A stretch of 64,000 nt of DNA from positions 310,001-374,000 of the forward strand of contig NZ_FXUB01000001.1 in the NCBI RefSeq assembly GCF_900182835.1, written 5' to 3'. The translations under genes were made by a program, and so were the position numbers. The stretch is from Desulfurobacterium pacificum. Its GTDB lineage: Bacteria; Aquificota; Aquificia; Desulfurobacteriales; Desulfurobacteriaceae. Each line of letters begins with the position of its first letter. The stretch's first letter is position 1. Below are positions 1 to 64,000 of this stretch, one piece after another. The notes below the pieces were generated by a model. It ran no database searches and was not told where the DNA came from. It saw only the letters and a program-made list of their open reading frames with translations.

Positions 1-707
1 CCAAATTCTTCTTCCACTCTCTTAAGAGATATTTGTAAAGGTTCATCTGTTTTAAATACCATTTCAAAAACAGTAGTAAGATTCTTAATTGTATCTCTCT
101 GAAATCCTCTTCGTTTTAAACCAATAATGTTAATTCCCTCTAATTTCGCTCTATTCCCTTGAGCAACAGTAAACGGAGGAACATCTCTATGAACGGCGGA
201 AGCCCCACCAACCATCGCGTGCTTACCTATTCTTACAAACTGATGAATTCCCGTAAGACCACCTATAATGGCATAATCATCTATTTCTACATGTCCAGCT
301 ATCTGAACCGTATTAGCAACTATAACGTTGTTTCCTATAATAACATCGTGGGCAACGTGAGAATACGCCATAAGTAGAACGTTATCCCCAACTTTAGTTA
401 TTAACCCTCCACCTTCCGTTCCTCTATGTATAGTCACGTACTCCCTTACCGTAGTATTGTTCCCGATGATTACCTTTGATTCTTCTCCTTTATACTTTAA
501 ATCTTGAGGGGCAACCCCTATTGTAGCGCCATAAATAATGCAATTCTCCCCAATAGTTGTATCTCCTTCTATTACAGCCCCCTTTTTTATAACCGTCCCT
601 TTACCAACCTTTACTTTAGAACCAATGTAAGCAAAAGGCTCAATTACTACACCTTCATCAAGTTCTGCACCTTTTTCAACGACCGCAAGTGGACTTACCT
701 TAACCAT
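1..707 (-). CDS. lpxA: UDP-N-acetylglucosamine acyltransferase LpxA (C-terminus beyond window)
   Basis: First enzyme of lipid A synthesis in the cytoplasm: transfers a hydroxyacyl chain from ACP to UDP-GlcNAc. The reading frame on the minus strand starts [19 protein letters not shown] and stays open to the window edge (about 235 residues seen; the family is about 260). It shows left-handed beta-helix hexapeptide repeats (for example [13 protein letters not shown] and [14 protein letters not shown]), the H-x-DV segment after [10 protein letters not shown] where the catalytic His lies, and [12 protein letters not shown] typical of LpxA. The ATG at 707 overlaps the fabZ stop by 8 bases, so fabZ and lpxA are cotranscribed, a common lipid A arrangement. 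The last residues are cut off at base 1. Confidence 0.93.
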
Positions 708-1143
708 CTCTCCTCGCAATCATAGCCATTATTTCAGCATCACACACCAAATCTTCACCAACATAAGCTTTACCAACCATCTTTGACATTCTTCTTTTTA
801 TTACACTTGGTTCAAGGACAAATTTTACAGTATCACCAGGTTTAACAGGTTTCCTGAAACGGGCTTTATCTATACCCATGAAATAAACTACGTACTCTTC
901 GGGAGATATATCAAAGGATTTAAACATTAAAACGCACCCAACCTGTGCCATAGCCTCTACCAAAAGAGCACCTGGAAAGATAGGATGACCTGGGAAATGC
1001 CCCTGAAAGAAGGGTTCATTCATAGTAACGTTCTTAATACCCACTATCCTCTCTTTTGGAATAAGCTCAACGATTTTATCAACCAAAAGAAAAGGATATC
1101 TATGAGGTATAACTTTCATAATTTCAACTATGTCCATTATCAT
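700..1143 (-). CDS. fabZ: 3-hydroxyacyl-ACP dehydratase FabZ
   Basis: Dehydrates beta-hydroxyacyl-ACP in fatty acid elongation; soluble hotdog-fold enzyme. 147 residues, normal length. The catalytic His lies in [11 protein letters not shown] and the catalytic Glu in [10 protein letters not shown] (about residues 48-70). The start ATG at 1143 follows GGGAGGTTTGA, a good ribosome site, and overlaps the ispF stop (ATGA). It sits directly before lpxA, which draws from the same hydroxyacyl-ACP pool. Confidence 0.95.
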
Positions 1144-1631
1144 TCAAACCTCCCAGATGTCTTCTCTAAAAGAACTACTGCCTGAGCTGAAATGCCCTCT
1201 CTTCTCCCTTCAAATCCCATACCTTCAGTAGTAGTTGCTTTAACGGAAATCCTTTCCTTTCCTATTTTCATAACTGAAGCTAATTTCCTTTTCATTTCTT
1301 CTTTGTATGGTTTAAACTTCGGTTCCTGAGCAACAATAACTGTATCTACATTTACAATTTTATATCCCATCCTTTCAGCAAGAGAGACAACTTTCTCAAG
1401 AAGAATTAAACTTGAAACGCTCCTATACTTTTCATCAGTATCTGGAAATAATTCTCCTATATCTCCTAAAGATAAAGCACCTAAAATAGCATCACATATA
1501 GCATGAGTTAAAACATCAGCATCAGAGTGACCTTTTAGCCCCAAATGATAAGGAATTTCAACACCACCTATTATTAACTTTCTACCCTCTTCAAATCTAT
1601 GAGCATCATAGCCTATACCAACTCTATACAT
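1140..1631 (-). CDS. ispF: 2-C-methyl-D-erythritol 2,4-cyclodiphosphate synthase IspF
   Basis: MEP-pathway enzyme that cyclises CDP-methylerythritol 2-phosphate; supplies isoprenoids such as the quinone tail and undecaprenol. About 163 residues, normal length. Seen: metal-binding D-x-H in GIGYDAHRF near the N-terminus, [17 protein letters not shown], and the [11 protein letters not shown] segment near the C-terminus. The ATG at 1631 overlaps the preceding gene's TGA (TGATG). An alternative TTG one codon upstream has no better ribosome site. Confidence 0.95.
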
Positions 1632-2377
1632 CAAGCAAGCCTACTTTCAATAAGTTTCTTGACTTCCTCCCTGATTATCTTTTCTGCAAGTTCTGGAACA
1701 ACTTCCCATGCAACTTCTCTTACAATCTTTTCTATCTGAGCATTATCAAGAGAAACTTCAGAAGGAAGCGCTTCCTTTACCTTTCCAGTCGCCGCAGGAA
1801 CAACTGCTTCCACAGGTTTAGGAGCTTCTTTCTCCTCTGAAACAACAGGAACAATCTCTTTTTCTTCAACGGGTTTTACTTCTTCTACAGAAATTTCAGG
1901 CTCTGCCTCCAAAGTAATTTCTTCTGTTACAGGAGTAACCTCTATCTCATCAAGGTCAACTACAGGTAAAGGCTCTCCACCTGCACCGATAACTTCCATC
2001 TCAATTTCTTCTTTCTTAACTTCTGGTAGCTTCTCTTTCAGAGATTTAAGAACTGTTATCAAATCTTCAACAGTGAAAGGTTTCTCCAAAACCTGGAAAG
2101 CTCCAGCGTCTAAGAGCGAATCCTTATCCATACCCTCAGCTTTATAGCCAATAACTATAAAGGGAATACCTGTCCCTTTTATATCGGACAAAAACTCGGT
2201 AATGGGCAAATTATCTACCTTAGAGTTAAAAATTATCACATCAGGCTTTTCTGTATGAGCCAAGTTTATAGCTTCCTTAATAGTATAAGCATGGAAAACT
2301 TCTATACCCCTTGAGGAAAGTACCCTTTCAAAGAAAAGATGCCATGTCTTTTTACTGTCAACGTAAAGAACCTTCAT
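1631..2377 (-). CDS. Degenerate (pseudo) receiver-domain protein with proline/glutamate linker and C-terminal helical tail
   Basis: 248 residues. Residues 1-115 follow the CheY receiver fold, but the phospho-acceptor position holds Asn51 (VIIFN) instead of Asp, the acidic pocket is reduced to one Asp (YVDSKK), and the Thr/Ser switch is absent; the late Lys (EKPF) is kept. Phosphorylation is therefore unlikely. Residues about 120-205 are a Glu/Val/Pro-rich linker. The last 40 residues (KIVREVAWEVVPELAEKIIR) form an amphipathic tail of the kind found on response regulators of deltaproteobacteria, faintly like the PopZ C-terminus. It overlaps the upstream coiled-coil gene by 4 bases, so the two are probably partners. 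Function unknown. Confidence 0.75.
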   Translation of the reverse strand: MKVLYVDSKKTWHLFFERVLSSRGIEVFHAYTIKEAINLAHTEKPDVIIFNSKVDNLPITEFLSDIKGTGIPFIVIGYKAEGMDKDSLLDAGAFQVLEKPFTVEDLITVLKSLKEKLPEVKKEEIEMEVIGAGGEPLPVVDLDEIEVTPVTEEITLEAEPEISVEEVKPVEEKEIVPVVSEEKEAPKPVEAVVPAATGKVKEALPSEVSLDNAQIEKIVREVAWEVVPELAEKIIREEVKKLIESRLA

Positions 2378-3081
2378 TTCTTAACTCCTTCAAGCTCTTT
2401 CTTCACATCGGTAAGAATTAACGCTACTTCTTTTGCAGTTAACGTCTGTTTATCAAGGTCTTTCAAAACAGAATTTAAGGTCTCTTTCTTTAGACAATCA
2501 GCAAGAACGGTAAGTTCATCCTTCAAAAGAGAAGCATTTATTTCCTTTGAAAGTTTAATGGCTGAATCTATAGATGAGATTAGCTTTTCAAAATTAACTG
2601 GAACAGTTGCTGCTTTCTGTTCTTCTCGTTTAGAAAGCATTAAAGCCTGAAGGTCATTTCTCACTATTAACAGATTATCTTTTATCTGAGTAAGAAGAGA
2701 ATTATCAAAATTCGGAGCAGAAATTCTAAAGTTCTTTAACATTTCTATACTGCTATCAATAGCTTTTCTACTACCTTCAGTCACACCTACTTTTTCTATT
2801 TCTACCTTTAACTTTTCAAGGTTTGAAATTAACTCATTAATCTCTTCTTCAATAGAGGAAATAACCTGCTGATTGAAGTGTTCAGCTTTTTCTTTCAATT
2901 CTTTTAATACGTTCTCAATTTTACCGGTCAAAGATGATACTGCAGAAAGAATAACCTCATTTGCTGGTTCGGAAACTTCCTTCTTTCCACCGCTAAAAGC
3001 TTTTCCAAGAATTATTCCAATGAGTATCCCTATAAACCCAAAGACAGCAGCTACAATAGCAGTTACTAATCCCCAATCCAT
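2374..3081 (-). CDS. Single-pass membrane protein with long coiled coil, function unknown
   Basis: 235 residues: one N-terminal membrane helix (about residues 5-27, rich in Ile, Gly and Ala), then Lys/Glu/Leu heptad-like sequence to the end, with segments resembling methyl-accepting or tethering coiled coils (VISSIEEEINELISNLEKL). No catalytic domain is seen. The ATG at 3081 follows GAGGAAAGAAA. The downstream pseudo-receiver gene overlaps its stop, suggesting a membrane-anchored scaffold plus a cytoplasmic partner. I do not recognise a named family. Confidence 0.7.
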   Translation of the reverse strand: MDWGLVTAIVAAVFGFIGILIGIILGKAFSGGKKEVSEPANEVILSAVSSLTGKIENVLKELKEKAEHFNQQVISSIEEEINELISNLEKLKVEIEKVGVTEGSRKAIDSSIEMLKNFRISAPNFDNSLLTQIKDNLLIVRNDLQALMLSKREEQKAATVPVNFEKLISSIDSAIKLSKEINASLLKDELTVLADCLKKETLNSVLKDLDKQTLTAKEVALILTDVKKELEGVKK

Positions 3082-3094
3082 TTTCTTTCCTCAG

Positions 3095-3670
3095 TTAAAG
3101 TAATTTCGTTTCAAGAGTAAGTATATCGTAAATCTTTCCTATCGGTAAACCCATAACGTTGAAATAGTCTCCTTCTATACGTTCTATGAAAATAGCACCT
3201 ATACCTTGAATGCCGTAAGCGCCCGCTTTATCCATTGGTTCACCGGTTTCTACGTACCATTCAATCTCTTTCAAAGACATCCTTTTAAACTTAACTTCCG
3301 TTTTCTCCAGTCCTGAAACTAATTTTCCATTAGGAAAGAACAAAGCAAAACCGGTAATAACGGTATGATAGTTGGAAGATAACTTTTTTAAAAACTCTAT
3401 AGCCTCCTGCTTATTTGAAGGTTTGCCTAAAACTTTTCCGTTAAAAACAACAATGGTATCCGCTGCAAGTATAATCTCATCAGGTTTCGCCTTATCTTTA
3501 ACGGTAAGAGCTTTAAGTTCTGCATTCCTTACTGCCGTTTCCTCTGGAGTCGGGTAAATCTTTTCTTCTGCATCTGAAGGGAAAATCCTCACCCCCACTC
3601 CAACCATCTGCAGAATTTCCTTCCTTCTTGGAGAAGAAGAAGCTAAAAGTATCTTAAATCTATCAATCAT
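3095..3670 (-). CDS. maf: Maf-like nucleoside triphosphate pyrophosphatase
   Basis: House-cleaning NTP pyrophosphatase of the Maf/YhdE family, acting on dTTP/UTP or modified nucleotides. 191 residues, normal size. The N-terminal signature LASSSPRRKEIL, the central AADTIVV with its conserved Asp, and DKAGAYGIQG near residue 150 identify it. It overlaps the rnc stop by 8 bases. Substrate subtype cannot be decided from the sequence alone. Confidence 0.92.
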   Translation of the reverse strand: MIDRFKILLASSSPRRKEILQMVGVGVRIFPSDAEEKIYPTPEETAVRNAELKALTVKDKAKPDEIILAADTIVVFNGKVLGKPSNKQEAIEFLKKLSSNYHTVITGFALFFPNGKLVSGLEKTEVKFKRMSLKEIEWYVETGEPMDKAGAYGIQGIGAIFIERIEGDYFNVMGLPIGKIYDILTLETKLL

Positions 3671-4361
3671 TTATCACTCCTAAAGCTTTAAGCATCTCTT
3701 TTGCTGCCTGCTGCTCTGCAGCTTTCTTGGACTTACCTGTTGCAACAGTAGTTATTTCGTTTACTCTGCACTCAACGGTAAAGGTTTTATCGTGTTCGGG
3801 TCCTTCCGATTTTAAAAGAGTATAGACAGGAATAATCTTGTACTCTTTTTGTGTAATCTCCTGAAGGTAACTCTTAAAATCTTTATAAGTAACAGCCGAG
3901 TTTAAGATATCCCAGAGTTTGTCAAGGAATTTTTCTTTGAAGACTCTTTTTGCTGCTTCAAAACCACTATCAAGGTAAATCGCGCCGAAAATGGATTCAA
4001 AAACGTCGCAGAGGAGGGAGGATTTTTTCTTACCACCGGACAACTTTTCACCTTTACCCAAAAAGAGAAAATCCCCCAACCCCACCGTCTTCGCAAGTTC
4101 CGACAAAGACGGTTCACTAACTAAATAAGCCCTTATTTGAGAAAGTTCTCCTTCTGTTTTATCGGGAAACCTCTTTATCAACTCCTCGCTAACGATAAGT
4201 CCAATAACGGCATCGCCCAAAAACTCTAAAACTTCGTAGTTTTCACCGGTTTCCTTTTCGTGAGCGAAAGATTTATGAATCAAAGCCCTCCTGAGAAGGG
4301 CTTTATCTTTAAACGAATAACCTATTCTCCTCTCAAGTTCCTTAAGGCGGTCCTCTTTCAA
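3663..4361 (-). CDS. rnc: Ribonuclease III
   Basis: Endonuclease for double-stranded RNA, used in rRNA processing. The catalytic motif NYEVLEFLGDAVIG and the second acidic cluster CDVFESIFGAIYLD are present, followed by a C-terminal double-stranded RNA-binding domain ending KAAEQQAAKEMLKALG. I place the start at a TTG at 4361, ten bases after the fabF stop and just behind GGGGAGGTGGG, giving 232 residues. The open frame extends upstream to 4418, but that would overlap fabF by 47 bases and add residues foreign to the family. Confidence 0.92.
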   Translation of the reverse strand: MKEDRLKELERRIGYSFKDKALLRRALIHKSFAHEKETGENYEVLEFLGDAVIGLIVSEELIKRFPDKTEGELSQIRAYLVSEPSLSELAKTVGLGDFLFLGKGEKLSGGKKKSSLLCDVFESIFGAIYLDSGFEAAKRVFKEKFLDKLWDILNSAVTYKDFKSYLQEITQKEYKIIPVYTLLKSEGPEHDKTFTVECRVNEITTVATGKSKKAAEQQAAKEMLKALGVIND

Positions 4362-4371
4362 CCCACCTCCC

Positions 4372-5607
4372 CTAAACCTTCTTGAGAACGAGACAGGCGT
4401 TAGTTCCACCAAAGCCAAAAGAGTTCTTCAGAACGTACTTAACGTCCATTTCTATCGCCTTATTTGGAACGTAATCAAGGTCACATTCCGGGTCAGGTTC
4501 TTCGTAGTTTATAGTAGGTGGAACAATCCCCGTCTTAAGCGTTAAAACAGAAGAAATAACCTCAACGCCACCTGCTGCTCCCAATAGGTGACCTATCATA
4601 GATTTAATACTACTCACCTTAACCTTATAGGCGTGGTCACCAAACACGCTCTTTATAGCCATCGTTTCAAACAGGTCGTTAAACTTGGTAGAAGTTCCAT
4701 GGGCGTTAATGTAATCAATATCTTCAGGCGTTAATCCTGCATCCTTGAGAGCGTTTCTGATAGCTCTTGCAGCGCCTTCACCGTTTGGCGCTGGTGCAGT
4801 CATATGGTAAGCATCACCACTTGTTCCGTAACCGACAACTTCTGCTAAGATTTCAGCACCTCTCTTTTTGGCATGTTCGTAATCTTCAAGAACAACTATA
4901 CCTGCACCCTCTCCCATAACGAAACCGTCTCTGTTCTTTTCAAACGGTCTGCTCGCCTTTTCCGGTTCATCGTTACGCGTTGAGAGAGCCTTAGCCGCTG
5001 CAAATCCCGCTACCCCTAACGGCGTAATACAACTTTCTGCCCCACCAGCTATCATAACGTCCGCATCGCCGTAAAGAATCGTTCTGTAAGCTTCACCTAT
5101 CGCGTGAGTTCCTGTTGCACAGGCTGTAACAACAGAAATGTTAGGTCCCTTAAAACCAAACCTTATAGAAACGATGCCTGAAGCCATATTTATTATCTCC
5201 ATAGGTACGCAGAAAGGAGAGATTCTGCGTGGACCTTTCTTTAACAGTATTTCGTGCTGAGCCTCAAGGGTGGTTAATCCACCGATACCGGAACCTATCA
5301 AAACACCAACTCTTTCTGGGTCAACGTTAGAGTCTTCAAGTCCGGCACTTTTAACAGCTTGAACTGCAGCACCTACAGCGTACTGAATGAACGGGTCTGT
5401 TTTCCTAACATCCTTCTTCTCAAAATACTCTAACGGGTCAAAGTCTTTAACCTCTCCCGCTATCTGAACGGGAAACTCAGATGCATCAAACTTGCTGATT
5501 TTACCTATGCAAGGTTTACCAGCAGTAATGTTCTCCCAGAACTTTTCAACGTTACTTCCTGCTGGAGAAACAACACCAAGCCCCGTTATAACAACTCTCC
5601 TCTTCAT
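4372..5607 (-). CDS. fabF: 3-oxoacyl-ACP synthase II FabF
   Basis: Condensing enzyme for chain elongation in type II fatty acid synthesis. 411 residues, normal length. Catalytic Cys in [12 protein letters not shown] (about residue 163) and the two catalytic His in [11 protein letters not shown] and [13 protein letters not shown] are present. ATG at 5607 follows AGGAGAGAGGG. It lies between apt and rnc in the same minus-strand run. The usual neighbour acpP is not present here. Confidence 0.96.
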
Positions 5608-5619
5608 AATCCCTCTCTC

Positions 5620-6183
5620 CTAAAATTTTATAAGTGAAAATACAGGATATCCCCTTTTAACTATCTTCTCTCTTCCGCCTAAGAAGGTTAACTCTAAAAG
5701 GAAGTCAACGCTTATGATGTTTCCGCCTAACTTCTCAACAAGGTCAATGGCAGCGTTCATCGTTCCGCCGGTAGCCAAAACGTCGTCTATTAAAACAACT
5801 TTCATTCCCTTCTGAATCGCATCTTCGTGGACTTCTATCTTATCTTCGCCATACTCAAGGGTATAAGTGGCGCTAATCGTTTTGTATGGTAGCTTCCCTG
5901 GCTTTCTTATTATTGCCAAGCCTGCGCCAATCTTGTAAGCAAGAGCAGAGGCAAGGATAAAACCTCTTGATTCAATGCCCGCAACGATGTCAACGCCAAG
6001 ACCGATGTACCTGTTGCCTATGTAGTCAATTACTTTTTGAAAAGCCCAAGGTTTGTGAAGCAAAGGCGTGATATCCTTGAAAACGATACCAGGCTTTGGA
6101 AAGTCAGGAACGTCCCTTATTAAAGATTTAAGCTCTTCAATTTCTTTATGAACGTTAAGGTCAGTTTCTTTAAGGTTTTCCAT
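5620..6183 (-). CDS. apt: Adenine phosphoribosyltransferase
   Basis: Purine salvage: adenine plus PRPP gives AMP. 187 residues. The PRPP-binding motif VVLIDDVLATGGTMNAA and the family opening DFPKPGIVFKDITPLL are seen, plus GIESRGFILASALAYKIG. The N-terminus is about ten residues longer than in E. coli Apt. Start ATG at 6183 follows GGAAGGGTAACT, two bases after the metH stop. Confidence 0.95.
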   Translation of the reverse strand: MENLKETDLNVHKEIEELKSLIRDVPDFPKPGIVFKDITPLLHKPWAFQKVIDYIGNRYIGLGVDIVAGIESRGFILASALAYKIGAGLAIIRKPGKLPYKTISATYTLEYGEDKIEVHEDAIQKGMKVVLIDDVLATGGTMNAAIDLVEKLGGNIISVDFLLELTFLGGREKIVKRGYPVFSLIKF

Positions 6184-6185
6184 AG

Positions 6186-8684
6186 TTACCCTTCCTCCAC
6201 TTTTAAAAGTTTCTTCACAATTTTAACAGCTTGCTGAGCGTCACCGCCGTAAATTCCGCCTATTTCTTCTGCAAATTCCGGCGTAACAACAGCACCGCCA
6301 ACTATGACTGGAACGTCTAATCCAGCTTCCCTCAATGCTTTTATCGTTTCCTTCATTGATGGTAAAGTAGTTGTCATTAAAGCGCTCAAACCTACAACGT
6401 CTGCATTTTCTTCTTTAACAGCTTCAACCACCTTTTGAGGGGGAACGTTCGTTCCAAGGTCAACAACGTTAAACCCGCTGTTTTCAAGCATCGTTATAAC
6501 GATGTTTTTACCTATTTCGTGAACATCTCCGTGAACAGTAGCCATAACGATTTTGCCGGAGAGTTTTAAGTTTCCACCTCTCTTTTTCATCTCTCTTTTT
6601 AAAATTTCAAAGGCACTTTGAACAGCCTGAGCAGACTTTAACATTTGTGGGAGGAATATTTTCCCCTCTTCAAATCTTTTTCCTACAACGTCAAGAGCTG
6701 GAATGAGAGCTTTATCGCTGATTTCCATAGGTTCAAAAGAGGAAAGGGCTTCTTCAACTATGGGTTTTATCCCTTCTCTATCACCTTCAAGAACCTTTTT
6801 AAAAATCTCTCCCAAAACGCCGGAAGGAGCGTCTTCATCGGAAGATTCCTTCTCTTCCTTTTTCTTTTCGGACTTTATGGTAACTTCTCTTCCCTGCAGA
6901 TAAGAACAGGAAAGCTGACATATCTTTTCTAAAATCTCTCTACACTTATCGTCGTACGTCTTTGGTTTGTAATTCTGGAACTTTTCAACGTAGCGAACTG
7001 CACCTTTGTCTTTACCAACTAAAACGTCTGAAGCGTATATGGTTTCAACCATTCTGCTATCGCCGGGGTTAACAATTCCAGAGTCAAGCCCCGCCTCAAT
7101 AGCCATAGCCATAAACGCCGAATTTATAAGAGGTCTTGCAGGAAGTCCAAAGGAAACGTTACTGACACCTAAAGTGGTGGCAACGCCGAAGCGCTCTTTA
7201 ACAAGCCTTATTGCCTTTAAGGTTTCAACGGTTGCTTCCTGCATTGCGCTTGCTGCAAGGTTTAAAACGTCTGCGATGATTGAATCTTTCTCTATTCCTT
7301 GCTTTTCACATTCTTTTATTACTTTTTCAACAACGGCAACTCTATCTTCTGCTTTCTCTTTTAAACCTTCATCATCTATCGCCAGAGCTAAGACGTTTGC
7401 ACCAAACTTTGCAGCTATAGGTAGAATGTTTTCAATGTCCTTTTCTTCACCAGAGCAGGAGTTCACTATCGGTCTGCCGTCACACATCTTCAAACCTTCA
7501 AGGAGAGCCTGAGGGTCTTTCGTATCAATCATTATAGGAACATCAACCGTTTCTATGACGGTTTTTACAGCCTGTTTCATGACAGCAGCTTCGTCTATTC
7601 CGGGAACGCCAACGTTAACGTCTAAAAGGTCTGCACCTTCCTCTACTTGCTTTTTAGCTTCTTCTCTAACAAGGGAAAAGTCTCCTTTCTTTAGAGCTTC
7701 CTGAAGGCGCTTTTTACCTGTTGGATTTATCCTTTCACCGATAATTCTTGTAGGGAAGTTGCTACCGATAAATACCAACTTCGTTCTGCTCGCGACCTTC
7801 AAACCTTCAATCGGGTTCCTTTCAACAGGTTTAAGGTCTTTAACTGCTTCTTTTATGGCTTTTATGTGGGCAGGCGTCGTTCCGCAACATCCGCCTATGA
7901 TGTTTGCACCAGCTTTAACGAATTCAATAGCGTATTTCCCAAACGTTTCAGGCGGTTCAGGATAGTAGGTTTTTCCGTCCTTTAAAACGGGTAAACCGGC
8001 GTTTGCGTAAACGATTATCGGCGTATCCGTAACCTGTGCCATCTTCTCTATTAAGGAAACGAAACTTTCAGGTCCTAAAGAGCAATTTGCACCAACGGCA
8101 GCAACTTTCAAACCTTCAAAAACGGCTGCTGAAACTTCTGGCGGAGTTCCCAAGAGGGTTCTGCCGTCTTCCTGGTAGGTCATACTGACCATAACGGGCA
8201 GGTCGCAAACCTCCTTTGCTGCAATAACGGCAGCCTTTGCCTCCTTTATGTCGGACATCGTTTCTATGAGAACAAGGTCTGCACCTGCGTCTGCACCGGC
8301 TTCTATCTGCTCTTTAAAAACGTCAACGACTTCATCAAAGGTTAAGTCTCCAACAGGTTCAACGAACATCCCGGTAGGACCAACGGAAAGGGCAACTAAA
8401 GCTTTACCTTCTGCTGCCTCCTTTGCAAGTTTTACTCCTGCAGCGGTAAGTTCTCTTACCCTGTCTTCAAGTCCGTAGTGGGAGAGCTTTATTCTGTTGC
8501 TGCCGAAAGTGTTTGTTTCTATGATGTCTGCGCCGGCGGAGATGTAGGCGGTGTGGATTTTTTTCAAAACTTCTGGCTCTTTTATGTTAAGGAGTTCGGG
8601 GGCGAAGTTGACGTCCACCCCCGCCTCCATGAGCATCGTTCCCATACCGCCATCTAAAACCCAGACCTTACTCCAAAAGTCCAC
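6186..8684 (-). CDS. metH: Cobalamin-dependent methionine synthase, short form without reactivation domain
   Basis: Transfers a methyl group from methyltetrahydrofolate through cobalamin to homocysteine. 832 residues in three parts: homocysteine methyltransferase domain (about 1-290, zinc cysteines in GANCSLG and GGCCGTTPAH), pterin-binding domain (about 315-575, GERINPTGKK), and cobalamin cap plus B12 domain (about 640-832, cobalt-ligand motif DVHEIGKNI). The C-terminal S-adenosylmethionine reactivation domain of E. coli MetH (1,227 residues) is missing, as in Thermotoga-type enzymes, so reactivation must come from a separate protein or not be needed under anaerobic conditions. The gene starts 11 bases after the upstream stop; there is no room for a riboswitch. 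Confidence 0.94.
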   Translation of the reverse strand: MDFWSKVWVLDGGMGTMLMEAGVDVNFAPELLNIKEPEVLKKIHTAYISAGADIIETNTFGSNRIKLSHYGLEDRVRELTAAGVKLAKEAAEGKALVALSVGPTGMFVEPVGDLTFDEVVDVFKEQIEAGADAGADLVLIETMSDIKEAKAAVIAAKEVCDLPVMVSMTYQEDGRTLLGTPPEVSAAVFEGLKVAAVGANCSLGPESFVSLIEKMAQVTDTPIIVYANAGLPVLKDGKTYYPEPPETFGKYAIEFVKAGANIIGGCCGTTPAHIKAIKEAVKDLKPVERNPIEGLKVASRTKLVFIGSNFPTRIIGERINPTGKKRLQEALKKGDFSLVREEAKKQVEEGADLLDVNVGVPGIDEAAVMKQAVKTVIETVDVPIMIDTKDPQALLEGLKMCDGRPIVNSCSGEEKDIENILPIAAKFGANVLALAIDDEGLKEKAEDRVAVVEKVIKECEKQGIEKDSIIADVLNLAASAMQEATVETLKAIRLVKERFGVATTLGVSNVSFGLPARPLINSAFMAMAIEAGLDSGIVNPGDSRMVETIYASDVLVGKDKGAVRYVEKFQNYKPKTYDDKCREILEKICQLSCSYLQGREVTIKSEKKKEEKESSDEDAPSGVLGEIFKKVLEGDREGIKPIVEEALSSFEPMEISDKALIPALDVVGKRFEEGKIFLPQMLKSAQAVQSAFEILKREMKKRGGNLKLSGKIVMATVHGDVHEIGKNIVITMLENSGFNVVDLGTNVPPQKVVEAVKEENADVVGLSALMTTTLPSMKETIKALREAGLDVPVIVGGAVVTPEFAEEIGGIYGGDAQQAVKIVKKLLKVEEG

Positions 8685-8695
8685 GCCACATCCTC

Positions 8696-9994
8696 CTACA
8701 TCACGCAGTCAAGGTTGTTGTAATAGTAAGTGACGCCGTATTTTTTCTTCATCTCTTTCAGCATCTGGTCGGCAACTTCCTGAAACTTCTGATGGCTGAG
8801 CATTCTCTTAATTGAACCGTAGGCATCCCCATAAGGAATCTGCTTTGGCGGAATTCTCTTTTCAACAATAACTAAAAGAGTTAAGCCGTTAGGCATTTCA
8901 ACAACGGCTTTATCCTGCTTGTTTTCAAATACGAGCGTTGCAACGGGATTTTTGCCAACGTCTGAAGCCAAAACTTTCCACTTTCTACCTGTTTTGAAGA
9001 CTTCAGGAGGAATAGCTTCTTTGGGGGATTTTCCTTTCTTAATTAAGTCTAAAGCTTTCTTAGCTTCCTCTTTATTTGCAAACTGATAAATAACAACCTG
9101 AGCCTGTTCAGGCATCTTCATTTCACTCTTATGCTCCTCGTAATATTTCTTAATTTCATTATCAGAAACCTTTACTTTCGCCATCAGTTCCTTCTCAAAA
9201 GCTCTTACAGCTGCATCCTCTTTCATACGGTTAACAAGGCTGGCAAATTCCGGTTCCTTGTCCATTCCCTTTTCAAGGGCTTTAAGGTAAAGAACGTAGT
9301 AAGTAATCGCTTTTTTGAGAGAGTCCCCAGTAACCGTTTTACCCATGAGCGGTTTAACATCAGAGTAGCGAATCTCTCTACCGTTATAGACAGCAACAAC
9401 AGTGTTATCGTTCAGTTTCTTTAAATCAACTTTTTTAAACTGAATCTCTTTTTGAACTTTATTAAACGCCTCGTTCCTTAACTTTTGAAACTTCTGAGCT
9501 TCAAGATTCATTTTGATAAAGCGCTTTTCCATAGGAGAAACTTTCTTTCCTTTGTAGTATTTCTTTATTGCCTCCTCAACCTCCTTATCTGTAACCGTAT
9601 AGTCCTTTATTTGAGAGTTGAGGTATCTCATGGCAAGTTGCTGCATCTCAAAGCGTTTAAAGCGATTTTTAACTTCTGGAGTATCAAATAGACCTTTATC
9701 CTTTTCATAAAGAACTATAAGTTGTCTATCAACTATTTTTTGAAGGAGCTCCTTTTTACCCTCCTTACCGCTATAAAACTTTTTCAAAGCCCACTGAGGA
9801 ATCGTTTTTTCAATCTCTTTATAGTAAGCAACGGTTATCGTTTTATCTCCTACCTTTGCAAGTGGCGTGTTAGCGTTACAAACTTTTTGTTGAGTAGTCC
9901 TTGTTGGCGCGCTCTCTGACGTTTTTTTCTCAGTTTTATGTCCGCAACCTGCCAAAAGTAAAAGCGCCGTTGAAACTGCTATCAGCTTTCTCAT
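8696..9994 (-). CDS. SurA/PpiD-like periplasmic chaperone lipoprotein
   Basis: 432 residues. Signal peptide with lipobox LLLLAGC at residues 13-19, so the mature protein is a lipoprotein facing the periplasm. The following region (TPLAKVGDKTITVAYYKEI...VDRQLIVLYE) is the N-terminal chaperone domain of SurA/PrsA-type peptidyl-prolyl isomerases, repeated in weaker form around residues 205-270. A C-terminal segment (PEQAQVVIYQFANKEEAKKAL) resembles a divergent parvulin domain without a clear active site. Likely an outer membrane protein folding factor. Start ATG at 9994 has GGAGG seven bases upstream. Confidence 0.8.
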   Translation of the reverse strand: MRKLIAVSTALLLLAGCGHKTEKKTSESAPTRTTQQKVCNANTPLAKVGDKTITVAYYKEIEKTIPQWALKKFYSGKEGKKELLQKIVDRQLIVLYEKDKGLFDTPEVKNRFKRFEMQQLAMRYLNSQIKDYTVTDKEVEEAIKKYYKGKKVSPMEKRFIKMNLEAQKFQKLRNEAFNKVQKEIQFKKVDLKKLNDNTVVAVYNGREIRYSDVKPLMGKTVTGDSLKKAITYYVLYLKALEKGMDKEPEFASLVNRMKEDAAVRAFEKELMAKVKVSDNEIKKYYEEHKSEMKMPEQAQVVIYQFANKEEAKKALDLIKKGKSPKEAIPPEVFKTGRKWKVLASDVGKNPVATLVFENKQDKAVVEMPNGLTLLVIVEKRIPPKQIPYGDAYGSIKRMLSHQKFQEVADQMLKEMKKKYGVTYYYNNLDCVM

Positions 9995-10037
9995 TTAAAA
10001 CCTCCAAAAGTTTTGAAAGGATTGTATCAAAGTATAA

Positions 10038-10349
10038 TTAGAATCCGATTAAATTTAAAATTTTTCCAAGTAAAACCATAAAACCTCCTGCTATAAACCA
10101 GCCAAGCAGAAGTTTACTCCTTTTGTATAAGAGATAAGAAACAGGAAAGAGGAACAACAACCATAAAAAAGAAACTGTTGCAGAAAAAGAGGGAGAAGGT
10201 GCGTAATAGAGCTTAGCTACATTGTAAACAAGTGCATAGGTTTTAAAATCCACCCACCCCGCCACGCAAAAAACGGAGCAGATAAAGAGTGAGAAAAAGT
10301 GGAAAAGTAACATTCCTAAAAGAAAACTAAAAACTTTCAAATTTTCCAC
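10038..10349 (-). CDS. Small hydrophobic membrane protein, unknown function
   Basis: 103 residues with three likely membrane helices (about 5-28, 47-70 and 78-100) and few charged residues. It overlaps the stop of the upstream ADP-ribosylglycohydrolase gene by one base, so it is translated from the same message. No family recognised. Confidence 0.6.
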   Translation of the reverse strand: MENLKVFSFLLGMLLFHFFSLFICSVFCVAGWVDFKTYALVYNVAKLYYAPSPSFSATVSFLWLLFLFPVSYLLYKRSKLLLGWFIAGGFMVLLGKILNLIGF

Positions 10350-11314
10350 TACTCTATTTTCTCCAAGAGTTTTTCTGAAAGGAGAAGCAGGTAATCGGAA
10401 CTTTCAAGGCATTCTACCCAGTCACGAGGTATCGCTTCAAATCCTAAATATCCGCCGGATAGAGCGCCGGTTATGAAGGCTATGGCATCTGTATCTCCAC
10501 CAAACTCTCCATAGGTGTTGGCTGCCGCAAGAACAGCCTTCCTGAAATCGCGGGGATGTTGAAGTAAAACGTAAACGGCAAGTGAGAAGGCTTCGGGTGC
10601 GTAAGAACCGTTTCCGATTAAAAGGATTGCATCGTCCATCGTTTCAACGTTTTTCTGAAGAACGTTTGTCACAAGGTCAAGGTAGGATTTAACCGTTTCT
10701 GTTTGCGCGTATTCTCTTAAAACTTCTAAGAAGCCGAACCTGTCTTCTGGCGTGTCCAGTAAAACTCTACCCGAGATAACTTCAGAAACGGCAACGGCTA
10801 AAACACCTGCAGTGTCTATCAGAGTTTCATCTCTGTGGGTTACAGAAGCTATAAGACAGCCTTCCTCATAGGCATCTGAAGGACTATCCCATCTGTAAAT
10901 GCCACCTGCAACGGCAGGAACTGCACCGTCTATGTCACAGGATTTAACTCTTGCTTCATCTATGTCAAGCCCACCTGCATAACCTAAAGCGGCGTTAAGG
11001 TGGGAGCCGGCAGGGTAGCGGTGGGATTTTTCGTCTTTTGCCCACTCAATCAGCTTTTCAAGATAGGCAACCTCATCAAAGTAGCCTTTCTCGGCGTAAA
11101 CTTCTAAAACTTTTATAAAGATTTGCGTTTCGTGGGAAAACTGACCTTTTTTCAAAAATGGACATACTGAATTGGGGGAAGGATTAACAAAACCTATTAT
11201 TGCTGTGCCGTAGGATTTTTTGACCGTTTCTCTGTCCATCTCTTCAACTAACGTTCCTAAAGCATCGCCTATCGCTGCACCTACTATCGTTCCTTTTACT
11301 CTGCTTTCAAGCAT
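10349..11314 (-). CDS. ADP-ribosylglycohydrolase family protein
   Basis: 321 residues. The family's metal-binding elements are present: VGAAIGDALGTLVEEMDRE at the N-terminus and GGDTDAIAFITGALSGGYLG near the C-terminus, with SVTHRDE in between. Members remove ADP-ribose from proteins or small molecules; DraG is the best-known bacterial example. No dinitrogenase reductase ADP-ribosyltransferase gene is nearby, so the substrate is unknown. ATG at 11314 follows AGGAGGCATCT. Confidence 0.85.
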   Translation of the reverse strand: MLESRVKGTIVGAAIGDALGTLVEEMDRETVKKSYGTAIIGFVNPSPNSVCPFLKKGQFSHETQIFIKVLEVYAEKGYFDEVAYLEKLIEWAKDEKSHRYPAGSHLNAALGYAGGLDIDEARVKSCDIDGAVPAVAGGIYRWDSPSDAYEEGCLIASVTHRDETLIDTAGVLAVAVSEVISGRVLLDTPEDRFGFLEVLREYAQTETVKSYLDLVTNVLQKNVETMDDAILLIGNGSYAPEAFSLAVYVLLQHPRDFRKAVLAAANTYGEFGGDTDAIAFITGALSGGYLGFEAIPRDWVECLESSDYLLLLSEKLLEKIE

Positions 11315-11332
11315 AGATGCCTCCTGAAAAAA

Positions 11333-11361
11333 TTAGCAGATACAAATTTAAATCCTATAAT
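11333..11361 (+). promoter_or_regulatory. Candidate sigma-70 promoter for the 11391 operon
   Basis: TTAGCA at 11333-11338, a 17-base spacer, then a perfect TATAAT at 11356-11361. The first plus-strand gene starts 30 bases downstream. It sits in the 76-base divergent gap. Assigned by pattern only. Confidence 0.45.
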
Positions 11362-11390
11362 TTACATTACCACCAGAAACGGAGAGAACC

Positions 11391-12842
11391 TTGCTTCCGG
11401 ACAGGAAAGTAGCGCTGAAAAACTATAGAGAATTGAAGCTGAGGAAAAAAGCATTCATTTATTCTCTCTTAATTCCAGGACTGGGACAGTTTTTAACCGG
11501 TAGAAGAATAACCGGAATAGCGTTTTTAACGTTTTTTCTCTTTCCGTTTTACTATCTCTACTTAATAGGTTTTTCATTAAATTACGGAACAATTTCTCTA
11601 CTTCTATCCCAATCAATTCTTTACTTTTTGCAGGCATGGGACGCATTGAAGTCAGCTAAAAGGGAAACGTCGCCGTGTGAGGATTTTTGCCCTGCAAAAG
11701 TAAATATTCCAGCGTTTATGGGGAAGTGTGAGGAAGGAGATGTGGAAGGGGCGTGGGGGATTTTTTCTATCTATTCTCCTTTTCCATTCACCCTAGGTGA
11801 AATATGCCATGCTCCCTGTGAAGAAAAGTGCGGAATACTTCCAGAAAGACCTTTAAAAATAAGAGAAGTCCACAGAGAATTAGGAAAAACATTTAACCAG
11901 GAAATTGAAGTTAAAAATAGAACACCTTTTTTTCCACTAACTAACAAAAAAGTAGCAGTAATAGGCGGGGGAATTGCAGGTATAACAGCAGCCTACTATT
12001 TAGCATCAACAGGTATTCAAGTTGACCTCTTTGAAAAAGAAAAGGAATTAGGTGGAACCCTAAACTTCATTCCGGAATTCAAACTTGACAAAAAACTATT
12101 CAAAAAAGAAATAGCTTTAGCCACTTCGTTCAACTGTATCCGAATATTTACAGAAAAGGAAGTAAAATCAATACCGAAAACCTACGATGCAGTAATAATA
12201 GCAGTAGGAAGTCAAAAAGAAAAGCAACTCAAAATCCCCACCCACGGCACCCCCAACATCATCTACCCTCTCTCTTTCCTCAAAAATCCCCCCCACCCCC
12301 TCACCTCAAAAAAAATCGTCATCATCGGTGCCGGAGATACCGCCTTTGATGTAGCAAGATTAGCCGTCCGCTCAGGCGCAGAAGCAATCGTCTTTTACCG
12401 CAGCGACGAAAGCTCAATGAAAGCCCAGAAAAAAGAAATATCAGCTGCAATAAAAGAAGGCGTAAAAATCTATACAGATTGTCAGCCCGAAAGAATAGAA
12501 AACAACACAATCTTCTTCAGTTGCGGCAAAGTAACCTTTGACTACTTAGTCCCCGCAATAGGATTTGAGAAAGACGAAAAACTCATCAAAAAGCTGCAAT
12601 CAAGCCACCCAAACGCCGTATTAGCCGGAGATGCAGAAAACGGCATGTCAAACGCAGCGTTAGCCTCATACTCAGGTAAACTGGCAGCCTACAAAGTCCT
12701 CAAAATGCTAAATTTACACAGCAGGGCATGGTTCACAGTTGACGTTAAAGGAAGAAAACCTGCCAGAGCACAGGGCAAAAACGTATTTTTAGTCTCAGAA
12801 AGTTCCCTGTGTCAGCACTGCGGCGAAAAGGTAAGGAGTTAA
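11391..12842 (+). CDS. Fusion of small integral-membrane domain with GltD-like FAD/NAD(P) oxidoreductase
   Basis: 483 residues. Residues 1-90 carry a basic start and hydrophobic helices around LLIPGLGQFLTGRRITGIAF, a TM2-like sequence. Residues about 93-155 hold the N-terminal iron-sulfur domain of glutamate synthase small subunit/DPYD-type enzymes (CEDFCPAKVNIP, then CHAPCEEKCG). Residues 185 on give two Rossmann folds: VAVIGGGIAGITAAYYLAS (FAD) and IVIIGAGDTAFDVARLA (NAD(P)H). The C-terminus has CQHCGEKVRS, a possible extra metal site. No GltB, SudA or NfnA partner is adjacent. Start is TTG with GGAGAG six bases upstream. The membrane fusion is unusual; the substrate is unknown. Confidence 0.82.
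   Translation: MLPDRKVALKNYRELKLRKKAFIYSLLIPGLGQFLTGRRITGIAFLTFFLFPFYYLYLIGFSLNYGTISLLLSQSILYFLQAWDALKSAKRETSPCEDFCPAKVNIPAFMGKCEEGDVEGAWGIFSIYSPFPFTLGEICHAPCEEKCGILPERPLKIREVHRELGKTFNQEIEVKNRTPFFPLTNKKVAVIGGGIAGITAAYYLASTGIQVDLFEKEKELGGTLNFIPEFKLDKKLFKKEIALATSFNCIRIFTEKEVKSIPKTYDAVIIAVGSQKEKQLKIPTHGTPNIIYPLSFLKNPPHPLTSKKIVIIGAGDTAFDVARLAVRSGAEAIVFYRSDESSMKAQKKEISAAIKEGVKIYTDCQPERIENNTIFFSCGKVTFDYLVPAIGFEKDEKLIKKLQSSHPNAVLAGDAENGMSNAALASYSGKLAAYKVLKMLNLHSRAWFTVDVKGRKPARAQGKNVFLVSESSLCQHCGEKVRS
12231..12302 (-). repeat. Double G-tract/GGGATTTT motif in the membrane-redox fusion gene
   Basis: Two copies read on the minus strand, 12231-12255 and 12282-12302, about 50 bases apart. The plus strand between them is a C-rich pyrimidine tract and codons end in C far more than in the rest of the gene. 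Confidence 0.55.
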
Positions 12843-12845
12843 AGT

Positions 12846-13259
12846 ATGGAAAAGTTAGCACCAAGACTTGAAGACTACCTTGAAACTATATATCTCTTAG
12901 AAAAAGAAAACGGCGTAGCGCGAGTAAAAGAAATTGCCGAAAAGCGAAACGTCAAAATGCCAACCGTTACAGAAGTCCTAAGAAGGTTATCAGAAAGAGG
13001 TTACATTAACTACGAACCCTACGGCTACGTTACAACAACAGAAAAAGGCAAAGCTTACGCAGAAAAGATATACAACAAGCACGAAGCTATAATAAATTTC
13101 ATGAAAAAAGTTCTACTACTGCCGGAAGAAAAAGCCGAAGAGGAAGGATGTCTCATGGAACACCACCTTTCACCAGAAACGGTAGAGAGGCTCAAACAGC
13201 TAACAGATTTTTTCACAGAAAAAAACTTAGATGGAGAGTTTAAAAAGTGGCTAAAATAG
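12846..13259 (+). CDS. DtxR/MntR-family metal-dependent transcriptional regulator
   Basis: 137 residues. N-terminal winged helix (LEDYLETIYLLEKENGVARVKEIAEKR region, recognition helix near MPTVTEVLRRLSERG) and C-terminal dimerisation/metal domain with EEEGCLMEHHLSPE, supplying Glu, Cys and His ligands. The Cys recalls iron-type DtxR more than manganese-type MntR, but this is weak. The SH3 domain of DtxR is absent. It begins four bases after the fusion redox gene and overlaps the following mqnE paralogue by 13 bases. Confidence 0.85.
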   Translation: MEKLAPRLEDYLETIYLLEKENGVARVKEIAEKRNVKMPTVTEVLRRLSERGYINYEPYGYVTTTEKGKAYAEKIYNKHEAIINFMKKVLLLPEEKAEEEGCLMEHHLSPETVERLKQLTDFFTEKNLDGEFKKWLK

Positions 13260-14377
13260 AAGAGATAGTTAACCCTCAATTGGTTGAAGATAAAAACCTT
13301 ATCAAAATAGCTGAAAAAATCCTAAACAACGAAAGACTCTCTTTTGAAGATGGTATTAAACTATTTGAAACCAACGACATTCTTACGTTGGGCAAGTTAG
13401 CAGACTACGTAAACAGAAAAAAGAACGGACGTCTGGTTTACTTCGTTGTCAACAGACACATCAATCTTACAAACCTCTGTGTAGGAAACTGCAAGTTCTG
13501 CGCTTTTAGGAGAGAAAAAGGAGACCCTGATGCCTATGAACTGACCATAGACCAGGTTCTGCAAAAGATAGAAGAATTCAAAGGAGTTTCCGAAATCCAC
13601 ATAGTCAGCGGATTACATCCCGACTGGAACTACGACTACTACGTTCAACTTCTCAAAGCAATAAAGGAATCTTTCCCCCACATTCACGTCCAGGCATTCA
13701 CTGCAGAAGAAATAGACCACCTTTCACGAATTTCAGGAAAACCGATAGAAACAGTCCTATCAGAATTGATAGAAGCAGGTCTTGACTCAATCCCCGGCGG
13801 CGGTGCCGAAATATTCAACGAATCCCTCAGAAAAGAACTATGCCCACACAAACTTTCATCGGAAAGGTATCTTAAAATCCACGAAACAGCCCACAAATTC
13901 GGTTTAAAATCAAACGCTTCAATCCTTTACGGTCACGTAGAAACCTACGCAGATAGAGTTAACCACCTCTTAAAACTAAGAGAACTTCAGGATAAAACAG
14001 GCGGATTTCAAGCCTTCATGGCTTTTGCCTACCACCCGGAAAATACCCGTTTAGGCGGCAAGTTCACCACAGGTTTTGACGATATAAAGATGCTTTCTGT
14101 AGCAAGGCTAATTTTAGACAACTTCCAGCATATAAGGGCGTTCTGGATAATGTTAGGTGAAAAGTTGGCACAGGTTTCGCTTCATTTCGGAGTTAACGAT
14201 TTAGACGGAACCGTTGTAGAAGAATCAATAACGAGGTCTGCAGGCGCAAAAACAGATTCATTCATGCCAAAAGAAAGACTCATAAAGCTGATAAGAGAAG
14301 CAGGAAAAATCCCCGTAGAACGCGACACTGTATACAACGTAATCAAAATTTACGAGGAGCAACTATGGAACAACTAA
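13247..14377 (+). CDS. mqnE: MqnE-like radical SAM aminofutalosine synthase, paralogue 1
   Basis: Futalosine route to menaquinone: MqnE adds the enolpyruvyl group of chorismate-derived 3-(1-carboxyvinyloxy)benzoate to an adenosyl radical, giving aminofutalosine. 376 residues. The radical SAM cysteines are in CVGNCKFCAF, followed by SGLHPDWNYDYY, IPGGGAEIFNESLRKELCPHKL and the GHVETYADRVNHL helix. CofH/CofG are excluded by PGGGAEIF. GTG start at 13247 follows GGAGAG and overlaps the regulator. It differs from paralogue 2 at positions usually conserved (SGLHPD, FAYHPENTRLGG), so it may have specialised. Confidence 0.83.
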   Translation: MAKIEEIVNPQLVEDKNLIKIAEKILNNERLSFEDGIKLFETNDILTLGKLADYVNRKKNGRLVYFVVNRHINLTNLCVGNCKFCAFRREKGDPDAYELTIDQVLQKIEEFKGVSEIHIVSGLHPDWNYDYYVQLLKAIKESFPHIHVQAFTAEEIDHLSRISGKPIETVLSELIEAGLDSIPGGGAEIFNESLRKELCPHKLSSERYLKIHETAHKFGLKSNASILYGHVETYADRVNHLLKLRELQDKTGGFQAFMAFAYHPENTRLGGKFTTGFDDIKMLSVARLILDNFQHIRAFWIMLGEKLAQVSLHFGVNDLDGTVVEESITRSAGAKTDSFMPKERLIKLIREAGKIPVERDTVYNVIKIYEEQLWNN

Positions 14378-15486
14378 TTTCCCTACTTGACAAGGAATTA
14401 ATACCTATAGCAGAAAAGGTTTTCAACGGCGAAAGGCTCTCTTTTGAAGATGGCTTAAAGCTCTTTGAGTCAAGCAACTTAACAGCAATAGGAATGCTGG
14501 CAAACTACGTTGCAGAAAAGAAAAACGGAAAATTCGCCTACTTTAACGTAAACGTTCACATAACCCCAACCAACATCTGCATCGGCACCTGCAAGTTCTG
14601 TGCTTTCAGAAAAAGCAAAAACGACCCAGACGCCTATGAATTAACTACAGAAGAAATAGTCAAAAAACTAAAAGACTACTACTCTCAAAACCCAAATCTC
14701 ACAGAAGTTCACATAGTAGGCGGATTACACCCCGACTGGAACTACAACCGCTTCATTGAAATAATAAGAGCAGTAAGAGAAAACTTCCCCGATATCCACA
14801 TTAAAGCTTACACCGCAGAAGAAATCAAATACATAGCTGAAAAGGGTAACAAAAGCGTAGAAGAAACTCTGCACGAACTAATAGAAGCAGGACTTAATTC
14901 AATTCCAGGCGGCGGTGGAGAGATATTCAACGAAAGAATCCGCCAGAAGATATGTCCTGAAAAGATAACCGCCGAGGAATACCTGCAAATTCACAAAACA
15001 GCCCATAGAATGGGGCTAAAATCCAACGCAACCATGCTTTTCGGTCACGTAGAAACTTATGCAGACAGAGTTGACCACCTTATTAGGTTAAGAGAAGCTC
15101 AAGATGAAACGGGAGGCTTTCAAACTTTTATTCCCCTTGCCTTTCACCCACTAAACACGAAAATCCCCAACGCCAATTACACAACAGGCGTTGATGAACT
15201 TAAAACGATAGCTGTTTCAAGGCTAATCTTAGACAACTTCCCACATATCAAAGCCTACTGGATAATGTTAGGTGAAAAGGTTGCCCAAATAGCCCTTCAG
15301 TTCGGCGCAGACGATATAGATGGAACAGTAACGGAAGAAGACATAACTCAAGCAGCAGGAGCAAGAGCAGGACAGTCAATTCCTAAAAGCAGACTCATAA
15401 AACTAATCAAAGAAGCAGGAAAAATCCCCGTAGAACGCGACACCATCTACAACGTCCTTCACATATACAATTCGGAGAAACAATGA
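14365..15486 (+). CDS. mqnE: MqnE radical SAM aminofutalosine synthase, paralogue 2
   Basis: 373 residues, tandem copy of the preceding gene and overlapping it by 13 bases (ATG behind GAGGAGCAACT). Radical SAM motif CIGTCKFCAF, canonical GGLHPDWNY, IPGGGGEIFNERIRQKICPEKI, and NATMLFGHVETYADRVDHL. These match classical MqnE better than the first copy does. A 33-base identical block near the 3' end of both genes is described under findings. Menaquinone is the expected acceptor for the HyaABC hydrogenase encoded at 25-29 kb. Confidence 0.88.
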   Translation: MEQLISLLDKELIPIAEKVFNGERLSFEDGLKLFESSNLTAIGMLANYVAEKKNGKFAYFNVNVHITPTNICIGTCKFCAFRKSKNDPDAYELTTEEIVKKLKDYYSQNPNLTEVHIVGGLHPDWNYNRFIEIIRAVRENFPDIHIKAYTAEEIKYIAEKGNKSVEETLHELIEAGLNSIPGGGGEIFNERIRQKICPEKITAEEYLQIHKTAHRMGLKSNATMLFGHVETYADRVDHLIRLREAQDETGGFQTFIPLAFHPLNTKIPNANYTTGVDELKTIAVSRLILDNFPHIKAYWIMLGEKVAQIALQFGADDIDGTVTEEDITQAAGARAGQSIPKSRLIKLIKEAGKIPVERDTIYNVLHIYNSEKQ

Positions 15487-15881
15487 AAACCCTTTTTGAC
15501 AAACTAAAGAAAGCGTTAGAAAAAGATGAAAACGTCGTATTCGCCTACGTTTTCGGTTCACACGTTAACGGAATTCCTACACCCAAAAGCGACGTTGACG
15601 TAGCCGTATACTTTAAAAAACCGCCAAGAGGAACAGAAATACTTGACTACGCCGTAAAACTTTCAAACTTCCTTAACAAAGAAGTTGATTTGGTAATTTT
15701 TAACCTCGCCTCACCGTTTACCCGCTTCCATATACTTAATACAGGCGAACCGCTGATAGTGAAAGACTCTGAAGCCCTCGCAGAGTTTAAGAGAAAAACG
15801 ATGATAGACTACGAAGAATACAAATACATGGCGGAGGCATTCTTTGCTGAACAGAAAGTTAATAGAGAGAAAGCTAAGTAA
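15483..15881 (+). CDS. MntA-type minimal nucleotidyltransferase (antitoxin of HepT), module 1
   Basis: 132 residues. The nucleotidyltransferase motif is GSHVNGIPTPKSDVDVAVYF, a perfect GSx10DxD, with a third acidic residue in VDLVIF. In MntA-HepT systems this enzyme AMPylates and silences the HepT RNase. It overlaps the mqnE stop by 4 bases and the hepT gene by 38 bases, so the pair rides on the menaquinone operon. Confidence 0.85.
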   Translation: MKTLFDKLKKALEKDENVVFAYVFGSHVNGIPTPKSDVDVAVYFKKPPRGTEILDYAVKLSNFLNKEVDLVIFNLASPFTRFHILNTGEPLIVKDSEALAEFKRKTMIDYEEYKYMAEAFFAEQKVNREKAK

Positions 15882-16272
15882 AATCGTAGAATACGTAAAC
15901 GAAATAAGACAAACAGAAATCAAAGATTTCCACGAATTTCGGAACAACGTAATAGTGAAAAGGTTTATTGAAAGAAACCTTGAATTAGCCATAGAACAGG
16001 CAATAGACATCTGCAGACATATAGCCGTTTCAACGCTTAAAAAACTTCCCGAAAGTTACGCTGAATGTTTTGAACTATTAAAAGAAAAAGGGGTAATTCC
16101 TGAAAAACATGCAGAAACTTACAAAAAGATGGCTAAGTTCCGTAACCTTCTCATTCATATGTATGATACCGTTGATGACGAAATAGTTTACGGCATCTAC
16201 AAAAAACACCTTTCAGACTTCGACCTATTCGTAAACGATATAAACCAATACCTTCAAAATCATTCACCCTAA
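15844..16272 (+). CDS. HepT-family toxin (HEPN RNase), module 1
   Basis: 142 residues, all-helical DUF86/HEPN protein. The catalytic RX4HXY motif is intact in RNLLIHMY (about residues 98-105). Start is TTG at 15844, six bases after GGAGG at 15833-15837; no ATG in a fitting position. It overlaps the partner antitoxin gene. Established for the family: HepT is a tRNA- or mRNA-cleaving toxin neutralised by MntA. Confidence 0.83.
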   Translation: MLNRKLIERKLSKIVEYVNEIRQTEIKDFHEFRNNVIVKRFIERNLELAIEQAIDICRHIAVSTLKKLPESYAECFELLKEKGVIPEKHAETYKKMAKFRNLLIHMYDTVDDEIVYGIYKKHLSDFDLFVNDINQYLQNHSP

Positions 16273-16273
16273 A

Positions 16274-16293
16274 TTTACAATTTAGCATATAAT
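16274..16293 (+). promoter_or_regulatory. AT-rich promoter-like site before the 44-residue membrane peptide
   Basis: A perfect TATAAT at 16288-16293 lies 32 bases before the small gene. A 7-base inverted repeat, CTAAATT-TAC-AATTTAG, spans 16269-16285 just upstream and could be an operator. No good -35 box is seen at the right distance. Confidence 0.35.
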
Positions 16294-16324
16294 TACCTTT
16301 AGCATTCTCTACTGGAGGTGGAAA

Positions 16325-16459
16325 ATGGACCAGAACACCATCTTAGGCATAATCTGCACAATCATAGCAATCGCTCTACCTCTCTCTTTCGCCATCTTAG
16401 CCTGGAAACACACCTTAGAAGAAAAGAAAAAGCAGAAAGAACAGGAAGGAGAAAAATAG
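16325..16459 (+). CDS. 44-residue single-pass membrane peptide
   Basis: Short gene supported by a strong ribosome site (GGAGGTGGAAA then ATG) and by its product: a short polar start, MDQN, one membrane helix (about residues 6-27, Ile/Ala/Leu), then a highly charged tail of Lys and Glu (EEKKKQKEQEGEK). The layout resembles CcoQ-like or other small stabilising subunits, but no partner is adjacent. It lies between hepT and dnaX. Function unknown. Confidence 0.6.
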   Translation: MDQNTILGIICTIIAIALPLSFAILAWKHTLEEKKKQKEQEGEK

Positions 16460-16495
16460 TAGAATATCTTTCACAACTTAACCGAAAGAGGAATA

Positions 16496-17890
16496 ATGTC
16501 CTACGTAGCAATACCGAGGAAGTATAGACCTCAAAAATTTAGTGAAGTCACAGGACAGGAATTCATAACAGAAACCCTGCGTAACGCCATAAAAACAGAT
16601 AGAGTTGCCCACGCTTACATCTTTGCAGGACCAAGAGGTGTAGGAAAAACCTCAACAGCAAGAATAGTGGCGAAAGCCTTAAACTGCGAAAATCCCCAAA
16701 ACGGCGAACCCTGTAACCAATGTCCTCAGTGCGTTGAAATAACGAAAGGCTCTCACCCTGATGTAATAGAGATAGACGCAGCAACAAACAGAGGAATAGA
16801 CCAGATAAGAGAATTAAGGGAATCCGTCCACTACGCCCCCGCAAGAGGCAAAAAGAAGATATACATCATTGACGAATTCCACATGCTCACAAAAGAAGCC
16901 TTTAACGCCCTTCTCAAAACCCTTGAAGAACCGCCAGAACACGTAGTTTTCATCTTAGCCACAACAGAGATAGACAAAATCCCCCCCACCATCCTCTCCC
17001 GCTGCCAGAAATTCGTTTTCCGCAAAATCCCCCGCCCGGTAATGGTAGAAACCTTAAAGAAAATCTGTGAAGCAGAAAACGTAGAGTTTGACGAAGAAGC
17101 GTTAAACCTCATCGCAGTAGCTTCAGAAGGCTGTATGAGAGATGCAGAAAGTCTTTTAGACCAAGCAATAGCCTTCGGTAACGGAAAAGTAGAACTCAAC
17201 ACTGTATCTGAATTTTTAGGCGTCTTAACAGGAAAAGACCTTATAGAACTCTTAAAAACCGCCTTCTCTGGTAACAAAGAACTTTTGAGAGAAACCCTCT
17301 TTAAATTGGAAGAAAGAGGCTACAACCCCCTATTCGTTTTAAAACAGCTGATAGAAACGGTAGAAAAGGAATTTCTATCCAACGACAACTTTTCAACCGA
17401 AGAGATGGAAGCAGCGTTCCAGATACTATCAGAGTGCTTTAAAGAAATAACAGTTCATCCATACCCCTACAGCGTCCTTCTATTTCATCTTTACAGGCTT
17501 TCATACTTTAAAGACGTCCAAAAACTTGAAGACCTATTATCAAACGGCATACAGATAGCAGAAAAAAAAACTAAACCTGCCCAGAAACTAACAGAGGAAA
17601 CTGAAGAAAACCAATTCTTCAACCAGTATATAAAAGAAACAAAAGAAGAAAACGGAATCGTAAAAATCATTCCCAAAAACGAACTTTCCTACCAGCTACT
17701 TAAAACGAGAAAAGACGAATTAGAAAAGAAATTCGGCAAAAGAGTTGAAATAGTTGAAGTCAAAAACCAGAAGAAAAACGGCAAAAAAACGATATCAAAA
17801 GAAAGCAATGAAAAGATTAACAAAGTGATAGACCTTTTCGGCGCTAAAATCATTAAGCTGGAGCCTTTAGATGAAAGTTCTGATAGTTGA
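16496..17890 (+). CDS. dnaX: DNA polymerase III subunit gamma/tau
   Basis: Clamp-loader ATPase. 464 residues. Walker A GPRGVGKTSTAR near residue 47, a zinc module with four Cys (CNQCPQC region), Walker B IIDEFHML, and sensor ALLKTLEEPP. The C-terminus is short and Lys-rich compared with E. coli tau (643 residues), so it resembles a compact gamma/tau. ATG follows GAGGAATA. The 3' end overlaps the response regulator gene by 20 bases. Confidence 0.95.
   Translation: MSYVAIPRKYRPQKFSEVTGQEFITETLRNAIKTDRVAHAYIFAGPRGVGKTSTARIVAKALNCENPQNGEPCNQCPQCVEITKGSHPDVIEIDAATNRGIDQIRELRESVHYAPARGKKKIYIIDEFHMLTKEAFNALLKTLEEPPEHVVFILATTEIDKIPPTILSRCQKFVFRKIPRPVMVETLKKICEAENVEFDEEALNLIAVASEGCMRDAESLLDQAIAFGNGKVELNTVSEFLGVLTGKDLIELLKTAFSGNKELLRETLFKLEERGYNPLFVLKQLIETVEKEFLSNDNFSTEEMEAAFQILSECFKEITVHPYPYSVLLFHLYRLSYFKDVQKLEDLLSNGIQIAEKKTKPAQKLTEETEENQFFNQYIKETKEENGIVKIIPKNELSYQLLKTRKDELEKKFGKRVEIVEVKNQKKNGKKTISKESNEKINKVIDLFGAKIIKLEPLDESSDS
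16976..17040 (-). repeat. Double G-tract/GGGATTTT motif in dnaX
   Basis: Two minus-strand copies (16976-17006 and 17024-17040) lie about 48 bases apart, both as AAAATCCCCC on the plus strand with C-rich sequence after. Reading frame gives KIPPT and KIPRP. Confidence 0.5.
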
Positions 17891-18434
17891 CGATGAAAAA
17901 GGCATAAGAGAAACGATAAAAGAGATTCTACAGGACGAAGGTTACGAAGTCTTCACGGAAGAAATCGGTTCTAACGTTGAAAGAAAAATAGAAGAGGTAA
18001 ATCCCGACATAATCATTTTAGACCTTTTCCTGCCCGGAATGTCAGGGATGGACGTTTTAGAAAAAATCCACGCAACCGGCGAAATAAAAAGAAGAGCCGT
18101 TATAATCGTTTCAGGACACGGAACGGTAGAAACGTCGGTAAAAGCCCTGAAGTTAGGTGCTTTTGACTTCTTGGAAAAACCGATAAAATACGACAAGCTG
18201 ATGGAAGCGATAGAAAATGCCGTTGAATTCGTCAAGAGTTCTCACTCGCCAGAAATTGAAACTTTTACCTCTTTACCACTCAAAAAAGCCAAAGAGGAGT
18301 TTGAAAAAGCCTACATTATAGATGTCTTAAAGAAATGCAACGGAGACCTGAAAGAAGCAGCAAAGTTCATGGGAATAGATATCTCAAACCTCTACAGAAA
18401 ACTCAACAAATACAACATAAACCCTCAAAAGTGA
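17871..18434 (+). CDS. RegA/PrrA-like response regulator (receiver plus Fis-type HTH)
   Basis: 187 residues. Receiver domain 1-120 with acidic pair VDDE, phospho-acceptor Asp51 (IIILDLFLPG), and Lys in LEKPIKY. Residues about 145-187 are a Fis-type helix-turn-helix (KKCNGDLKEAAKFMGIDISNLYRKL). There is no AAA+ domain, so it is not a sigma-54 activator; the arrangement is that of RegA/PrrA/ActR redox regulators. No histidine kinase is adjacent. The stop codon overlaps the bioF start (TGATGA). Confidence 0.85.
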   Translation: MKVLIVDDEKGIRETIKEILQDEGYEVFTEEIGSNVERKIEEVNPDIIILDLFLPGMSGMDVLEKIHATGEIKRRAVIIVSGHGTVETSVKALKLGAFDFLEKPIKYDKLMEAIENAVEFVKSSHSPEIETFTSLPLKKAKEEFEKAYIIDVLKKCNGDLKEAAKFMGIDISNLYRKLNKYNINPQK

Positions 18435-19522
18435 TGAAGTGGATAGAAAAAGAACTTAACCAGCTAAAAGAGAAAAACCTTTACCGCTCTCTAAGAACGC
18501 TAAGCTCACCTCAAGGCAAAGAAATAACCATTAACGGTAGAAGACTCATTAATTTCTCTTCAAACGACTATTTAGGACTGGCAAAAGAGTTCTGTCAGGA
18601 ATGCGGAAAGTGGGGAAGCGGTAGTGGAGCGTCAAGGCTGGTGTGCGGTAACTTTGAAATCCACGAAAAGTTAGAAAACAAATTAGCTGAACTTAAAAAG
18701 ACAGAAAGCGCCCTGCTCTTTCCCTCAGGCTATATGGCAAACGTTGGCGTCATATCAACCCTTGCAGGTGAAGGAGATGTAGTATTTTCCGATGAGCTCA
18801 ACCACGCCTCAATAATTGATGGCTGCAGACTATCAAAAGCAAAGGTAACCGTATACCCTCACAAAGACGTTGACACCCTTGAATATTTACTTTCAAAAGA
18901 AAGAAAAAATTACAGAAGAAGCCTCATAGTAACAGATTCTGTCTTCAGCATGGACGGTGACGTCGCACCGTTAGACAAACTCTTTAAACTAAAGAACGAA
19001 TACGATTCCATACTCATAGTTGACGACGCCCACGCCACAGGAGTTGTAGGCTGGAGTTCCTTTGAACTCTTCTCTCTAACACCTGACGAAACAACGGTAA
19101 TCATCGGCACGTGTGGAAAAGCCTTAGGCACGTTAGGTGCTTTTGTGTGCGGAAGCACTCTTTTAAAAGAATATCTCATAAATAAGTGCAGAACGTTTAT
19201 CTACACCACCGCCCTCCCGCCCTCTATAGTTTGCCAGACCCTGAAAAACTTAAAAGAAGTTCCCGAAAGAATGAAAAAACTACAAAGCAACATAGAATTC
19301 TTTAGAAACCTAACAGGTATAAACTCTCAATCAGCCATCTTTCCCCTTATAGTAAAAGACGAAAAATCCGCCCTCATCCTCTCCCACCACTTATACGAAA
19401 ACGGCTTCTTCGTTCCAGCTATAAGACCACCAACCGTAAAAAAAAGCAGACTAAGAATATCAATCACATCAGAACACACAAAAGAAGAAATGGAACAACT
19501 AATTAAAGCAATTAAGCTATAG
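18434..19522 (+). CDS. bioF: 8-amino-7-oxononanoate synthase (BioF family)
   Basis: PLP-dependent alpha-oxoamine synthase of biotin synthesis, joining pimeloyl-ACP or -CoA with alanine. 362 residues from the ATG at 18434. Seen: FSSNDYLGLAKEF, GSGASRLVCGNF, DELNHASIIDG, IVDDAHATGVVG, and the PLP-lysine region IIGTCGKALG. The open frame extends upstream to 18335 inside the regulator gene, but those residues are not family-like. KBL or serine palmitoyltransferase activity cannot be wholly excluded; no other bio gene is adjacent. Confidence 0.85.
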   Translation: MKWIEKELNQLKEKNLYRSLRTLSSPQGKEITINGRRLINFSSNDYLGLAKEFCQECGKWGSGSGASRLVCGNFEIHEKLENKLAELKKTESALLFPSGYMANVGVISTLAGEGDVVFSDELNHASIIDGCRLSKAKVTVYPHKDVDTLEYLLSKERKNYRRSLIVTDSVFSMDGDVAPLDKLFKLKNEYDSILIVDDAHATGVVGWSSFELFSLTPDETTVIIGTCGKALGTLGAFVCGSTLLKEYLINKCRTFIYTTALPPSIVCQTLKNLKEVPERMKKLQSNIEFFRNLTGINSQSAIFPLIVKDEKSALILSHHLYENGFFVPAIRPPTVKKSRLRISITSEHTKEEMEQLIKAIKL

Positions 19523-19574
19523 CCAGAAAAGACAAATTAACCTATTTTTATCTTAAACTCTACTTGGTTTAACG

Positions 19575-19868
19575 ATGGATTTAGAAAAAGCAAAGAAAAT
19601 TTTAAGAGAACACAAACAGGAACTAAAGGAAAAATACGGGGTCAAATCCCTCTCAATATTTGGTTCTTATGCCCGAGGAGAACAAAGAGAAAACAGCGAT
19701 ATAGATATAGTCGTTGAATTTGAAAAACCTATAGGACTCAAATTTTTTGAATTAGCTGATTACTTAGAAAGTTTACTTAAACTTAAAGTAGACCTTTTAA
19801 CAAAAACCGCCATACGAAGGAAAAAACTCCTTTGGAAATCCATAGAAAAGGATTTAATAAATGTCTGA
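19575..19868 (+). CDS. MntA-type minimal nucleotidyltransferase (antitoxin of HepT), module 2
   Basis: 97 residues with the GSx10DxD motif in GSYARGEQRENSDIDIVVEF and a third acidic site at KVDLLT. It overlaps the following hepT by 8 bases. It appears intact although its toxin partner carries a stop codon, which would leave the antitoxin without a target. Confidence 0.85.
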   Translation: MDLEKAKKILREHKQELKEKYGVKSLSIFGSYARGEQRENSDIDIVVEFEKPIGLKFFELADYLESLLKLKVDLLTKTAIRRKKLLWKSIEKDLINV

Positions 19869-20202
19869 AAGAAACTGGAAACTTTTCCTAAGCGATATCT
19901 TAACGGCAATTAGTAAGATTGAAAATTACGTTCAGAATATAGACCTTGAAACGTTCTTACAAAACGAAATGATACAGGACGCCGTGATAAGGAACTTAGA
20001 AATAATCGGCGAAGCAACCAAACAAATCCCTTAGAACGTTAAAGACGAAAACCAAAATATTCCCTGGAAACAGATGGCAGGATTAAGAGACCGTTTAATT
20101 CACGGCTATTTTGCAGTTGATTTGAACATCGTATGGCATATAGTAAACAAAGAACTTCCAGAAGTAAAAGCCAAACTCCTAAAGCTACTTAACAGTAATT
20201 GA
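19861..20202 (+). pseudogene. HepT-family toxin gene interrupted by an in-frame TAG, module 2
   Basis: The frame opens at ATG 19861, reads 57 codons of a HepT/DUF86 protein (ending IIGEATKQIP), meets TAG at 20032-20034, then continues in the same frame for 55 codons to TGA at 20200-20202. The downstream half still holds the catalytic RX4HXY motif (RDRLIHGY), so the stop removes the active site. A single G-to-T change from GAG (Glu, common after IP in this family) would explain it. The last 18 bases overlap the convergent hlyD-like gene. Sequencing error is the main alternative. Confidence 0.8.
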
Positions 20203-21429
20203 CAGCGCTACTTTATCGCCTTCTTTCAAGCCAGAAACGATTTCAGTAAACCTATCATCGCTCCAGCCTACTTTAACAGGCACCTCTTTCACTTTACCGT
20301 TAACAACTTTATAAACTATATATCTACCGTTTTTCCACTTAACCGCAGCATTAGGCACAACTAAAACACCTTTCTTAACGCCAGCGATAATCGTGTTATG
20401 CGTCGTCATTTCAGGTCTCAAAAGGTTAACGTCCTTGAACCCTCTTGCAACAACAATGTAGTAAACAACGTTGTTAAGAATCTTCGGTTTAGGATATATC
20501 TCCTCAACCTTTCCCTTAAAAACCTTATTTCTGTAAGTATCTACAGTAAACTCAACTTTCATCCCTTTCTTCACTTTCCCGATTTCCGTCTCATCAACGT
20601 ATATCCAGTCCTCTAACCTGTTTGGGTCTAAAATCGTCACAAATTGCGGAGCGTTAAGACCTGCCACAACTGTCTCACCTTCCTGAGTTGAAACGTAGGA
20701 AATAATTCCACTCTTTGGTGCATAAATAAAGGAATAGGAATACCTTATCTCCGCTTCTTTTACATTCGCTTCAGCCGTTTTCAGTTGAGATTCATACTCC
20801 GCTTTCAATCTACCCAATTCTTCCTTGGCAATCTTTAAGTCTAACTTCGCTCTCTCAACGTTTTCTTTTGCCGCTTTTAAAGCACTCTCAGCCTGCGCGA
20901 GCTTTAACTTCAAATCCTTTATTTTCTGCTCCGTTGAGAAACCTTCCTTAAAAAGCTTTTCCTGCCTTTCAAACTCCCACTTAGCAACGTTGTAAGCTTC
21001 TCCCTTTGCCTTTAAATCAGCAACTGCACTCTTTAAAGCAGCTTCTGCAGATTTCACTTTTAACTGCTGAGAAGCTATTCGCTTAGAGTAAGTTTCCTTT
21101 ACTTCCTTCAAGTGTGCCTTCGCCTTCTTTAACTCTTCCCTCAAATCCCTGTTATCTATCTCCGCTATCAAATCACCCTTTTTAACGTAATCACCAACTT
21201 TAACGTTTTCCTTGACTACTGTTCCTGAAATTCTCGCTCCAACTTTTATCTCAGCACCAACCTGAGGCTTTATTATTCCCGTTGCATCTATTTCCTTTCT
21301 AACATTCCCTCTTTTAACCTCAACCACCTTAACAGGAACGATAACCCTTTTGTGCTTTGACTTAATAAAGAAAACGCCACCAACAGCAAAAGCAACTAAA
21401 ATCAAAATAGCAACTATCTTTTTCACCAC
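20185..21429 (-). CDS. HlyD/MacA-type periplasmic adaptor of an efflux system
   Basis: 414 residues. N-terminal membrane anchor (about residues 5-23), lipoyl halves around VKVGDYVKKGDLIAEIDN and APKSGIISYVSTQEGETV flanking a long coiled-coil hairpin (residues about 90-215, Lys/Ala/Glu-rich), then the beta-barrel and C-terminal membrane-proximal domains. It would bridge an inner-membrane pump and the TolC-like protein encoded just upstream (7-base overlap). No MacB or RND pump follows: downstream lies only the convergent hepT remnant. Confidence 0.88.
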   Translation of the reverse strand: MVKKIVAILILVAFAVGGVFFIKSKHKRVIVPVKVVEVKRGNVRKEIDATGIIKPQVGAEIKVGARISGTVVKENVKVGDYVKKGDLIAEIDNRDLREELKKAKAHLKEVKETYSKRIASQQLKVKSAEAALKSAVADLKAKGEAYNVAKWEFERQEKLFKEGFSTEQKIKDLKLKLAQAESALKAAKENVERAKLDLKIAKEELGRLKAEYESQLKTAEANVKEAEIRYSYSFIYAPKSGIISYVSTQEGETVVAGLNAPQFVTILDPNRLEDWIYVDETEIGKVKKGMKVEFTVDTYRNKVFKGKVEEIYPKPKILNNVVYYIVVARGFKDVNLLRPEMTTHNTIIAGVKKGVLVVPNAAVKWKNGRYIVYKVVNGKVKEVPVKVGWSDDRFTEIVSGLKEGDKVALSITVK

Positions 21430-22682
21430 GTACCTCCAGGCATCTCACCTGTTGCTTTTAAGAGCTGTAAAACAGCTAAATTGTAAGAGAGTAAAGCGTT
21501 AATATAATTCTCTTGAGCGCTGACATAGGCAGAATGGGTCTGAAGTAAGTTAACTATATCGGTAACACCCAATTCGTACTCTTTAAGCGTTCTATCATAA
21601 GCCTTTCTGCTAAACGAAAGGAAAGAAAAAGCACTCTTCAAAACTTCACTCTTAGATTTAACAGCAATATAGGCATTTATAACCTCTTTCTTTACAGCGT
21701 TTTCAATTTTCTTTAAAGCTAATTCTTTTAAAAACACTTTCCTTGATTCAGAAAGAACTTTAAACTTAGTAACGCCACTATCAAAGAAAGGATAAGAAAA
21801 CGTAAGAGAAAGAGAGTAATTATTATCGTCTGGAGGAAAAGTAGTATCCATCTTATTCCAAGAAGCAGAAACGCTCAAAGACGGAGAAAGAGTACTCTTC
21901 TGTAAGTTTAATTCAGCCTTCGCTACCTTTATTTCACTTTTAGCTTTTTTAATTTCAGGACGGTTCTTAAAAGCCAAATGCAGATAATAATCCAAACTTT
22001 TTAAAGGAAATTTTTCTTTTAAGATAACTTCCGGTTTCTCATTTTCCTTCAAAGCGTAATCAACTACCTCATTTAAGTCGTTAAACGTTTCTTTATAGTC
22101 AAGTTTCGCATTCTCAAAATCTGAAAGGGCTTTCTGTAAATCCGCTTGAGCTTTTAGAACATCTGTTATGAGAACAAATCCCTTTTTATACCTTTCCTCT
22201 GTCGCCTTTAATATTTTCTTGCTATCCTCAACGTTTTTCTTCTTTATCTTAACTATCTCTTCTTTAGCCTTCAAGTTCAAAAGAAGCCCAACGGCGTTAT
22301 AGACCGAATTAAGAACAGTAACAGACAGCTCTCTCTTAGACGTTTCAAGTAGCTTTTCATCCAACTCTATTTTATTTCTTTTCTGAAAATTCAGAACATC
22401 AAAAGAAGCTGTCAAACCGTAAGAGTAGTTTTGATTCCACGACTTGGAAAACATAGTCTGGTAAGGATAAAATTCTTGAAATTGAGCGTTAAAAGAAACC
22501 TTTGGAAAATAACTTTTTTTATCTGCAAAAAGAGAATATCGGGAAACGTCAATAGAAACGCTTCCCGATTTAACGTCAAGGTTTTTACTCCTCACCAATT
22601 GTATAAGTTCCTCACACGTAACGCCATAAGCGTTAGAAAAAGCAAACAGAAACAGGAAAAAAGTAAAAATTCTAAATCTCAA
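21423..22682 (-). CDS. TolC-family outer membrane channel
   Basis: 419 residues with a signal peptide (FFLFLFAFSNAYG). Two repeats of the TolC helical/strand pattern are seen: KKGFVLITDVLKAQADLQKA and ELGVTDIVNLLQTHSAYVSA, each with long amphipathic helices. Slightly shorter than E. coli TolC (mature about 470). It overlaps hypB upstream by 4 bases and hlyD downstream by 7, so it belongs to the hydrogenase transcript, an odd placement. Confidence 0.88.
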   Translation of the reverse strand: MRFRIFTFFLFLFAFSNAYGVTCEELIQLVRSKNLDVKSGSVSIDVSRYSLFADKKSYFPKVSFNAQFQEFYPYQTMFSKSWNQNYSYGLTASFDVLNFQKRNKIELDEKLLETSKRELSVTVLNSVYNAVGLLLNLKAKEEIVKIKKKNVEDSKKILKATEERYKKGFVLITDVLKAQADLQKALSDFENAKLDYKETFNDLNEVVDYALKENEKPEVILKEKFPLKSLDYYLHLAFKNRPEIKKAKSEIKVAKAELNLQKSTLSPSLSVSASWNKMDTTFPPDDNNYSLSLTFSYPFFDSGVTKFKVLSESRKVFLKELALKKIENAVKKEVINAYIAVKSKSEVLKSAFSFLSFSRKAYDRTLKEYELGVTDIVNLLQTHSAYVSAQENYINALLSYNLAVLQLLKATGEMPGGTW

Positions 22683-23419
22683 ACTTCCACTCCTTTTTTC
22701 TTTTTAACTATCTTCCTCAGATAGTTATACCACTCTTCAAGACCTTCACCAGTTTTAGCAGAAACTACAAATACTTCCAACTTAGGATTAAGAGCAAGGG
22801 CTTCTTTCTTCACCTTTTCTACATCAAAATCAAAGTAGGGCAGTAGGTCAGACTTTGTAATGATAAAGACATCAGAAGTCTTAAACGCCTTGGGATACTT
22901 GGCTGGTTTATCTGGACCTTCTGGAACAGAGATAAGAACAACTCTTAAATGCTCCCCTAAATAGAAAGATGACGGACAGACTAAATTCCCAACGTTTTCA
23001 ATGAACAGAATATCAGGCGTCTTATCTCCCATCTGCTTTTCAAGGGCATGAAAACCTTTATGAACTAACGGCGCTTCAAGATGACATGCACCACCGGTTG
23101 TAAGTTGAACAGCGTAAGCTCCTTTAGCTCTAACCCTTTCAGCGTCCCTCTCCGTTTCTATATCACCTTCAAGAACACCTATGTTGAACTCATCCTTCAA
23201 CGCTTCTATAGTTTTCTCAAGAAGCGTAGTTTTTCCAGAACCTGGTGAACTTATAAGGTTTATAGCTAAAATTCCTTTTTCATCAAAATGTTTTCTGTTG
23301 ATTTCTGCAACTCTGTCGTTCTCGCTCAAAAGACTCTTCTTTACCTCTACCGTTTTCTTTCCCTCATCTGAAACAACAAAGTTGTTTTCAGGCTGACCGC
23401 ACCCACAAACATCACACAT
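22679..23419 (-). CDS. hypB: Hydrogenase nickel incorporation GTPase HypB
   Basis: GTPase that delivers nickel, with HypA, to the hydrogenase large subunit. 246 residues. N-terminal high-affinity metal motif MCDVCGCGQ, P-loop SSPGSGKTTLLEKTI, and GDIETERDAERVRAKG with LTTGGACHLEA holding the conserved Cys and His of the GTPase-domain metal site. There is no His-rich stretch, so no nickel-storage role is suggested. It overlaps the methyltransferase gene by 8 bases. Confidence 0.95.
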   Translation of the reverse strand: MCDVCGCGQPENNFVVSDEGKKTVEVKKSLLSENDRVAEINRKHFDEKGILAINLISSPGSGKTTLLEKTIEALKDEFNIGVLEGDIETERDAERVRAKGAYAVQLTTGGACHLEAPLVHKGFHALEKQMGDKTPDILFIENVGNLVCPSSFYLGEHLRVVLISVPEGPDKPAKYPKAFKTSDVFIITKSDLLPYFDFDVEKVKKEALALNPKLEVFVVSAKTGEGLEEWYNYLRKIVKKKKGVEV

Positions 23420-24122
23420 CGCTCACCTCCTGTTTTATAGCAACCAAAGTATTGGCAACTCCTCCCATATAAGTTCTGACCAATTTTACATCAAAGCCAT
23501 TCTCTCTTAGAAGTTCAGAAAATTCATCAACCGTATAAAAGTTTTCTATTGAATAGAACAGGTATTCAATTGCTTCTCTATGAGAAGGTATAAGTGCACC
23601 GTTTAACTTCATAAATGAACGGAATAGAAAGTCGTTAAAAGCTGTCACAGGCGCTCTTTCTTTTATTTTAAAGAAATCCAAAATCCCCCACGCACCACCT
23701 GACTTCAAAACCCTGTAAACTTCTTTAACGGTTTTTATCGGTTCAGGTGAGTTTCTAACGCAAAAAGAGGAAAAAACGGCATCAATTGAAGAATTCTTTA
23801 CGGGGAAAAACCTATTATCAGCACACACAAAAGCACTATGTTCAGGAAGCTCCTCTTTTCCAAGATTAAGAAGTGGTTTACTTATATCGCAGTTAATGAT
23901 GAAAGGTGGATTTGAAGTAAGAGATAACAAAAGTTTTCCCATATTACAGGCACCAGAACAGTAATCCACCACTATCTCAGGGTCAGGAATTTCTGAAAGG
24001 ATGTCTTTAATCAATCGTTTTCGCCACCTGTTAACCTGAACAGGACTTGAAATTTTATTAATGACTTTCTCATAGAAAACGGCAAAAGGACTGTTAAAAA
24101 TATCCTTGACGTTGTACCTCAT
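23412..24122 (-). CDS. Class I SAM methyltransferase, UbiE/MenG-like, inside the hyp cluster
   Basis: 236 residues. SAM-binding region VVDYCSGACNMG (motif I), CADNRFFPVKNSSIDAVFSSF (motif II/III), and EVYRVLKSGGAWGILDFF match UbiE/MenG-type methyltransferases. It lies between hypA (gap zero) and hypB (8-base overlap), which is not a standard hyp gene position. Since this organism uses the futalosine route, a role as demethylmenaquinone methyltransferase is plausible, but the sequence is divergent and another substrate is possible. Confidence 0.75.
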   Translation of the reverse strand: MRYNVKDIFNSPFAVFYEKVINKISSPVQVNRWRKRLIKDILSEIPDPEIVVDYCSGACNMGKLLLSLTSNPPFIINCDISKPLLNLGKEELPEHSAFVCADNRFFPVKNSSIDAVFSSFCVRNSPEPIKTVKEVYRVLKSGGAWGILDFFKIKERAPVTAFNDFLFRSFMKLNGALIPSHREAIEYLFYSIENFYTVDEFSELLRENGFDVKLVRTYMGGVANTLVAIKQEVSDV

Positions 24123-24473
24123 CTAAACCTCTATCTCAACGTCTATAACTTCAAGCTCTTCTCCTCTAAGAAGTTTAACGTTCAAAGAACCACAATCAGG
24201 GCATTCAGGAAAGTAGACAGACTCCACTTCAAACACCTTCCCACAATCAAGACACTCATATTCTACAGGCACTTCTTCAATCTCTAACTTGGCAGAAGCT
24301 ATTTTAGGATATTCAGCTTTTATGGCGTCAAAAGCAAAAGCGAAGGAATCTACCACTATTCCAGAAAGCTTACCTATTCTTACTCTAACCTTTGTAATCT
24401 TTTTGGCTTTTTCTTTTTCCGCTAATTCGTCAAGCGATTGTAAAAGCCCCATAGCTATTGAAGTCTCATGCAT
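24123..24473 (-). CDS. hypA: Hydrogenase/urease nickel metallochaperone HypA
   Basis: 116 residues. N-terminal MHETSIA with the nickel-binding His2, and the zinc ribbon CLDCGKVFEV...CPDCGS near residues 73-95. Delivers nickel with HypB. It follows hypC by two bases. Confidence 0.96.
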   Translation of the reverse strand: MHETSIAMGLLQSLDELAEKEKAKKITKVRVRIGKLSGIVVDSFAFAFDAIKAEYPKIASAKLEIEEVPVEYECLDCGKVFEVESVYFPECPDCGSLNVKLLRGEELEVIDVEIEV

Positions 24474-24475
24474 CG

Positions 24476-24718
24476 TTAATACCCCTCTTGCTCTTCAATG
24501 GCAGCCATAACTTCATCTAAAACCTTCCAGATTTCCTCTGCTTCCTTCTCATCTATCACTTCTATTGCATTTCCAACGTGAACCATAACGTAATCGCCCA
24601 CTTTTACTTCATCTTCAGGCAAAAGCATAAGGTTAATCTGCCTTTTCACCCCTTTAGCCTCAGCAACAGCCATAGGGTAATTAATTTCAACAACTTTCAT
24701 AGGAACGCCTACACACAT
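24476..24718 (-). CDS. hypC: Hydrogenase assembly chaperone HypC
   Basis: 80 residues starting MCVGVPMKVVEI; the Cys at position 2 is essential in the family for carrying the Fe(CN)2CO unit with HypD, which fixes the start at 24718 even though the frame is open further upstream. The body DEVKVGDYVMVHVGNAIEVI is typical. The ATG overlaps the protease stop by one base (TAATG). hypD and hypE are not in the window. Confidence 0.95.
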   Translation of the reverse strand: MCVGVPMKVVEINYPMAVAEAKGVKRQINLMLLPEDEVKVGDYVMVHVGNAIEVIDEKEAEEIWKVLDEVMAAIEEQEGY

Positions 24719-25254
24719 TATTGAACCTCCGATACTTTCTTCTCCCACCATATATTAGGGTCTTCAGGATTTTCTTTCTCCCTAAAATTAACGCCCCACT
24801 CTCTCAAAATGTCAAGAACTATTCTTTCTACTTCGGGAAGCTTGGCTTCAAGCTCAGGAGTCAAATAGGTTCCTGCATCAAGAGATTTTGGAATAACACC
24901 CACAAGCTTCACCTCTTCCGGACACGTCCCCTTTATCTCGTTAAGAAGAAGCACTTCCTGTAAACCTAACTGATGAGGTGACAGTTTTAGTGGAAGGCGG
25001 TCTATAAAGAAATCCTCTTTTTCATAAACCTTAATATCTCCAGGCTTACCTTCCGCTTTAACAACGTCAATTATTAAAAGCTTAGAAAGGTAATCTATCT
25101 CAGGAGAAAGAAAAATCCCCGCCGTCCCCCCATCTATAAGAACAACGTTCTCCGGAAACTCGTACTTTGCCTTCAGCAAATACAACAATTTAACGCCAAA
25201 ACCTTCATCGCTAAGAAGGATGTTTCCAACTCCCATAATACCTATCTTTTCCAT
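24718..25254 (-). CDS. hyaD: Hydrogenase maturation endopeptidase (HyaD-type)
   Basis: 178 residues from the ATG at 25254, nine bases after GAGGAGG; an upstream TTG in the same frame overlaps the ribosome site. GVGNILLSDEGFGVKLL carries the nickel-sensing Glu, DGGTAGIFL and DVVKAEGKPG the Asp, and SPHQLGLQE the His. It removes the C-terminal peptide of a large subunit; HyaB next door has such a peptide, the group 3 large subunit at 31-32 kb does not. Confidence 0.93.
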   Translation of the reverse strand: MEKIGIMGVGNILLSDEGFGVKLLYLLKAKYEFPENVVLIDGGTAGIFLSPEIDYLSKLLIIDVVKAEGKPGDIKVYEKEDFFIDRLPLKLSPHQLGLQEVLLLNEIKGTCPEEVKLVGVIPKSLDAGTYLTPELEAKLPEVERIVLDILREWGVNFREKENPEDPNIWWEKKVSEVQ

Positions 25255-25281
25255 CAAATTAAACCTCCTCAAATAAAATAA

Positions 25282-25304
25282 GGGGGAGAGTTTTACTCTC
25301 CCCC
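25282..25304 (-). terminator. Strong hairpin between hydrogenase structural and maturation genes
   Basis: Perfect 10-base stem GGGGGAGAGT/ACTCTCCCCC with a three-base loop. Read on the minus strand it is followed by TTATTTTATTT, so it looks like an intrinsic terminator or attenuator placed between hyaC and hyaD. It could keep maturation proteins at lower levels than hydrogenase subunits. Confidence 0.75.
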
Positions 25305-25332
25305 TTCCCTATTAAAAGCAAAACCAAAATAA

Positions 25333-25977
25333 TTAATGCTCTTTGTGGGCAAACTTAAATCCGTCAAAGATAGAAGAAATAAGTCCTTCTGGAGATTTTA
25401 TATCGTTCCAGATAACGATGTAAATATGCACAACTGCAAACCAAGCAAAGTACCAGTTCAAGATGTGATGGATAAACCTTGCTTCCTGCTGAGTTCCAAA
25501 AATTGAACCTAAAGATACCCAGAAATGACTTTCAGGGTACAACAGATAGAAACCGGTAATAAACTGAATAACGGCGAGAATAAGGGTTAAGCAGTAAGAG
25601 GAACCTGCAAGCGCGTTATGTCCCAACCTGTGTTCATGACTATCTGTAATGTAAGCGTAGTAAAGAAGAGTAGTGAAAAGGTTCTTAATATTCCTCTTGT
25701 TAATAGGAATGAAATCCCATATTCTTTCATACTTATTACCGAAGAACCACAGGTAAATTCTAATAATCACAGCGCACGTAAAAATCATTCCTGCGATAAA
25801 GTGAGCCCATCTCATATAAGCCATTGTAAACTGATGGCTACCTTCCATCCAGGTATTAGTCCAGGGCCAGTTTATGTAAAGTCCTGTAATGACAAGAGTT
25901 GCAATTGAAAGCGCAAAACACCAGTGGAATATCCTCATCAAGATACTCCACACGTACTTTTTCTCGTAAACAGCCAT
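25333..25977 (-). CDS. hyaC: Ni/Fe-hydrogenase b-type cytochrome subunit
   Basis: 214 residues, four to five membrane helices with haem-ligand His in FHWCFALSIATLVITG, WAHFIAGMIF and HHILNWYFAWFAVVHIYIV. Passes electrons from the small subunit to menaquinone in the inner membrane. ATG at 25977 follows AAGGAGGGAAAG. Confidence 0.94.
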   Translation of the reverse strand: MAVYEKKYVWSILMRIFHWCFALSIATLVITGLYINWPWTNTWMEGSHQFTMAYMRWAHFIAGMIFTCAVIIRIYLWFFGNKYERIWDFIPINKRNIKNLFTTLLYYAYITDSHEHRLGHNALAGSSYCLTLILAVIQFITGFYLLYPESHFWVSLGSIFGTQQEARFIHHILNWYFAWFAVVHIYIVIWNDIKSPEGLISSIFDGFKFAHKEH

Positions 25978-26003
25978 CTTTCCCTCCTTTAGCAGGCTTT
26001 AAA

Positions 26004-26023
26004 GGAGGGGGAAATCCCCCCTC
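26004..26023 (-). other. G/C hairpin directly after the hyaB stop
   Basis: GAGGGGG, a short AAAT-type loop and CCCCCTC form a 7-base stem ending one base before the hyaB stop codon, between hyaB and hyaC. There is no long T-run after it. Likely an mRNA-stabilising or partial attenuation structure. Confidence 0.5.
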
Positions 26024-27769
26024 TTAAAGAGCCTTAACCTTAACGATTTCTTCTCCTTCAGGGTCAACCATGTGAACAGCACAAGCGATACATGGGTCAA
26101 AGGAGTGAACAGTTCTAAGAACCTCAAGTGGCTTCTCAGGGTCAGCTATTGGGTTACCAATGAGAGAAGCTTCGTACGGTCCCATCTGTCCCTTAGAATC
26201 CCTCGGGCTTGCGTTCCACGTAGAAGGAACAACTTCCTGATAGTTCTTGAGAACGCCGTTTTCAATTACACACCAGTGGGAAAGCGTTCCTCTTGGAGCC
26301 TCGTGGAATCCACAACCTTTAATCACTCCCTTTGGATAGCTTGGTGGGTTGTAGATTTCAAGGTCTCCTCTTCCAACGTTGTCAACAAGCTGCTCCCACT
26401 GCTTAATAGCAAGGTCGGAAAGCATAGCAGCCCTGATAGCTCTTGCTATATGTCTTCCTGGAGTGGACTGAAGAGCGTTTACATCAACACCTTCGCTGGA
26501 CTCTCCAATAACGCCAAGTATTGTCTTAAGGAGGTCAAGAGACTTATCTACCCATTTCTTAGTAGCCTCGTGTCCTAAAGCGTATCCAACCAATACCTGA
26601 GCAAGAGGTCCAACCTGCATTGGAACGTAATCGCCGTTTACCTTAAATCTTGGAGCCTTAGCCCAGGAGTACTTACCGCTTCCATCAACGTAACCACCTG
26701 GCATTCCTGTGTAATCTGGGTCTGTATCTTCATCCCAAGGATGCCTTATCCAGCTTCCCTTATACCAGGAGTGGGAGATATCCTCAGCAACGTTGCTAAT
26801 AAAGTATGGGTCATTAAAGCTCTTAATAGCTTTAGCAGAAGAAAGGTCGCCCCCAAGAATTGTTCCACCTGGCAGGTCAAAGGTTTCACCTTTTGTATCC
26901 TGTGGCAAGTCTGGAACTGCAAGGTAGTTATCAACTCCTCTACCGTACTGGAGCCACTCTTTGTAGAACGCAGAAATAGCAAGAACGTCAGGAAGGTAAC
27001 AGTTCTGAACGAAGTCTCTAACCTCTTCAAGAAGCTGCTTGATGTAGTAAAGTCTTTCCATATTTATAGTAGCTTCGTTATCTGGGTTAATTGCCGTAGA
27101 TACGCCACCTACTGCAAGGTTCTGAATGTGTGGGTTCTTACCACCTAAGATAGCAATCGCCTGGTCTGCTTTTCTTTGGTAGTCGAGAGCCTGCAAGTAG
27201 TGTGTAACAGCAATGAGGTTAACCTCTGGTGGAAGTTTCATTGCTGGGTGACCCCAGTAACCAGAAGCAAACGGACCAAGCTGTCCACTTTCTACAAATT
27301 TCTTAAGCTTATCTTGAACAGCCTTGAATACTGCAGCGCCGTTCAACTTCCAGTTCTGATAGCTCTCTGCAATCTTTGCAGCTTTGTGAGGGTCTGCCTT
27401 AAGAGCAGATACAACGTCTACCCAGTCAAGTGCAGAAAGGTGATAGAAGTGAACGATGTGGTCGTGAAGCGCATGAGCCGCAATAATGATGTTTCTTACC
27501 ATTTGAGCGTTGTAAGGAATTTCAAGCTGAAGAGCGTTCTCTACAGACCTTACAGAAGCAATCGCGTGAACGGTAGTACAAACACCACAAGTTCTTTGAG
27601 CGAACATCCACGCATCATCTGGACTTCTTCCGCGTAGGATAAGTTCAAGACCTCTCCACATTTGAGCGGAAGAGTAAGCATCTTTAATGTATCCGTTTTC
27701 AGGAACTACTTCTATCCTAAGGTGACCCTCTATCCTCGTCACCGGATCTACTACTACCCTTTTAGCCAT
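26024..27769 (-). CDS. hyaB: Membrane-bound uptake [NiFe] hydrogenase large subunit
   Basis: 581 residues. N-terminal nickel ligands in RTCGVCTTVHA, C-terminal pair in DPCIACAVH, followed by a 15-residue extension beginning MVDPEGEE, which HyaD would cut off after His. Group 1 enzyme. An Arg-rich GRSPDDAWMFAQ segment is typical. Operon order hyaA-hyaB-hyaC. Confidence 0.96.
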   Translation of the reverse strand: MAKRVVVDPVTRIEGHLRIEVVPENGYIKDAYSSAQMWRGLELILRGRSPDDAWMFAQRTCGVCTTVHAIASVRSVENALQLEIPYNAQMVRNIIIAAHALHDHIVHFYHLSALDWVDVVSALKADPHKAAKIAESYQNWKLNGAAVFKAVQDKLKKFVESGQLGPFASGYWGHPAMKLPPEVNLIAVTHYLQALDYQRKADQAIAILGGKNPHIQNLAVGGVSTAINPDNEATINMERLYYIKQLLEEVRDFVQNCYLPDVLAISAFYKEWLQYGRGVDNYLAVPDLPQDTKGETFDLPGGTILGGDLSSAKAIKSFNDPYFISNVAEDISHSWYKGSWIRHPWDEDTDPDYTGMPGGYVDGSGKYSWAKAPRFKVNGDYVPMQVGPLAQVLVGYALGHEATKKWVDKSLDLLKTILGVIGESSEGVDVNALQSTPGRHIARAIRAAMLSDLAIKQWEQLVDNVGRGDLEIYNPPSYPKGVIKGCGFHEAPRGTLSHWCVIENGVLKNYQEVVPSTWNASPRDSKGQMGPYEASLIGNPIADPEKPLEVLRTVHSFDPCIACAVHMVDPEGEEIVKVKAL

Positions 27770-27808
27770 CTTTTAAACCTCCCATCGGGTTTTATTCTCA
27801 TCTTTTAA

Positions 27809-28885
27809 TTATTCTTCAGATTTAGAACCTGTTGCAAGTCTTTTGGCAATTCCAAGACCAGCATGAATCGCAAGAGCTGCAGCTGTTACACCAACAGCAA
27901 CTTTACCGATTTCTGTAGCGCTTGCCTGAATGCCAGCACCAGGAATCTTAACGTTAGGTAGTCTCTCATGGAATGGAGTCATTGTATCCCAGAAGTTAGG
28001 TTCTGTACAACCGTAACATCCGTTACCAACAGAAACTGGCCATACCTCAACGTCGTTAAATCTAATTACAGGACAGTTGGAGTAAGTTTCTGGTCCTTTA
28101 CAACCAACCTTGTAGAGACAGTAACCGAGTCTGTGACCAACGTCACCAAACTGCTCAACAAACCTTCCCTCATCAAAGTGAGGTCTTCTTTCGCAATGGT
28201 CGTGAATCTTTCTACCGTAAGCAAACAGTGGTCTTCCCCACTTGTCTGTAGGTGGGAGCTTCTTAAACGTTAAGAAGTATAAAACCGTAGCTAAGAAGTT
28301 ATGTGGGTTCGGTGGACAACCTGGTACGTTAACAATAGGTTTGTCTTTGATTATGTCAGCCGTTCCAACAGCGTTTGTTGGATTTGGCTTTGCTGCAGGC
28401 AAACCACCGTAAGCAGAGCAAGTTCCAATGTTAATAATTGCAAGAGCGTTCTTAGCAGCTCTCTCAAGATTATGCTTGGCGGAATGACCACCAATCATAC
28501 AGTAATCTTCGCACTCTCCTGTTGGAATAGAACCTTCCACAACCAAAATGTAGTTAGGTTCTTTAATGGCTTCCTCAAACGCTTCCTCAGCTTGAGGACC
28601 AGCACCTGCCATTAGAGTTTCGTGATACTGCAGGTCAATAAGATCTAAGATAAGAGTCGCCAAATCTGGATGGGAAGCTCTTAAAAGAGACTCAGAACAT
28701 CCAGTACATTCCTGAAAATGAAGCCATACAACTCTTGGTCTTTTGGGGTCTTTGGCAGCTTCAGCTACCTTTGAAACCATCTCCATCGGAAGTCCCATCG
28801 CAGCTGTAGCAATAGCACATGCCCTCAAAAATCCTCTACGGGAGGTCGTTCCCGGTATTCCTCCCATGAAAATGCTCCTATCCAT
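27809..28885 (-). CDS. hyaA: Membrane-bound uptake [NiFe] hydrogenase small subunit
   Basis: 358 residues. Twin-arginine signal TSRRGFLR at 14-21, so the folded dimer is exported. Proximal cluster in FQECTGCSES, further cysteines in VPGCPPNP, CEDYCMIGG and GNGCYGCTEPNFWD for the distal and medial clusters, and a C-terminal membrane anchor (VAVGVTAAALAIHAGLGIA). ATG at 28885 follows AAAGGAGGGTAATA. First gene of a ten-gene minus-strand run. Confidence 0.96.
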   Translation of the reverse strand: MDRSIFMGGIPGTTSRRGFLRACAIATAAMGLPMEMVSKVAEAAKDPKRPRVVWLHFQECTGCSESLLRASHPDLATLILDLIDLQYHETLMAGAGPQAEEAFEEAIKEPNYILVVEGSIPTGECEDYCMIGGHSAKHNLERAAKNALAIINIGTCSAYGGLPAAKPNPTNAVGTADIIKDKPIVNVPGCPPNPHNFLATVLYFLTFKKLPPTDKWGRPLFAYGRKIHDHCERRPHFDEGRFVEQFGDVGHRLGYCLYKVGCKGPETYSNCPVIRFNDVEVWPVSVGNGCYGCTEPNFWDTMTPFHERLPNVKIPGAGIQASATEIGKVAVGVTAAALAIHAGLGIAKRLATGSKSEE

Positions 28886-28922
28886 TATTACCCTCCTTTT
28901 ATGAGGTTGTCTTCAAAAGGGA

Positions 28923-28951
28923 ATTCTACCCCAACGTTAATTCAATGTCAA
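28923..28951 (-). promoter_or_regulatory. Sigma-70 promoter of the hya-hyp operon
   Basis: On the minus strand: a perfect TTGACA (28946-28951), exactly 17 bases, then TAGAAT (28923-28928). The hyaA ATG lies 38 bases beyond the -10 box. It lies in the 272-base gap between hyaA and the ArsR-type gene, which holds no gene; the rest of that gap is AT-rich without a convincing operator. Confidence 0.7.
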
Positions 28952-29157
28952 GACTATCCTAAAATACTTATTTTTCACTTTTTGAATTAAAGACCATCCT
29001 TTTCCAAAAAGATAAAATGAAACTCTTCTTTTTCTCAAAATTTCTCCTAAACTCTTCACGTTACCAGCCATAATACCATTACTTACGAGAAATAACAATT
29101 TTATACTAATAACTTACTGCAAATTTCTTATTCAATTCAAAAATACTCTACAAATAG

Positions 29158-29445
29158 TTAAGCAAATAAGATGCTAAGGATTTCTTTAACCCTATCGTTA
29201 ACCAACTTATAAAGAACTTTTGTACCTTCTTTTCTGAAAGAGAGAACTCCAAGTTCCTTCATCAATCCCACATGTTGAGAAACTTTTGGTTGGGAAATTC
29301 CTAAAATTTCTACGAGTTCCTTCACGCACATCTCTCTATCAGCAACCAATAAAACGATAGCAAGTCTTTCTGGATGTCCCAAAACTTTTAGAAGTTCAGC
29401 ATTTTCAATTAATTCCTCTCTTAAAACCTCTTCGTACCTAACCAT
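29158..29445 (-). CDS. ArsR-family winged-helix transcriptional regulator
   Basis: 95 residues. Helix-turn-helix about residues 42-65 (CVKELVEILGISQPKVSQHVGLMKE region), then the wing EGTKVLYKL. A single Cys in REMCVKEL sits where the classical ArsR metal box ELCVCDL lies, but the second Cys is replaced, so metal sensing of the ArsR/SmtB type is doubtful. It is the last gene of the group 3 hydrogenase run and faces the hya promoter downstream, suggesting control of one or both hydrogenases. Confidence 0.85.
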   Translation of the reverse strand: MVRYEEVLREELIENAELLKVLGHPERLAIVLLVADREMCVKELVEILGISQPKVSQHVGLMKELGVLSFRKEGTKVLYKLVNDRVKEILSILFA

Positions 29446-29446
29446 T

Positions 29447-30325
29447 TCAGAATACCTCCTCTATATTTGAATCTTCTAACGTGTTCCAAATTCTGTAAAG
29501 CTTTGCGAATCTGTTAGTGTTCCATTTAGGTTCTGGAAATCCCGATTCAAATCTTTCAAGGGAGCTATCAACGTTAAGGAGAACTTTCTCTTTAAGAATC
29601 TTTTCAACGTAAGCAATATCTTCCCTCCCTATCAGTTCAACGCTACATTCTTCCGGAAAACTCCTCTGAACAAGCCACAACGTTTTCCAACCTCTTTCAC
29701 TCCGAACGATGAATATACCATATTTCCCATTCCTAATATAAGAAATATCCGCCCCTTTGGCTGACAGGTTAAAACAGTACTTACAGGCAGAATTAACGTA
29801 GGAGTGATGTACACTTAAAGGTATCTCTATTTCCCCCTCTCTTGTTAAAGCTTTGAAACCTGAAGGTGTAAACCTGTATTCTAAAACTTTATCTCTTTTA
29901 CCGGTCAAATCCATAACTTCAACTTCTTCTCCTTCACCTACCGGCGTTCCTACGCAGACAATTCCAACTTTAAGAGCAACCGCCGTTTTTACCCAGTTGC
30001 AACCTATTCCGTAGTACTGGGTTTTGTTCAAACCGTCAAGAATGCACGAAGGTCCAACAACACAGAGTTTTGAAAACCGGTACTTCTGAATCGCTTTTTT
30101 CAAATAAGCGTTAACACCAAAAAAAGAGGTTTTAGAAACCGTTAACCTTTCTGGAGATGCAAATAGGGCTGGTTTACCGTTTTCATCAGCTGTAAGAACT
30201 CCATCAACAACTTCCAACTCAAAGAACTTTTTCAATAAAAACTCAAGAGGGTCTTCATTCTGAACGTTTACCTTACAGATTCCTTTAATCTTCCCTAAGA
30301 CGAAATCGGAGTTAACGTTCAGCAT
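29447..30325 (-). CDS. FrhB-like (coenzyme F420 hydrogenase beta family) flavin/iron-sulfur subunit
   Basis: 292 residues. Family marks: VGPSCILDGLNK (compare G-x-PCQ in FrhB), SACKYCFNLSAKGADIS (compare CxxCxD...ADI), and an N-terminal Cys. In methanogens FrhB carries FAD and a [4Fe-4S] cluster and reduces F420. Here the cluster cysteine arrangement is thinner. Aquificota are not known to make F420, so the acceptor may be another carrier. ATG follows AAGGAGAGAGC. Confidence 0.78.
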   Translation of the reverse strand: MLNVNSDFVLGKIKGICKVNVQNEDPLEFLLKKFFELEVVDGVLTADENGKPALFASPERLTVSKTSFFGVNAYLKKAIQKYRFSKLCVVGPSCILDGLNKTQYYGIGCNWVKTAVALKVGIVCVGTPVGEGEEVEVMDLTGKRDKVLEYRFTPSGFKALTREGEIEIPLSVHHSYVNSACKYCFNLSAKGADISYIRNGKYGIFIVRSERGWKTLWLVQRSFPEECSVELIGREDIAYVEKILKEKVLLNVDSSLERFESGFPEPKWNTNRFAKLYRIWNTLEDSNIEEVF

Positions 30326-30334
30326 GCTCTCTCC

Positions 30335-31066
30335 TTAAAAATAAACAGGTTGAGGATAAGGTTTAAAGCTTTGAGGACAAGCACCTAAACATGAACCGCA
30401 GTGTACACAAAAAGAAGCTTCAAACATGGGTTTATTGTAGGTCTGGTTAAAAGTTAAAGCTCCTGAAGGACAGGCTGTCACGCAGGTTCCACAACCAACA
30501 CACAATCCTTTACTTACTACCTCTTTAATAACGTCAAAACCGCTGGCATCCTTTGTTAAAACCATGTATTCAAAAGGCTGTAAAAACTCCTCATTTACCT
30601 CTAAAAGAGCAAGCATGAAGTTGTAAAGGAGAGAAGGGTTTGGTGGACATCCGGGTATCGCGTATTTGATTTTAGGCCTTAAAATCTCCACTTCCGTTAT
30701 AGGAACAAACGACTGGTGTGCAGGTTGTGGAGCTTGACCACCAACACTGAAACGTCTTACACCTCCGAAGGAAGCACATCCCCCCACCGTAACTATCATT
30801 TGCGTTTTTTCAACTATTTCCCTTGCAAGCTCTGTATGCCTCTTGTCTTCAAGGCAGAAAGCACCTTCAACAAAAGCAACGTTCATTTCAGGAATTTCTT
30901 CTTTCTTTGTAAGCATATTGGAATAGACCAACTCCACAGCATCAAGAACTTCAACGGCATCTTCAAACATATCAAGGAAGGATATTTGACAACCTGAACA
31001 GCTGGAGAAGTGAAAGAAACCGATTTTCAGTTTAAAGTCATCGTCAAAGTCTCTGCTGTAGAACAT
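30335..31066 (-). CDS. Group 3 [NiFe] hydrogenase small subunit with two extra [4Fe-4S] clusters (FrhG-like)
   Basis: 243 residues from the ATG at 31066, six bases after AGAGG. Small-subunit core with SSCSGCQISFLD, VTVGGCASFGG and IPGCPPNPS; no Tat signal or membrane anchor, so it is cytoplasmic. C-terminal ferredoxin domain: CVGCGTCVTACPSGA and CVHCGSCLGACPQ. This is the FrhG/MvhG-type layout. Confidence 0.88.
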   Translation of the reverse strand: MFYSRDFDDDFKLKIGFFHFSSCSGCQISFLDMFEDAVEVLDAVELVYSNMLTKKEEIPEMNVAFVEGAFCLEDKRHTELAREIVEKTQMIVTVGGCASFGGVRRFSVGGQAPQPAHQSFVPITEVEILRPKIKYAIPGCPPNPSLLYNFMLALLEVNEEFLQPFEYMVLTKDASGFDVIKEVVSKGLCVGCGTCVTACPSGALTFNQTYNKPMFEASFCVHCGSCLGACPQSFKPYPQPVYF

Positions 31067-31078
31067 TGTCAACCTCTA

Positions 31079-32251
31079 TCAGTGAACGGAACACACAACA
31101 CAAGGATCGTAAGCCCTTATTATGTAGTCTACGTGTTCCAACTTAGCACCCTTCAACGATTCGGAGATAACCAAAAAGTTTATCTCCGTCGGCACCACAA
31201 TTTTATAATATACTATTCTTCCGCGCTTGTCCAACTTGACCATATGAACGTTCACACCCCTCGGAGCTTCGTGAACGCCCACACCTAAAGTTTCACCATC
31301 AGAGGTGGGAAAAGCTTTATTCTGAAGCTCTTTTTCAAACGAGGTAGATGACAGGATATCTTTAATTCTTTCAAAAGCCTCTACGTTTTCAGCAGAACGC
31401 AAAACGTGAAGTTCTTTTACTCCCCCTCTATGTTCATAACTTTTATAGAGGACGCTTCTTGCCCTTGCACCTGTTTCTACAACAGTGCCATCAATCAGCG
31501 GATAAAGGTTCGTTACCTCTCTCTTTAAGTCGTTTCTAAATACCTCTTGTGGATACTTAAAAGTTATCCGATTGATATCAAAAGGTTTACCGTAATAAAG
31601 GTCTGTGGCAAAAAATCCCCTCCCATGCTTCCCCAAATCCTCAGGCAAACCTTCTCTCTTCCACATCTCGCCGAGAGCTGAAATGAAAGTTTTATGGAGG
31701 GTAGAGAGGGAGGGGAGGATTTTTTCAACAGAATCCAAAACTTTATCTCTTACCAAATCTTCTAAAGGCTCCGGAAAGCCCCCCACTCTTACCTTCGGAG
31801 GATGAATAATCTCACCGCCTATTGACTCTAAAACTTCTCCTGCAACCTTCCTCACCTTTTGAACCTGCTTTATAAAAGCCATCCTTTCCTTCTTTTCAGG
31901 GAAAAGGTCTTCCGAAATAAGAATCTGGTGGAGAAGGTTGTTATAGACCCTGACGGCAAGCCCTAAAACTTCTCTTAAAAGCGTCGCTTCTTCAGGAATT
32001 TCCATACCGGCAGCGTCCTCTATAGCCCTCGCTGCAGCTATGGCGTGAGTTACCTGACATAAACCGCAGATTCGGGATGTAATTGTAGGAGCAACAACCC
32101 CCTCCTGCCCTAAAAGGAGCGTTTCAAACCCTCTGACAGGAACGAGCGCGTAGTAGTAACCGTCCACCACCACGCCGTCCTCAACGGTCAGATAAACACC
32201 TGAATGTCCCTCTGTAAGCGGAATACCCTCATACTTAACTATCCTTTTCAA
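31079..32251 (-). CDS. Group 3 [NiFe] hydrogenase large subunit lacking the cleavable C-terminal peptide
   Basis: 390 residues. N-terminal nickel ligands in RICGLCQVTHAIAAARAIED, C-terminal ligands in DPCVVCSVH. The reading frame ends directly after that His (TGA at 31079-31081), so there is no extension for an endopeptidase to remove. GVHEAPRGVNVHMV is also family-typical. It overlaps hypF upstream by 17 bases and is followed by the FrhG- and FrhB-like genes. Confidence 0.92.
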   Translation of the reverse strand: MKRIVKYEGIPLTEGHSGVYLTVEDGVVVDGYYYALVPVRGFETLLLGQEGVVAPTITSRICGLCQVTHAIAAARAIEDAAGMEIPEEATLLREVLGLAVRVYNNLLHQILISEDLFPEKKERMAFIKQVQKVRKVAGEVLESIGGEIIHPPKVRVGGFPEPLEDLVRDKVLDSVEKILPSLSTLHKTFISALGEMWKREGLPEDLGKHGRGFFATDLYYGKPFDINRITFKYPQEVFRNDLKREVTNLYPLIDGTVVETGARARSVLYKSYEHRGGVKELHVLRSAENVEAFERIKDILSSTSFEKELQNKAFPTSDGETLGVGVHEAPRGVNVHMVKLDKRGRIVYYKIVVPTEINFLVISESLKGAKLEHVDYIIRAYDPCVVCSVH

Positions 32252-34499
32252 TCAACCCTCCGTAAACTGCCTGCCCTAACGATATTCCAGCGTCGTTTGG
32301 AGGAACTACCTGATGAGTTAAAACGGTAAAACCACTCTTTTGCAACTGTTCCTCAATATTTTCAGAAAGTATTCTGTTCTGGAAAACGCCGCCGCTCAAA
32401 GCAACTCTATCAATACCCGTTCTATTACGAATATCTCTAACAACTTCAACGGAAAAAGCAACAACGGTATTGTGAAACTTTTTAGCGATATCGGAAACGG
32501 CAACGCCCTTTTTAAAGTCGGAAACGATACCCCTGACTATCGGTCGCCAGTCAACAACGCCTCTTTCCAGCTCAAAAGGATAGATATCTTCAGAATCGGA
32601 ATGTAACGCCACTTCCTCAAGCAGTATGGCAGCCTGAGCGTGATAGGATACCTTATACCTTATACCCAAAATGGCTGCTACTGCATCAAAGAGTCTGCCC
32701 ATACTGGAAGTTTTCGGCGAATTAACGCCCTTCTCAACCATCTGGGAGATAAAGGAAATCTTTTTAATATCAACATTAAGAACGTCGGAAGGGTTTATGC
32801 CGGCTTCCATCAAAACCGAAACTGCAACTCTATAAGGTTCTTTAACCGCTCTATCACCCCCTGGAAGGCGAAAATATTTCAGGTGAAAGGCTCTTTCAAA
32901 CTCTGTATAGCCCGCAACTAAAAATTCCCCTCCCCAAATAGAGCCGTCAACGCCGTAGCCCGTTCCATCAAAAGAAAGACCTATAACCTTTTCACCAATT
33001 GGCAACTCGTTTTCCGCCATACAGGAGATAACGTGTGAGTGATGGTGATAAACTTTAATCAGCTTATCCGAAAATCTCTTTTCGGCGAATTTCGTGGAAT
33101 AGTATCCGGGGTGAGCGTCAGAAACTACCACTTCCGGTTCAACATCAAAGAGTTTTAACATGTCTTCTACAACTTCTTCAAAGAAGCTCTCTGCCAGAGG
33201 ATTATCAACGTCGCCTATGTGCTGGGAAAGGTAAACTCTGTTACCTTTAGCAACAGTCACCGTATTCTTCATATGAACGCCAACGGCAAGAACAGGTCTT
33301 TTAAGAGAAAACGGAAGTATTACGGGCAAAGGGGCAAAACCTCTTGACCTTCTTACAGGCACCTGCTTGTTAGAGAAAACCCTGACAACAGAGTCGTCGC
33401 AACGTCTTACAATTGGTCTGTTGTGAACCAAAACGGCATCGGTAATATCGCCTAAAGTTCTTATAGCTTCTTCATTATCCTTCATTATCGGTTCGTCGGT
33501 AAGGTTACAGCTCGTTGCAACTATGGGTTTACCGAAATCTCTGAGTATTATATGGTGCAAAGGTGTATAGGGTAGAAAAGCACCTACAGTAGAAGTATCG
33601 GGTGATACTGAAGGTGCAAGGTCTGTGTTTTCTTTTCTTTTAAGTATTACTATCGGCGTCTCTACAGAGGTTAAAGCCCTCTCTTCAAGGGGGGAAACCT
33701 CAGCGTAGAGCTTAACCGATTCAAGCGATGGAAACATAACGGCAAACGGTTTTTCTTCTCTGCGCTTTCTAACCCTCAAAGTTTTAACTGACTCTTCATT
33801 TGTAGCGTCGCAGATAAGATGAAACCCTCCCAATCCTTTGATTGCCAGTATCTTCCCTTCAGAAAGAAGCCTTACGGTTTCTTTTATAGCTTTTTCTCCC
33901 TCGTAAGTCTTGCCTTCTTCGGTATAAAGCGTTACGTGCGGTCCACAAACGGGACAGGCGTTAGGTTGAGCGTGAAATCGGCGATTTGAAGGGTCTGTGT
34001 ATTCAGCGTAGCACTTTTCACACATTTTAAAGCTTTTCATAGAGGTGTTCTGCCTGTCGTAGGGCAGTTTTTCTATTATGGTAAAGCGTGGACCGCAGTT
34101 GGTGCAGTTGATAAAGGGGTAGCGGTATCGCCTATCTTTCGGGTCAAATAGCTCTCTCAGACAATCTTTACAGGTAGCAATGTCTGGAAGGACAGATACG
34201 GCAACTTCACCTTCTGAATCGCTTTCTTTTATCTCAAAACTTTCATAGCCGGCGGGAGGTAGAAACTTGTATTCAAGGCTGAAGATGCGGGAGAGGGGGG
34301 GATTTTCTTTCTGAAGCTTTTCAAGAAACTTTATCAGGTTACCTTCCTCTCCTTCTGCCTCTATAACCACGCCGATGGTGGAGTTCAGAACGTAGCCGGT
34401 CAAACTACACTCTTTAGCTATCCTGTAAACGAACGGACGAAAACCAACCCCCTGAACAAGTCCCGTTAAAAATACCTTAATACGTCTTTTCTCAGCCAT
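32235..34499 (-). CDS. hypF: Carbamoyltransferase HypF
   Basis: Makes the cyanide ligands of the [NiFe] site from carbamoyl phosphate, passing them to HypE. 754 residues: acylphosphatase domain (1-90, TGLVQGVGFRPFVYRIA), two zinc-finger-like modules (CKDCLREL...CTNCG and CEKCYAEY...CPVCG), a YrdC-like domain (about 200-390, IKGLGGFHLICDATN) and a Kae1-like domain (HHHSHVISCMAEN, ALSGGVFQN). It is the first gene of the group 3 hydrogenase run, apart from the other hyp genes. Confidence 0.96.
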   Translation of the reverse strand: MAEKRRIKVFLTGLVQGVGFRPFVYRIAKECSLTGYVLNSTIGVVIEAEGEEGNLIKFLEKLQKENPPLSRIFSLEYKFLPPAGYESFEIKESDSEGEVAVSVLPDIATCKDCLRELFDPKDRRYRYPFINCTNCGPRFTIIEKLPYDRQNTSMKSFKMCEKCYAEYTDPSNRRFHAQPNACPVCGPHVTLYTEEGKTYEGEKAIKETVRLLSEGKILAIKGLGGFHLICDATNEESVKTLRVRKRREEKPFAVMFPSLESVKLYAEVSPLEERALTSVETPIVILKRKENTDLAPSVSPDTSTVGAFLPYTPLHHIILRDFGKPIVATSCNLTDEPIMKDNEEAIRTLGDITDAVLVHNRPIVRRCDDSVVRVFSNKQVPVRRSRGFAPLPVILPFSLKRPVLAVGVHMKNTVTVAKGNRVYLSQHIGDVDNPLAESFFEEVVEDMLKLFDVEPEVVVSDAHPGYYSTKFAEKRFSDKLIKVYHHHSHVISCMAENELPIGEKVIGLSFDGTGYGVDGSIWGGEFLVAGYTEFERAFHLKYFRLPGGDRAVKEPYRVAVSVLMEAGINPSDVLNVDIKKISFISQMVEKGVNSPKTSSMGRLFDAVAAILGIRYKVSYHAQAAILLEEVALHSDSEDIYPFELERGVVDWRPIVRGIVSDFKKGVAVSDIAKKFHNTVVAFSVEVVRDIRNRTGIDRVALSGGVFQNRILSENIEEQLQKSGFTVLTHQVVPPNDAGISLGQAVYGGLIEKDS
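34288..34306 (+). repeat. G-tract/GGGATTTT motif in hypF
   Basis: GCGGGAGAGGGGGG followed by GATTTT; antisense to hypF, where the frame reads ENPPLSR, a different frame and peptide from the copies in dnaX and murC. Confidence 0.5.
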
Positions 34500-34551
34500 T
34501 CAATCTCCTAAAAGTAATTTCATTCTTAATATACGCTCAAAATCCTATCTG

Positions 34552-34581
34552 TTGATAGATAAGCCTGAATTGTAAGATAAT
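34552..34581 (+). promoter_or_regulatory. Candidate sigma-70 promoter for the argS operon
   Basis: TTGATA (34552-34557), 18-base spacer, GATAAT (34576-34581), 36 bases before the argS ATG, in the 118-base gap divergent to hypF. Pattern match only. Confidence 0.45.
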
Positions 34582-34617
34582 TTCTCTTAAACAAATCCAG
34601 AACCGGAGCAAAGGAAA

Positions 34618-36252
34618 ATGAAGGAATTTATAAAAGAAAAAGTATCAACAGCGGTCAAAAATTTGTTTAATAAAGAAGAAGTAGTTGAAAGAGCTTCTTT
34701 TGAAAAACCTAAAAGAAAAGAATACGGAGATTTTGCTACAAACGTTGCGTTTCTACTGTCAAAACCGCTTAAAAAAAACCCAAGAGAAATAGCCAAAAAA
34801 ATAGCCAGCGAGTTGAAATCCCTACCAGAATTTGAAAACGTAGAAGTAGCTGGCGCCGGTTTCATCAACTTTAAGTTTAGCCAAACGTTTTATTCCAACT
34901 TACTGAAAGAAATCAAAGAAACTGAGTTCTATAAATCCAACTTCGGCAGAGGACAGAAAGTTTTACTTGAATACGTTTCCGCTAACCCCACAGGTCCTCT
35001 ACACGTGGGACACGGTAGGGGAGCAGTTGTTGGTGATGTAATCTACAACGCTATGAAGCTAACAGGATTTGAACCAGAAAGGGAATTCTATATCAACGAT
35101 GCCGGAAGGCAGATTAGACTCTTAGGGATTTCCATACTTTACAGGTTAAAAGAGCTATCAGGAGAAGAGGTTGAACTACCCGAAGATGCATACAGAGGAG
35201 AGTATATAAAGGAATTAGCGGAAAAACTCTTAAAGGAAAAACCTGAAATAAGAGAGATGGACGAAGAAGAGGCGATAAACGTAGCTGCCGAGTTCGGCAA
35301 AAACGAGATGTTAAAAGAAATAAAAGAAGACTTGAAGGCGCTGAGAGTTGAATTTGACAACTGGTTCAGCGAAAAAACGCTCCACGAAACAGGAATGATA
35401 GAAAAAGCCATAGAAACGTTAAAAGATAAAGGTTTGATTTACGAGAAAGAAGGAGCATTGTGGTTTAAATCAACAGCTTTCGGTGATGATAAAGATAGAG
35501 TTGTTAAAAGGAGCAATGGAGAATATACATACTTCGCGGCAGATATAGCCTACCACCTAAATAAAATAGAAAGGGGATACGACAGAGCTATAAACGTATG
35601 GGGAGCAGACCATCACGGATACGTTAAGAGAGTAAAAGCTGCAATAGAAGCGTTCGGTAAAGACCCTGACTGGCTTGAAGTAGTTCTCATACAGCTGGTC
35701 AAACTGTTTAGAAACGGACAGGAAGTGAAAATGTCAAAAAGAGCAGGAAACTTCGTAACGCTGCGCTGGTTGATGGATGAAGCCGGAACTGATGCAGTAA
35801 GGTTTTTCTTCCTGCTTAAAAGGCACGATACACCTCTTGATTTTGATATAGACCTTGCCTTATCTCAAAAGAGCGAAAACCCCGTTTACTACGTCCAATA
35901 CGCCCACGCAAGATTGTGCAGTATTCTTGATAAAGCTGAAGAAAAAGGGCTGAAACCTTCCGATGAAAACCTTAACCTGTTATCTTCTGAGGAGGAAAAA
36001 GAACTGATAACCGGTTGCTATTCCTTAAGGTATGAACTCCAGCACGTAGCAGAAAGAATGGAACCACACAGGTTAACTTACTACCTCATTGAACTTGCAT
36101 CAAAACTACACAAGTTTTACAACAAACACAAGGTAATTGATGAAGAAAACAAGGCGTTAAGCGAGGCAAGGCTTTACCTCATCAGCGCTGTAAGAAAAAC
36201 CATAGCCAAAGGGCTTGAGATTATTAACGTAACCGCACCGAGGAGGATGTAA
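34618..36252 (+). CDS. argS: Arginyl-tRNA synthetase
   Basis: 544 residues, normal class I enzyme. N-terminal Add-1 domain (1-90), the HIGH motif as NPTGPLHVGHGRGA, and VKMSKRAGNFVTL as KMSKS-like loop. C-terminal anticodon-binding helical domain ends RRM. First gene of a long plus-strand run reaching dapD; its TAA overlaps the SPOR gene start. Confidence 0.96.
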   Translation: MKEFIKEKVSTAVKNLFNKEEVVERASFEKPKRKEYGDFATNVAFLLSKPLKKNPREIAKKIASELKSLPEFENVEVAGAGFINFKFSQTFYSNLLKEIKETEFYKSNFGRGQKVLLEYVSANPTGPLHVGHGRGAVVGDVIYNAMKLTGFEPEREFYINDAGRQIRLLGISILYRLKELSGEEVELPEDAYRGEYIKELAEKLLKEKPEIREMDEEEAINVAAEFGKNEMLKEIKEDLKALRVEFDNWFSEKTLHETGMIEKAIETLKDKGLIYEKEGALWFKSTAFGDDKDRVVKRSNGEYTYFAADIAYHLNKIERGYDRAINVWGADHHGYVKRVKAAIEAFGKDPDWLEVVLIQLVKLFRNGQEVKMSKRAGNFVTLRWLMDEAGTDAVRFFFLLKRHDTPLDFDIDLALSQKSENPVYYVQYAHARLCSILDKAEEKGLKPSDENLNLLSSEEEKELITGCYSLRYELQHVAERMEPHRLTYYLIELASKLHKFYNKHKVIDEENKALSEARLYLISAVRKTIAKGLEIINVTAPRRM

Positions 36253-36875
36253 TGGAAAACAGTAAAAAGCTTCAAATGATACTTATGTTCGTTGCAACAC
36301 TCGTTATGGCACTTGCTTACATGGTGGGGTACTTTGTGGGCAAAGAAGCCGGATTTAAACAGGCAAGTGCAAAGTTTGAAGTGGAAAAGAAAAAACTTTT
36401 AAAAACGTTAGCTGAGCTAAATCCAGTTTCAAGACCGATAGAAGAAAGGGTTGTAAAGGAAACTGCAAAAAAACCGCCGGTAAGCAAAAAAGAGACAAAA
36501 GCTAAAGAGAAGCAGCAAGTTAAAACTGAAAATGCAACAAAACCCCAGAACCAGACGGTAAAAGTGGAAGAAGAGAAAAAAGCAGAAGAAAAGACTGAAT
36601 CTACCGCGAATAGCAATACAAATATTCAGGAAAAAGTCAAAAAGTATGAGAATGGCAGGTATTATGTGCAGGTGGGGATTTTTAGGAATAAAGCAAACGC
36701 ATTAAAACTTGCAAGTAAATTGAATAGCAAAGGTTTTCCCACAAAGACACTGATAACGAAACACTACGTGAAAGTTATAGTAGGCTACTATGAAACCTAC
36801 AAAGAAGCTTACCAGGCACTGAAAAAGCTTAAAGCAGAGGGATATCAGGGAATAGTAAAAAGGAGGAAATCTTGA
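36252..36875 (+). CDS. SPOR-domain membrane protein
   Basis: 207 residues. One membrane helix near the N-terminus (about 9-28), a Lys/Glu/Thr-rich linker (residues about 60-130), and a C-terminal SPOR domain (RYYVQVGIFRNKANALKLASKL and the repeat in VIVGYYETYKEAYQAL). SPOR domains bind denuded peptidoglycan at division sites, so it likely acts in cell division or envelope work. It overlaps argS by one base. Confidence 0.88.
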   Translation: MENSKKLQMILMFVATLVMALAYMVGYFVGKEAGFKQASAKFEVEKKKLLKTLAELNPVSRPIEERVVKETAKKPPVSKKETKAKEKQQVKTENATKPQNQTVKVEEEKKAEEKTESTANSNTNIQEKVKKYENGRYYVQVGIFRNKANALKLASKLNSKGFPTKTLITKHYVKVIVGYYETYKEAYQALKKLKAEGYQGIVKRRKS

Positions 36876-38257
36876 TAGACACTCACGCTCACATACATTT
36901 CCCGCAGTTCGACGAAGACAGAGAACAGATAATAAGAGAATGTGAAGAAAAGTTAGACGCTGTAGTTACCGTAGGGTGTGACCTTGAAGATTCTAAGAAA
37001 GCGATAAAAGTGGCTGAATCTTCAAAAAACGTTTATGCATCGGTAGGGATACATCCTCACGAAGCGAAGAACTACTCAGAGAAGGATTACGACCGCTTAG
37101 TTGAACTGATAAAAAGTAGCAGTAGAGTTGTAGCGGTTGGGGAGGCGGGGTTGGATTTTTACAGAAACCTTTCTCCTAAAAATAAGCAATACGAAATCTT
37201 TGAAATGCAGGTAGAAATAGCAAAACAGCTTAATTTACCCATCATTATTCATACACGGAACGCTGCGAAAGAGATGGCAGCATTTATAAAAACTAAAATG
37301 GCTGGCTGTAAAGGCATAGTTCACTGTTTCAGCGGTGAAAAAGAGCTGTTAGAAGCAGCACTTGATGAAGGACTTTTTATATCCTACTCAGGGATAGTAA
37401 CCTATCCCAAAAACAGCCAATTGAGAGAAACGCTAAGATACGTCCCAAGTTCAAGACTTCTCGTAGAAACTGATTGCCCATACCTTTCACCTCAACCAGT
37501 AAGAGGGAAAAGAAACAAGCCAACTTACGTAGCTTATACAGCAATGGAAATAGCTAAATTCCTTAAAATAAACTTCACCGATATAGACAGAATAACAACC
37601 ATCAACGCAAAGAGAGTATTTCATTTACCTTTAACAGCAGAAGAAAAGAAAGAAAGGCTCGTCTATCAGGTGGGGAATAAACTCTACATCAATCTAACAA
37701 ATAAATGTCCCTGTAACTGCAAGTTTTGCTTCAGAGGAACAGAGAACTTCATTTTAGGATACAACCTCAACTTAACGAGAGAACCAATAGCCGAAGAATA
37801 CATGTATAGAATCAAAAACCCATCTATTTACGATGAAGTAGTCTTCTGCGGTTACGGAGAACCGTTTGAAAGATACGAAACTCTCAAAACTGTAGCCAAA
37901 TGGCTGAAGAAAATGGGAACAAAGAAAGTCAGAGTTGACACCTGCGGTCTTGGAAATCTAATAACTGGTAAAGATACAACCAAAGAACTAAAGGGTCTGA
38001 TAGATACTTTCAGCATCAGCATCAACGCCGGTAATAAGGAAGAATACCTTAAAACGGTAAGACCTAAATTCGGAGAGAAAAGCTGGAACGCCGTTATAGA
38101 CTTTATAAAAGAAGCAAAGAAAGAAGGTTATGAGGTTATAATAACCGCTGTGGAACATCCTCAATTTAACAAAGACGATTTCATTAAATTAGCTAATGAA
38201 CTTGACGTTAAATACAGGATAAGACCATTTAAGAGGTTTAAAAAATGGGAAGAGTAG
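36872..38257 (+). CDS. TatD-family hydrolase fused to a radical SAM domain
   Basis: 461 residues. Residues 1-255 are a TatD-type metal-dependent DNase: IDTHAHIHFPQFD, EAGLDFYRN, IHTRNAAKE, HCFSGE and ETDCPYLSP. Residues about 265-461 are a radical SAM domain with CPCNCKFCFRG, followed by VFCGYGEPFERYE, an activating-enzyme-like glycine motif. The two parts are known as neighbouring genes (TatD-linked radical SAM family); here they are one chain. TTG start at 36872, five bases after AGGAGG, overlapping the SPOR gene stop. Confidence 0.88.
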   Translation: MIDTHAHIHFPQFDEDREQIIRECEEKLDAVVTVGCDLEDSKKAIKVAESSKNVYASVGIHPHEAKNYSEKDYDRLVELIKSSSRVVAVGEAGLDFYRNLSPKNKQYEIFEMQVEIAKQLNLPIIIHTRNAAKEMAAFIKTKMAGCKGIVHCFSGEKELLEAALDEGLFISYSGIVTYPKNSQLRETLRYVPSSRLLVETDCPYLSPQPVRGKRNKPTYVAYTAMEIAKFLKINFTDIDRITTINAKRVFHLPLTAEEKKERLVYQVGNKLYINLTNKCPCNCKFCFRGTENFILGYNLNLTREPIAEEYMYRIKNPSIYDEVVFCGYGEPFERYETLKTVAKWLKKMGTKKVRVDTCGLGNLITGKDTTKELKGLIDTFSISINAGNKEEYLKTVRPKFGEKSWNAVIDFIKEAKKEGYEVIITAVEHPQFNKDDFIKLANELDVKYRIRPFKRFKKWEE

Positions 38258-38652
38258 CAAGATTTGCAGTATCAATAGATGAAAAGCTGTTAGAAAGGTT
38301 TGACGACTACCTTGAAAAGAAAGGATATGTAACCCGCTCAGAAGCTGTTAGAGACTTGATAAGGAACGCCCTAATTGAAGAATCTATAGGAGAAGATAAA
38401 GATGTTTTCGGCACTATAACGATTGTTTACGACCATCACCAGAAGGAATTAGCAGATAAAATAACAGAAATTGAGCATAGCTACCTACACAACATTATCT
38501 CTACCATGCATATACATATAGACCACAACCACTGCCTTGAAACCATCGCCGTAAAAGGAAAGGCAAGTAAAATAAAAGAGTTAGCAGATAAAATAATCAC
38601 CCTGAAAGGAGTTAAACACGGGAAACTGGTCGTAACAGGAATAGAACCTTAA
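38245..38652 (+). CDS. nikR: Nickel-responsive regulator NikR
   Basis: 135 residues. Ribbon-helix-helix N-terminus (RFAVSIDEKLLERFDDYL), then an ACT-like nickel domain with His and Cys ligands in HIHIDHNHCLE. Senses nickel and represses uptake genes. It lies inside a housekeeping run and overlaps the TatD fusion by 13 bases. Nickel transport genes are not in the window; the two nickel hydrogenases are. Confidence 0.94.
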   Translation: MGRVARFAVSIDEKLLERFDDYLEKKGYVTRSEAVRDLIRNALIEESIGEDKDVFGTITIVYDHHQKELADKITEIEHSYLHNIISTMHIHIDHNHCLETIAVKGKASKIKELADKIITLKGVKHGKLVVTGIEP

Positions 38653-38686
38653 TTTTTTAACCGAAAAAAAATAAGGAGGTTTATAG

Positions 38687-39430
38687 ATGGCTGGACATTC
38701 CAAATGGGCAAACATTAGACATAGAAAAGCTGCTCAAGACGCTAAAAGAGGAAAAATATATACAAAATTAGCAAGGGAAATAACCGTAGCAGCAAGAGAA
38801 GGAGGTGGAGACCCGGAAACAAACCCAAGACTCAGAGCTGCAATTGAGAGGGCAAGGAAATTCAACATGCCCAAAGAAAACATAGAAAGGGCAATAAAAA
38901 GAGGAACTGGCGAGATAGCTGGTGAATCCTACGAAGAGGTAACTTACGAAGGTTATGGACCAGGTGGAGTTGCCATAATAGTTAAGTGCCTCACTGACAA
39001 CAGAAACAGAACCGCTTCAGAAGTAAGACATGCATTCTCAAAACACGGCGGAAACTTAGGAACTTCCGGTTGCGTTTCATGGATGTTTGAAAGGAAAGGA
39101 GTAATTACTGTATCTGCTGAGAAGTATGATGAAGAAGAAGTAATGATGGCAGCAATAGAAGCAGGTGCCGATGACGTTGTAAAGGAAGAAGACAAGTTCG
39201 TAATTTATACAGAACCTTCCTCTCTTGAGGAAGTAAGAAAAGGAATTGTAGAAGCAGGAATAGAAATAGAAGAAGCAAAACTTGATTTAATTCCCACTAC
39301 AACTACAAAAGTGGAAGGCGAAACAGCAGAAAAAGTATTAAAGCTACTTATGGCGCTTGAAGACTTAGATGACGTTCAAGAAGTTTATTCTAACTTTGAT
39401 ATGCCTGAAGAGGTTTTAAAGAATGCTTAA
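38687..39430 (+). CDS. yebC: YebC/TACO1-family translation or transcription factor
   Basis: 247 residues, standard length. N-terminal [22 protein letters not shown] is diagnostic; [19 protein letters not shown] follows. Members help translation through difficult sequences (TACO1, EfpL-like roles) or act as regulators. Strong ribosome site AAGGAGG. Its last codons overlap the transglycosylase gene. Confidence 0.94.
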
Positions 39431-40511
39431 AAAGCTATTAGCACTTTCCTTGTTGAGTCTCTTCCCATTAAATGTCAAAGCTGACAATCAACAAAACTTC
39501 AGCGGAACAGTATTTTCCGAGTCGGTAGCAATACTTTCCACAGCGTTAAAATCCAACCAAAACGTTTTAAACTATCAAAACTTAACTTTAGATATACCCT
39601 GGGATAAACCCTCTTTTCAATTCTGGAAATCCTATTATCAAAATAGATGGAACAGGCTAAAACTCATATCTCAACTGGAAAGCTTCAAGCTATTCTATCC
39701 CACCATCAAAAAAGTATTCAAAGAGGAAGGACTCCCAGAAGAACTTTCTCTATTAGCAGTAGTAGAAAGTCACGGAAATCCAGCTGCAGTTTCAAAGGCA
39801 GGTGCAGCCGGATTGTGGCAACTAATGCCAGCTACAGCAAGGCTTTACGGATTAAAAGTTAACTGGTTCATAGATGAACGGTTTGACATTGAAAAATCCA
39901 CCCACGCCGCCGCCCGCTACCTCAAATACCTCTACTCACTCTTCGGCAGGTGGGATTTAGCAATAGCAGCATACAACGCAGGACCAGGCACAATTCTGAA
40001 ACGCATTAAAGCCTTAGGTAAAGACCACTTCTGGGATTTAACAAAACTTCCCGACGAAACCCTCAACTACGTCCCCAAATTCTACGCCGTCCTTTCCGTT
40101 GCAGAAAGCCTGGGCATATTCAAAAAACCATCTCAAAACCACCTGATAAAAATCAAAGTCTTAGGAAGAACTTCCCTCTACAGAATATCAAAAAGGCTAA
40201 AAGTCCCCTACTCAATAACCAAACACTTCAATCCTCAGTTTAAAAGGAGAATCGTTCCTTACGGCTACTACGTCTACTTACCAAACAACTACATCCACAG
40301 AGAAAAACTCTTAAAATACGTAAAATCCTCCCGCATCTACGTCTACGTTCCAAGAAGAGCCGAAAGAATTACTACAATAGCAAGGCGCTTCGGCGTAAGC
40401 CCAAAGCTAATAAAAGAACTTAACAGCATAAGAAGAAACGTCGTTTACAGAGGTCAAACCATACTTATCGTGAAAGTTGAAAGGAGTAACGCAGATAATG
40501 GCAGCAGTTAA
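39423..40511 (+). CDS. Lytic transglycosylase with LysM domain (MltD-like)
   Basis: 362 residues with signal peptide ([16 protein letters not shown]). Catalytic SLT domain about 95-235: Glu in [13 protein letters not shown], then [20 protein letters not shown] and [13 protein letters not shown]-terminal LysM motif near residues 310-355 ([20 protein letters not shown]). Cleaves peptidoglycan in the periplasm. Between these lies another LysM-like stretch. Overlaps yebC by 8 bases and trmI by 14. Confidence 0.9.
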
Positions 40512-41298
40512 AGAAACCGACACCGTAATCCTCTACGACCCGGAAAAAGAGAAGAAATACTTCCTCAACCTTTCTCTATCTAAAGGAAAGTTCAACACAG
40601 ACAGAGGAGAGATTGAGTTAGAATCACTAATAGGAAAACCCTACGGCAGCTTCATTGAAACCCACAAAGGTTTCAAATACATTATCCTGCCATGCACCGT
40701 CGTTGACTTCATAATGCACAAACTTAACAGGCTAACCCAGATAGTCTATCCAAAAGATGCAGCGTTCATAGCCCTGAAGCTCAACGTAAAGCCGGGAGAC
40801 ACCGTGATAGAAAGCGGAATCGGCAGCGGTGCAATGACGGCAGTCTTTGCCCACATAGTCGGAGAAAACGGCAAAGTCATAAGCTACGAAAAAAGGGAAG
40901 AATTCATAAAAAACGCCCTATCAAATCTGAGAAAATTAGGCTACGAAAACAGAGTTATTACAAAACATAAAGACATCGCCGAAGGATTTGAAGAAACAGA
41001 AGTAGATGCAGTATTCTTAGACGTAAGAGAACCCTGGCTCTACATTCATCACGCCTACAAAGCCCTGAAAACAGGAAACATGTTAGGAATCTTAGTCCCA
41101 ACGGTAAACCAAATCATTGAAACGCTCAAAAAACTGCAAGAACTACCTTTCATGGATATAGAAGTCTGCGAAATCCTTCTAAGAAAGTATAAAACCGTTC
41201 CAGAACGTTTAAGACCGGAAGACAGAATGCCGGCACACACGGCGTTCCTGATTTTTGCCAGAAAATTACCGCAGGAGACAGAAAATGGAAGCCTTTGA
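40498..41298 (+). CDS. trmI: tRNA (adenine-N1)-methyltransferase TrmI
   Basis: Methylates A58 (and often A57) of tRNA, important in thermophiles. 266 residues. SAM motif VIESGIGSGAMTAVFAHIVG, then ISYEKREEFIKNALSNL and the catalytic region DAVFLDVREPW. ATG at 40498 has AAAGGAG upstream; an earlier TTG in frame sits before that site and is less likely. Confidence 0.9.
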   Translation: MAAVKETDTVILYDPEKEKKYFLNLSLSKGKFNTDRGEIELESLIGKPYGSFIETHKGFKYIILPCTVVDFIMHKLNRLTQIVYPKDAAFIALKLNVKPGDTVIESGIGSGAMTAVFAHIVGENGKVISYEKREEFIKNALSNLRKLGYENRVITKHKDIAEGFEETEVDAVFLDVREPWLYIHHAYKALKTGNMLGILVPTVNQIIETLKKLQELPFMDIEVCEILLRKYKTVPERLRPEDRMPAHTAFLIFARKLPQETENGSL

Positions 41299-41905
41299 AC
41301 TACTACAAAAATCTGGAATAATAGGCTACATACTGCTGTTCCTTTCCATAATTTCTCTAACCATAATAATTGAAAAGCTAATCGTTCTAAGGCTTTCAAA
41401 GTTAGTTCCAAAAGAAGATTTAAAGCTCTTAGTTGATTTCTTGAGCGAAGGAAACATAGGAGACGCCGTAGAACTGTGCAAAAGGAGAAAATCCCTTCTC
41501 AACTCAATAGTGATGGAATCCCTGAGAAACATAGGAACACCTTCAAAAGAAAACTTCCTTCACGCTTTTGAAGCTGTCGCTAAAAGAAAATTCTTAGAAC
41601 TTGAAAGGGGACTTGCCCTCTTAGCCACAATTGCAGCCATCTCACCGCTTTTAGGTTTAACAGGAACTGTTTTAGGAATGATTAAAATATTCGGCGTCCT
41701 TACTGCCGGCTCGTCAGCAATCGGCAACCCTCAACAGCTATCAGCAGGAATAGCAGAAGCCTTACTTACAACTGTTTTTGGACTATTCGTAGCAATTCCG
41801 GCAGTTGTAATGTATAACCTGTTTCAGAAAAAGTTAGACAAAATAGCTGCAGAAGTTGAAACAGCCGGAATTTTAATAGCAAACAACTTCAAAGGGTTAA
41901 AATGA
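41285..41905 (+). CDS. MotA/TolQ/ExbB-type proton channel protein
   Basis: 206 residues from the ATG at 41285. Three membrane helices (about 10-30, 108-130, 150-175) and the family segment LLATIAAISPLLGLTGTVLGMI followed by ALLTTVFGLFVAIPAVVMYN. ExbB/TolQ-like rather than flagellar MotA by length. Its ExbD/TolR partner is not adjacent, since xthA follows with a 4-base overlap. Confidence 0.88.
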   Translation: MEAFELLQKSGIIGYILLFLSIISLTIIIEKLIVLRLSKLVPKEDLKLLVDFLSEGNIGDAVELCKRRKSLLNSIVMESLRNIGTPSKENFLHAFEAVAKRKFLELERGLALLATIAAISPLLGLTGTVLGMIKIFGVLTAGSSAIGNPQQLSAGIAEALLTTVFGLFVAIPAVVMYNLFQKKLDKIAAEVETAGILIANNFKGLK

Positions 41906-42681
41906 TTAAGGTAGCAACCTGGAACGTAAACTCAATCAGAGCAAGACTAAACTACGTATTAGACTGGTTAAAAGAAACGAAAACAGACGTTCTATCAATG
42001 CAGGAAACGAAAGTTGAAGACCACCTTTTCCCGGAATTAGAATTCAAAAATGCAGGTTACCACGTTTACTACTACGGGCAGAAAGCCTACAACGGCGTCG
42101 CTACCTGCTCAAAAGAAAAGGCAGTAAAAGTAATCAAAGGCTGGGGAGACGACGAAGACGACGAAAAAAGAGTTATTACGGTAAAACTTCCCGAACTATC
42201 CATAGTTAACGTCTATGCACCAAGGGGTGGCGAAAAAGGGACAGAAAGGCACGCATTTAAAATTTACTTCTTTGCAAGGTTAAAGCTTTTCCTTCAGGAA
42301 AACTTCTCACCTGATGAACCTCTGTGCGTCGTAGGGGACATGAACGTAGCAAGAGACGAAAAAGACGTTTTTGACCCGATTATCTGGAAAGACCGCCCCG
42401 GATTTATGGACGAAGAAAGAGAAGCCTTTGAAGACTTACTCTCTTTCGGGCTTTACGACCTATTCAGAGAAAAACACCCCGACAGAATCCAGTATACCTG
42501 GTGGGACATAGAAACAGGAGCGTTCAGCCAGAACAGAGGGCTCAGAATAGATTACATATTAGTAACAAAACCGTTACTTGAAAAAGCAGTTCAGGTAGAT
42601 GTAGATATAAACGCAAGGAAGAAAAAGAAAGGTATCTTACCGTCCGACCATGCTCCAGTATGGGCAACGTTCAACATATAA
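41902..42681 (+). CDS. xthA: Exodeoxyribonuclease III
   Basis: AP endonuclease and 3'-5' exonuclease for base excision repair. 259 residues. ATWNVNSIRARL (Asn), LSMQETKVED (catalytic Glu), VVGDMNVARDE (Asp/Asn), and SDHAPVWATF at the C-terminus. Confidence 0.95.
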   Translation: MIKVATWNVNSIRARLNYVLDWLKETKTDVLSMQETKVEDHLFPELEFKNAGYHVYYYGQKAYNGVATCSKEKAVKVIKGWGDDEDDEKRVITVKLPELSIVNVYAPRGGEKGTERHAFKIYFFARLKLFLQENFSPDEPLCVVGDMNVARDEKDVFDPIIWKDRPGFMDEEREAFEDLLSFGLYDLFREKHPDRIQYTWWDIETGAFSQNRGLRIDYILVTKPLLEKAVQVDVDINARKKKKGILPSDHAPVWATFNI

Positions 42682-42698
42682 ATAAGGAGGTCAAACAG

Positions 42699-43517
42699 AT
42701 GGAAAACCTGAAAAAACTCATAGAAGAAGCCTGGAAGAACAGAGAACTTCTTAAAGAAAAAGAGTATCAGGAAGCTATTAGAGAAACCGTAGATTTAATA
42801 GACAAAGGGAAGCTAAGAGTTGCAGAAAGAATTTCCGTAGGAAACTGGAAAGTAAACGAATGGGTAAAGAAAGCTATACTGCTCTTCTTCCCAATTTCCG
42901 AAATGAAAGTGATGGAAGTAGGACCTTTTGAGTATTACGACAAAATACCTCTAAAGAAAAACTGGGAAAAGTTAGGCGTAAGAGTCGTTCCACCTGCAAC
43001 TGCAAGATACGGCTCTTTCATAGAACCTGGCGCCATTTTAATGCCCTCCTACGTTAACATCGGCGCTTACGTAGGTTCTGGAACGATGGTTGATACGTGG
43101 GCAACGGTAGGTTCCTGCGCACAGATAGGTAAAAACGTCCACCTTTCAGGAGGCGTAGGAATAGGCGGCGTTTTAGAACCACCAAACGCAAGACCTGTAA
43201 TAATAGAAGACAACTGTTTTATCGGTTCAAGGTGTATTATCGTTGAAGGCGCAATAATAGAAGAAGAGGCTGTTTTAGGCGCTGGTGTCGTAATCACTGC
43301 GTCAACTAAAATTATTGACGTCACCGGCGACGAACCTGTTGAATACAGAGGTAGAGTTCCTGCAAGAAGCGTTGTAATTCCAGGAACAAGAGTGAAGAAA
43401 TTTCCAGCCGGCGAATACCAGATTCCCTGCGCCCTGATTATCGGCAAAAGAAAGGAATCAACGGACAAAAAGACATCGTTAAACGAAGTATTAAGAGAAT
43501 TCAACGTTCCCGTATAA
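42699..43517 (+). CDS. dapD: 2,3,4,5-tetrahydropyridine-2,6-dicarboxylate N-succinyltransferase
   Basis: Lysine/meso-diaminopimelate pathway. 272 residues (family about 274) from the ATG at 42699, which follows AAGGAGGTCAAACAG. Left-handed beta-helix with NIGAYVGSGTMVDTWATVGSCAQIG, and GGVLEPPNARPVIIEDN. Last gene of the argS run, followed by a hairpin. Confidence 0.95.
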   Translation: MENLKKLIEEAWKNRELLKEKEYQEAIRETVDLIDKGKLRVAERISVGNWKVNEWVKKAILLFFPISEMKVMEVGPFEYYDKIPLKKNWEKLGVRVVPPATARYGSFIEPGAILMPSYVNIGAYVGSGTMVDTWATVGSCAQIGKNVHLSGGVGIGGVLEPPNARPVIIEDNCFIGSRCIIVEGAIIEEEAVLGAGVVITASTKIIDVTGDEPVEYRGRVPARSVVIPGTRVKKFPAGEYQIPCALIIGKRKESTDKKTSLNEVLREFNVPV

Positions 43518-43522
43518 CTCTC

Positions 43523-43542
43523 TCGGTGGCTTCCGCCACCGA
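43523..43542 (+). terminator. Hairpin after dapD
   Basis: Perfect 8-base stem TCGGTGGC/GCCACCGA with loop TTCC, six bases after the dapD stop. The downstream tract (ACCTTAATAAATT) is only moderately T-rich, so termination may be partial. Confidence 0.6.
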
Positions 43543-43587
43543 ACCTTAATAAATTAAATTTAACAAAAGCAAATTCAGAGGAAAAAA

Positions 43588-43803
43588 TTGGGAAAGTTAG
43601 TTATAAAAATACCGGGTAATAAAGAGGAAACTTTTGACCTCACTTCTCCTGAAAAGCACACAGAAAATATGGAAAGACTTCAATTTTTGCTTACTGAACT
43701 ACAGCAGAAAAATGCACTAAAACGACTAAAAAACTTACAGGGGATATTATCCAAGGATTTTCACGTAACAGAAGATGAACTCCACATGCAGGAAAGCAAA
43801 TGA
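43588..43803 (+). CDS. Putative antitoxin of the PIN-domain module
   Basis: 71 residues, TTG start behind AGAGGA. A short beta-rich start (KLVIKIPGNKEETFDL) is followed by a charged helix (about residues 25-50). It ends 4 bases into the PIN gene, the usual antitoxin-toxin coupling. No named antitoxin family recognised. Confidence 0.6.
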   Translation: MGKLVIKIPGNKEETFDLTSPEKHTENMERLQFLLTELQQKNALKRLKNLQGILSKDFHVTEDELHMQESK

Positions 43804-44216
43804 CAAGAGTTTTTATAGATAGCTCTTTCATAATAGAACTTCTCAAAGGGAACGAAAAAGCAATAGCTCTAAATGAGAAACTAATAGAAACTTACGGAAT
43901 TCTACTCGTTTACAACCATATAGTTTTCAGTGAAATAACCTATCAACTATACTTCAAAAGAAATATACCTTGGGAAACGCTTAACGATATCTTGGCAACT
44001 TTTCTGATATTAGAAATGGATAAAAAAGTCTTAAACATAAGTTTTGGTTTTATCAAAAACTACAACTTAAAACCAAACGATGCTTTAATACTTGCTACCT
44101 GTAAACGATACAATGTCAAATACCTAATCTCTTTAGATGAAGACTTCTCTCTCCCATGTAAAAACGAAGGGATATCTCTCTTAAACTCTCCAGAAACTTT
44201 CAGTAAACTTTTCTAA
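43800..44216 (+). CDS. PIN-domain ribonuclease toxin (VapC-like)
   Basis: 138 residues. Acidic residues of the PIN active site: Asp in RVFIDSSFIIELLKG, Glu in FSEITYQ, Asp in LKPNDALILATC, and Asp in LISLDEDF. Probably cleaves tRNA or mRNA. It converges with and overlaps the end of the CCG-domain gene by 4 bases. Confidence 0.85.
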   Translation: MTRVFIDSSFIIELLKGNEKAIALNEKLIETYGILLVYNHIVFSEITYQLYFKRNIPWETLNDILATFLILEMDKKVLNISFGFIKNYNLKPNDALILATCKRYNVKYLISLDEDFSLPCKNEGISLLNSPETFSKLF

Positions 44217-45055
44217 ACAGGAACTTTAATCAAATGGTATTTCAAACCGCTTTCCTCTCCACTAAGCCCAAAAGCGTAAGCCATAAGCTCCGTTAAAAAC
44301 GCCGATGGAACGTTCGGCGGTAATTCCATCTTCGTCTGGTATATATCAAAAGCCTTAAAACATAATGGACATGGCGTGGCAATAATATCGCCACTAACTT
44401 CTTTAACGCTATTTAAAATCCTGTCAATCTTGCGTAAAGTCATGCTTTTATCTGTATAAAAAGAGTGATAACCGCAACAAACGTCTTTACACTCGTAATC
44501 ACTTACAACCTTCGCCCCCAGAGCTTTTAAGATTTCTTCAAGAGAAGAAGGATTATCGCTGTTATCAACTGCTATCTCTTTAGGATAGAGAACGTGGCAA
44601 CCGTAATAAGGAACAACCTTAACGCCTGTTAAAGGATTTACAACCGCTTCCTTTATCTTCTCATACCCAACAACGTCCCTGAAAAAATCAAGTAGGTGAT
44701 AAATCTTGGCAGTCCCTTTATATTCAAGCCCTTCAGGTTTAAGCAATCTATTCATTTTCTCTTTCAATTTTTTATTCCTATCAGCAGCCAACTTGGCTTT
44801 CGCTATAACCATATAGCAGGTATTACAGGATATCAACATATCAAGACCTTTAGCTTCCGAAAGGGCAATATTCCTCAGGTTTATCGCGTATGAAAGCTCT
44901 CTTTCTTCTTCCTCTATCGTATTTCCGCCGCAACAGGTAGTTTCCTCCAAAAGCTCAAGCTCCACTCCCAACTTCTCAAAAACTTTCCTCATAGTATCAA
45001 ACATGTGAGCATCCTGTCCCTGAAAACAGCAACCCTGATAAAAACCGATTTTCAT
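44213..45055 (-). CDS. CCG-domain (HdrB/SdhE-like) subunit of fumarate reductase, cassette A
   Basis: 280 residues, soluble. Two cysteine-rich CCG domains: CCFQGQD...TTCCGGN and YYGCHVLYP...DVCCGYHS, plus CNTCY and TPCPLCFKA, as in HdrB and TfrB. In class E succinate:quinone oxidoreductases this subunit replaces the membrane anchors and carries special iron-sulfur sites. Third gene of cassette A; it begins where the FrdB gene ends. Confidence 0.86.
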   Translation of the reverse strand: MKIGFYQGCCFQGQDAHMFDTMRKVFEKLGVELELLEETTCCGGNTIEEEERELSYAINLRNIALSEAKGLDMLISCNTCYMVIAKAKLAADRNKKLKEKMNRLLKPEGLEYKGTAKIYHLLDFFRDVVGYEKIKEAVVNPLTGVKVVPYYGCHVLYPKEIAVDNSDNPSSLEEILKALGAKVVSDYECKDVCCGYHSFYTDKSMTLRKIDRILNSVKEVSGDIIATPCPLCFKAFDIYQTKMELPPNVPSAFLTELMAYAFGLSGEESGLKYHLIKVPV

Positions 45056-46170
45056 TAGTTCCCTCCGAAAAAACTCTTCAACTTTTCAACTAAACCTTTA
45101 GCGGTTTCTGAATCAGAAGAAACCCTATCAAGCACGGTACATATATCAGCCTTAAAGAAATCGCTCACAAGCCTGTCTATTTCTCTAACGTGAGAAAAAT
45201 CAATTCTCATCGCTTTCTCTTCCGATTTAGAAAGAATTTCAAGATAAGTATCCCTGAACTTAAGTAAACCTTTAACAGGCTTCGGAACTTCCCAGACTTC
45301 AGCTCCCATACTCTCATAGGCAGATTTCAGTTTCTCAGCTTCACTATCCCCATAAACTTCAGCAGGAAGATAAAGCCTGTTTATCTGCCCGGTTGCGTAT
45401 ATCCAGTCAACGTAATGCTTGAGCTTTTTAGCTCCCGGTTTATCGGTAAAGCCTTTCTTTATTGAACGCCTGCGTAAATTCTGGATATCCTCTGCAGGTT
45501 TAACCCCTTTAGGACAAACGTGAAGACACTTCTGACACTGAACGCAGCTCCACAAACCGCCAGAAATGGCGTATCTGATTCTCCTATCCTTTGCAGTTTC
45601 TATATCTCGCCTGTCAACTTGAAACCTGTATGCCCTTGAAAAAGCAAAAGGTCCTCTATACCTTTCGTTATCCTCCACAGCTTCACAGGCAGAGTAACAT
45701 GAAAAACAGAGCATACAGTGAATCTGGTCCTTATAAAGCTCCATTTCTTCAGGATAGATAATGCTCTCATGCATCGGGTCTGAAGGAACAACAGAAGGAT
45801 CAGGAACGAGCCACGGCATCAAACTTTTCATCTTCTCTATAGGTTCATCAATATCGGTAACCAAATCTTTAATCACTTTCATATGATTTAAAGGCTCTAT
45901 CTTTAAAAGTTTCCCTTTCCAGGTCTCGTAAAGCTCTTTCATGGGCGTTTTACACGCCAACTTTGTCTTCCCGTTGACCCTTACAGCACAGGAACCGCAA
46001 ACTTCACTCCGGCAAAACGCCCTGAAAGAAAGAGTTGGATCAAGGTTATCCTTCACGTATAAAAGCGCGTTTAGAAGCGTCCCTTCTACAGGAACTTCAT
46101 AATCCTTATAATAAGGAACGCTATCCTTATCCGGGTCGTATCTAAAAACCTTCAGGATTACAGTTTCCAT
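45055..46170 (-). CDS. Fumarate reductase/succinate dehydrogenase iron-sulfur subunit, cassette A
   Basis: 371 residues. [2Fe-2S] ligands CRSEVCGSCAVRVNG with the later Cys in KLACKTP; cluster motif CMLCFSCYSAC; and CVQCQKCLHVCPKG. The last motif has an additional Cys where E. coli FrdB has none, predicting a second [4Fe-4S] in place of [3Fe-4S], as in archaeal class E enzymes. A C-terminal extension of about 60 residues beyond cassette B's homologue is Glu/Lys-rich. Confidence 0.9.
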   Translation of the reverse strand: METVILKVFRYDPDKDSVPYYKDYEVPVEGTLLNALLYVKDNLDPTLSFRAFCRSEVCGSCAVRVNGKTKLACKTPMKELYETWKGKLLKIEPLNHMKVIKDLVTDIDEPIEKMKSLMPWLVPDPSVVPSDPMHESIIYPEEMELYKDQIHCMLCFSCYSACEAVEDNERYRGPFAFSRAYRFQVDRRDIETAKDRRIRYAISGGLWSCVQCQKCLHVCPKGVKPAEDIQNLRRRSIKKGFTDKPGAKKLKHYVDWIYATGQINRLYLPAEVYGDSEAEKLKSAYESMGAEVWEVPKPVKGLLKFRDTYLEILSKSEEKAMRIDFSHVREIDRLVSDFFKADICTVLDRVSSDSETAKGLVEKLKSFFGGN

Positions 46171-46183
46171 AAGTTCCTCCAGA

Positions 46184-47878
46184 TTAATACTTCCTCTCTT
46201 CTGGCTGAAACTTGGTTATTCTCACCGGTTTCCAATCTAAAACTAAATCTCCGCTTCCATTCCTTTTAACAATTGAATGTTTCAGGAAGTTCTTATCATC
46301 TCTTTCGGGATAATCCGTTCTCGCATGAGCTCCACGGCTTTCTCTTCGCTCTATCGCAGGTAAGGCAATAGGTATAGACAAATCAACAAGGTTGAGAAAT
46401 TCAAGAACTGAAATTAAGTCAGTATTAAACCTTTTACCCATATCGTAAACCTTAACATGCTTAGCCCTTTCCTTAATCTCATAAAGTTTCTGTAACCCTT
46501 CCTTCATAGAAGTTTCCTCTCTAAAAACTCCAAAATGGTTCATCATCACTTCACCAAGCTCCCTTCTTAAATCAGCTAACCTTTCCTTACCATCATTTTC
46601 CATCAGTTCAATTATCTTTCTCTCATCATCCTTTTGAACAGCTAAAGATGGATTAGTTTCCGGCGCTTCATCCGCATACTTTACAGCCTCTAAAGCTGTC
46701 AATCTTCCAAAAACTAAAATATCAAGTAGAGAGTTACCACCAAGCCTGTTTGCGCCGTGAACGGATATGCAGGCACATTCACCTGCTGCGTAAAGTCCTT
46801 TTATCTCAGTTCTTCCCATCTTATCCGTATCTATTCCACCCATAGAGTAGTGAGCAGTCGGTGCAATAGGTATGGGTTCTTTTACAGGGTCAACGCCTTC
46901 ATACAAAATTGCGTGCTCTCTCGTTTGTGGAAGCCTCTCGTTTATCCTCTCTTCACCCAAATGGGTAAGGTCAAGGCAGACGTAATCTCCCTTTTCTCCG
47001 CAACCCCTACCCTCGTTTATCTCCGTTTGTATTGCCCGAGCCACAATGTCTCTTGGCGCAAGCTCCATCTTTTCAGGCGCGTAACGCTTCATAAAACGCT
47101 CTCCATCCCTATTCCTTAAGTATCCGCCTTCACCTCTCGCGCCTTCTGTCACGAGTATCCCCGTTTTAGCCAGTCCAGTCGGATGAAACTGGATAAACTC
47201 CATGTCCTTCAACGGCAACCCTGCCCTTAAAGCCGCGGCAGTTCCATCACCGGTATTACCTAAAGCGTTTGAAGACCTATTCCAGTAAACTCTCGCATGA
47301 CCGCCTGTAGCTAAAATTACCGCCTTCGTTCTTATCAGATGAACGCCACCGTTCCTTACATCCCAGGCAGTGACGCCTTCTATCTTTTCCCCATTGTGAA
47401 TTAGAGAAAGAAGAAACCACTCATTCAAAAACGTTACGTTATTTTTCAAGCACTGCTCATAAAGGGTCTGCAGTATGTAAAACCCCGTTTTATCCGCCGC
47501 ATAACAGGTTCTCGGAAATGAGGCACCGCCAAAAGGTCTCTGCGCAATCCTTCCATCAGGACGCCTTGAAAAAGGAACGCCTCTGTGGGCAATATCGTAA
47601 ATAACCGCTGCTCCCATCTTACACATAATGTCAACGGCATCCTGGTCAGCCAAAAAATCGCTTCCCTTCACCGTATCATAAGCGTGTGCATCAGGGCTAT
47701 CGCCCACCGAATGAGTCAAAACAGCGTTAATACCACCTTCAGCAGCACCTGTATGAGAACGAGTCGGATAAACTTTGGTCATTACAGCAACTTTAAGAAT
47801 CGTATTTTCTGCCGCCCACAGCGCTGCGTATAAACCAGCACCTCCACCACCAACTATTAGAATGTCATAATCCAGCAT
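46184..47878 (-). CDS. Fumarate reductase/succinate dehydrogenase flavoprotein, cassette A
   Basis: 564 residues. FAD-binding [15 protein letters not shown], covalent-FAD His region RSHTGAAEGGINA, active-site [21 protein letters not shown] and [10 protein letters not shown], and the C-terminal [12 protein letters not shown] shared with cassette B. Its start lies 148 bases from the oppositely oriented second copy. In an rTCA organism it would reduce fumarate. Confidence 0.93.
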   Translation of the reverse strand: MLDYDILIVGGGGAGLYAALWAAENTILKVAVMTKVYPTRSHTGAAEGGINAVLTHSVGDSPDAHAYDTVKGSDFLADQDAVDIMCKMGAAVIYDIAHRGVPFSRRPDGRIAQRPFGGASFPRTCYAADKTGFYILQTLYEQCLKNNVTFLNEWFLLSLIHNGEKIEGVTAWDVRNGGVHLIRTKAVILATGGHARVYWNRSSNALGNTGDGTAAALRAGLPLKDMEFIQFHPTGLAKTGILVTEGARGEGGYLRNRDGERFMKRYAPEKMELAPRDIVARAIQTEINEGRGCGEKGDYVCLDLTHLGEERINERLPQTREHAILYEGVDPVKEPIPIAPTAHYSMGGIDTDKMGRTEIKGLYAAGECACISVHGANRLGGNSLLDILVFGRLTALEAVKYADEAPETNPSLAVQKDDERKIIELMENDGKERLADLRRELGEVMMNHFGVFREETSMKEGLQKLYEIKERAKHVKVYDMGKRFNTDLISVLEFLNLVDLSIPIALPAIERRESRGAHARTDYPERDDKNFLKHSIVKRNGSGDLVLDWKPVRITKFQPEERKY

Positions 47879-48026
47879 ATTAATCCTCCAATAAAAATCA
47901 GAAGATATGAATACTCAAATATAATACACCTTAATCCAATTTTACAAAATTTTTACATCTTTTTAAAAATCCCCACCTCTTTATGTTATCATTTCCACCA
48001 CTAACAACAGTCCTCAGGGAGGAAAA
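47879..48026 (+). promoter_or_regulatory. Divergent control region between the two fumarate reductase cassettes
   Basis: 148 AT-rich bases without a gene. For the minus cassette a TGTAAA/TATATT pair with 17-base spacing can be read; for the plus cassette only a weak TATCAT box is seen. The region holds one noncoding copy of the G-tract/GGGGATTTTT motif (47965-47980 on the minus strand). No clear shared operator palindrome. Confidence 0.4.
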
Positions 48027-49727
48027 ATGCTTCAGTTTGACATCCTAATAGTAGGCGCAGGTGGAGCCGGTCTATACGCAGCCTTAGAAACGAGTAAAAG
48101 GAAAGGTTTAAAAGTAGCCGTTCTATCAAAAGTATTTCCAACCCGTTCCCATACAGGAGCAGCTCAGGGCGGTGTAAACGCAGCTTTGGGCAACGTTGCC
48201 CCCGATAGCCCAGAAAAGCACTCTTACGACACAATAAAGGGAAGTGACTTTTTAGCCGACCAAGACGCAGTAGAGCTAATGTGCGAAATGGCACCTAAAA
48301 TAATAAGAGAAATGGAACATATGGGACTTCCATTCTCAAGACTTGAAAACGGAAAAATAGCCCAGAGACCATTTGGCGGCGCTTCATTTCCAAGGACCTG
48401 CTACGCAGCGGACAAAACCGGACACGTAATGCTTCAAACTCTCTACGAACAATGTTTGAAAAACGAAGTAACGTTTTTAAACGAATGGTTTGCCCTATCC
48501 CTCGTTCACAACGGCGAAAAAATAGCCGGCGTAGTAGCAATAGATTTGAGAACCGGAGAAATCCACGGCATAAAAGCAAAAGCAGTAATTTTAGCCACAG
48601 GCGGTCACGCAAGAATTTACTGGAAAAGAACGTCAAACGCTTTAGGTAACACAGGCGACGGTCCAGCAATGGCTTTAAGGGCAGGCGTGCCGTTGAAAGA
48701 CATGGAATTCGTTCAGTTCCACCCAACAGGACTCAGAAGAACAGGAATACTCGTGACAGAAGGTGCAAGGGGCGAAGGTGGATACCTCATAAATAAAAAC
48801 GGCGAAAGGTTCATGGAAAAATACGCGCCTGAAAAGATGGAGCTCGCACCGAGAGACTTGGTTTCAAGGGCAATAGAAACTGAAATAATGGAAGGTAGAG
48901 GTTTCAAAGACGATGAAGGCAACGAATTCGTTTACCTTGACCTGAGGCATTTAGGAAGGAAAAAAATACTTGAAAGACTTCCTCAGATTAGAGAATTAGC
49001 AATAGACTTTGAAGGCGTTGACCCCATAAACGAGCCAATACCTATAAGACCAACAGCCCACTACTCTATGGGTGGAATAGATACAGACATTTACGGAAGA
49101 ACAGAGATAAAAGGACTTTACGCAGCAGGCGAATGCGGTTGCGTCTCCGTTCACGGTGCAAACAGACTCGGTGGTAACTCTCTACTTGATATAGTAGTCT
49201 TTGGAAAGATAGCTGGAGAGGACGCAGTAAATTACGTAAGCGAAACATCTTTTGCTGAATTTGATGAGAGTGCAGTTAAAGTTGAAGAAGAGAAAATCAG
49301 AGCGCTCTTTAACAACGAAGGCACAGAAAAGTTAGTAGAACTGAGAAACGAGTTAAGCGACATAATGACATACGGCGCTGGAATATTTAGAGAAGAGAAA
49401 AAGATGAAAGAGGCTCTTGAAAAGGTCAGAGAGATAAAAGAAAGAGCAAAGAAAATCAAAGTTTACGATACCGAAATGGTCTTTAACACAAACTTGCAGC
49501 AGACTCTTGAATTCTTAAATATGGTGGAAGTTGCAGAAACAATCGTTTTAGGTGCTTTAGAGAGAAAAGAGAGCCGCGGAGCACATGCAAGAACAGACTA
49601 TCCGAACAGAGACGATGAAAACTTCCTGAAGCATTCAATCATCAGGAGAAAAGAGGACGGCGAACTTGAGATAAGCTGGAAGCCTGTGAGAATAACCAAG
49701 TTCCAGCCAGAAGAGAGGAAATACTAA
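48027..49727 (+). CDS. Fumarate reductase/succinate dehydrogenase flavoprotein, cassette B
   Basis: 566 residues, close paralogue of the cassette A flavoprotein and the same length. [61 protein letters not shown], and an identical C-terminal [15 protein letters not shown] behind CAGGGAGGAAAA. One copy may work as fumarate reductase and the other as succinate dehydrogenase, but residues that would decide are the same in both by eye. Confidence 0.93.
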
Positions 49728-49738
49728 CGGAGGAAGGA

Positions 49739-50704
49739 ATGGAAAAGAGGAACGTTACCTTCAGAATAAAGAGGTTCAATCCTCAAAAGGATGAAAAGCC
49801 ATATTATCAGGAATTCACAATAGAAGTTCCCAAAGGAATGACAATATTAGAAGCCCTGCAGTATATAAAAGACAACGTAGACCCAACCCTTTCTTTCAGA
49901 GCGTTCTGCCGAAGCGCCATATGCGGTTCCTGTTCGGTTAAAATCAACGGATACCCCAAGCTTGCCTGTAAAACGCAGGTATTCAACGAACTTGACATTT
50001 ATAAAACAGATACGCTAACGATAGAACCTTTAGACAACATGACGGTAATTAGAGACTTAATCGTTGACTGGGATTCCGCTCTTGAAAGAATGGAAAGAAT
50101 GAAACCTTACCTGATACCAGACCCTGAAATCGTCCCTGAAACCCTTGAAGAAGAAAGTAAAGTTTATCCTAAAGAGCTTAAAAAATTTGATAAACAAACA
50201 GATTGCATCCTCTGCACCACCTGCTTCTCCGTCTGCGGTATAGCAAAGCTTGACAAAAACTACGGTGGTCCTTTCCCCCTTGCACGCGTTTACAGGTTTG
50301 CCGTTGACCCAAGAGATGCTCTCAAAAAAGAAAGGGCAAAAATCGGCTACGCTTACGATATGTGGAACTGCGTTCGCTGTAACAAGTGTGCAGACGTCTG
50401 CCCCAAACACGTCGCACCTGTTGACGCAATAATGAAACTGAGAGGACTCTCTATTGAAGCAGGACTGAAAGATAATCCAGGCGCAAGACACGTTTACGCC
50501 TTCTATAAGTCCCTGCTTGAATCCGGAATGCTCAACGAGGTTATGCTTCCTCTAAGGGCAAAAGGTATCAAAGGAATCCTTGAGAACCTGCCTATCGGTA
50601 TTCAGATGATTCTTAAAGGAAAAGCTCATTCACCATTTATGAAACCGATTAAGGACCATGAAACGCTCCGCAAAGTTATGAAAGCAGCTATGGAGGTTGA
50701 ATAG
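49739..50704 (+). CDS. Fumarate reductase/succinate dehydrogenase iron-sulfur subunit, cassette B
   Basis: 321 residues. CRSAICGSCSVKINGYPKLAC for [2Fe-2S], CILCTTCFSVC and CVRCNKCADVCPKH for the other clusters, again with the extra Cys. It lacks the long C-terminal extension seen in cassette A and ends with a short helical tail. Follows frdA by 11 bases. Confidence 0.92.
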   Translation: MEKRNVTFRIKRFNPQKDEKPYYQEFTIEVPKGMTILEALQYIKDNVDPTLSFRAFCRSAICGSCSVKINGYPKLACKTQVFNELDIYKTDTLTIEPLDNMTVIRDLIVDWDSALERMERMKPYLIPDPEIVPETLEEESKVYPKELKKFDKQTDCILCTTCFSVCGIAKLDKNYGGPFPLARVYRFAVDPRDALKKERAKIGYAYDMWNCVRCNKCADVCPKHVAPVDAIMKLRGLSIEAGLKDNPGARHVYAFYKSLLESGMLNEVMLPLRAKGIKGILENLPIGIQMILKGKAHSPFMKPIKDHETLRKVMKAAMEVE

Positions 50705-50706
50705 CT

Positions 50707-51564
50707 ATGGGGAAATACGCCTTTTATCCAGGATGCGCAGCAAAAGGAGCTTCAAAAGAACTATACGAATCAACAACGGCAGTTATAGAAGCTTTAGGAT
50801 TGGACATGATAGAGCTACCAGAATTTAGCTGTTGTGGAGCTGGCGTTTTAGAGGAAGTAAAGGACGTTCTTGACATAGCCGTAAATGCAAGAAACTTAGC
50901 CTACGCAGAAAAAGCCGGTAGAGATATAGTAACAGTATGCAGCACCTGCCTATTAGTTTTAAGAAATGCAAAGTATCACCTGGACAACGATGACGACCTG
51001 AGAGAAGAGGTCAACGAAATCCTAAAAGAAGCAGGTTTAGAATACAAAGGAACGGTTGACGTTAAACACTTTCACTGGGTTTTGTTAGAAGAGTTCGGCG
51101 TTGAAGGATTAAAGAAAAAGGTAAAAAGACCTCTTGAAGGACTAAAAGTATATCCATACTACGGATGCCATACGGTAAGACCAAAAGATATATTAGGTTT
51201 TGAACCTTCGGAAAACCCATCTTCCTTAGAAGACATAATAAAAGCCTTAGGCGCAGAAGTAGCCAACGCACCAAGAAGGCTGGAATGTTGCGGATTTCAT
51301 GGGTTCTGGCCTGCACCGGAAATTTCCATGAAACTAACCGGTCTAAACCTGAAAGATGCGAAAGATAACAATGCTGATGTAATGGTAACGCCATGCCCCC
51401 TGTGCCACATGAACTTAGATGCAAACCAGTCAAGAGCGTTGAAGGCTATTGGCGAAAACTTCCAAATGCCTGTTTTACACCTGCCTCAGTTAGTTGGATT
51501 GGCTTTAGGCATAGAACCTCAAAAGTTAGGAATTCACAGACACATCGTTCCAGTCAGGATATAG
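50707..51564 (+). CDS. CCG-domain (HdrB/SdhE-like) subunit of fumarate reductase, cassette B
   Basis: 285 residues. CCG motifs: YPGCAAKG...FSCCGAG and YYGCHTVRP...LECCGFHG, with CSTCLLV and TPCPLCHMN. Third gene of cassette B, two bases after the iron-sulfur subunit, and ends at a strong terminator. No hydrophobic anchor gene follows, so the complex is likely soluble or peripheral. Confidence 0.87.
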   Translation: MGKYAFYPGCAAKGASKELYESTTAVIEALGLDMIELPEFSCCGAGVLEEVKDVLDIAVNARNLAYAEKAGRDIVTVCSTCLLVLRNAKYHLDNDDDLREEVNEILKEAGLEYKGTVDVKHFHWVLLEEFGVEGLKKKVKRPLEGLKVYPYYGCHTVRPKDILGFEPSENPSSLEDIIKALGAEVANAPRRLECCGFHGFWPAPEISMKLTGLNLKDAKDNNADVMVTPCPLCHMNLDANQSRALKAIGENFQMPVLHLPQLVGLALGIEPQKLGIHRHIVPVRI

Positions 51565-51566
51565 TT

Positions 51567-52250
51567 TTAGCCCCTTTCGGGGCTTTTCCTTTTTAAAATC
51601 AAAAAACCGTCCCCCAACGGCAAGAGCGTCACACTGAAATCTGGATATTCTTTAATTTGATTAAGAAACAGTTTTAGCAGGTTAACCGTTCTGCTATAAC
51701 GCTTCTCATCGTAGCTCTTACCGCACACGTAACCCCGAAAAAGAACGTTATCAAATACCGCCATACCCCTCTCACTTAAAAGTGCCTGGATTTTAAAATT
51801 AAAGAACGGATACTCGGACTTAACAGAATCAACAAAAATAAAGTCAAACTTTTCACCTTCTGCAAGTAAATCCTCAATTAACTCAAAAGCATCAGAATGA
51901 ATTACTGTAACGTTTTTTAAACCAGCTTTTTTAAAAAACTCTTTTGCAACTTTCAACCTTTTTAAGTTGGAATCAACCGTTAAAATTTCAGCATCAGGAA
52001 ATGCTTTCGCCATAACGATTGTGCTGTAACCTATTCCTGTTCCTATCTCAAGAATCTTTTCAGGTTTAACCAACTTAATAAGTAATTCAAGAAGCGCAGC
52101 CGCAGATGGAAGAAGAATCGGCACCTTTTCCTCTACAGCGAACTTCTCAATATCCTCCAAAACCTCATCTCTGCTGTTGTAAACATTAACAAAAGACTCA
52201 ACATCTACAGGTACAATTTCACTCAGATTTTTCCACCTATTGAACTCCAT
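51567..52250 (-). CDS. Class I SAM O-methyltransferase (caffeoyl-CoA/catechol O-methyltransferase-like)
   Basis: About 227 residues from the ATG at 52250; a GTG three codons upstream is also possible. SAM motif ILEIGTGIGYSTIVMAKAF, acidic loop LTVDSNLKRLKVA, and DFIFVDSVKSEYPFFNFK with the metal-binding Asp typical of this family. Some homologues act on tRNA (TrmR). The final codons (SPERG) are encoded by the hairpin of the opposing operon's terminator. Confidence 0.8.
   Translation of the reverse strand: MEFNRWKNLSEIVPVDVESFVNVYNSRDEVLEDIEKFAVEEKVPILLPSAAALLELLIKLVKPEKILEIGTGIGYSTIVMAKAFPDAEILTVDSNLKRLKVAKEFFKKAGLKNVTVIHSDAFELIEDLLAEGEKFDFIFVDSVKSEYPFFNFKIQALLSERGMAVFDNVLFRGYVCGKSYDEKRYSRTVNLLKLFLNQIKEYPDFSVTLLPLGDGFLILKRKSPERG
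51569..51584 (+). terminator. Intrinsic terminator of fumarate reductase cassette B
   Basis: AGCCCC-TTTC-GGGGCT followed by TTTTCCTTTTT, five bases after the stop at 51564. The hairpin lies inside the last codons of the convergent methyltransferase gene. Confidence 0.9.
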
Positions 52251-52384
52251 CTGCAACACCCAAACTCTCAGTTTTTAGCAAATTGTATAACGAGTAATAG
52301 CATGAAAAATACAGCAAAAGAGTTTTGACTTTCAGTTTTTATTTACTAACTTTTTTAGTATATCTTTAAACTCTGGAGGCATTA

Positions 52385-53236
52385 ATGATAATAAGCATTT
52401 CTGGAGGCAAAGGCGGAACAGGAAAATCCACCCTCTCCACCAACCTCTCAATCCTCCTTCAACAATTCACCCTGGTCGACTTAGACGTAGAAGCTCCAAA
52501 CGACCACATCCTTTTAAACGTTAAACTAACTAACGGAATTCCTGTCAAACTATTCAAACCAAAATTCAACCATAGCTACTGCACAAGCTGTGGCATCTGC
52601 GCATCTGTATGCAACGACAACGCAATAATCTTAAACAAAGAAAGAAAACCAATACTACTCAAAGACCTTTGTGGTGGATGCACAGCTTGCAAACTGGCAT
52701 GCCCTTCAGAGAAAGCAATAGAAGAAGAACACGAAATTATCGGTTACATATACGAAAACGAAACTTCTTACGGATTTAAACTGATAACGGGCACTTTACT
52801 TGAAGGAAAAGAAAAAACCTACAAAGTCCTGTTAGAAACAAAGAGAAGAGCCACAAAAGAAGAAAAAGTCATTTTAGATACAGCAGCCGGTGCCGGAAAC
52901 TCAATATTCAAAGCTCTGGAAGGTTCTGACATCGTAATTGCAGTCACAGAACCAACCCCTTTTGGAGCAAGAGATTTAGAAAAAATCCTCCACGTCACAT
53001 CCTACCTTAAATTAAAAACTGTAATCGTCATAAACAAAAGCGGGTTGGGAAATGAAAAAGAAATTATCAACTTATCCGAAAAGTATAACTACCCAATAAT
53101 CGGCAGAATCCCCTACAGCGAAAACATAATCAAATGCTATTTTGACAGAACACCGATAGTCAAAACCCAATTACCAGAAGCAAAAATCTTCGAAGAAATC
53201 AAAGAAAAAATCATGGAGGAATTAAAATGCAACTAA
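52385..53236 (+). CDS. MinD/ParA-type ATPase with inserted ferredoxin domain, copy 1
   Basis: 283 residues. Deviant Walker A SGGKGGTGKSTLSTNL, an inserted two-cluster ferredoxin (about residues 60-110, CTSCGICASVCND and CGGCTACKLACPSE), Walker B-like LDTAAGAG, and VINKSG. Found in many anaerobes next to NifX-like proteins; function not established, though a role in metal-cluster assembly or reduction is assumed. It overlaps copy 2 by 10 bases. ATG behind TGGAGGCATTA. Confidence 0.88.
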   Translation: MIISISGGKGGTGKSTLSTNLSILLQQFTLVDLDVEAPNDHILLNVKLTNGIPVKLFKPKFNHSYCTSCGICASVCNDNAIILNKERKPILLKDLCGGCTACKLACPSEKAIEEEHEIIGYIYENETSYGFKLITGTLLEGKEKTYKVLLETKRRATKEEKVILDTAAGAGNSIFKALEGSDIVIAVTEPTPFGARDLEKILHVTSYLKLKTVIVINKSGLGNEKEIINLSEKYNYPIIGRIPYSENIIKCYFDRTPIVKTQLPEAKIFEEIKEKIMEELKCN

Positions 53237-54099
53237 CCGTTGCCAGCGGCAAAGGAGGCGTGGGCAAGTCATCAATAACCGCTTCTCTATCTTTCCTCTT
53301 ATCAAAAAGCGTTAAACTTGTTTCCTTGGATGCAGACGCTGACACTCCAAACCTTGAAATACTCCTAAAAGTGAAAAGCTGGGAAGGGAAAAAACCTTTT
53401 GAAGGAGAAAGAATCGCAGTAATAAATCCTTCCAAGTGTATCGGTTGCGGTATATGTGCAGAACACTGTCCTTATGAATGTATATATCCCGAAAGTAACT
53501 ATTACAAAATAAGCGAAATATTGTGTGAAGGTTGCAACGTCTGCTCCATGGTTTGTCCGGAAAAAGAAACAATAAGCTTCAAACCAACAATCCCAGGCTT
53601 TGTAAAGTGGGGAAAAACAATCTACGGATTCCCATTAGTAACTGCCGAACTCCTACCTGGAAGACCAAATTCAGGAAAACTGGTGTTTGAAGCCAAAAAA
53701 ATAGCGAAGAATTTTGACCACGATTTACTCTTAATAGATGCAGCAGCAGGAATAGGATGTTCAGTAATAGCCAGCATCAACGGAAGTGACTACACGATAG
53801 TTGTAGTCGAACCGACAGAAATCTCCTTCTCTGACGCCAAAAGACTTCTAAAAATAACAGACCACTTCAAAGTAAAAACCCTTGCCGTCATAAACAAATT
53901 CAACGTAAACGAAGAATACTCAAAAAGATTAGAAGAGTTTTTCACTGAAAGGAATATCAGGGTAATAGGAAAAATCCCCTACGACAAATCGGTAGTAGAA
54001 GCACTCGTAAAAGGGGAACCAGCCATTAAAACGTTTCCTGATTCCCCATTTTCAAAAGCAGTAAAAAAAGTAGCAGAAAATCTAAAGGAGATTCTTTAA
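53227..54099 (+). CDS. MinD/ParA-type ATPase with inserted ferredoxin domain, copy 2
   Basis: 290 residues. Walker A SGKGGVGKSSITASL, ferredoxin insert CIGCGICAEHCPYEC and CEGCNVCSMVCPEKE, then IDAAAGIGCSVIAS and VINKFNVNEEY. It likely forms a heterodimer with copy 1. The 3' end overlaps the convergent NifX-like gene by 18 bases. Confidence 0.88.
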   Translation: MQLTVASGKGGVGKSSITASLSFLLSKSVKLVSLDADADTPNLEILLKVKSWEGKKPFEGERIAVINPSKCIGCGICAEHCPYECIYPESNYYKISEILCEGCNVCSMVCPEKETISFKPTIPGFVKWGKTIYGFPLVTAELLPGRPNSGKLVFEAKKIAKNFDHDLLLIDAAAGIGCSVIASINGSDYTIVVVEPTEISFSDAKRLLKITDHFKVKTLAVINKFNVNEEYSKRLEEFFTERNIRVIGKIPYDKSVVEALVKGEPAIKTFPDSPFSKAVKKVAENLKEIL

Positions 54100-54378
54100 A
54101 GTTTTAAGATTTTCATTTACCTCAACGGTTACACCAGCCTGTTCCAGCGCAGACCCGGCATTAGGACCTGCAGGCTTTTTTAATACCACTTTATCAACGC
54201 CAAGACTTAAAACGAACTGAGAAGCTTTAACGCCAGCTCCACCCGATGCAGAAGCACCCGGATTATCGTAGAAAGAAACTCTTCCATCTTCAATGACCGC
54301 AAAGAAAGGCGCCCTGCCAAACTCCTGAGAAATTTCAGCGTCCTCGCTCTTACTCAAAACCGGAACCAGCACTTTCAT
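54082..54378 (-). CDS. NifX/NifB-C-terminal-like (dinitrogenase Fe-Mo cofactor family) small protein, copy 1
   Basis: 98 residues from the ATG at 54378, which follows CCGGAGGTTGAA. MKVLVPVLS start, EFGRAPFFAVIEDG and the Gly-rich GASASGGAGVKAS are typical of the family that binds iron-molybdenum cofactor precursors; many members in non-fixers have an unknown role. Convergent with the ATPase pair. Confidence 0.85.
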   Translation of the reverse strand: MKVLVPVLSKSEDAEISQEFGRAPFFAVIEDGRVSFYDNPGASASGGAGVKASQFVLSLGVDKVVLKKPAGPNAGSALEQAGVTVEVNENLKTLKNLL

Positions 54379-54454
54379 TTCAACCTCCGGCAACTACAAA
54401 AGTTTGGAAGAATTGTATAATTTAAAGTAACTTCTATCACCTAAAAGGTGCAGA

Positions 54455-54739
54455 GTGATTAAATCCTTTTTAGACAAGGAAACCAGAGAACTTTTTGTAA
54501 AAGGAAAATGCAAATCTCTTCCTGCTAAAATACAACGAGTAGCAAGAAGAAAGTTATTCCAACTTGACAAAGCTAAAGTTCTTAATGATTTAAAAGCACC
54601 ACCAGGAAACAAATTGGAAGCTTTAAAGGGAAATCTAAAAGGATTCTACAGTATAAGGATAAACAGGCAATACAGGATTATATTTAAATTCGCAAATGGT
54701 AACGCTTACGATATTGCAATAGTGGACTACCACAAATAA
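54455..54739 (+). CDS. higB: HigB-type toxin (RelE/plasmid killer family)
   Basis: 94 residues, GTG start behind AAAGGTG. RelE-fold mRNA interferase pattern: FLDKETRELFVKGK, LKAPPGNKLEALKGNLKG, YSIRINRQYRIIFKF. The toxin-first order with the following HigA is characteristic. Confidence 0.88.
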   Translation: MIKSFLDKETRELFVKGKCKSLPAKIQRVARRKLFQLDKAKVLNDLKAPPGNKLEALKGNLKGFYSIRINRQYRIIFKFANGNAYDIAIVDYHK

Positions 54740-54759
54740 CCTAATAAGAGGCTAAATCT

Positions 54760-55104
54760 ATGGTTATTAAACTAAGCAAACTGGAAAAAACAATAAAAAA
54801 AGCAGAAGCTTTTCCACCAGTTGATATTTTGGAACTTGAAGCTCCTCCCACCCATCCGGGTGAAATTCTAAGAGAAGAATTTTTAAAACCTCTTAATCTA
54901 ACTCCTCAGGAATTAGCAAAAGAATTGAAGATTCCAATAGAAACTATTGATGAACTGATAAAAGAAAAACGCCCCATGTCGCCAGAAATAGCTATAAAAC
55001 TTTCTAAAAGATTTGGAACAACACCTCAATTCTGGATGGGATTTCAAGTGGATTACGACTTGTGGAAAGCAGCAAAAGAAATGAAAATAGCAAATGTTGG
55101 ATAA
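54760..55104 (+). CDS. higA: HigA-type antitoxin
   Basis: 114 residues. PPTHPGEILREEFLKPLNLTP opens an XRE helix-turn-helix domain (about 25-85), with TTPQFWMGFQVDYDLW at its end, both diagnostic of HigA. It likely represses its own promoter. Located between two NifX-like genes, so the module interrupts that cluster. Confidence 0.9.
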   Translation: MVIKLSKLEKTIKKAEAFPPVDILELEAPPTHPGEILREEFLKPLNLTPQELAKELKIPIETIDELIKEKRPMSPEIAIKLSKRFGTTPQFWMGFQVDYDLWKAAKEMKIANVG

Positions 55105-55122
55105 CCTGAAAGGAGGTCAGCC

Positions 55123-55506
55123 ATGAAAATAGCCGTTCCGATAGAGGAAGTAAACGGCCTTGAAAGCAGAATCTGTGAACACTTCGGTAGAGCACCTTAC
55201 TTTGCGATAGTAACTGTTGAAGGTGAAGAAGCGAAGATAGACGTTTACGAAAATCCCGCCCTACAGGACCACCGCCCCGGACTGCTACCAGAAATGTTAC
55301 GTTCCTTAGGAGTTGAAAAGCTTATAGCAAGAGGAGTAGGAAGGAGAGCTGAAATCCTGTTTAATGAATTGGGGATAGAAGTAATAAAAGGCGTATCCGG
55401 AACGTTAGGCGAAGCGTTAGAAAGGTTTTTAGAAGGAACGCTAACAGGAAACCCAGACTACGAACCGGAAGATAGGCACGGAGAGTGTGAACATCACGAC
55501 CACTAA
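55123..55506 (+). CDS. NifX/NifB-C-terminal-like small protein, copy 2, with His-rich tail
   Basis: 127 residues. MKIAVPIEEV, EHFGRAPYFAIVTVEG and GRRAEILFNELGIEVIKG match the dinitrogenase iron-molybdenum cofactor family. The C-terminus ends HGECEHHDH, a likely metal-binding tail absent from copy 1. ATG behind AAAGGAGGTCAGCC. It overlaps the convergent polA stop by 4 bases. Confidence 0.85.
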   Translation: MKIAVPIEEVNGLESRICEHFGRAPYFAIVTVEGEEAKIDVYENPALQDHRPGLLPEMLRSLGVEKLIARGVGRRAEILFNELGIEVIKGVSGTLGEALERFLEGTLTGNPDYEPEDRHGECEHHDH

Positions 55507-58007
55507 CTCCAGTGCTTCCCGGACTCCACATCAACCGATAGGGGAACGCTCAAACGGACAACAGATTCCATTACCTCTTTTACCTTTTCTCTAACCTCCT
55601 TCTCCGCCTCCTGCGGCGCTTCAACAACAATTTCATCGTGAACCTGAAGAATCATAAAAGCGTCAAACTCTTCTAAAGGTTTAAGAAGCTCTATCATCGC
55701 CAGCTTCATAATATCAGCAGCCGTCCCCTGAATGGTAGCGTTAACCGCTGCCCTCTCACCAAAGTTTCTGATGTTTTTGTTCGGTGATTTAAGCTCCGGC
55801 AGAGGTCTCTTTCTGCCAAAAAGGGTTTTTACGTAACCTTTCTTATGAGCTTCTTCTATCGTTGAATCTATGTATTCCTTGACTTTCGGAAACTTCTTAA
55901 AGTATGTATCTATATACGCTGCAGCCTCTTCAACGGGAATTCCCAATCTTTCTGCAAGCCCGTGTGGACTCATTCCGTAGATGATTCCAAAGTTAACGGT
56001 CTTCGCCACCCTTCTCAAACGCTCATCTACCTGACCGAAAAGGTGGTAAGCCGTTTCTGAATGAACATCTTTACCTTCTCTGTAAGCGTTTATCAACTTT
56101 TCATCGCCGCTCAAGTGTGCAAGAATTCTCAGTTCAATCTGAGAGTAATCAGCCCAGACGAGAGTTTTACCTTCAGGCGCTTCTACGGCGTAGCGTATCT
56201 TTTTCGAAATTTCGTCAGAAACGGGAAGGTTCTGCAGGTTCGGTTCGGCAGAAGAAAGCCTCCCTGTAGCTGTTCCAGTTTGAATGAAGGTAGTATGAAC
56301 CCTTCCCTTTTCATCAATATGCTTGAGAATTCCCTTCACGAAGGTGCTGTTAAGCTTTGAAAGTTTCCTGTATTCAAGGAGAAGCTTTGCTATTTCATGA
56401 CCTTCAAGAGCTAAAGTCGTTAGAGTTTCAACGTCTGTTGAATAACCGGTTTTCGTCTTTTTAAGAGGTTTGAGTTTTAACTTCTCAAACAGAATTCTCG
56501 CAAGCTGTTTCGTGGAATTGACGTTAAACTCTTCACCTGCTATGGAATGTATCTCTTTTTTTATCTCTCTACACTTCTCATCAAGTTCTTTCCCAAAGCG
56601 TTCAAGGTATTTCCTGTTAAAAGGAACGCCTGCTTTTTCCATTCTGTATAAAACGTAAATGAGCGGATGTTCTATCTCCTCGTAGAGAGAATAAAGGTTC
56701 TGCCTTTTAAGGTCTGAAACGACTTTTCTTCCAAATTCAATAACGTGAGGAGCGTAAGGAGGAAGTTCCTTAATTCCCACCGTTCCAGTGTGCATTTCAA
56801 TAAGCGTTTTAGCCGAATAGCTTTTCAAAAGTGGATTGAGAAGGTAGTAGGCAATAGAAAGGTCAATCACTTTATCTTTTAAATTTTCAAGCCCCGTTTT
56901 ATGCAGGAAAGATTTAAAATCAAATGTAAATACTCTCTTGCTGAGAGCGGTAAACTTTTCTAATTCATGAGGTTCTATTTCCGTGTAACCATCTTTAACT
57001 GCAACGGTTAACGGGCTTTCGTGAATTAAAGCTACATCCGGCATAGAAAAAAGGTCGTTGGCACTCAACCTTTCTAAAAGTTCTTCTTTAGTGATTTTTT
57101 CAAACCTTTTAGCACTTTCTTCTTCAAACTTAACGTCAGGGAAGAGCTTTTTTACTTCCTCAACAACGCTTTTCATTTCAAGTTCTTTAAACAGCTTCTT
57201 TAAACATTCAGCGTCAGGTTTCCTCACTTTAAGGTCTTCAAGTTTCACATCAATGGGAACGTTTGTGTCTATAACAGCCAACTTCTTACTCAGAAAAGCC
57301 TGCTCTTTATACTCTTCTAAAAGTTTTCTTCTCTTAGGTGTAAGTTTCTTAAGACTTTCGTATATGTCTTCAAGGCTTCCGAACTGCTGTATCAGTTTTA
57401 GAGCAGTCTTTTCGCCAATTCCCGGAACGCCTGGGATGTTATCTATGGAATCACCTGAAAGTCCGAAAACGTCGGGAAGTTTATCAGGCTCTATTCCATA
57501 CTTTCCTTTAAACGTTTTAAGGTCGTAAATCTCTTTCTTGCCCGTTCTGTTTGAAATGGCAACGATGGAAACGTGCTCATTTATGAGCTGCCTCATATCT
57601 TTGTCAGGCGTAATGATAACGACTTCGTAACCTTCCTGTGAAAGCCTTTTTGAAAGAGTGCCTAAAACGTCGTCGGCTTCGTAACCTTCCTTTTCAATGA
57701 CAGGAATGCCTAAACATTTAAGAAACTTTTTTATGTAAGGCAGCTGTATTTTAAAGCTGTCAGGCGTCGGTTTTCTATTCGCTTTGTAATCTTTAGATAT
57801 TTCGTTTCTAAACGTTTTTTTACCGACATCAAAGGCAACGGCAACGTATTCAGGCTTGTTAAAATCTTTGTAGAGTTTTAAAAACATTCTTATAAAACCG
57901 AAAACGGCGTTTGTGGGTAAACCTTTACTCGTTGAAAGTCCCTGTATTGCGTAAAAGGCTCTGTATGCAAGGCTCGTTCCGTCAAAAAGGTAAACCTTTT
58001 TACTCAT
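55503..58007 (-). CDS. polA: DNA polymerase I
   Basis: 834 residues, close to Taq polymerase. 5'-3' nuclease domain (1-290: VYLFDGTSLAYRAFYA, GYEADDVLGTL, SGDSIDNIPGVPGIGEKTA). The middle 3'-5' exonuclease region (about 310-420) lacks the DxE motif, so proofreading is probably lost. Polymerase domain with ADYSQIELRILAHLSGD (motif A), RRVAKTVNFGIIYG (motif B), and LQVHDEIVVEAP (motif C). ATG at 58007 lies eight bases after AAGGAG and overlaps murC. Confidence 0.95.
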   Translation of the reverse strand: MSKKVYLFDGTSLAYRAFYAIQGLSTSKGLPTNAVFGFIRMFLKLYKDFNKPEYVAVAFDVGKKTFRNEISKDYKANRKPTPDSFKIQLPYIKKFLKCLGIPVIEKEGYEADDVLGTLSKRLSQEGYEVVIITPDKDMRQLINEHVSIVAISNRTGKKEIYDLKTFKGKYGIEPDKLPDVFGLSGDSIDNIPGVPGIGEKTALKLIQQFGSLEDIYESLKKLTPKRRKLLEEYKEQAFLSKKLAVIDTNVPIDVKLEDLKVRKPDAECLKKLFKELEMKSVVEEVKKLFPDVKFEEESAKRFEKITKEELLERLSANDLFSMPDVALIHESPLTVAVKDGYTEIEPHELEKFTALSKRVFTFDFKSFLHKTGLENLKDKVIDLSIAYYLLNPLLKSYSAKTLIEMHTGTVGIKELPPYAPHVIEFGRKVVSDLKRQNLYSLYEEIEHPLIYVLYRMEKAGVPFNRKYLERFGKELDEKCREIKKEIHSIAGEEFNVNSTKQLARILFEKLKLKPLKKTKTGYSTDVETLTTLALEGHEIAKLLLEYRKLSKLNSTFVKGILKHIDEKGRVHTTFIQTGTATGRLSSAEPNLQNLPVSDEISKKIRYAVEAPEGKTLVWADYSQIELRILAHLSGDEKLINAYREGKDVHSETAYHLFGQVDERLRRVAKTVNFGIIYGMSPHGLAERLGIPVEEAAAYIDTYFKKFPKVKEYIDSTIEEAHKKGYVKTLFGRKRPLPELKSPNKNIRNFGERAAVNATIQGTAADIMKLAMIELLKPLEEFDAFMILQVHDEIVVEAPQEAEKEVREKVKEVMESVVRLSVPLSVDVESGKHWS

Positions 58008-59355
58008 CAATTTCACTCCTTATAAGGTCAAAGGCTTTTGTGATGTCTCCTGCTCCCATTGAGAGGAACACGTCGCCCTGTTTGAGGTTGGCGGAAATTC
58101 TTTTGCAGGCTTTCTCAAGACTTCCAAGATAAACGGCACCGCACTCTTTAGCAAGTTTCTCGGCATCTATCCCTTCTATCTCTTTTTCGCCTGCGGGGTA
58201 TATATCGCAGATGAAGAGGTCAGGAATGGCTTTTAAAACCCTGACAAACTCTTTCCAGAGAATTTTAGTCCTTGAATACCTGTGAGGCTGGAAAAGAACG
58301 ACTATCTTGCGGTTCGGGAAAGCCTTTCTAACAGCGCTGTAAGTAGCCTTTATTTCTGAAGGATGGTGGGCGTAATCGTCAATAAAGGTAATACCCTTAA
58401 CCGTTCCTTTCAGTTCCATTCTGCGACTGGCGTTTCTGAACTGTTCAAGGTATTCTGCAACTTCAGAGAAAGGAATACCAGCCTCAAGGCAAACCGCTAC
58501 CGTTGCTATTGCGTTTAAAACGTTATGTTCTCCCGGAACGTTAAGCTTTACGTTACCAAGCTTATCGCCTCTGTAGTAAATCTCAAAGAAACTGCCCAGA
58601 CCCTTATAGACAACTGACGGTGCGTAAAAGTCCCAGTTTTCTGAAAAACCGTAGGTTGACTTCCTTTTATAAACTTTTTCAAGGATGTTCCTTACGTTCG
58701 GACATTCACCGCACAGGAAAACTTTGCCGTAAAAAGCCACCCTGTTTGCAAATTCAACAAAAGCAGATTTAAGGTTTTCAAGACTGCCGTAAAAGTCTAA
58801 GTGGTCTCTATCTATGTTCGTTATAACAGAGAGGGTGGGGGAAAGCTTCAAAAACGTTCCATCGCTCTCATCAGCTTCTGCTATGAGCCAGTCGCCGTCT
58901 CCCGATTGAGCGTTTATTCCGCCTAAAAGAGAAAGCCTTCCGCCTACTAAAATTGTAGGGTTAAGACCGGCACTGTAGAAAACCGTTGATATCATTGAAC
59001 TTGTAGTGGTTTTGCCGTGAGTTCCCGCTACTGCAATGCCTTCTTTGAAGCGCATAACGTCGGAAAGGATGTCGGAGCGGGGGAGGGTGGGGATTTTTCT
59101 CCTTTTAGCTTCTACAATCTCAACGTTATCGCTCTTAACGGCTGAAGAGTAAATAACGATATCTGCACCTTTAACGTTTTCAGGGGAATGTCCTATAAAA
59201 ACTTTTATTCCTTTCTCTCTCAGTTTCTGCGTCATTACCGATTCTTTTATATCAGAACCGGAAACCTCATAACCTCTATCTTTAAGAATCAGAGCAATTC
59301 CTGACATTCCTATTCCGCCTATACCTACAACGTGAACCTTCAACCGTTTTTCCAT
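58000..59355 (-). CDS. murC: UDP-N-acetylmuramate--L-alanine ligase
   Basis: Adds L-Ala to UDP-MurNAc in peptidoglycan synthesis. 451 residues. VVGIGGIGMSGIALIL (UDP-binding Rossmann), ATP loop VAGTHGKTTTSSMIS, EADESDGTFLKLSPT, and FIDDYAHHPSEIKAT. The 59074-59098 stretch inside this gene carries the best single copy of the G-tract/GGGGATTTTT motif. Confidence 0.96.
   Translation of the reverse strand: MEKRLKVHVVGIGGIGMSGIALILKDRGYEVSGSDIKESVMTQKLREKGIKVFIGHSPENVKGADIVIYSSAVKSDNVEIVEAKRRKIPTLPRSDILSDVMRFKEGIAVAGTHGKTTTSSMISTVFYSAGLNPTILVGGRLSLLGGINAQSGDGDWLIAEADESDGTFLKLSPTLSVITNIDRDHLDFYGSLENLKSAFVEFANRVAFYGKVFLCGECPNVRNILEKVYKRKSTYGFSENWDFYAPSVVYKGLGSFFEIYYRGDKLGNVKLNVPGEHNVLNAIATVAVCLEAGIPFSEVAEYLEQFRNASRRMELKGTVKGITFIDDYAHHPSEIKATYSAVRKAFPNRKIVVLFQPHRYSRTKILWKEFVRVLKAIPDLFICDIYPAGEKEIEGIDAEKLAKECGAVYLGSLEKACKRISANLKQGDVFLSMGAGDITKAFDLIRSEIDE
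59074..59098 (+). repeat. G-tract/GGGGATTTTT motif, strongest copy
   Basis: GGAGCGGGGGAGGGTGGGG followed by ATTTTT. The motif recurs across the window in both orientations; see findings. Here it is antisense to murC, where the protein reads KIPTLPRS. Confidence 0.6.
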
Positions 59356-59428
59356 TGTATCTCCGTAAACCTATATTAATAGCTGGTAGAATTGTAGAAC
59401 AAAATTAAGCTACAAAAGCAGGAAAACA

Positions 59429-60310
59429 ATGGAAGGAATAGTTACAGAAAGAGCAGGACAGAAAATCACCGTTTTAATTCCAGAGGAAAGTAAAGAATAC
59501 CGCGGAATACCTTTAGGAAAGGTCAGGAAGAAAGAGAAAATCTTCGCAGGCGACTACGTGGAAGGCAGAGTCGTTGATTCACAAACGTTTGCCATAGAAA
59601 AGGTAAAAGAGAGGAAAAACTTACTTATAAGACCTCCCATTGCCAATGTTGATAGAGTAGTAATAGTTTCAACAATCCAGAACCCTCCGTTCCAGAACTA
59701 TTTACTTGATAACCTATTAGTAGTTTACGACTTTTTAGGGCTTGAGACTTTAATAGTGTTCAATAAAGTAGATGCGTTAGATGAAACGGGAAAAGAAGAA
59801 CTTAAAAAGTGGGAAGACATATACAGAAACGCAGGTCATAAGATTTTCCGCACAAGTGCTCAAACGGGCGAAGGAATAGAAGAGTTAAAAAACGAACTAT
59901 CAGAGGGAATAACTATATTTGCAGGGGCTTCCGGCGTAGGGAAAAGTTCTCTTATATCAAAAATTACAGGCGTAGAGCTAAAAGTTGGGGAAGTAAGCAG
60001 TAAAACGGAAAGAGGTAAACACACCACAAGAGAAGTAAGGCTTATACCCTTTAGAAACGGGTTTATAGGGGATGCGCCGGGATTTTCACGAGTGGAAGCT
60101 TTAAACTTTATGGAAAAGGAAGAAGTGAGAAACCACTTTCCCGAGTTCTTAAGATACGAATGTAAATTTTCCGACTGTATGCATTTAAACGAAGACGGAT
60201 GTCAGGTAAGAGAAGCCCTTAAAAAAGGCGAAATATCCTGCGAACGGTTTAAAAGTTACTTAAAGATGATTCACGAATACGTTGACTGGCTAAACGAAGT
60301 TTGCTCTTAA
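59429..60310 (+). CDS. rsgA: Ribosome small subunit biogenesis GTPase RsgA
   Basis: 293 residues. N-terminal OB fold, then a circularly permuted GTPase: VFNKVDALDE (G4) precedes the P-loop GASGVGKSSLISKITG, then TTREVRLIPF and DAPGFSRVE. C-terminal zinc site with Cys and His in CKFSDCMHLNEDGCQV. Matures the 30S subunit. Confidence 0.95.
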   Translation: MEGIVTERAGQKITVLIPEESKEYRGIPLGKVRKKEKIFAGDYVEGRVVDSQTFAIEKVKERKNLLIRPPIANVDRVVIVSTIQNPPFQNYLLDNLLVVYDFLGLETLIVFNKVDALDETGKEELKKWEDIYRNAGHKIFRTSAQTGEGIEELKNELSEGITIFAGASGVGKSSLISKITGVELKVGEVSSKTERGKHTTREVRLIPFRNGFIGDAPGFSRVEALNFMEKEEVRNHFPEFLRYECKFSDCMHLNEDGCQVREALKKGEISCERFKSYLKMIHEYVDWLNEVCS

Positions 60311-60322
60311 AGGAAGATAAGG

Positions 60323-61114
60323 ATGAAAGTAACGACTAAAACGTTTTTAGAAAAGAAACGAAAAGGTGAGAAAATAACCGTTTTAACCGCATACGATTAC
60401 CTGACGGCAAAAATCGTTGACAGCGCGGGAGTTGATGCAATACTGGTGGGCGACTCTTTGGGAATGGTAGTTTTGGGATATCCATCAACAGTGCCGGTCA
60501 CATTAGAGGAGATGATTCACCACACAAAAGCTGTAGTTAGAGGAAGAAAGCGCGCAATGGTGATAATGGACATGCCGTTTTTAAGCTACCAAACGGGAAT
60601 AAGAGATGCCATCTTAAACGCCGGCAGAGCTTTGAAAGAAACGTTGTGCGACGCTGTAAAAATAGAAGGCGGTGTAGAACAATCTGAAACTATAAAAGCG
60701 CTGGTTGATGCTGGAATTCCCGTCATGGGACATATCGGCTTACAACCGCAGAAGATAAACGTTTACGGCAGTTACGATGTAAGAGGGAAAGGAGAAGAAA
60801 GGAAAAAATTGATTGAAGATGCCAAAGCAGTTGAAGAAGCTGGAGCCTTTGCTATTGTTTTAGAAAAAATACCTTCTGAACTTGCAAAAGAAATTACGGA
60901 AATGCTTTCAATCCCGACCATAGGTATAGGAGCAGGAAAGCACTGTGATGGACAGGTTCTGGTAACTCACGACCTTTTAGGACTCTTTGAAGATTTTAAA
61001 CCGAAATTTGTAAAGAGATACGCAGAATTAGGAAAAACTGCAAGAGAAGCCGTAAAAACATTTATAGAAGAAGTAAAAGAAGGAAAGTTCCCCTCAAAAG
61101 AACACGAGTTTTAA
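60323..61114 (+). CDS. panB: 3-methyl-2-oxobutanoate hydroxymethyltransferase
   Basis: Pantothenate/CoA pathway. 263 residues, standard length. [33 protein letters not shown] (metal Asp), [18 protein letters not shown], and [17 protein letters not shown]. Twelve bases after rsgA. Confidence 0.96.
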
Positions 61115-61120
61115 TAGAAC

Positions 61121-62068
61121 ATGAAAAGCTTCAAGGTTACGGAAGAACTAAATAAAGAAAGGTTAGATGTTGTTCTATCTGAAAAAGCGGAAATTTCCCG
61201 CTCAAGAGCCAAATCTTTAATAGAAGAAGGTCTGGTTTCAGTAAACGATAAAGCAGTAACGAAACCCTCTCACAAGGTTAAAGTCGGCGACATCGTCACC
61301 TATGAAATTCCAGAACCAGAGCCTTTAGAAGCAAAACCTGAAGACATACCTATAGATATAGTGTATGAAGATAAAGACGTTCTGGTCATTAACAAACCTG
61401 CAGGACTTGTTGTTCACCCAGCCCCAGGACACGAAAGCGGAACTTTAGTTAACGCTGTTCTCTACCACTGCAAAGATTTACAGGGGATAAACGGCTGCCT
61501 GCGACCCGGCATCGTTCACAGGTTAGACAAAGATACGGCAGGACTCTTAGTAGTGGCAAAAAACGATGAAGCTCAACAATCACTTATAGAACAGTTTAAA
61601 AACAGAACGGTAGGAAGGTTCTACCGCGCCCTAATTTTAGGAATACCAAAAGAGAAGAAAAAGCGAATCGTTCTACCCATTGGAAGAGACAAGTTTGACA
61701 GGAAAAAATTCTCTCCAAACACTTCATCACCAAAAGAAGCCATAACTAACTATGAAGTGATAGCAGAGTTTCCTGAACGCAACGTAGCCGAAATTAGATG
61801 CAAACTTGAAACCGGAAGAACTCATCAAATTAGAGTTCACATGTCTCACCTGGGATATCCTTTGTTGGGCGATAAAACCTATGGTTTCAAACCTTCAAGA
61901 ATAAAGGACGAAAAACTCAAAAAACTTATAGAAGAAGCGAACATGCACATGCTCTGCGCTTACTACCTTGCTTTTGACCATCCAAGAACCGGCAAGAGAA
62001 TGGAATTTGAGATAGACCTTCCTGAAGGTTATAGAAGCGTTTTAAACTACCTTAAAGGTAACTCTTAG
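61121..62068 (+). CDS. rluD: RluD-type 23S rRNA pseudouridine synthase
   Basis: 315 residues. S4 RNA-binding domain at the N-terminus (about 10-75, SRSRAKSLIEEGLVSVN), catalytic HRLDKDTAGLLVVAK with the essential Asp near residue 136, and GRTHQIRVHMSHLGYPLLGD. Converges with and overlaps the third HepT gene by 17 bases. Confidence 0.93.
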   Translation: MKSFKVTEELNKERLDVVLSEKAEISRSRAKSLIEEGLVSVNDKAVTKPSHKVKVGDIVTYEIPEPEPLEAKPEDIPIDIVYEDKDVLVINKPAGLVVHPAPGHESGTLVNAVLYHCKDLQGINGCLRPGIVHRLDKDTAGLLVVAKNDEAQQSLIEQFKNRTVGRFYRALILGIPKEKKKRIVLPIGRDKFDRKKFSPNTSSPKEAITNYEVIAEFPERNVAEIRCKLETGRTHQIRVHMSHLGYPLLGDKTYGFKPSRIKDEKLKKLIEEANMHMLCAYYLAFDHPRTGKRMEFEIDLPEGYRSVLNYLKGNS

Positions 62069-62492
62069 CAAAGTTTATTACATTATCGCTTATTTTGAAA
62101 ACAACCGGTGTTTTTTCAAGAACGGCAAAAAATAAATCGTTTAGATTTTCAAATATGTATTCATGAGCTATGAGATTCCTTATATCTCTTAACTCTAAAA
62201 ACTCATCTGCACTGTCCACAAGACCTAACTTTTCAAGGTAATTGGCAACATCTATAAGCGTTCTCTTTTCTTCTCTTAAATAGTTGAGCAAGGAACGAAT
62301 GAAACGTGAAGTTAAGATATCAACGCTTCTGGCAAAGCGTGACGTCAGCGCTTCAAACTCCACTAACTCTTCTGAAGAATAGGAATCTTTCAAACCTATT
62401 TTTCTACATCGGTTATACGATTCTTCAAGAACTGAAAGGCTTTTTTCTAAAAGAGATATATTGTCAAGAAGAATTTCTTTTAAATCTTTCAC
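62052..62492 (-). CDS. HepT-family HEPN protein, module 3
   Basis: 146 residues, all helical. RX4HXY motif as RNLIAHEY (about residues 107-114). It follows its nucleotidyltransferase partner with a 4-base overlap. Sequence is clearly different from modules 1 and 2, so it is a separate acquisition rather than a local copy. Confidence 0.82.
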   Translation of the reverse strand: MKDLKEILLDNISLLEKSLSVLEESYNRCRKIGLKDSYSSEELVEFEALTSRFARSVDILTSRFIRSLLNYLREEKRTLIDVANYLEKLGLVDSADEFLELRDIRNLIAHEYIFENLNDLFFAVLEKTPVVFKISDNVINFAKSYL

Positions 62493-62776
62493 AGTTTCAC
62501 CCCTTCTTTGAGGGCGAGGGTTTTGAAGGGGGGATTTTCTTCTCTGGTAAAGGAAACTATATCTAATTTTTGTTCACCAAATTGTTTGTAAAACGCAGTC
62601 CTGATTTTAACCTTTTCCATCAAAGAAAGTCTCCTGTTACCAACAACTAAAATATCTATATCACCACCCTTCTTTTTATCATCCACTCTTGAACCGAAAA
62701 GATAAACTTCTGCATCAGGAAGGAATCTCTTAATTTCTTCCTTCAAAAATTCGGCAATCTCTTTTCCTAACCGCAT
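62489..62776 (-). CDS. MntA-type minimal nucleotidyltransferase, module 3
   Basis: 95 residues from the ATG at 62776 (TTGGAG six bases upstream; a longer frame to 62812 is less likely). Motif FGSRVDDKKKGGDIDILVVG has one residue fewer between GS and DxD than modules 1 and 2. LDIVSF supplies the third acidic residue. The 179-base gap upstream holds the divergent pilin promoter. Confidence 0.83.
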   Translation of the reverse strand: MRLGKEIAEFLKEEIKRFLPDAEVYLFGSRVDDKKKGGDIDILVVGNRRLSLMEKVKIRTAFYKQFGEQKLDIVSFTREENPPFKTLALKEGVKL

Positions 62777-62890
62777 TTTGAACTCCAATAAAAGGATTAT
62801 ACTAAAGAACAAAATTTACAATTCGCGACACACTTGTTGACAAAATTCGTCACAAAAGCACTATAAACACTTGAAAGATAACGAAAATTT

Positions 62891-62907
62891 TTGGCACAAC
62901 TATTGCT
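62891..62907 (+). promoter_or_regulatory. Sigma-54 promoter of the pilin gene
   Basis: TTGGCAC-N5-TTGCT, with GG (62893-62894) and GC (62905-62906) exactly ten bases apart, the -24/-12 consensus. It lies 49 bases before the pilin ATG. Upstream, AATTCGCGACACA (62820-62832) and AATTCGTCACA (62844-62854) form a direct-repeat-like pair that may be the enhancer for a PilR-type activator. Confidence 0.82.
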
Positions 62908-62955
62908 ATAATTAAAGTTAGAAAACAAAAACTTTACTTAGACAGGAGGTCTAAA

Positions 62956-63336
62956 ATGAGAAAGGCGTTTACACTTGTAGAACTATTAATCGTAATTGCA
63001 ATCATCGCGATTCTGGCAGCGATTGCTATCCCACAGTATACAAAGTATGTTAAAAAAGCAGCAGCAGCAAATGCACAATCTGCATTATCAGCTTGTCTCT
63101 CTGAAGCAATGGCGGAATTTGCCGACAATGGAAGCTTAAATTATACCTGCAACTTGCAAGATTCAACTCCTTCAAGCATAACGATAAAACTTAATACAGA
63201 TGGAAATCTATCAGGTTTTATTACTTCAAACGGAACAAATAGCACCGAATCAACTTCTGTTGATATCACAATTAAAGGGCATACTGTAACTTGCACAGCA
63301 AACACAAATACAAACACAATTACATGTAGTGAATAA
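62956..63336 (+). CDS. pilA: Type IV major pilin-like protein
   Basis: 126 residues. Prepilin leader MRKA then FTLVELLIVIAIIAILAAIAIP, a classic class III signal with conserved Glu5 of the mature chain; Ala rather than Gly precedes the cleavage point. Four cysteines in the mature part could form disulfides. Strong ribosome site AGGAGGTCTAAA and a sigma-54 promoter. Likely the main pilus subunit, for adhesion, motility or DNA uptake. Confidence 0.92.
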   Translation: MRKAFTLVELLIVIAIIAILAAIAIPQYTKYVKKAAAANAQSALSACLSEAMAEFADNGSLNYTCNLQDSTPSSITIKLNTDGNLSGFITSNGTNSTESTSVDITIKGHTVTCTANTNTNTITCSE

Positions 63337-63345
63337 ATGTAGTTA

Positions 63346-63364
63346 AGGGAGGGTTTCCCTCCCT
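63346..63364 (+). terminator. Hairpin between the two pilin genes
   Basis: AGGGAGGG-TTT-CCCTCCCT followed by CTTTCTTTATCTTA, just after the first pilin stop. Probably a partial terminator that makes the second pilin less abundant. Confidence 0.78.
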
Positions 63365-63394
63365 CTTTCTTTATCTTACAAACAGGAGAAAGGT

Positions 63395-63766
63395 TTGAAA
63401 GTAAAGGCTTTCTCTTTGATAGAACTTCTCATTACCATAACTATTCTTTCCATTCTCACTGCGATAGCCATACCTTCCTATATGAAATACAGACAAAAAG
63501 CTATAGTTTCCAGAATTCAAGGTGACTTAGTAGCATGCGCTGGAGAATTAATGGCAGAATACGCAAACAACGGAACAACAACAAAAACATGTAAAGTTTA
63601 TAAAAGTAGCGATAATTGTACCTTAGTAATAGATAAATTAAACGATAAAATTAAAATAGAGAATTCTTACTGTGATTTCAATATAAATAGTAAAGTTGTC
63701 CGCTGTGAAATCCACACAAATTACGGAAACGTCAACGGTTATATAGACTGCTATTACAAAGAATAA
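63395..63766 (+). CDS. Second type IV pilin-like protein
   Basis: 123 residues. Leader MKVKA then FSLIELLITITILSILTAIAIP; TTG start behind CAGGAGAAAGGT. Shares with the first pilin the KYRQKA/KYVKKA helix and an ACAGELMAEYANNG segment similar to its ACLSEAMAEFADNG, so it is a diverged duplicate, perhaps a minor pilin. Several cysteines in the C-terminal half. Confidence 0.88.
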   Translation: MKVKAFSLIELLITITILSILTAIAIPSYMKYRQKAIVSRIQGDLVACAGELMAEYANNGTTTKTCKVYKSSDNCTLVIDKLNDKIKIENSYCDFNINSKVVRCEIHTNYGNVNGYIDCYYKE

Positions 63767-63776
63767 ACTAATTCAA

Positions 63777-64000
63777 TTAATCCTCTTTCCTTCCCGCAAA
63801 CCTATACCCATAACTTCCCAACTTAAGCAAATTCACCACAAACATAACCTGATAATCTATAGAGCCGTCGTAGTTTTTAACCCATCTGTAAGAAATTCTT
63901 CCGTTCCAGCATCCTCTGTTGATATTTATTGCATAATCTCTTTCTCTATCCATAGAATACTTAACATCATACCGTTGCTGGAAAGAAAAACTTACATATT
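63777..64000 (-). CDS. lptD: C-terminal end of LPS-assembly outer membrane protein LptD
   Basis: A minus-strand frame enters from the right edge and stops at TAA 63777-63779 after 73 codons: beta-strand pattern with NINRGCWNGRISYRW, then VMFVVNLLKLGSYGYRF, the usual LptD ending (Cys-Trp segment, then the L-x-GLGS-like strand). LptD inserts LPS into the outer leaflet. Only the tail is visible, so the call rests on that pattern. Confidence 0.72.
   Translation of the reverse strand, partial: YVSFSFQQRYDVKYSMDRERDYAININRGCWNGRISYRWVKNYDGSIDYQVMFVVNLLKLGSYGYRFAGRKED

What the first reader, a model, noticed from the sequence alone, without database searches (positions are those of the whole stretch)
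11391..12842. GltD-like flavoprotein fused to a TM2-like membrane domain
GltD-type enzymes are soluble partners of GltB, NfnAB or similar. Here an N-terminal membrane domain tethers the Fer4/FAD/NAD(P)H module, and a C-terminal CxxC is added. The next gene is a DtxR-type metal regulator, which hints at a metal-linked or quinone-linked redox function.
Basis: partly seen in the sequence, partly recalled or inferred. Interest (0 to 1): 0.52.

Follow-up and report, generated by a model that had tools for sequence, protein, structure and literature searches.

The report
Membrane-anchored GltD-like NAD(P)H flavoprotein
This gene makes an enzyme that takes electrons from NAD(P)H and is built directly onto a membrane anchor, probably to pass the electrons to something in the membrane such as menaquinone; its main parts are known, but this arrangement appears undescribed.

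Summary
The fusion is real. A 483-aa protein (N-terminal membrane hairpin, Fer4_20 Fe-S domain, FAD and NAD(P) domains) is found in 18 of 22 genomes of its family (Desulfurobacteriaceae; one of the 18 is split across two contigs). The same order recurs in two other phyla. Start site, spacer length and selection on the N-terminus argue against a late start or an assembly error. The C-terminal CxxC is not an added centre: it is the Cys pair that ordinary GltD/NfnB proteins carry at their N-terminus, moved to the C-terminus as in StnC/NfnA-type enzymes. Of 51 homologues compared, 50 have it at exactly one end. All 17 Desulfurobacteriaceae sequences have His where StnC has the cluster ligand Lys170 and NfnB has Glu. 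Best reading: a stand-alone, non-bifurcating, membrane-tethered NAD(P)H oxidoreductase that sends electrons through FAD and two [4Fe-4S] clusters towards the membrane, most likely to menaquinone. The acceptor is inferred, not shown. The DtxR neighbour is real, but the operon usually continues into two mqnE (menaquinone biosynthesis) genes, so a quinone link is better supported than a metal link.

The parts
11381..11386 (+). ribosome-binding-site-like GGAGAG before the TTG start
11391..12842 (+). membrane-anchored GltD-like flavoprotein, 483 aa
11391..11669 (+). residues 1-93: basic N-tail, DUF5683/DUF6677-like membrane hairpin with PGLGQ motif (hydrophobic stretches about residues 43-61 and 65-83), linker
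11670..11891 (+). residues 94-167: Fer4_20 domain with C96, C100, C139, C143, C147 and H161 invariant in 17 of 17
11871..11873 (+). codon of H161, at the position of the StnC cluster ligand K170
11943..12710 (+). residues 185-440: FAD and NAD(P) Rossmann domains
12795..12824 (+). residues 469-478 SESSLCQHCG: relocated ExxxCxxC ligand pair
12846..13259 (+). DtxR/MntR-like regulator, next gene
13247..14377 (+). mqnE (aminofutalosine synthase), copy 1
14365..15486 (+). mqnE, copy 2

Best explanation
A single-polypeptide, membrane-tethered NAD(P)H oxidoreductase. NAD(P)H reduces FAD in the cytosolic GltD-like part. Electrons pass to a proximal [4Fe-4S] cluster (C100, C139, C143 and probably H161), then to a distal cluster (C96, C147 and the C-terminal C474/C477). 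The distal cluster is held 12 residues from the end of the last membrane helix, so electrons leave towards the membrane, most likely to menaquinone. Shown by sequence: fusion, conservation, invariant residues and spacing, relocated CxxC, absence of a recognisable adjacent partner subunit. Inferred: cluster ligation, direction of flow, quinone as acceptor.
For: Architecture and conservation. Fold of residues 94-461 like the GltD domain of NfnA/StnC (VIA Z 28.5-30.0). D84 to C96 spacing is 12 in 29 of 29 fused proteins from three lineages. The membrane part (mean pairwise identity 0.61, 19 of 66 columns invariant) is as conserved as the FAD/NAD part (0.58), more than a passive anchor would need. 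Exactly one of the N- or C-terminal CxxC motifs in 50 of 51. H161 aligns to StnC K170 (PMC10482914 section 9). The Arg associated with bifurcation in NfnB (R201; StnC R239) is Lys in 17 of 17. mqnE genes follow in most contexts. MK-7 is the lipoquinone of Desulfurobacterium (passage in PMC12724263).
Against: No quinone site is identified and nothing biochemical is known. Hydropathy is modest: in six sequences of one genus neither segment exceeds a Kyte-Doolittle mean of 1.6. The model's C-tail (453-483) is below pLDDT 50, so placement of C474/C477 at the distal cluster was not tested. DtxR-mqnE-mqnE persists without this gene in 4 genomes, and in G131 and G123 the mqnE pair lies elsewhere, so a functional tie to menaquinone synthesis is not strict. 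His at position 161 also occurs in one unrelated fragment (L146).
Confidence: 0.5

Rival explanations
1. The anchor only localises the enzyme. It reduces a protein partner at the membrane surface (ferredoxin, flavodoxin or a membrane complex), for example supplying electrons to the radical-SAM enzymes MqnE encoded downstream.
For: Two radical-SAM mqnE genes lie directly after DtxR; in 15 of 18 contexts gene, DtxR and mqnE are consecutive. GltD-like modules normally hand electrons to protein partners (recalled).
Against: Radical-SAM enzymes are soluble and need no membrane anchor. mqnE is kept in the 4 genomes that lack the gene. In the loci read from the two other lineages with the fusion no mqnE was recognised beside it by eye.
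Confidence: 0.25
2. Reverse direction: quinol or a low-potential donor drives NAD(P)+ reduction at the membrane.
For: GltD-like flavoenzymes can run both ways; an H2-dependent autotroph needs NAD(P)H (general knowledge).
Against: Menaquinol to NAD(P)+ is uphill and there is no ion-pumping subunit. The Arg linked to bifurcation is replaced by Lys.
Confidence: 0.1
3. Metal-linked reductase (ferric iron or manganese metabolism) under DtxR control.
For: DtxR/MntR-like gene directly downstream in 17 of 18 genomes.
Against: DtxR is conserved in all 22 genomes with or without the gene. In g2 and g7 genomes a spacer with a palindrome-like motif separates gene and DtxR, so DtxR may regulate only its own unit. 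No metal transporter was recognised next to it.
Confidence: 0.08
4. Artefact: late translation start or mis-assembly of two genes.
For: The TTG start is weak.
Against: Same fusion in 18 genomes of the family and 12 outside it; conserved start site; purifying selection on the N-terminus.
Confidence: 0.02

Closest known systems
StnC / NfnA (StnABC and NfnABC transhydrogenases; PDB 8oh5, 9bov, 9n5u)
   Same: Fer4_20-FAD-NAD(P) order with the ExxxCxxC ligand motif after the FAD/NAD domain; best structural matches.
   Different: No NuoG-like or FdhF-like domains and no StnA/StnB-type partner genes adjacent; membrane hairpin instead; His in place of K170 and Lys in place of R239.
GltD (glutamate synthase small subunit) and NfnB/NfnL
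   Same: Same fold and Fer4_20 core.
   Different: They carry the CxxC pair N-terminally (N-terminal match of 4ylf_B). No gltB or nfnA gene was recognised nearby here.
PRK12771 (NF009410, NAD(P)-binding protein)
   Same: Best NCBIfam model by score (238 bits).
   Different: Far below its cut-off of 516; that model is longer (566 positions).
DUF5683 / DUF6677 membrane domains
   Same: PGLGQ-type membrane hairpin; one of 10 N-termini scanned passes the DUF5683 cut-off.
   Different: Only the first part is matched; the window's own score is below cut-off (17.4 against 26.7).

Membership tests
GltD/NfnB-type small subunit | Fer4_20 domain with FAD and NAD(P) Rossmann domains | tested here: met
   Pfam; fold
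GltD/NfnB-type small subunit | N-terminal CxxC ligand pair directly before the Fer4_20 C-x3-C-P motif | tested here: not met
   absent in 29 of 29 fused proteins; present in 6 of 6 canonical rows
GltD/NfnB-type small subunit | partner subunit (GltB, NfnA) encoded nearby | tested here: not met
   window ORFs and family contexts show none recognisable; operon neighbours are DtxR and mqnE
Electron-bifurcating NfnB | Arg near FAD N5 (NfnB R201) and Glu ligand of the proximal cluster | tested here: not met
   Lys and His in 17 of 17; roles from PMC10482914
StnC/NfnA-type permuted GltD domain | ExxxCxxC motif C-terminal to the FAD/NAD domain | tested here: met
   SESSLCQHCG or variant in 17 of 17
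StnC/NfnA-type permuted GltD domain | Lys ligand K170 | tested here: not met
   His in 17 of 17; Lys in the 12 fused proteins of the other lineages
StnC/NfnA-type permuted GltD domain | NuoG-like and FdhF-like domains and StnAB partners | tested here: not met
   483 aa protein with only the domains above; contexts
TM2 domain (PF05154) | score above the Pfam cut-off | tested here: not met
   no hit in 9 of 10 N-termini; 14.5 bits against 27.9 in L069
DUF5683 | score above the Pfam cut-off | tested here: inconclusive
   1 of 10 N-termini passes (L007, 28.1 against 26.7); window 17.4
NAD(P)H:menaquinone oxidoreductase (functional class) | quinone reduction activity | not testable with these tools
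   needs biochemistry

The most novel reading that the evidence does not exclude
A so far undescribed class of one-subunit NAD(P)H:menaquinone oxidoreductase, unrelated to complex I or NDH-2. The GltD-type FAD/2[4Fe-4S] module is welded at a fixed 12-residue distance to a membrane hairpin, with a histidine-ligated proximal cluster tuned for a quinone acceptor. In Desulfurobacteriaceae it usually shares an operon with menaquinone biosynthesis genes.
Probability: 0.3. Interest if true: 0.7.

Novelty: new variant of a known kind. Interest (0 to 1): 0.45.

Why it matters
It would add a compact route from NAD(P)H into the membrane in deep-branching H2-oxidising thermophiles. It also gives a natural series (Glu, Lys, His) at one cluster-ligand position for testing how ligation sets electron flow in the GltD superfamily. 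And it explains the 'extra' C-terminal CxxC, so others need not read it as a new redox centre.

Tried and rejected
Late start or assembly error: rejected. C-terminal CxxC as an additional thiol centre: rejected in favour of a relocated ligand pair. TM2 family membership: below the Pfam cut-off. Separate membrane gene next to an unfused GltD gene in relatives: not looked for systematically; every homologue read with the PGLGQ hairpin was fused.

First structure model (5 sequences) was too poor to use (pLDDT 52.6). The second (12 sequences) is good except for 453-483, so it could not test where C474/C477 sit. Few fold matches covered residues 1-91; this part was not folded alone.

One origin of the fusion: the tree puts the two fused groups apart, but one clade is not rejected (p-AU 0.293). 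Undecided. The search for related loci in genome contigs gave only two orthologues and four weak or false hits: L037-L039 without a membrane part, and L040, where the long ORF on the other strand looks like RuvB by eye. Viral contigs gave no orthologue.

Literature: no paper describing the fusion was found by the searches in the held library. Those listings, passages of three papers, one passage of a fourth and one whole section are all that was seen; most subscription papers are not held.

Rows dropped: one search found 55 Fer4_20 cores; L037 (cut short by the contig end) and L030, L031, L033 (core start misplaced by the regular expression) were left out, leaving 51. L038 runs off its locus and is the one row of 51 with neither motif.

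Full report
Observation. The ORF at 11391-12842 (+) encodes 483 aa. Pfam finds Fer4_20 at 92-167 and Pyr_redox_2 at 186-403. A hydrophobic region precedes them, and the protein ends in SESSLCQHCGEKVRS. In the own genome the only other match covering both parts of the GltD core is an unfused 464-aa GltD-like protein, L002, 33% identical.

Distribution. In the phylum (136 genomes searched), only genomes of the own family (f1) match the N-terminus: 17 full-length proteins including the window, plus G134 split over two contigs, so 18 of the 22 family genomes. Records name the nearest relatives as Desulfurobacteriaceae. All four genomes of genus g4 lack it. G122 has a further C-terminal fragment on a short contig. 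A profile of the N-terminal 167 positions finds the same fusion outside the family, and protein searches then find it in G282 and G293, the only two genomes held of one phylum, and in 10 of 12 genomes of the phylum of G379. In two broad, overlapping samples, matches that include the membrane part number 21 of 391 genomes, 18 of them own family, and 14 of 386, two of them own family. The fusion is therefore rare but real, in three lineages. The proteins outside the family have open frames of 640-740 codons; those read in full (L069, L103, L118, L119) begin with a CxxC...CxxC zinc-ribbon-like stretch.

Is the N-terminus translated? GGAGAG stands 4 bases before the TTG. Six orthologues start with ATG at the homologous site. 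Against the 85% identical relative, residues 2-93 show 13 nonsynonymous and 42 synonymous codon differences. The only other in-frame starts in the first 100 codons are TTG at codons 15, 80 and 86. The membrane part is as conserved (mean pairwise identity 0.61) as the FAD/NAD part (0.58).

Membrane part. Pfam's nearest models are DUF5683 and DUF6677, mostly below cut-off; TM2 itself is not reached. Two hydrophobic stretches lie at about residues 43-61 and 65-83. The N-part holds 8-13 K/R (one truncated row aside) and the loop at most one, which fits a hairpin with both ends in the cytosol. Against this, six sequences of genus g2 stay below a Kyte-Doolittle mean of 1.6 in both stretches.

The CxxC. 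Of 51 homologues compared, 44 have an ExxxCxxC-like motif only after the FAD/NAD domain, 6 have RCxxC only before the Fer4_20 motif, none has both, and one truncated row has neither. phmmer aligned the C-terminal segment of a relative (L072) to residues 12-43 of 4ylf_B, that is, to the N-terminus of a canonical NfnB; the same motif follows the FAD domain in StnC (8oh5), 9bov and 9n5u. So the motif is a relocated ligand pair. StnC's GltD domain holds two [4Fe-4S] clusters (passage). By inference C474/C477 complete the distal cluster with C96 and C147; which Cys binds which cluster in relatives is partly recalled, not read. The AlphaFold model could not test this, because 453-483 has pLDDT below 50.

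Proximal cluster. StnC numbering in the alignment (C114 of the paper falls on a Cys) puts H161 opposite K170, the Lys reported to ligate the cluster next to FAD; NfnB has Glu there (section 9 of PMC10482914). In my set, position 161 is His in 17 of 17 family proteins, Lys in 12 of 12 other fused proteins, and Lys (15) or Glu (7) in 22 unfused ones. One viral-contig fragment, L146, also has His, so the substitution is not strictly unique. The Arg linked to bifurcation (NfnB R201) is Lys in 17 of 17 family proteins but Arg in the other 34. At positions 337-338 the family has R-G or R-S, the other fused proteins L-E, and 21 of 22 unfused ones R-R; that R-R binds the NADPH phosphate is recalled, so NADH or NADPH preference is open.

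Fixed geometry. The Asp that ends the last membrane helix lies 12 residues before the ligand C96 in 29 of 29 fused proteins. A constant distance across three lineages suggests that the distal cluster's position relative to the membrane matters. It also fits one origin of the fusion, which the tree neither shows nor rejects.

Fold. With 12 sequences the model reaches pLDDT 78.3 and pTM 0.77. The best matches are 9bov_A (Z 30.0), 9n5v_A (29.4) and 8oh5_C (29.3), followed by GltD 2vdc_G (28.4) and NfnL 5jfc_L (28.1); neighbouring rows are close to tied.

Neighbours. DtxR follows directly in 17 of 18 family genomes; gene, DtxR and mqnE are consecutive in 15 of 18 (in G130 the contig ends, in G131 and G123 mqnE lies elsewhere). 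The two downstream genes both pass the MqnE cut-off. DtxR is present in 22 of 22 family genomes and both mqnE copies in 21 of 22; G130, 62% complete, shows only a more distant copy. So neither needs this gene. No partner subunit is recognisable next to it. In L118 and L119 (other phylum) the neighbours read as surA/ppiC, mfd, nadA, tatC and moaA by eye (no family search was run on them).

Mechanism. NAD(P)H to FAD, to the proximal cluster, to the distal cluster beside the membrane, to a membrane acceptor. Menaquinone is favoured because there is no partner subunit, the membrane part is conserved, mqnE is next door, and MK-7 is the lipoquinone of the genus Desulfurobacterium (passage of PMC12724263). 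All steps after the sequence features are inference.

Novelty. The parts are known. The combination of membrane hairpin, permuted GltD module and His at the ligand position was not found in the papers searched. I rate it a new variant of a known kind.

Noticed in passing
13247-15486: Two tandem mqnE genes, both above the MqnE cut-off; both copies are found in 21 of the 22 family genomes, and a third, 41-47% identical copy elsewhere in 20 of 22 (perhaps mqnC). Why two MqnE are kept is unexplained.
   Followed up: partly
spacer before DtxR in L043 and L047-L053: Conserved palindrome-like stretch (AACTTAACGGAGTTAG and variants) between the flavoprotein gene and DtxR, possibly a DtxR operator; missing in the window, where the gap is 3 bases.
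   Followed up: partly
15483-16272: MntA/HepT type VII toxin-antitoxin pair directly after mqnE copy 2; in L054 (G122) it lies between the two mqnE copies.
   Followed up: partly
L118 8411-10381 and L119 8996-10957: The fused proteins of the other lineages begin with a CxxC...CxxC ribbon (weak RanBP zinc-ribbon match in L118 and L069) before the membrane part, absent in Desulfurobacteriaceae.
   Followed up: no
L146 3004-3474 (viral contig): GltD-like fragment on an IMG/VR contig with His at the cluster-ligand position and an N-terminal CxxC.
   Followed up: no
12480-12482 (codon of C364): C364 is invariant in 17 of 17 family proteins and absent in the other 34 compared; its role is unknown.
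   Followed up: no
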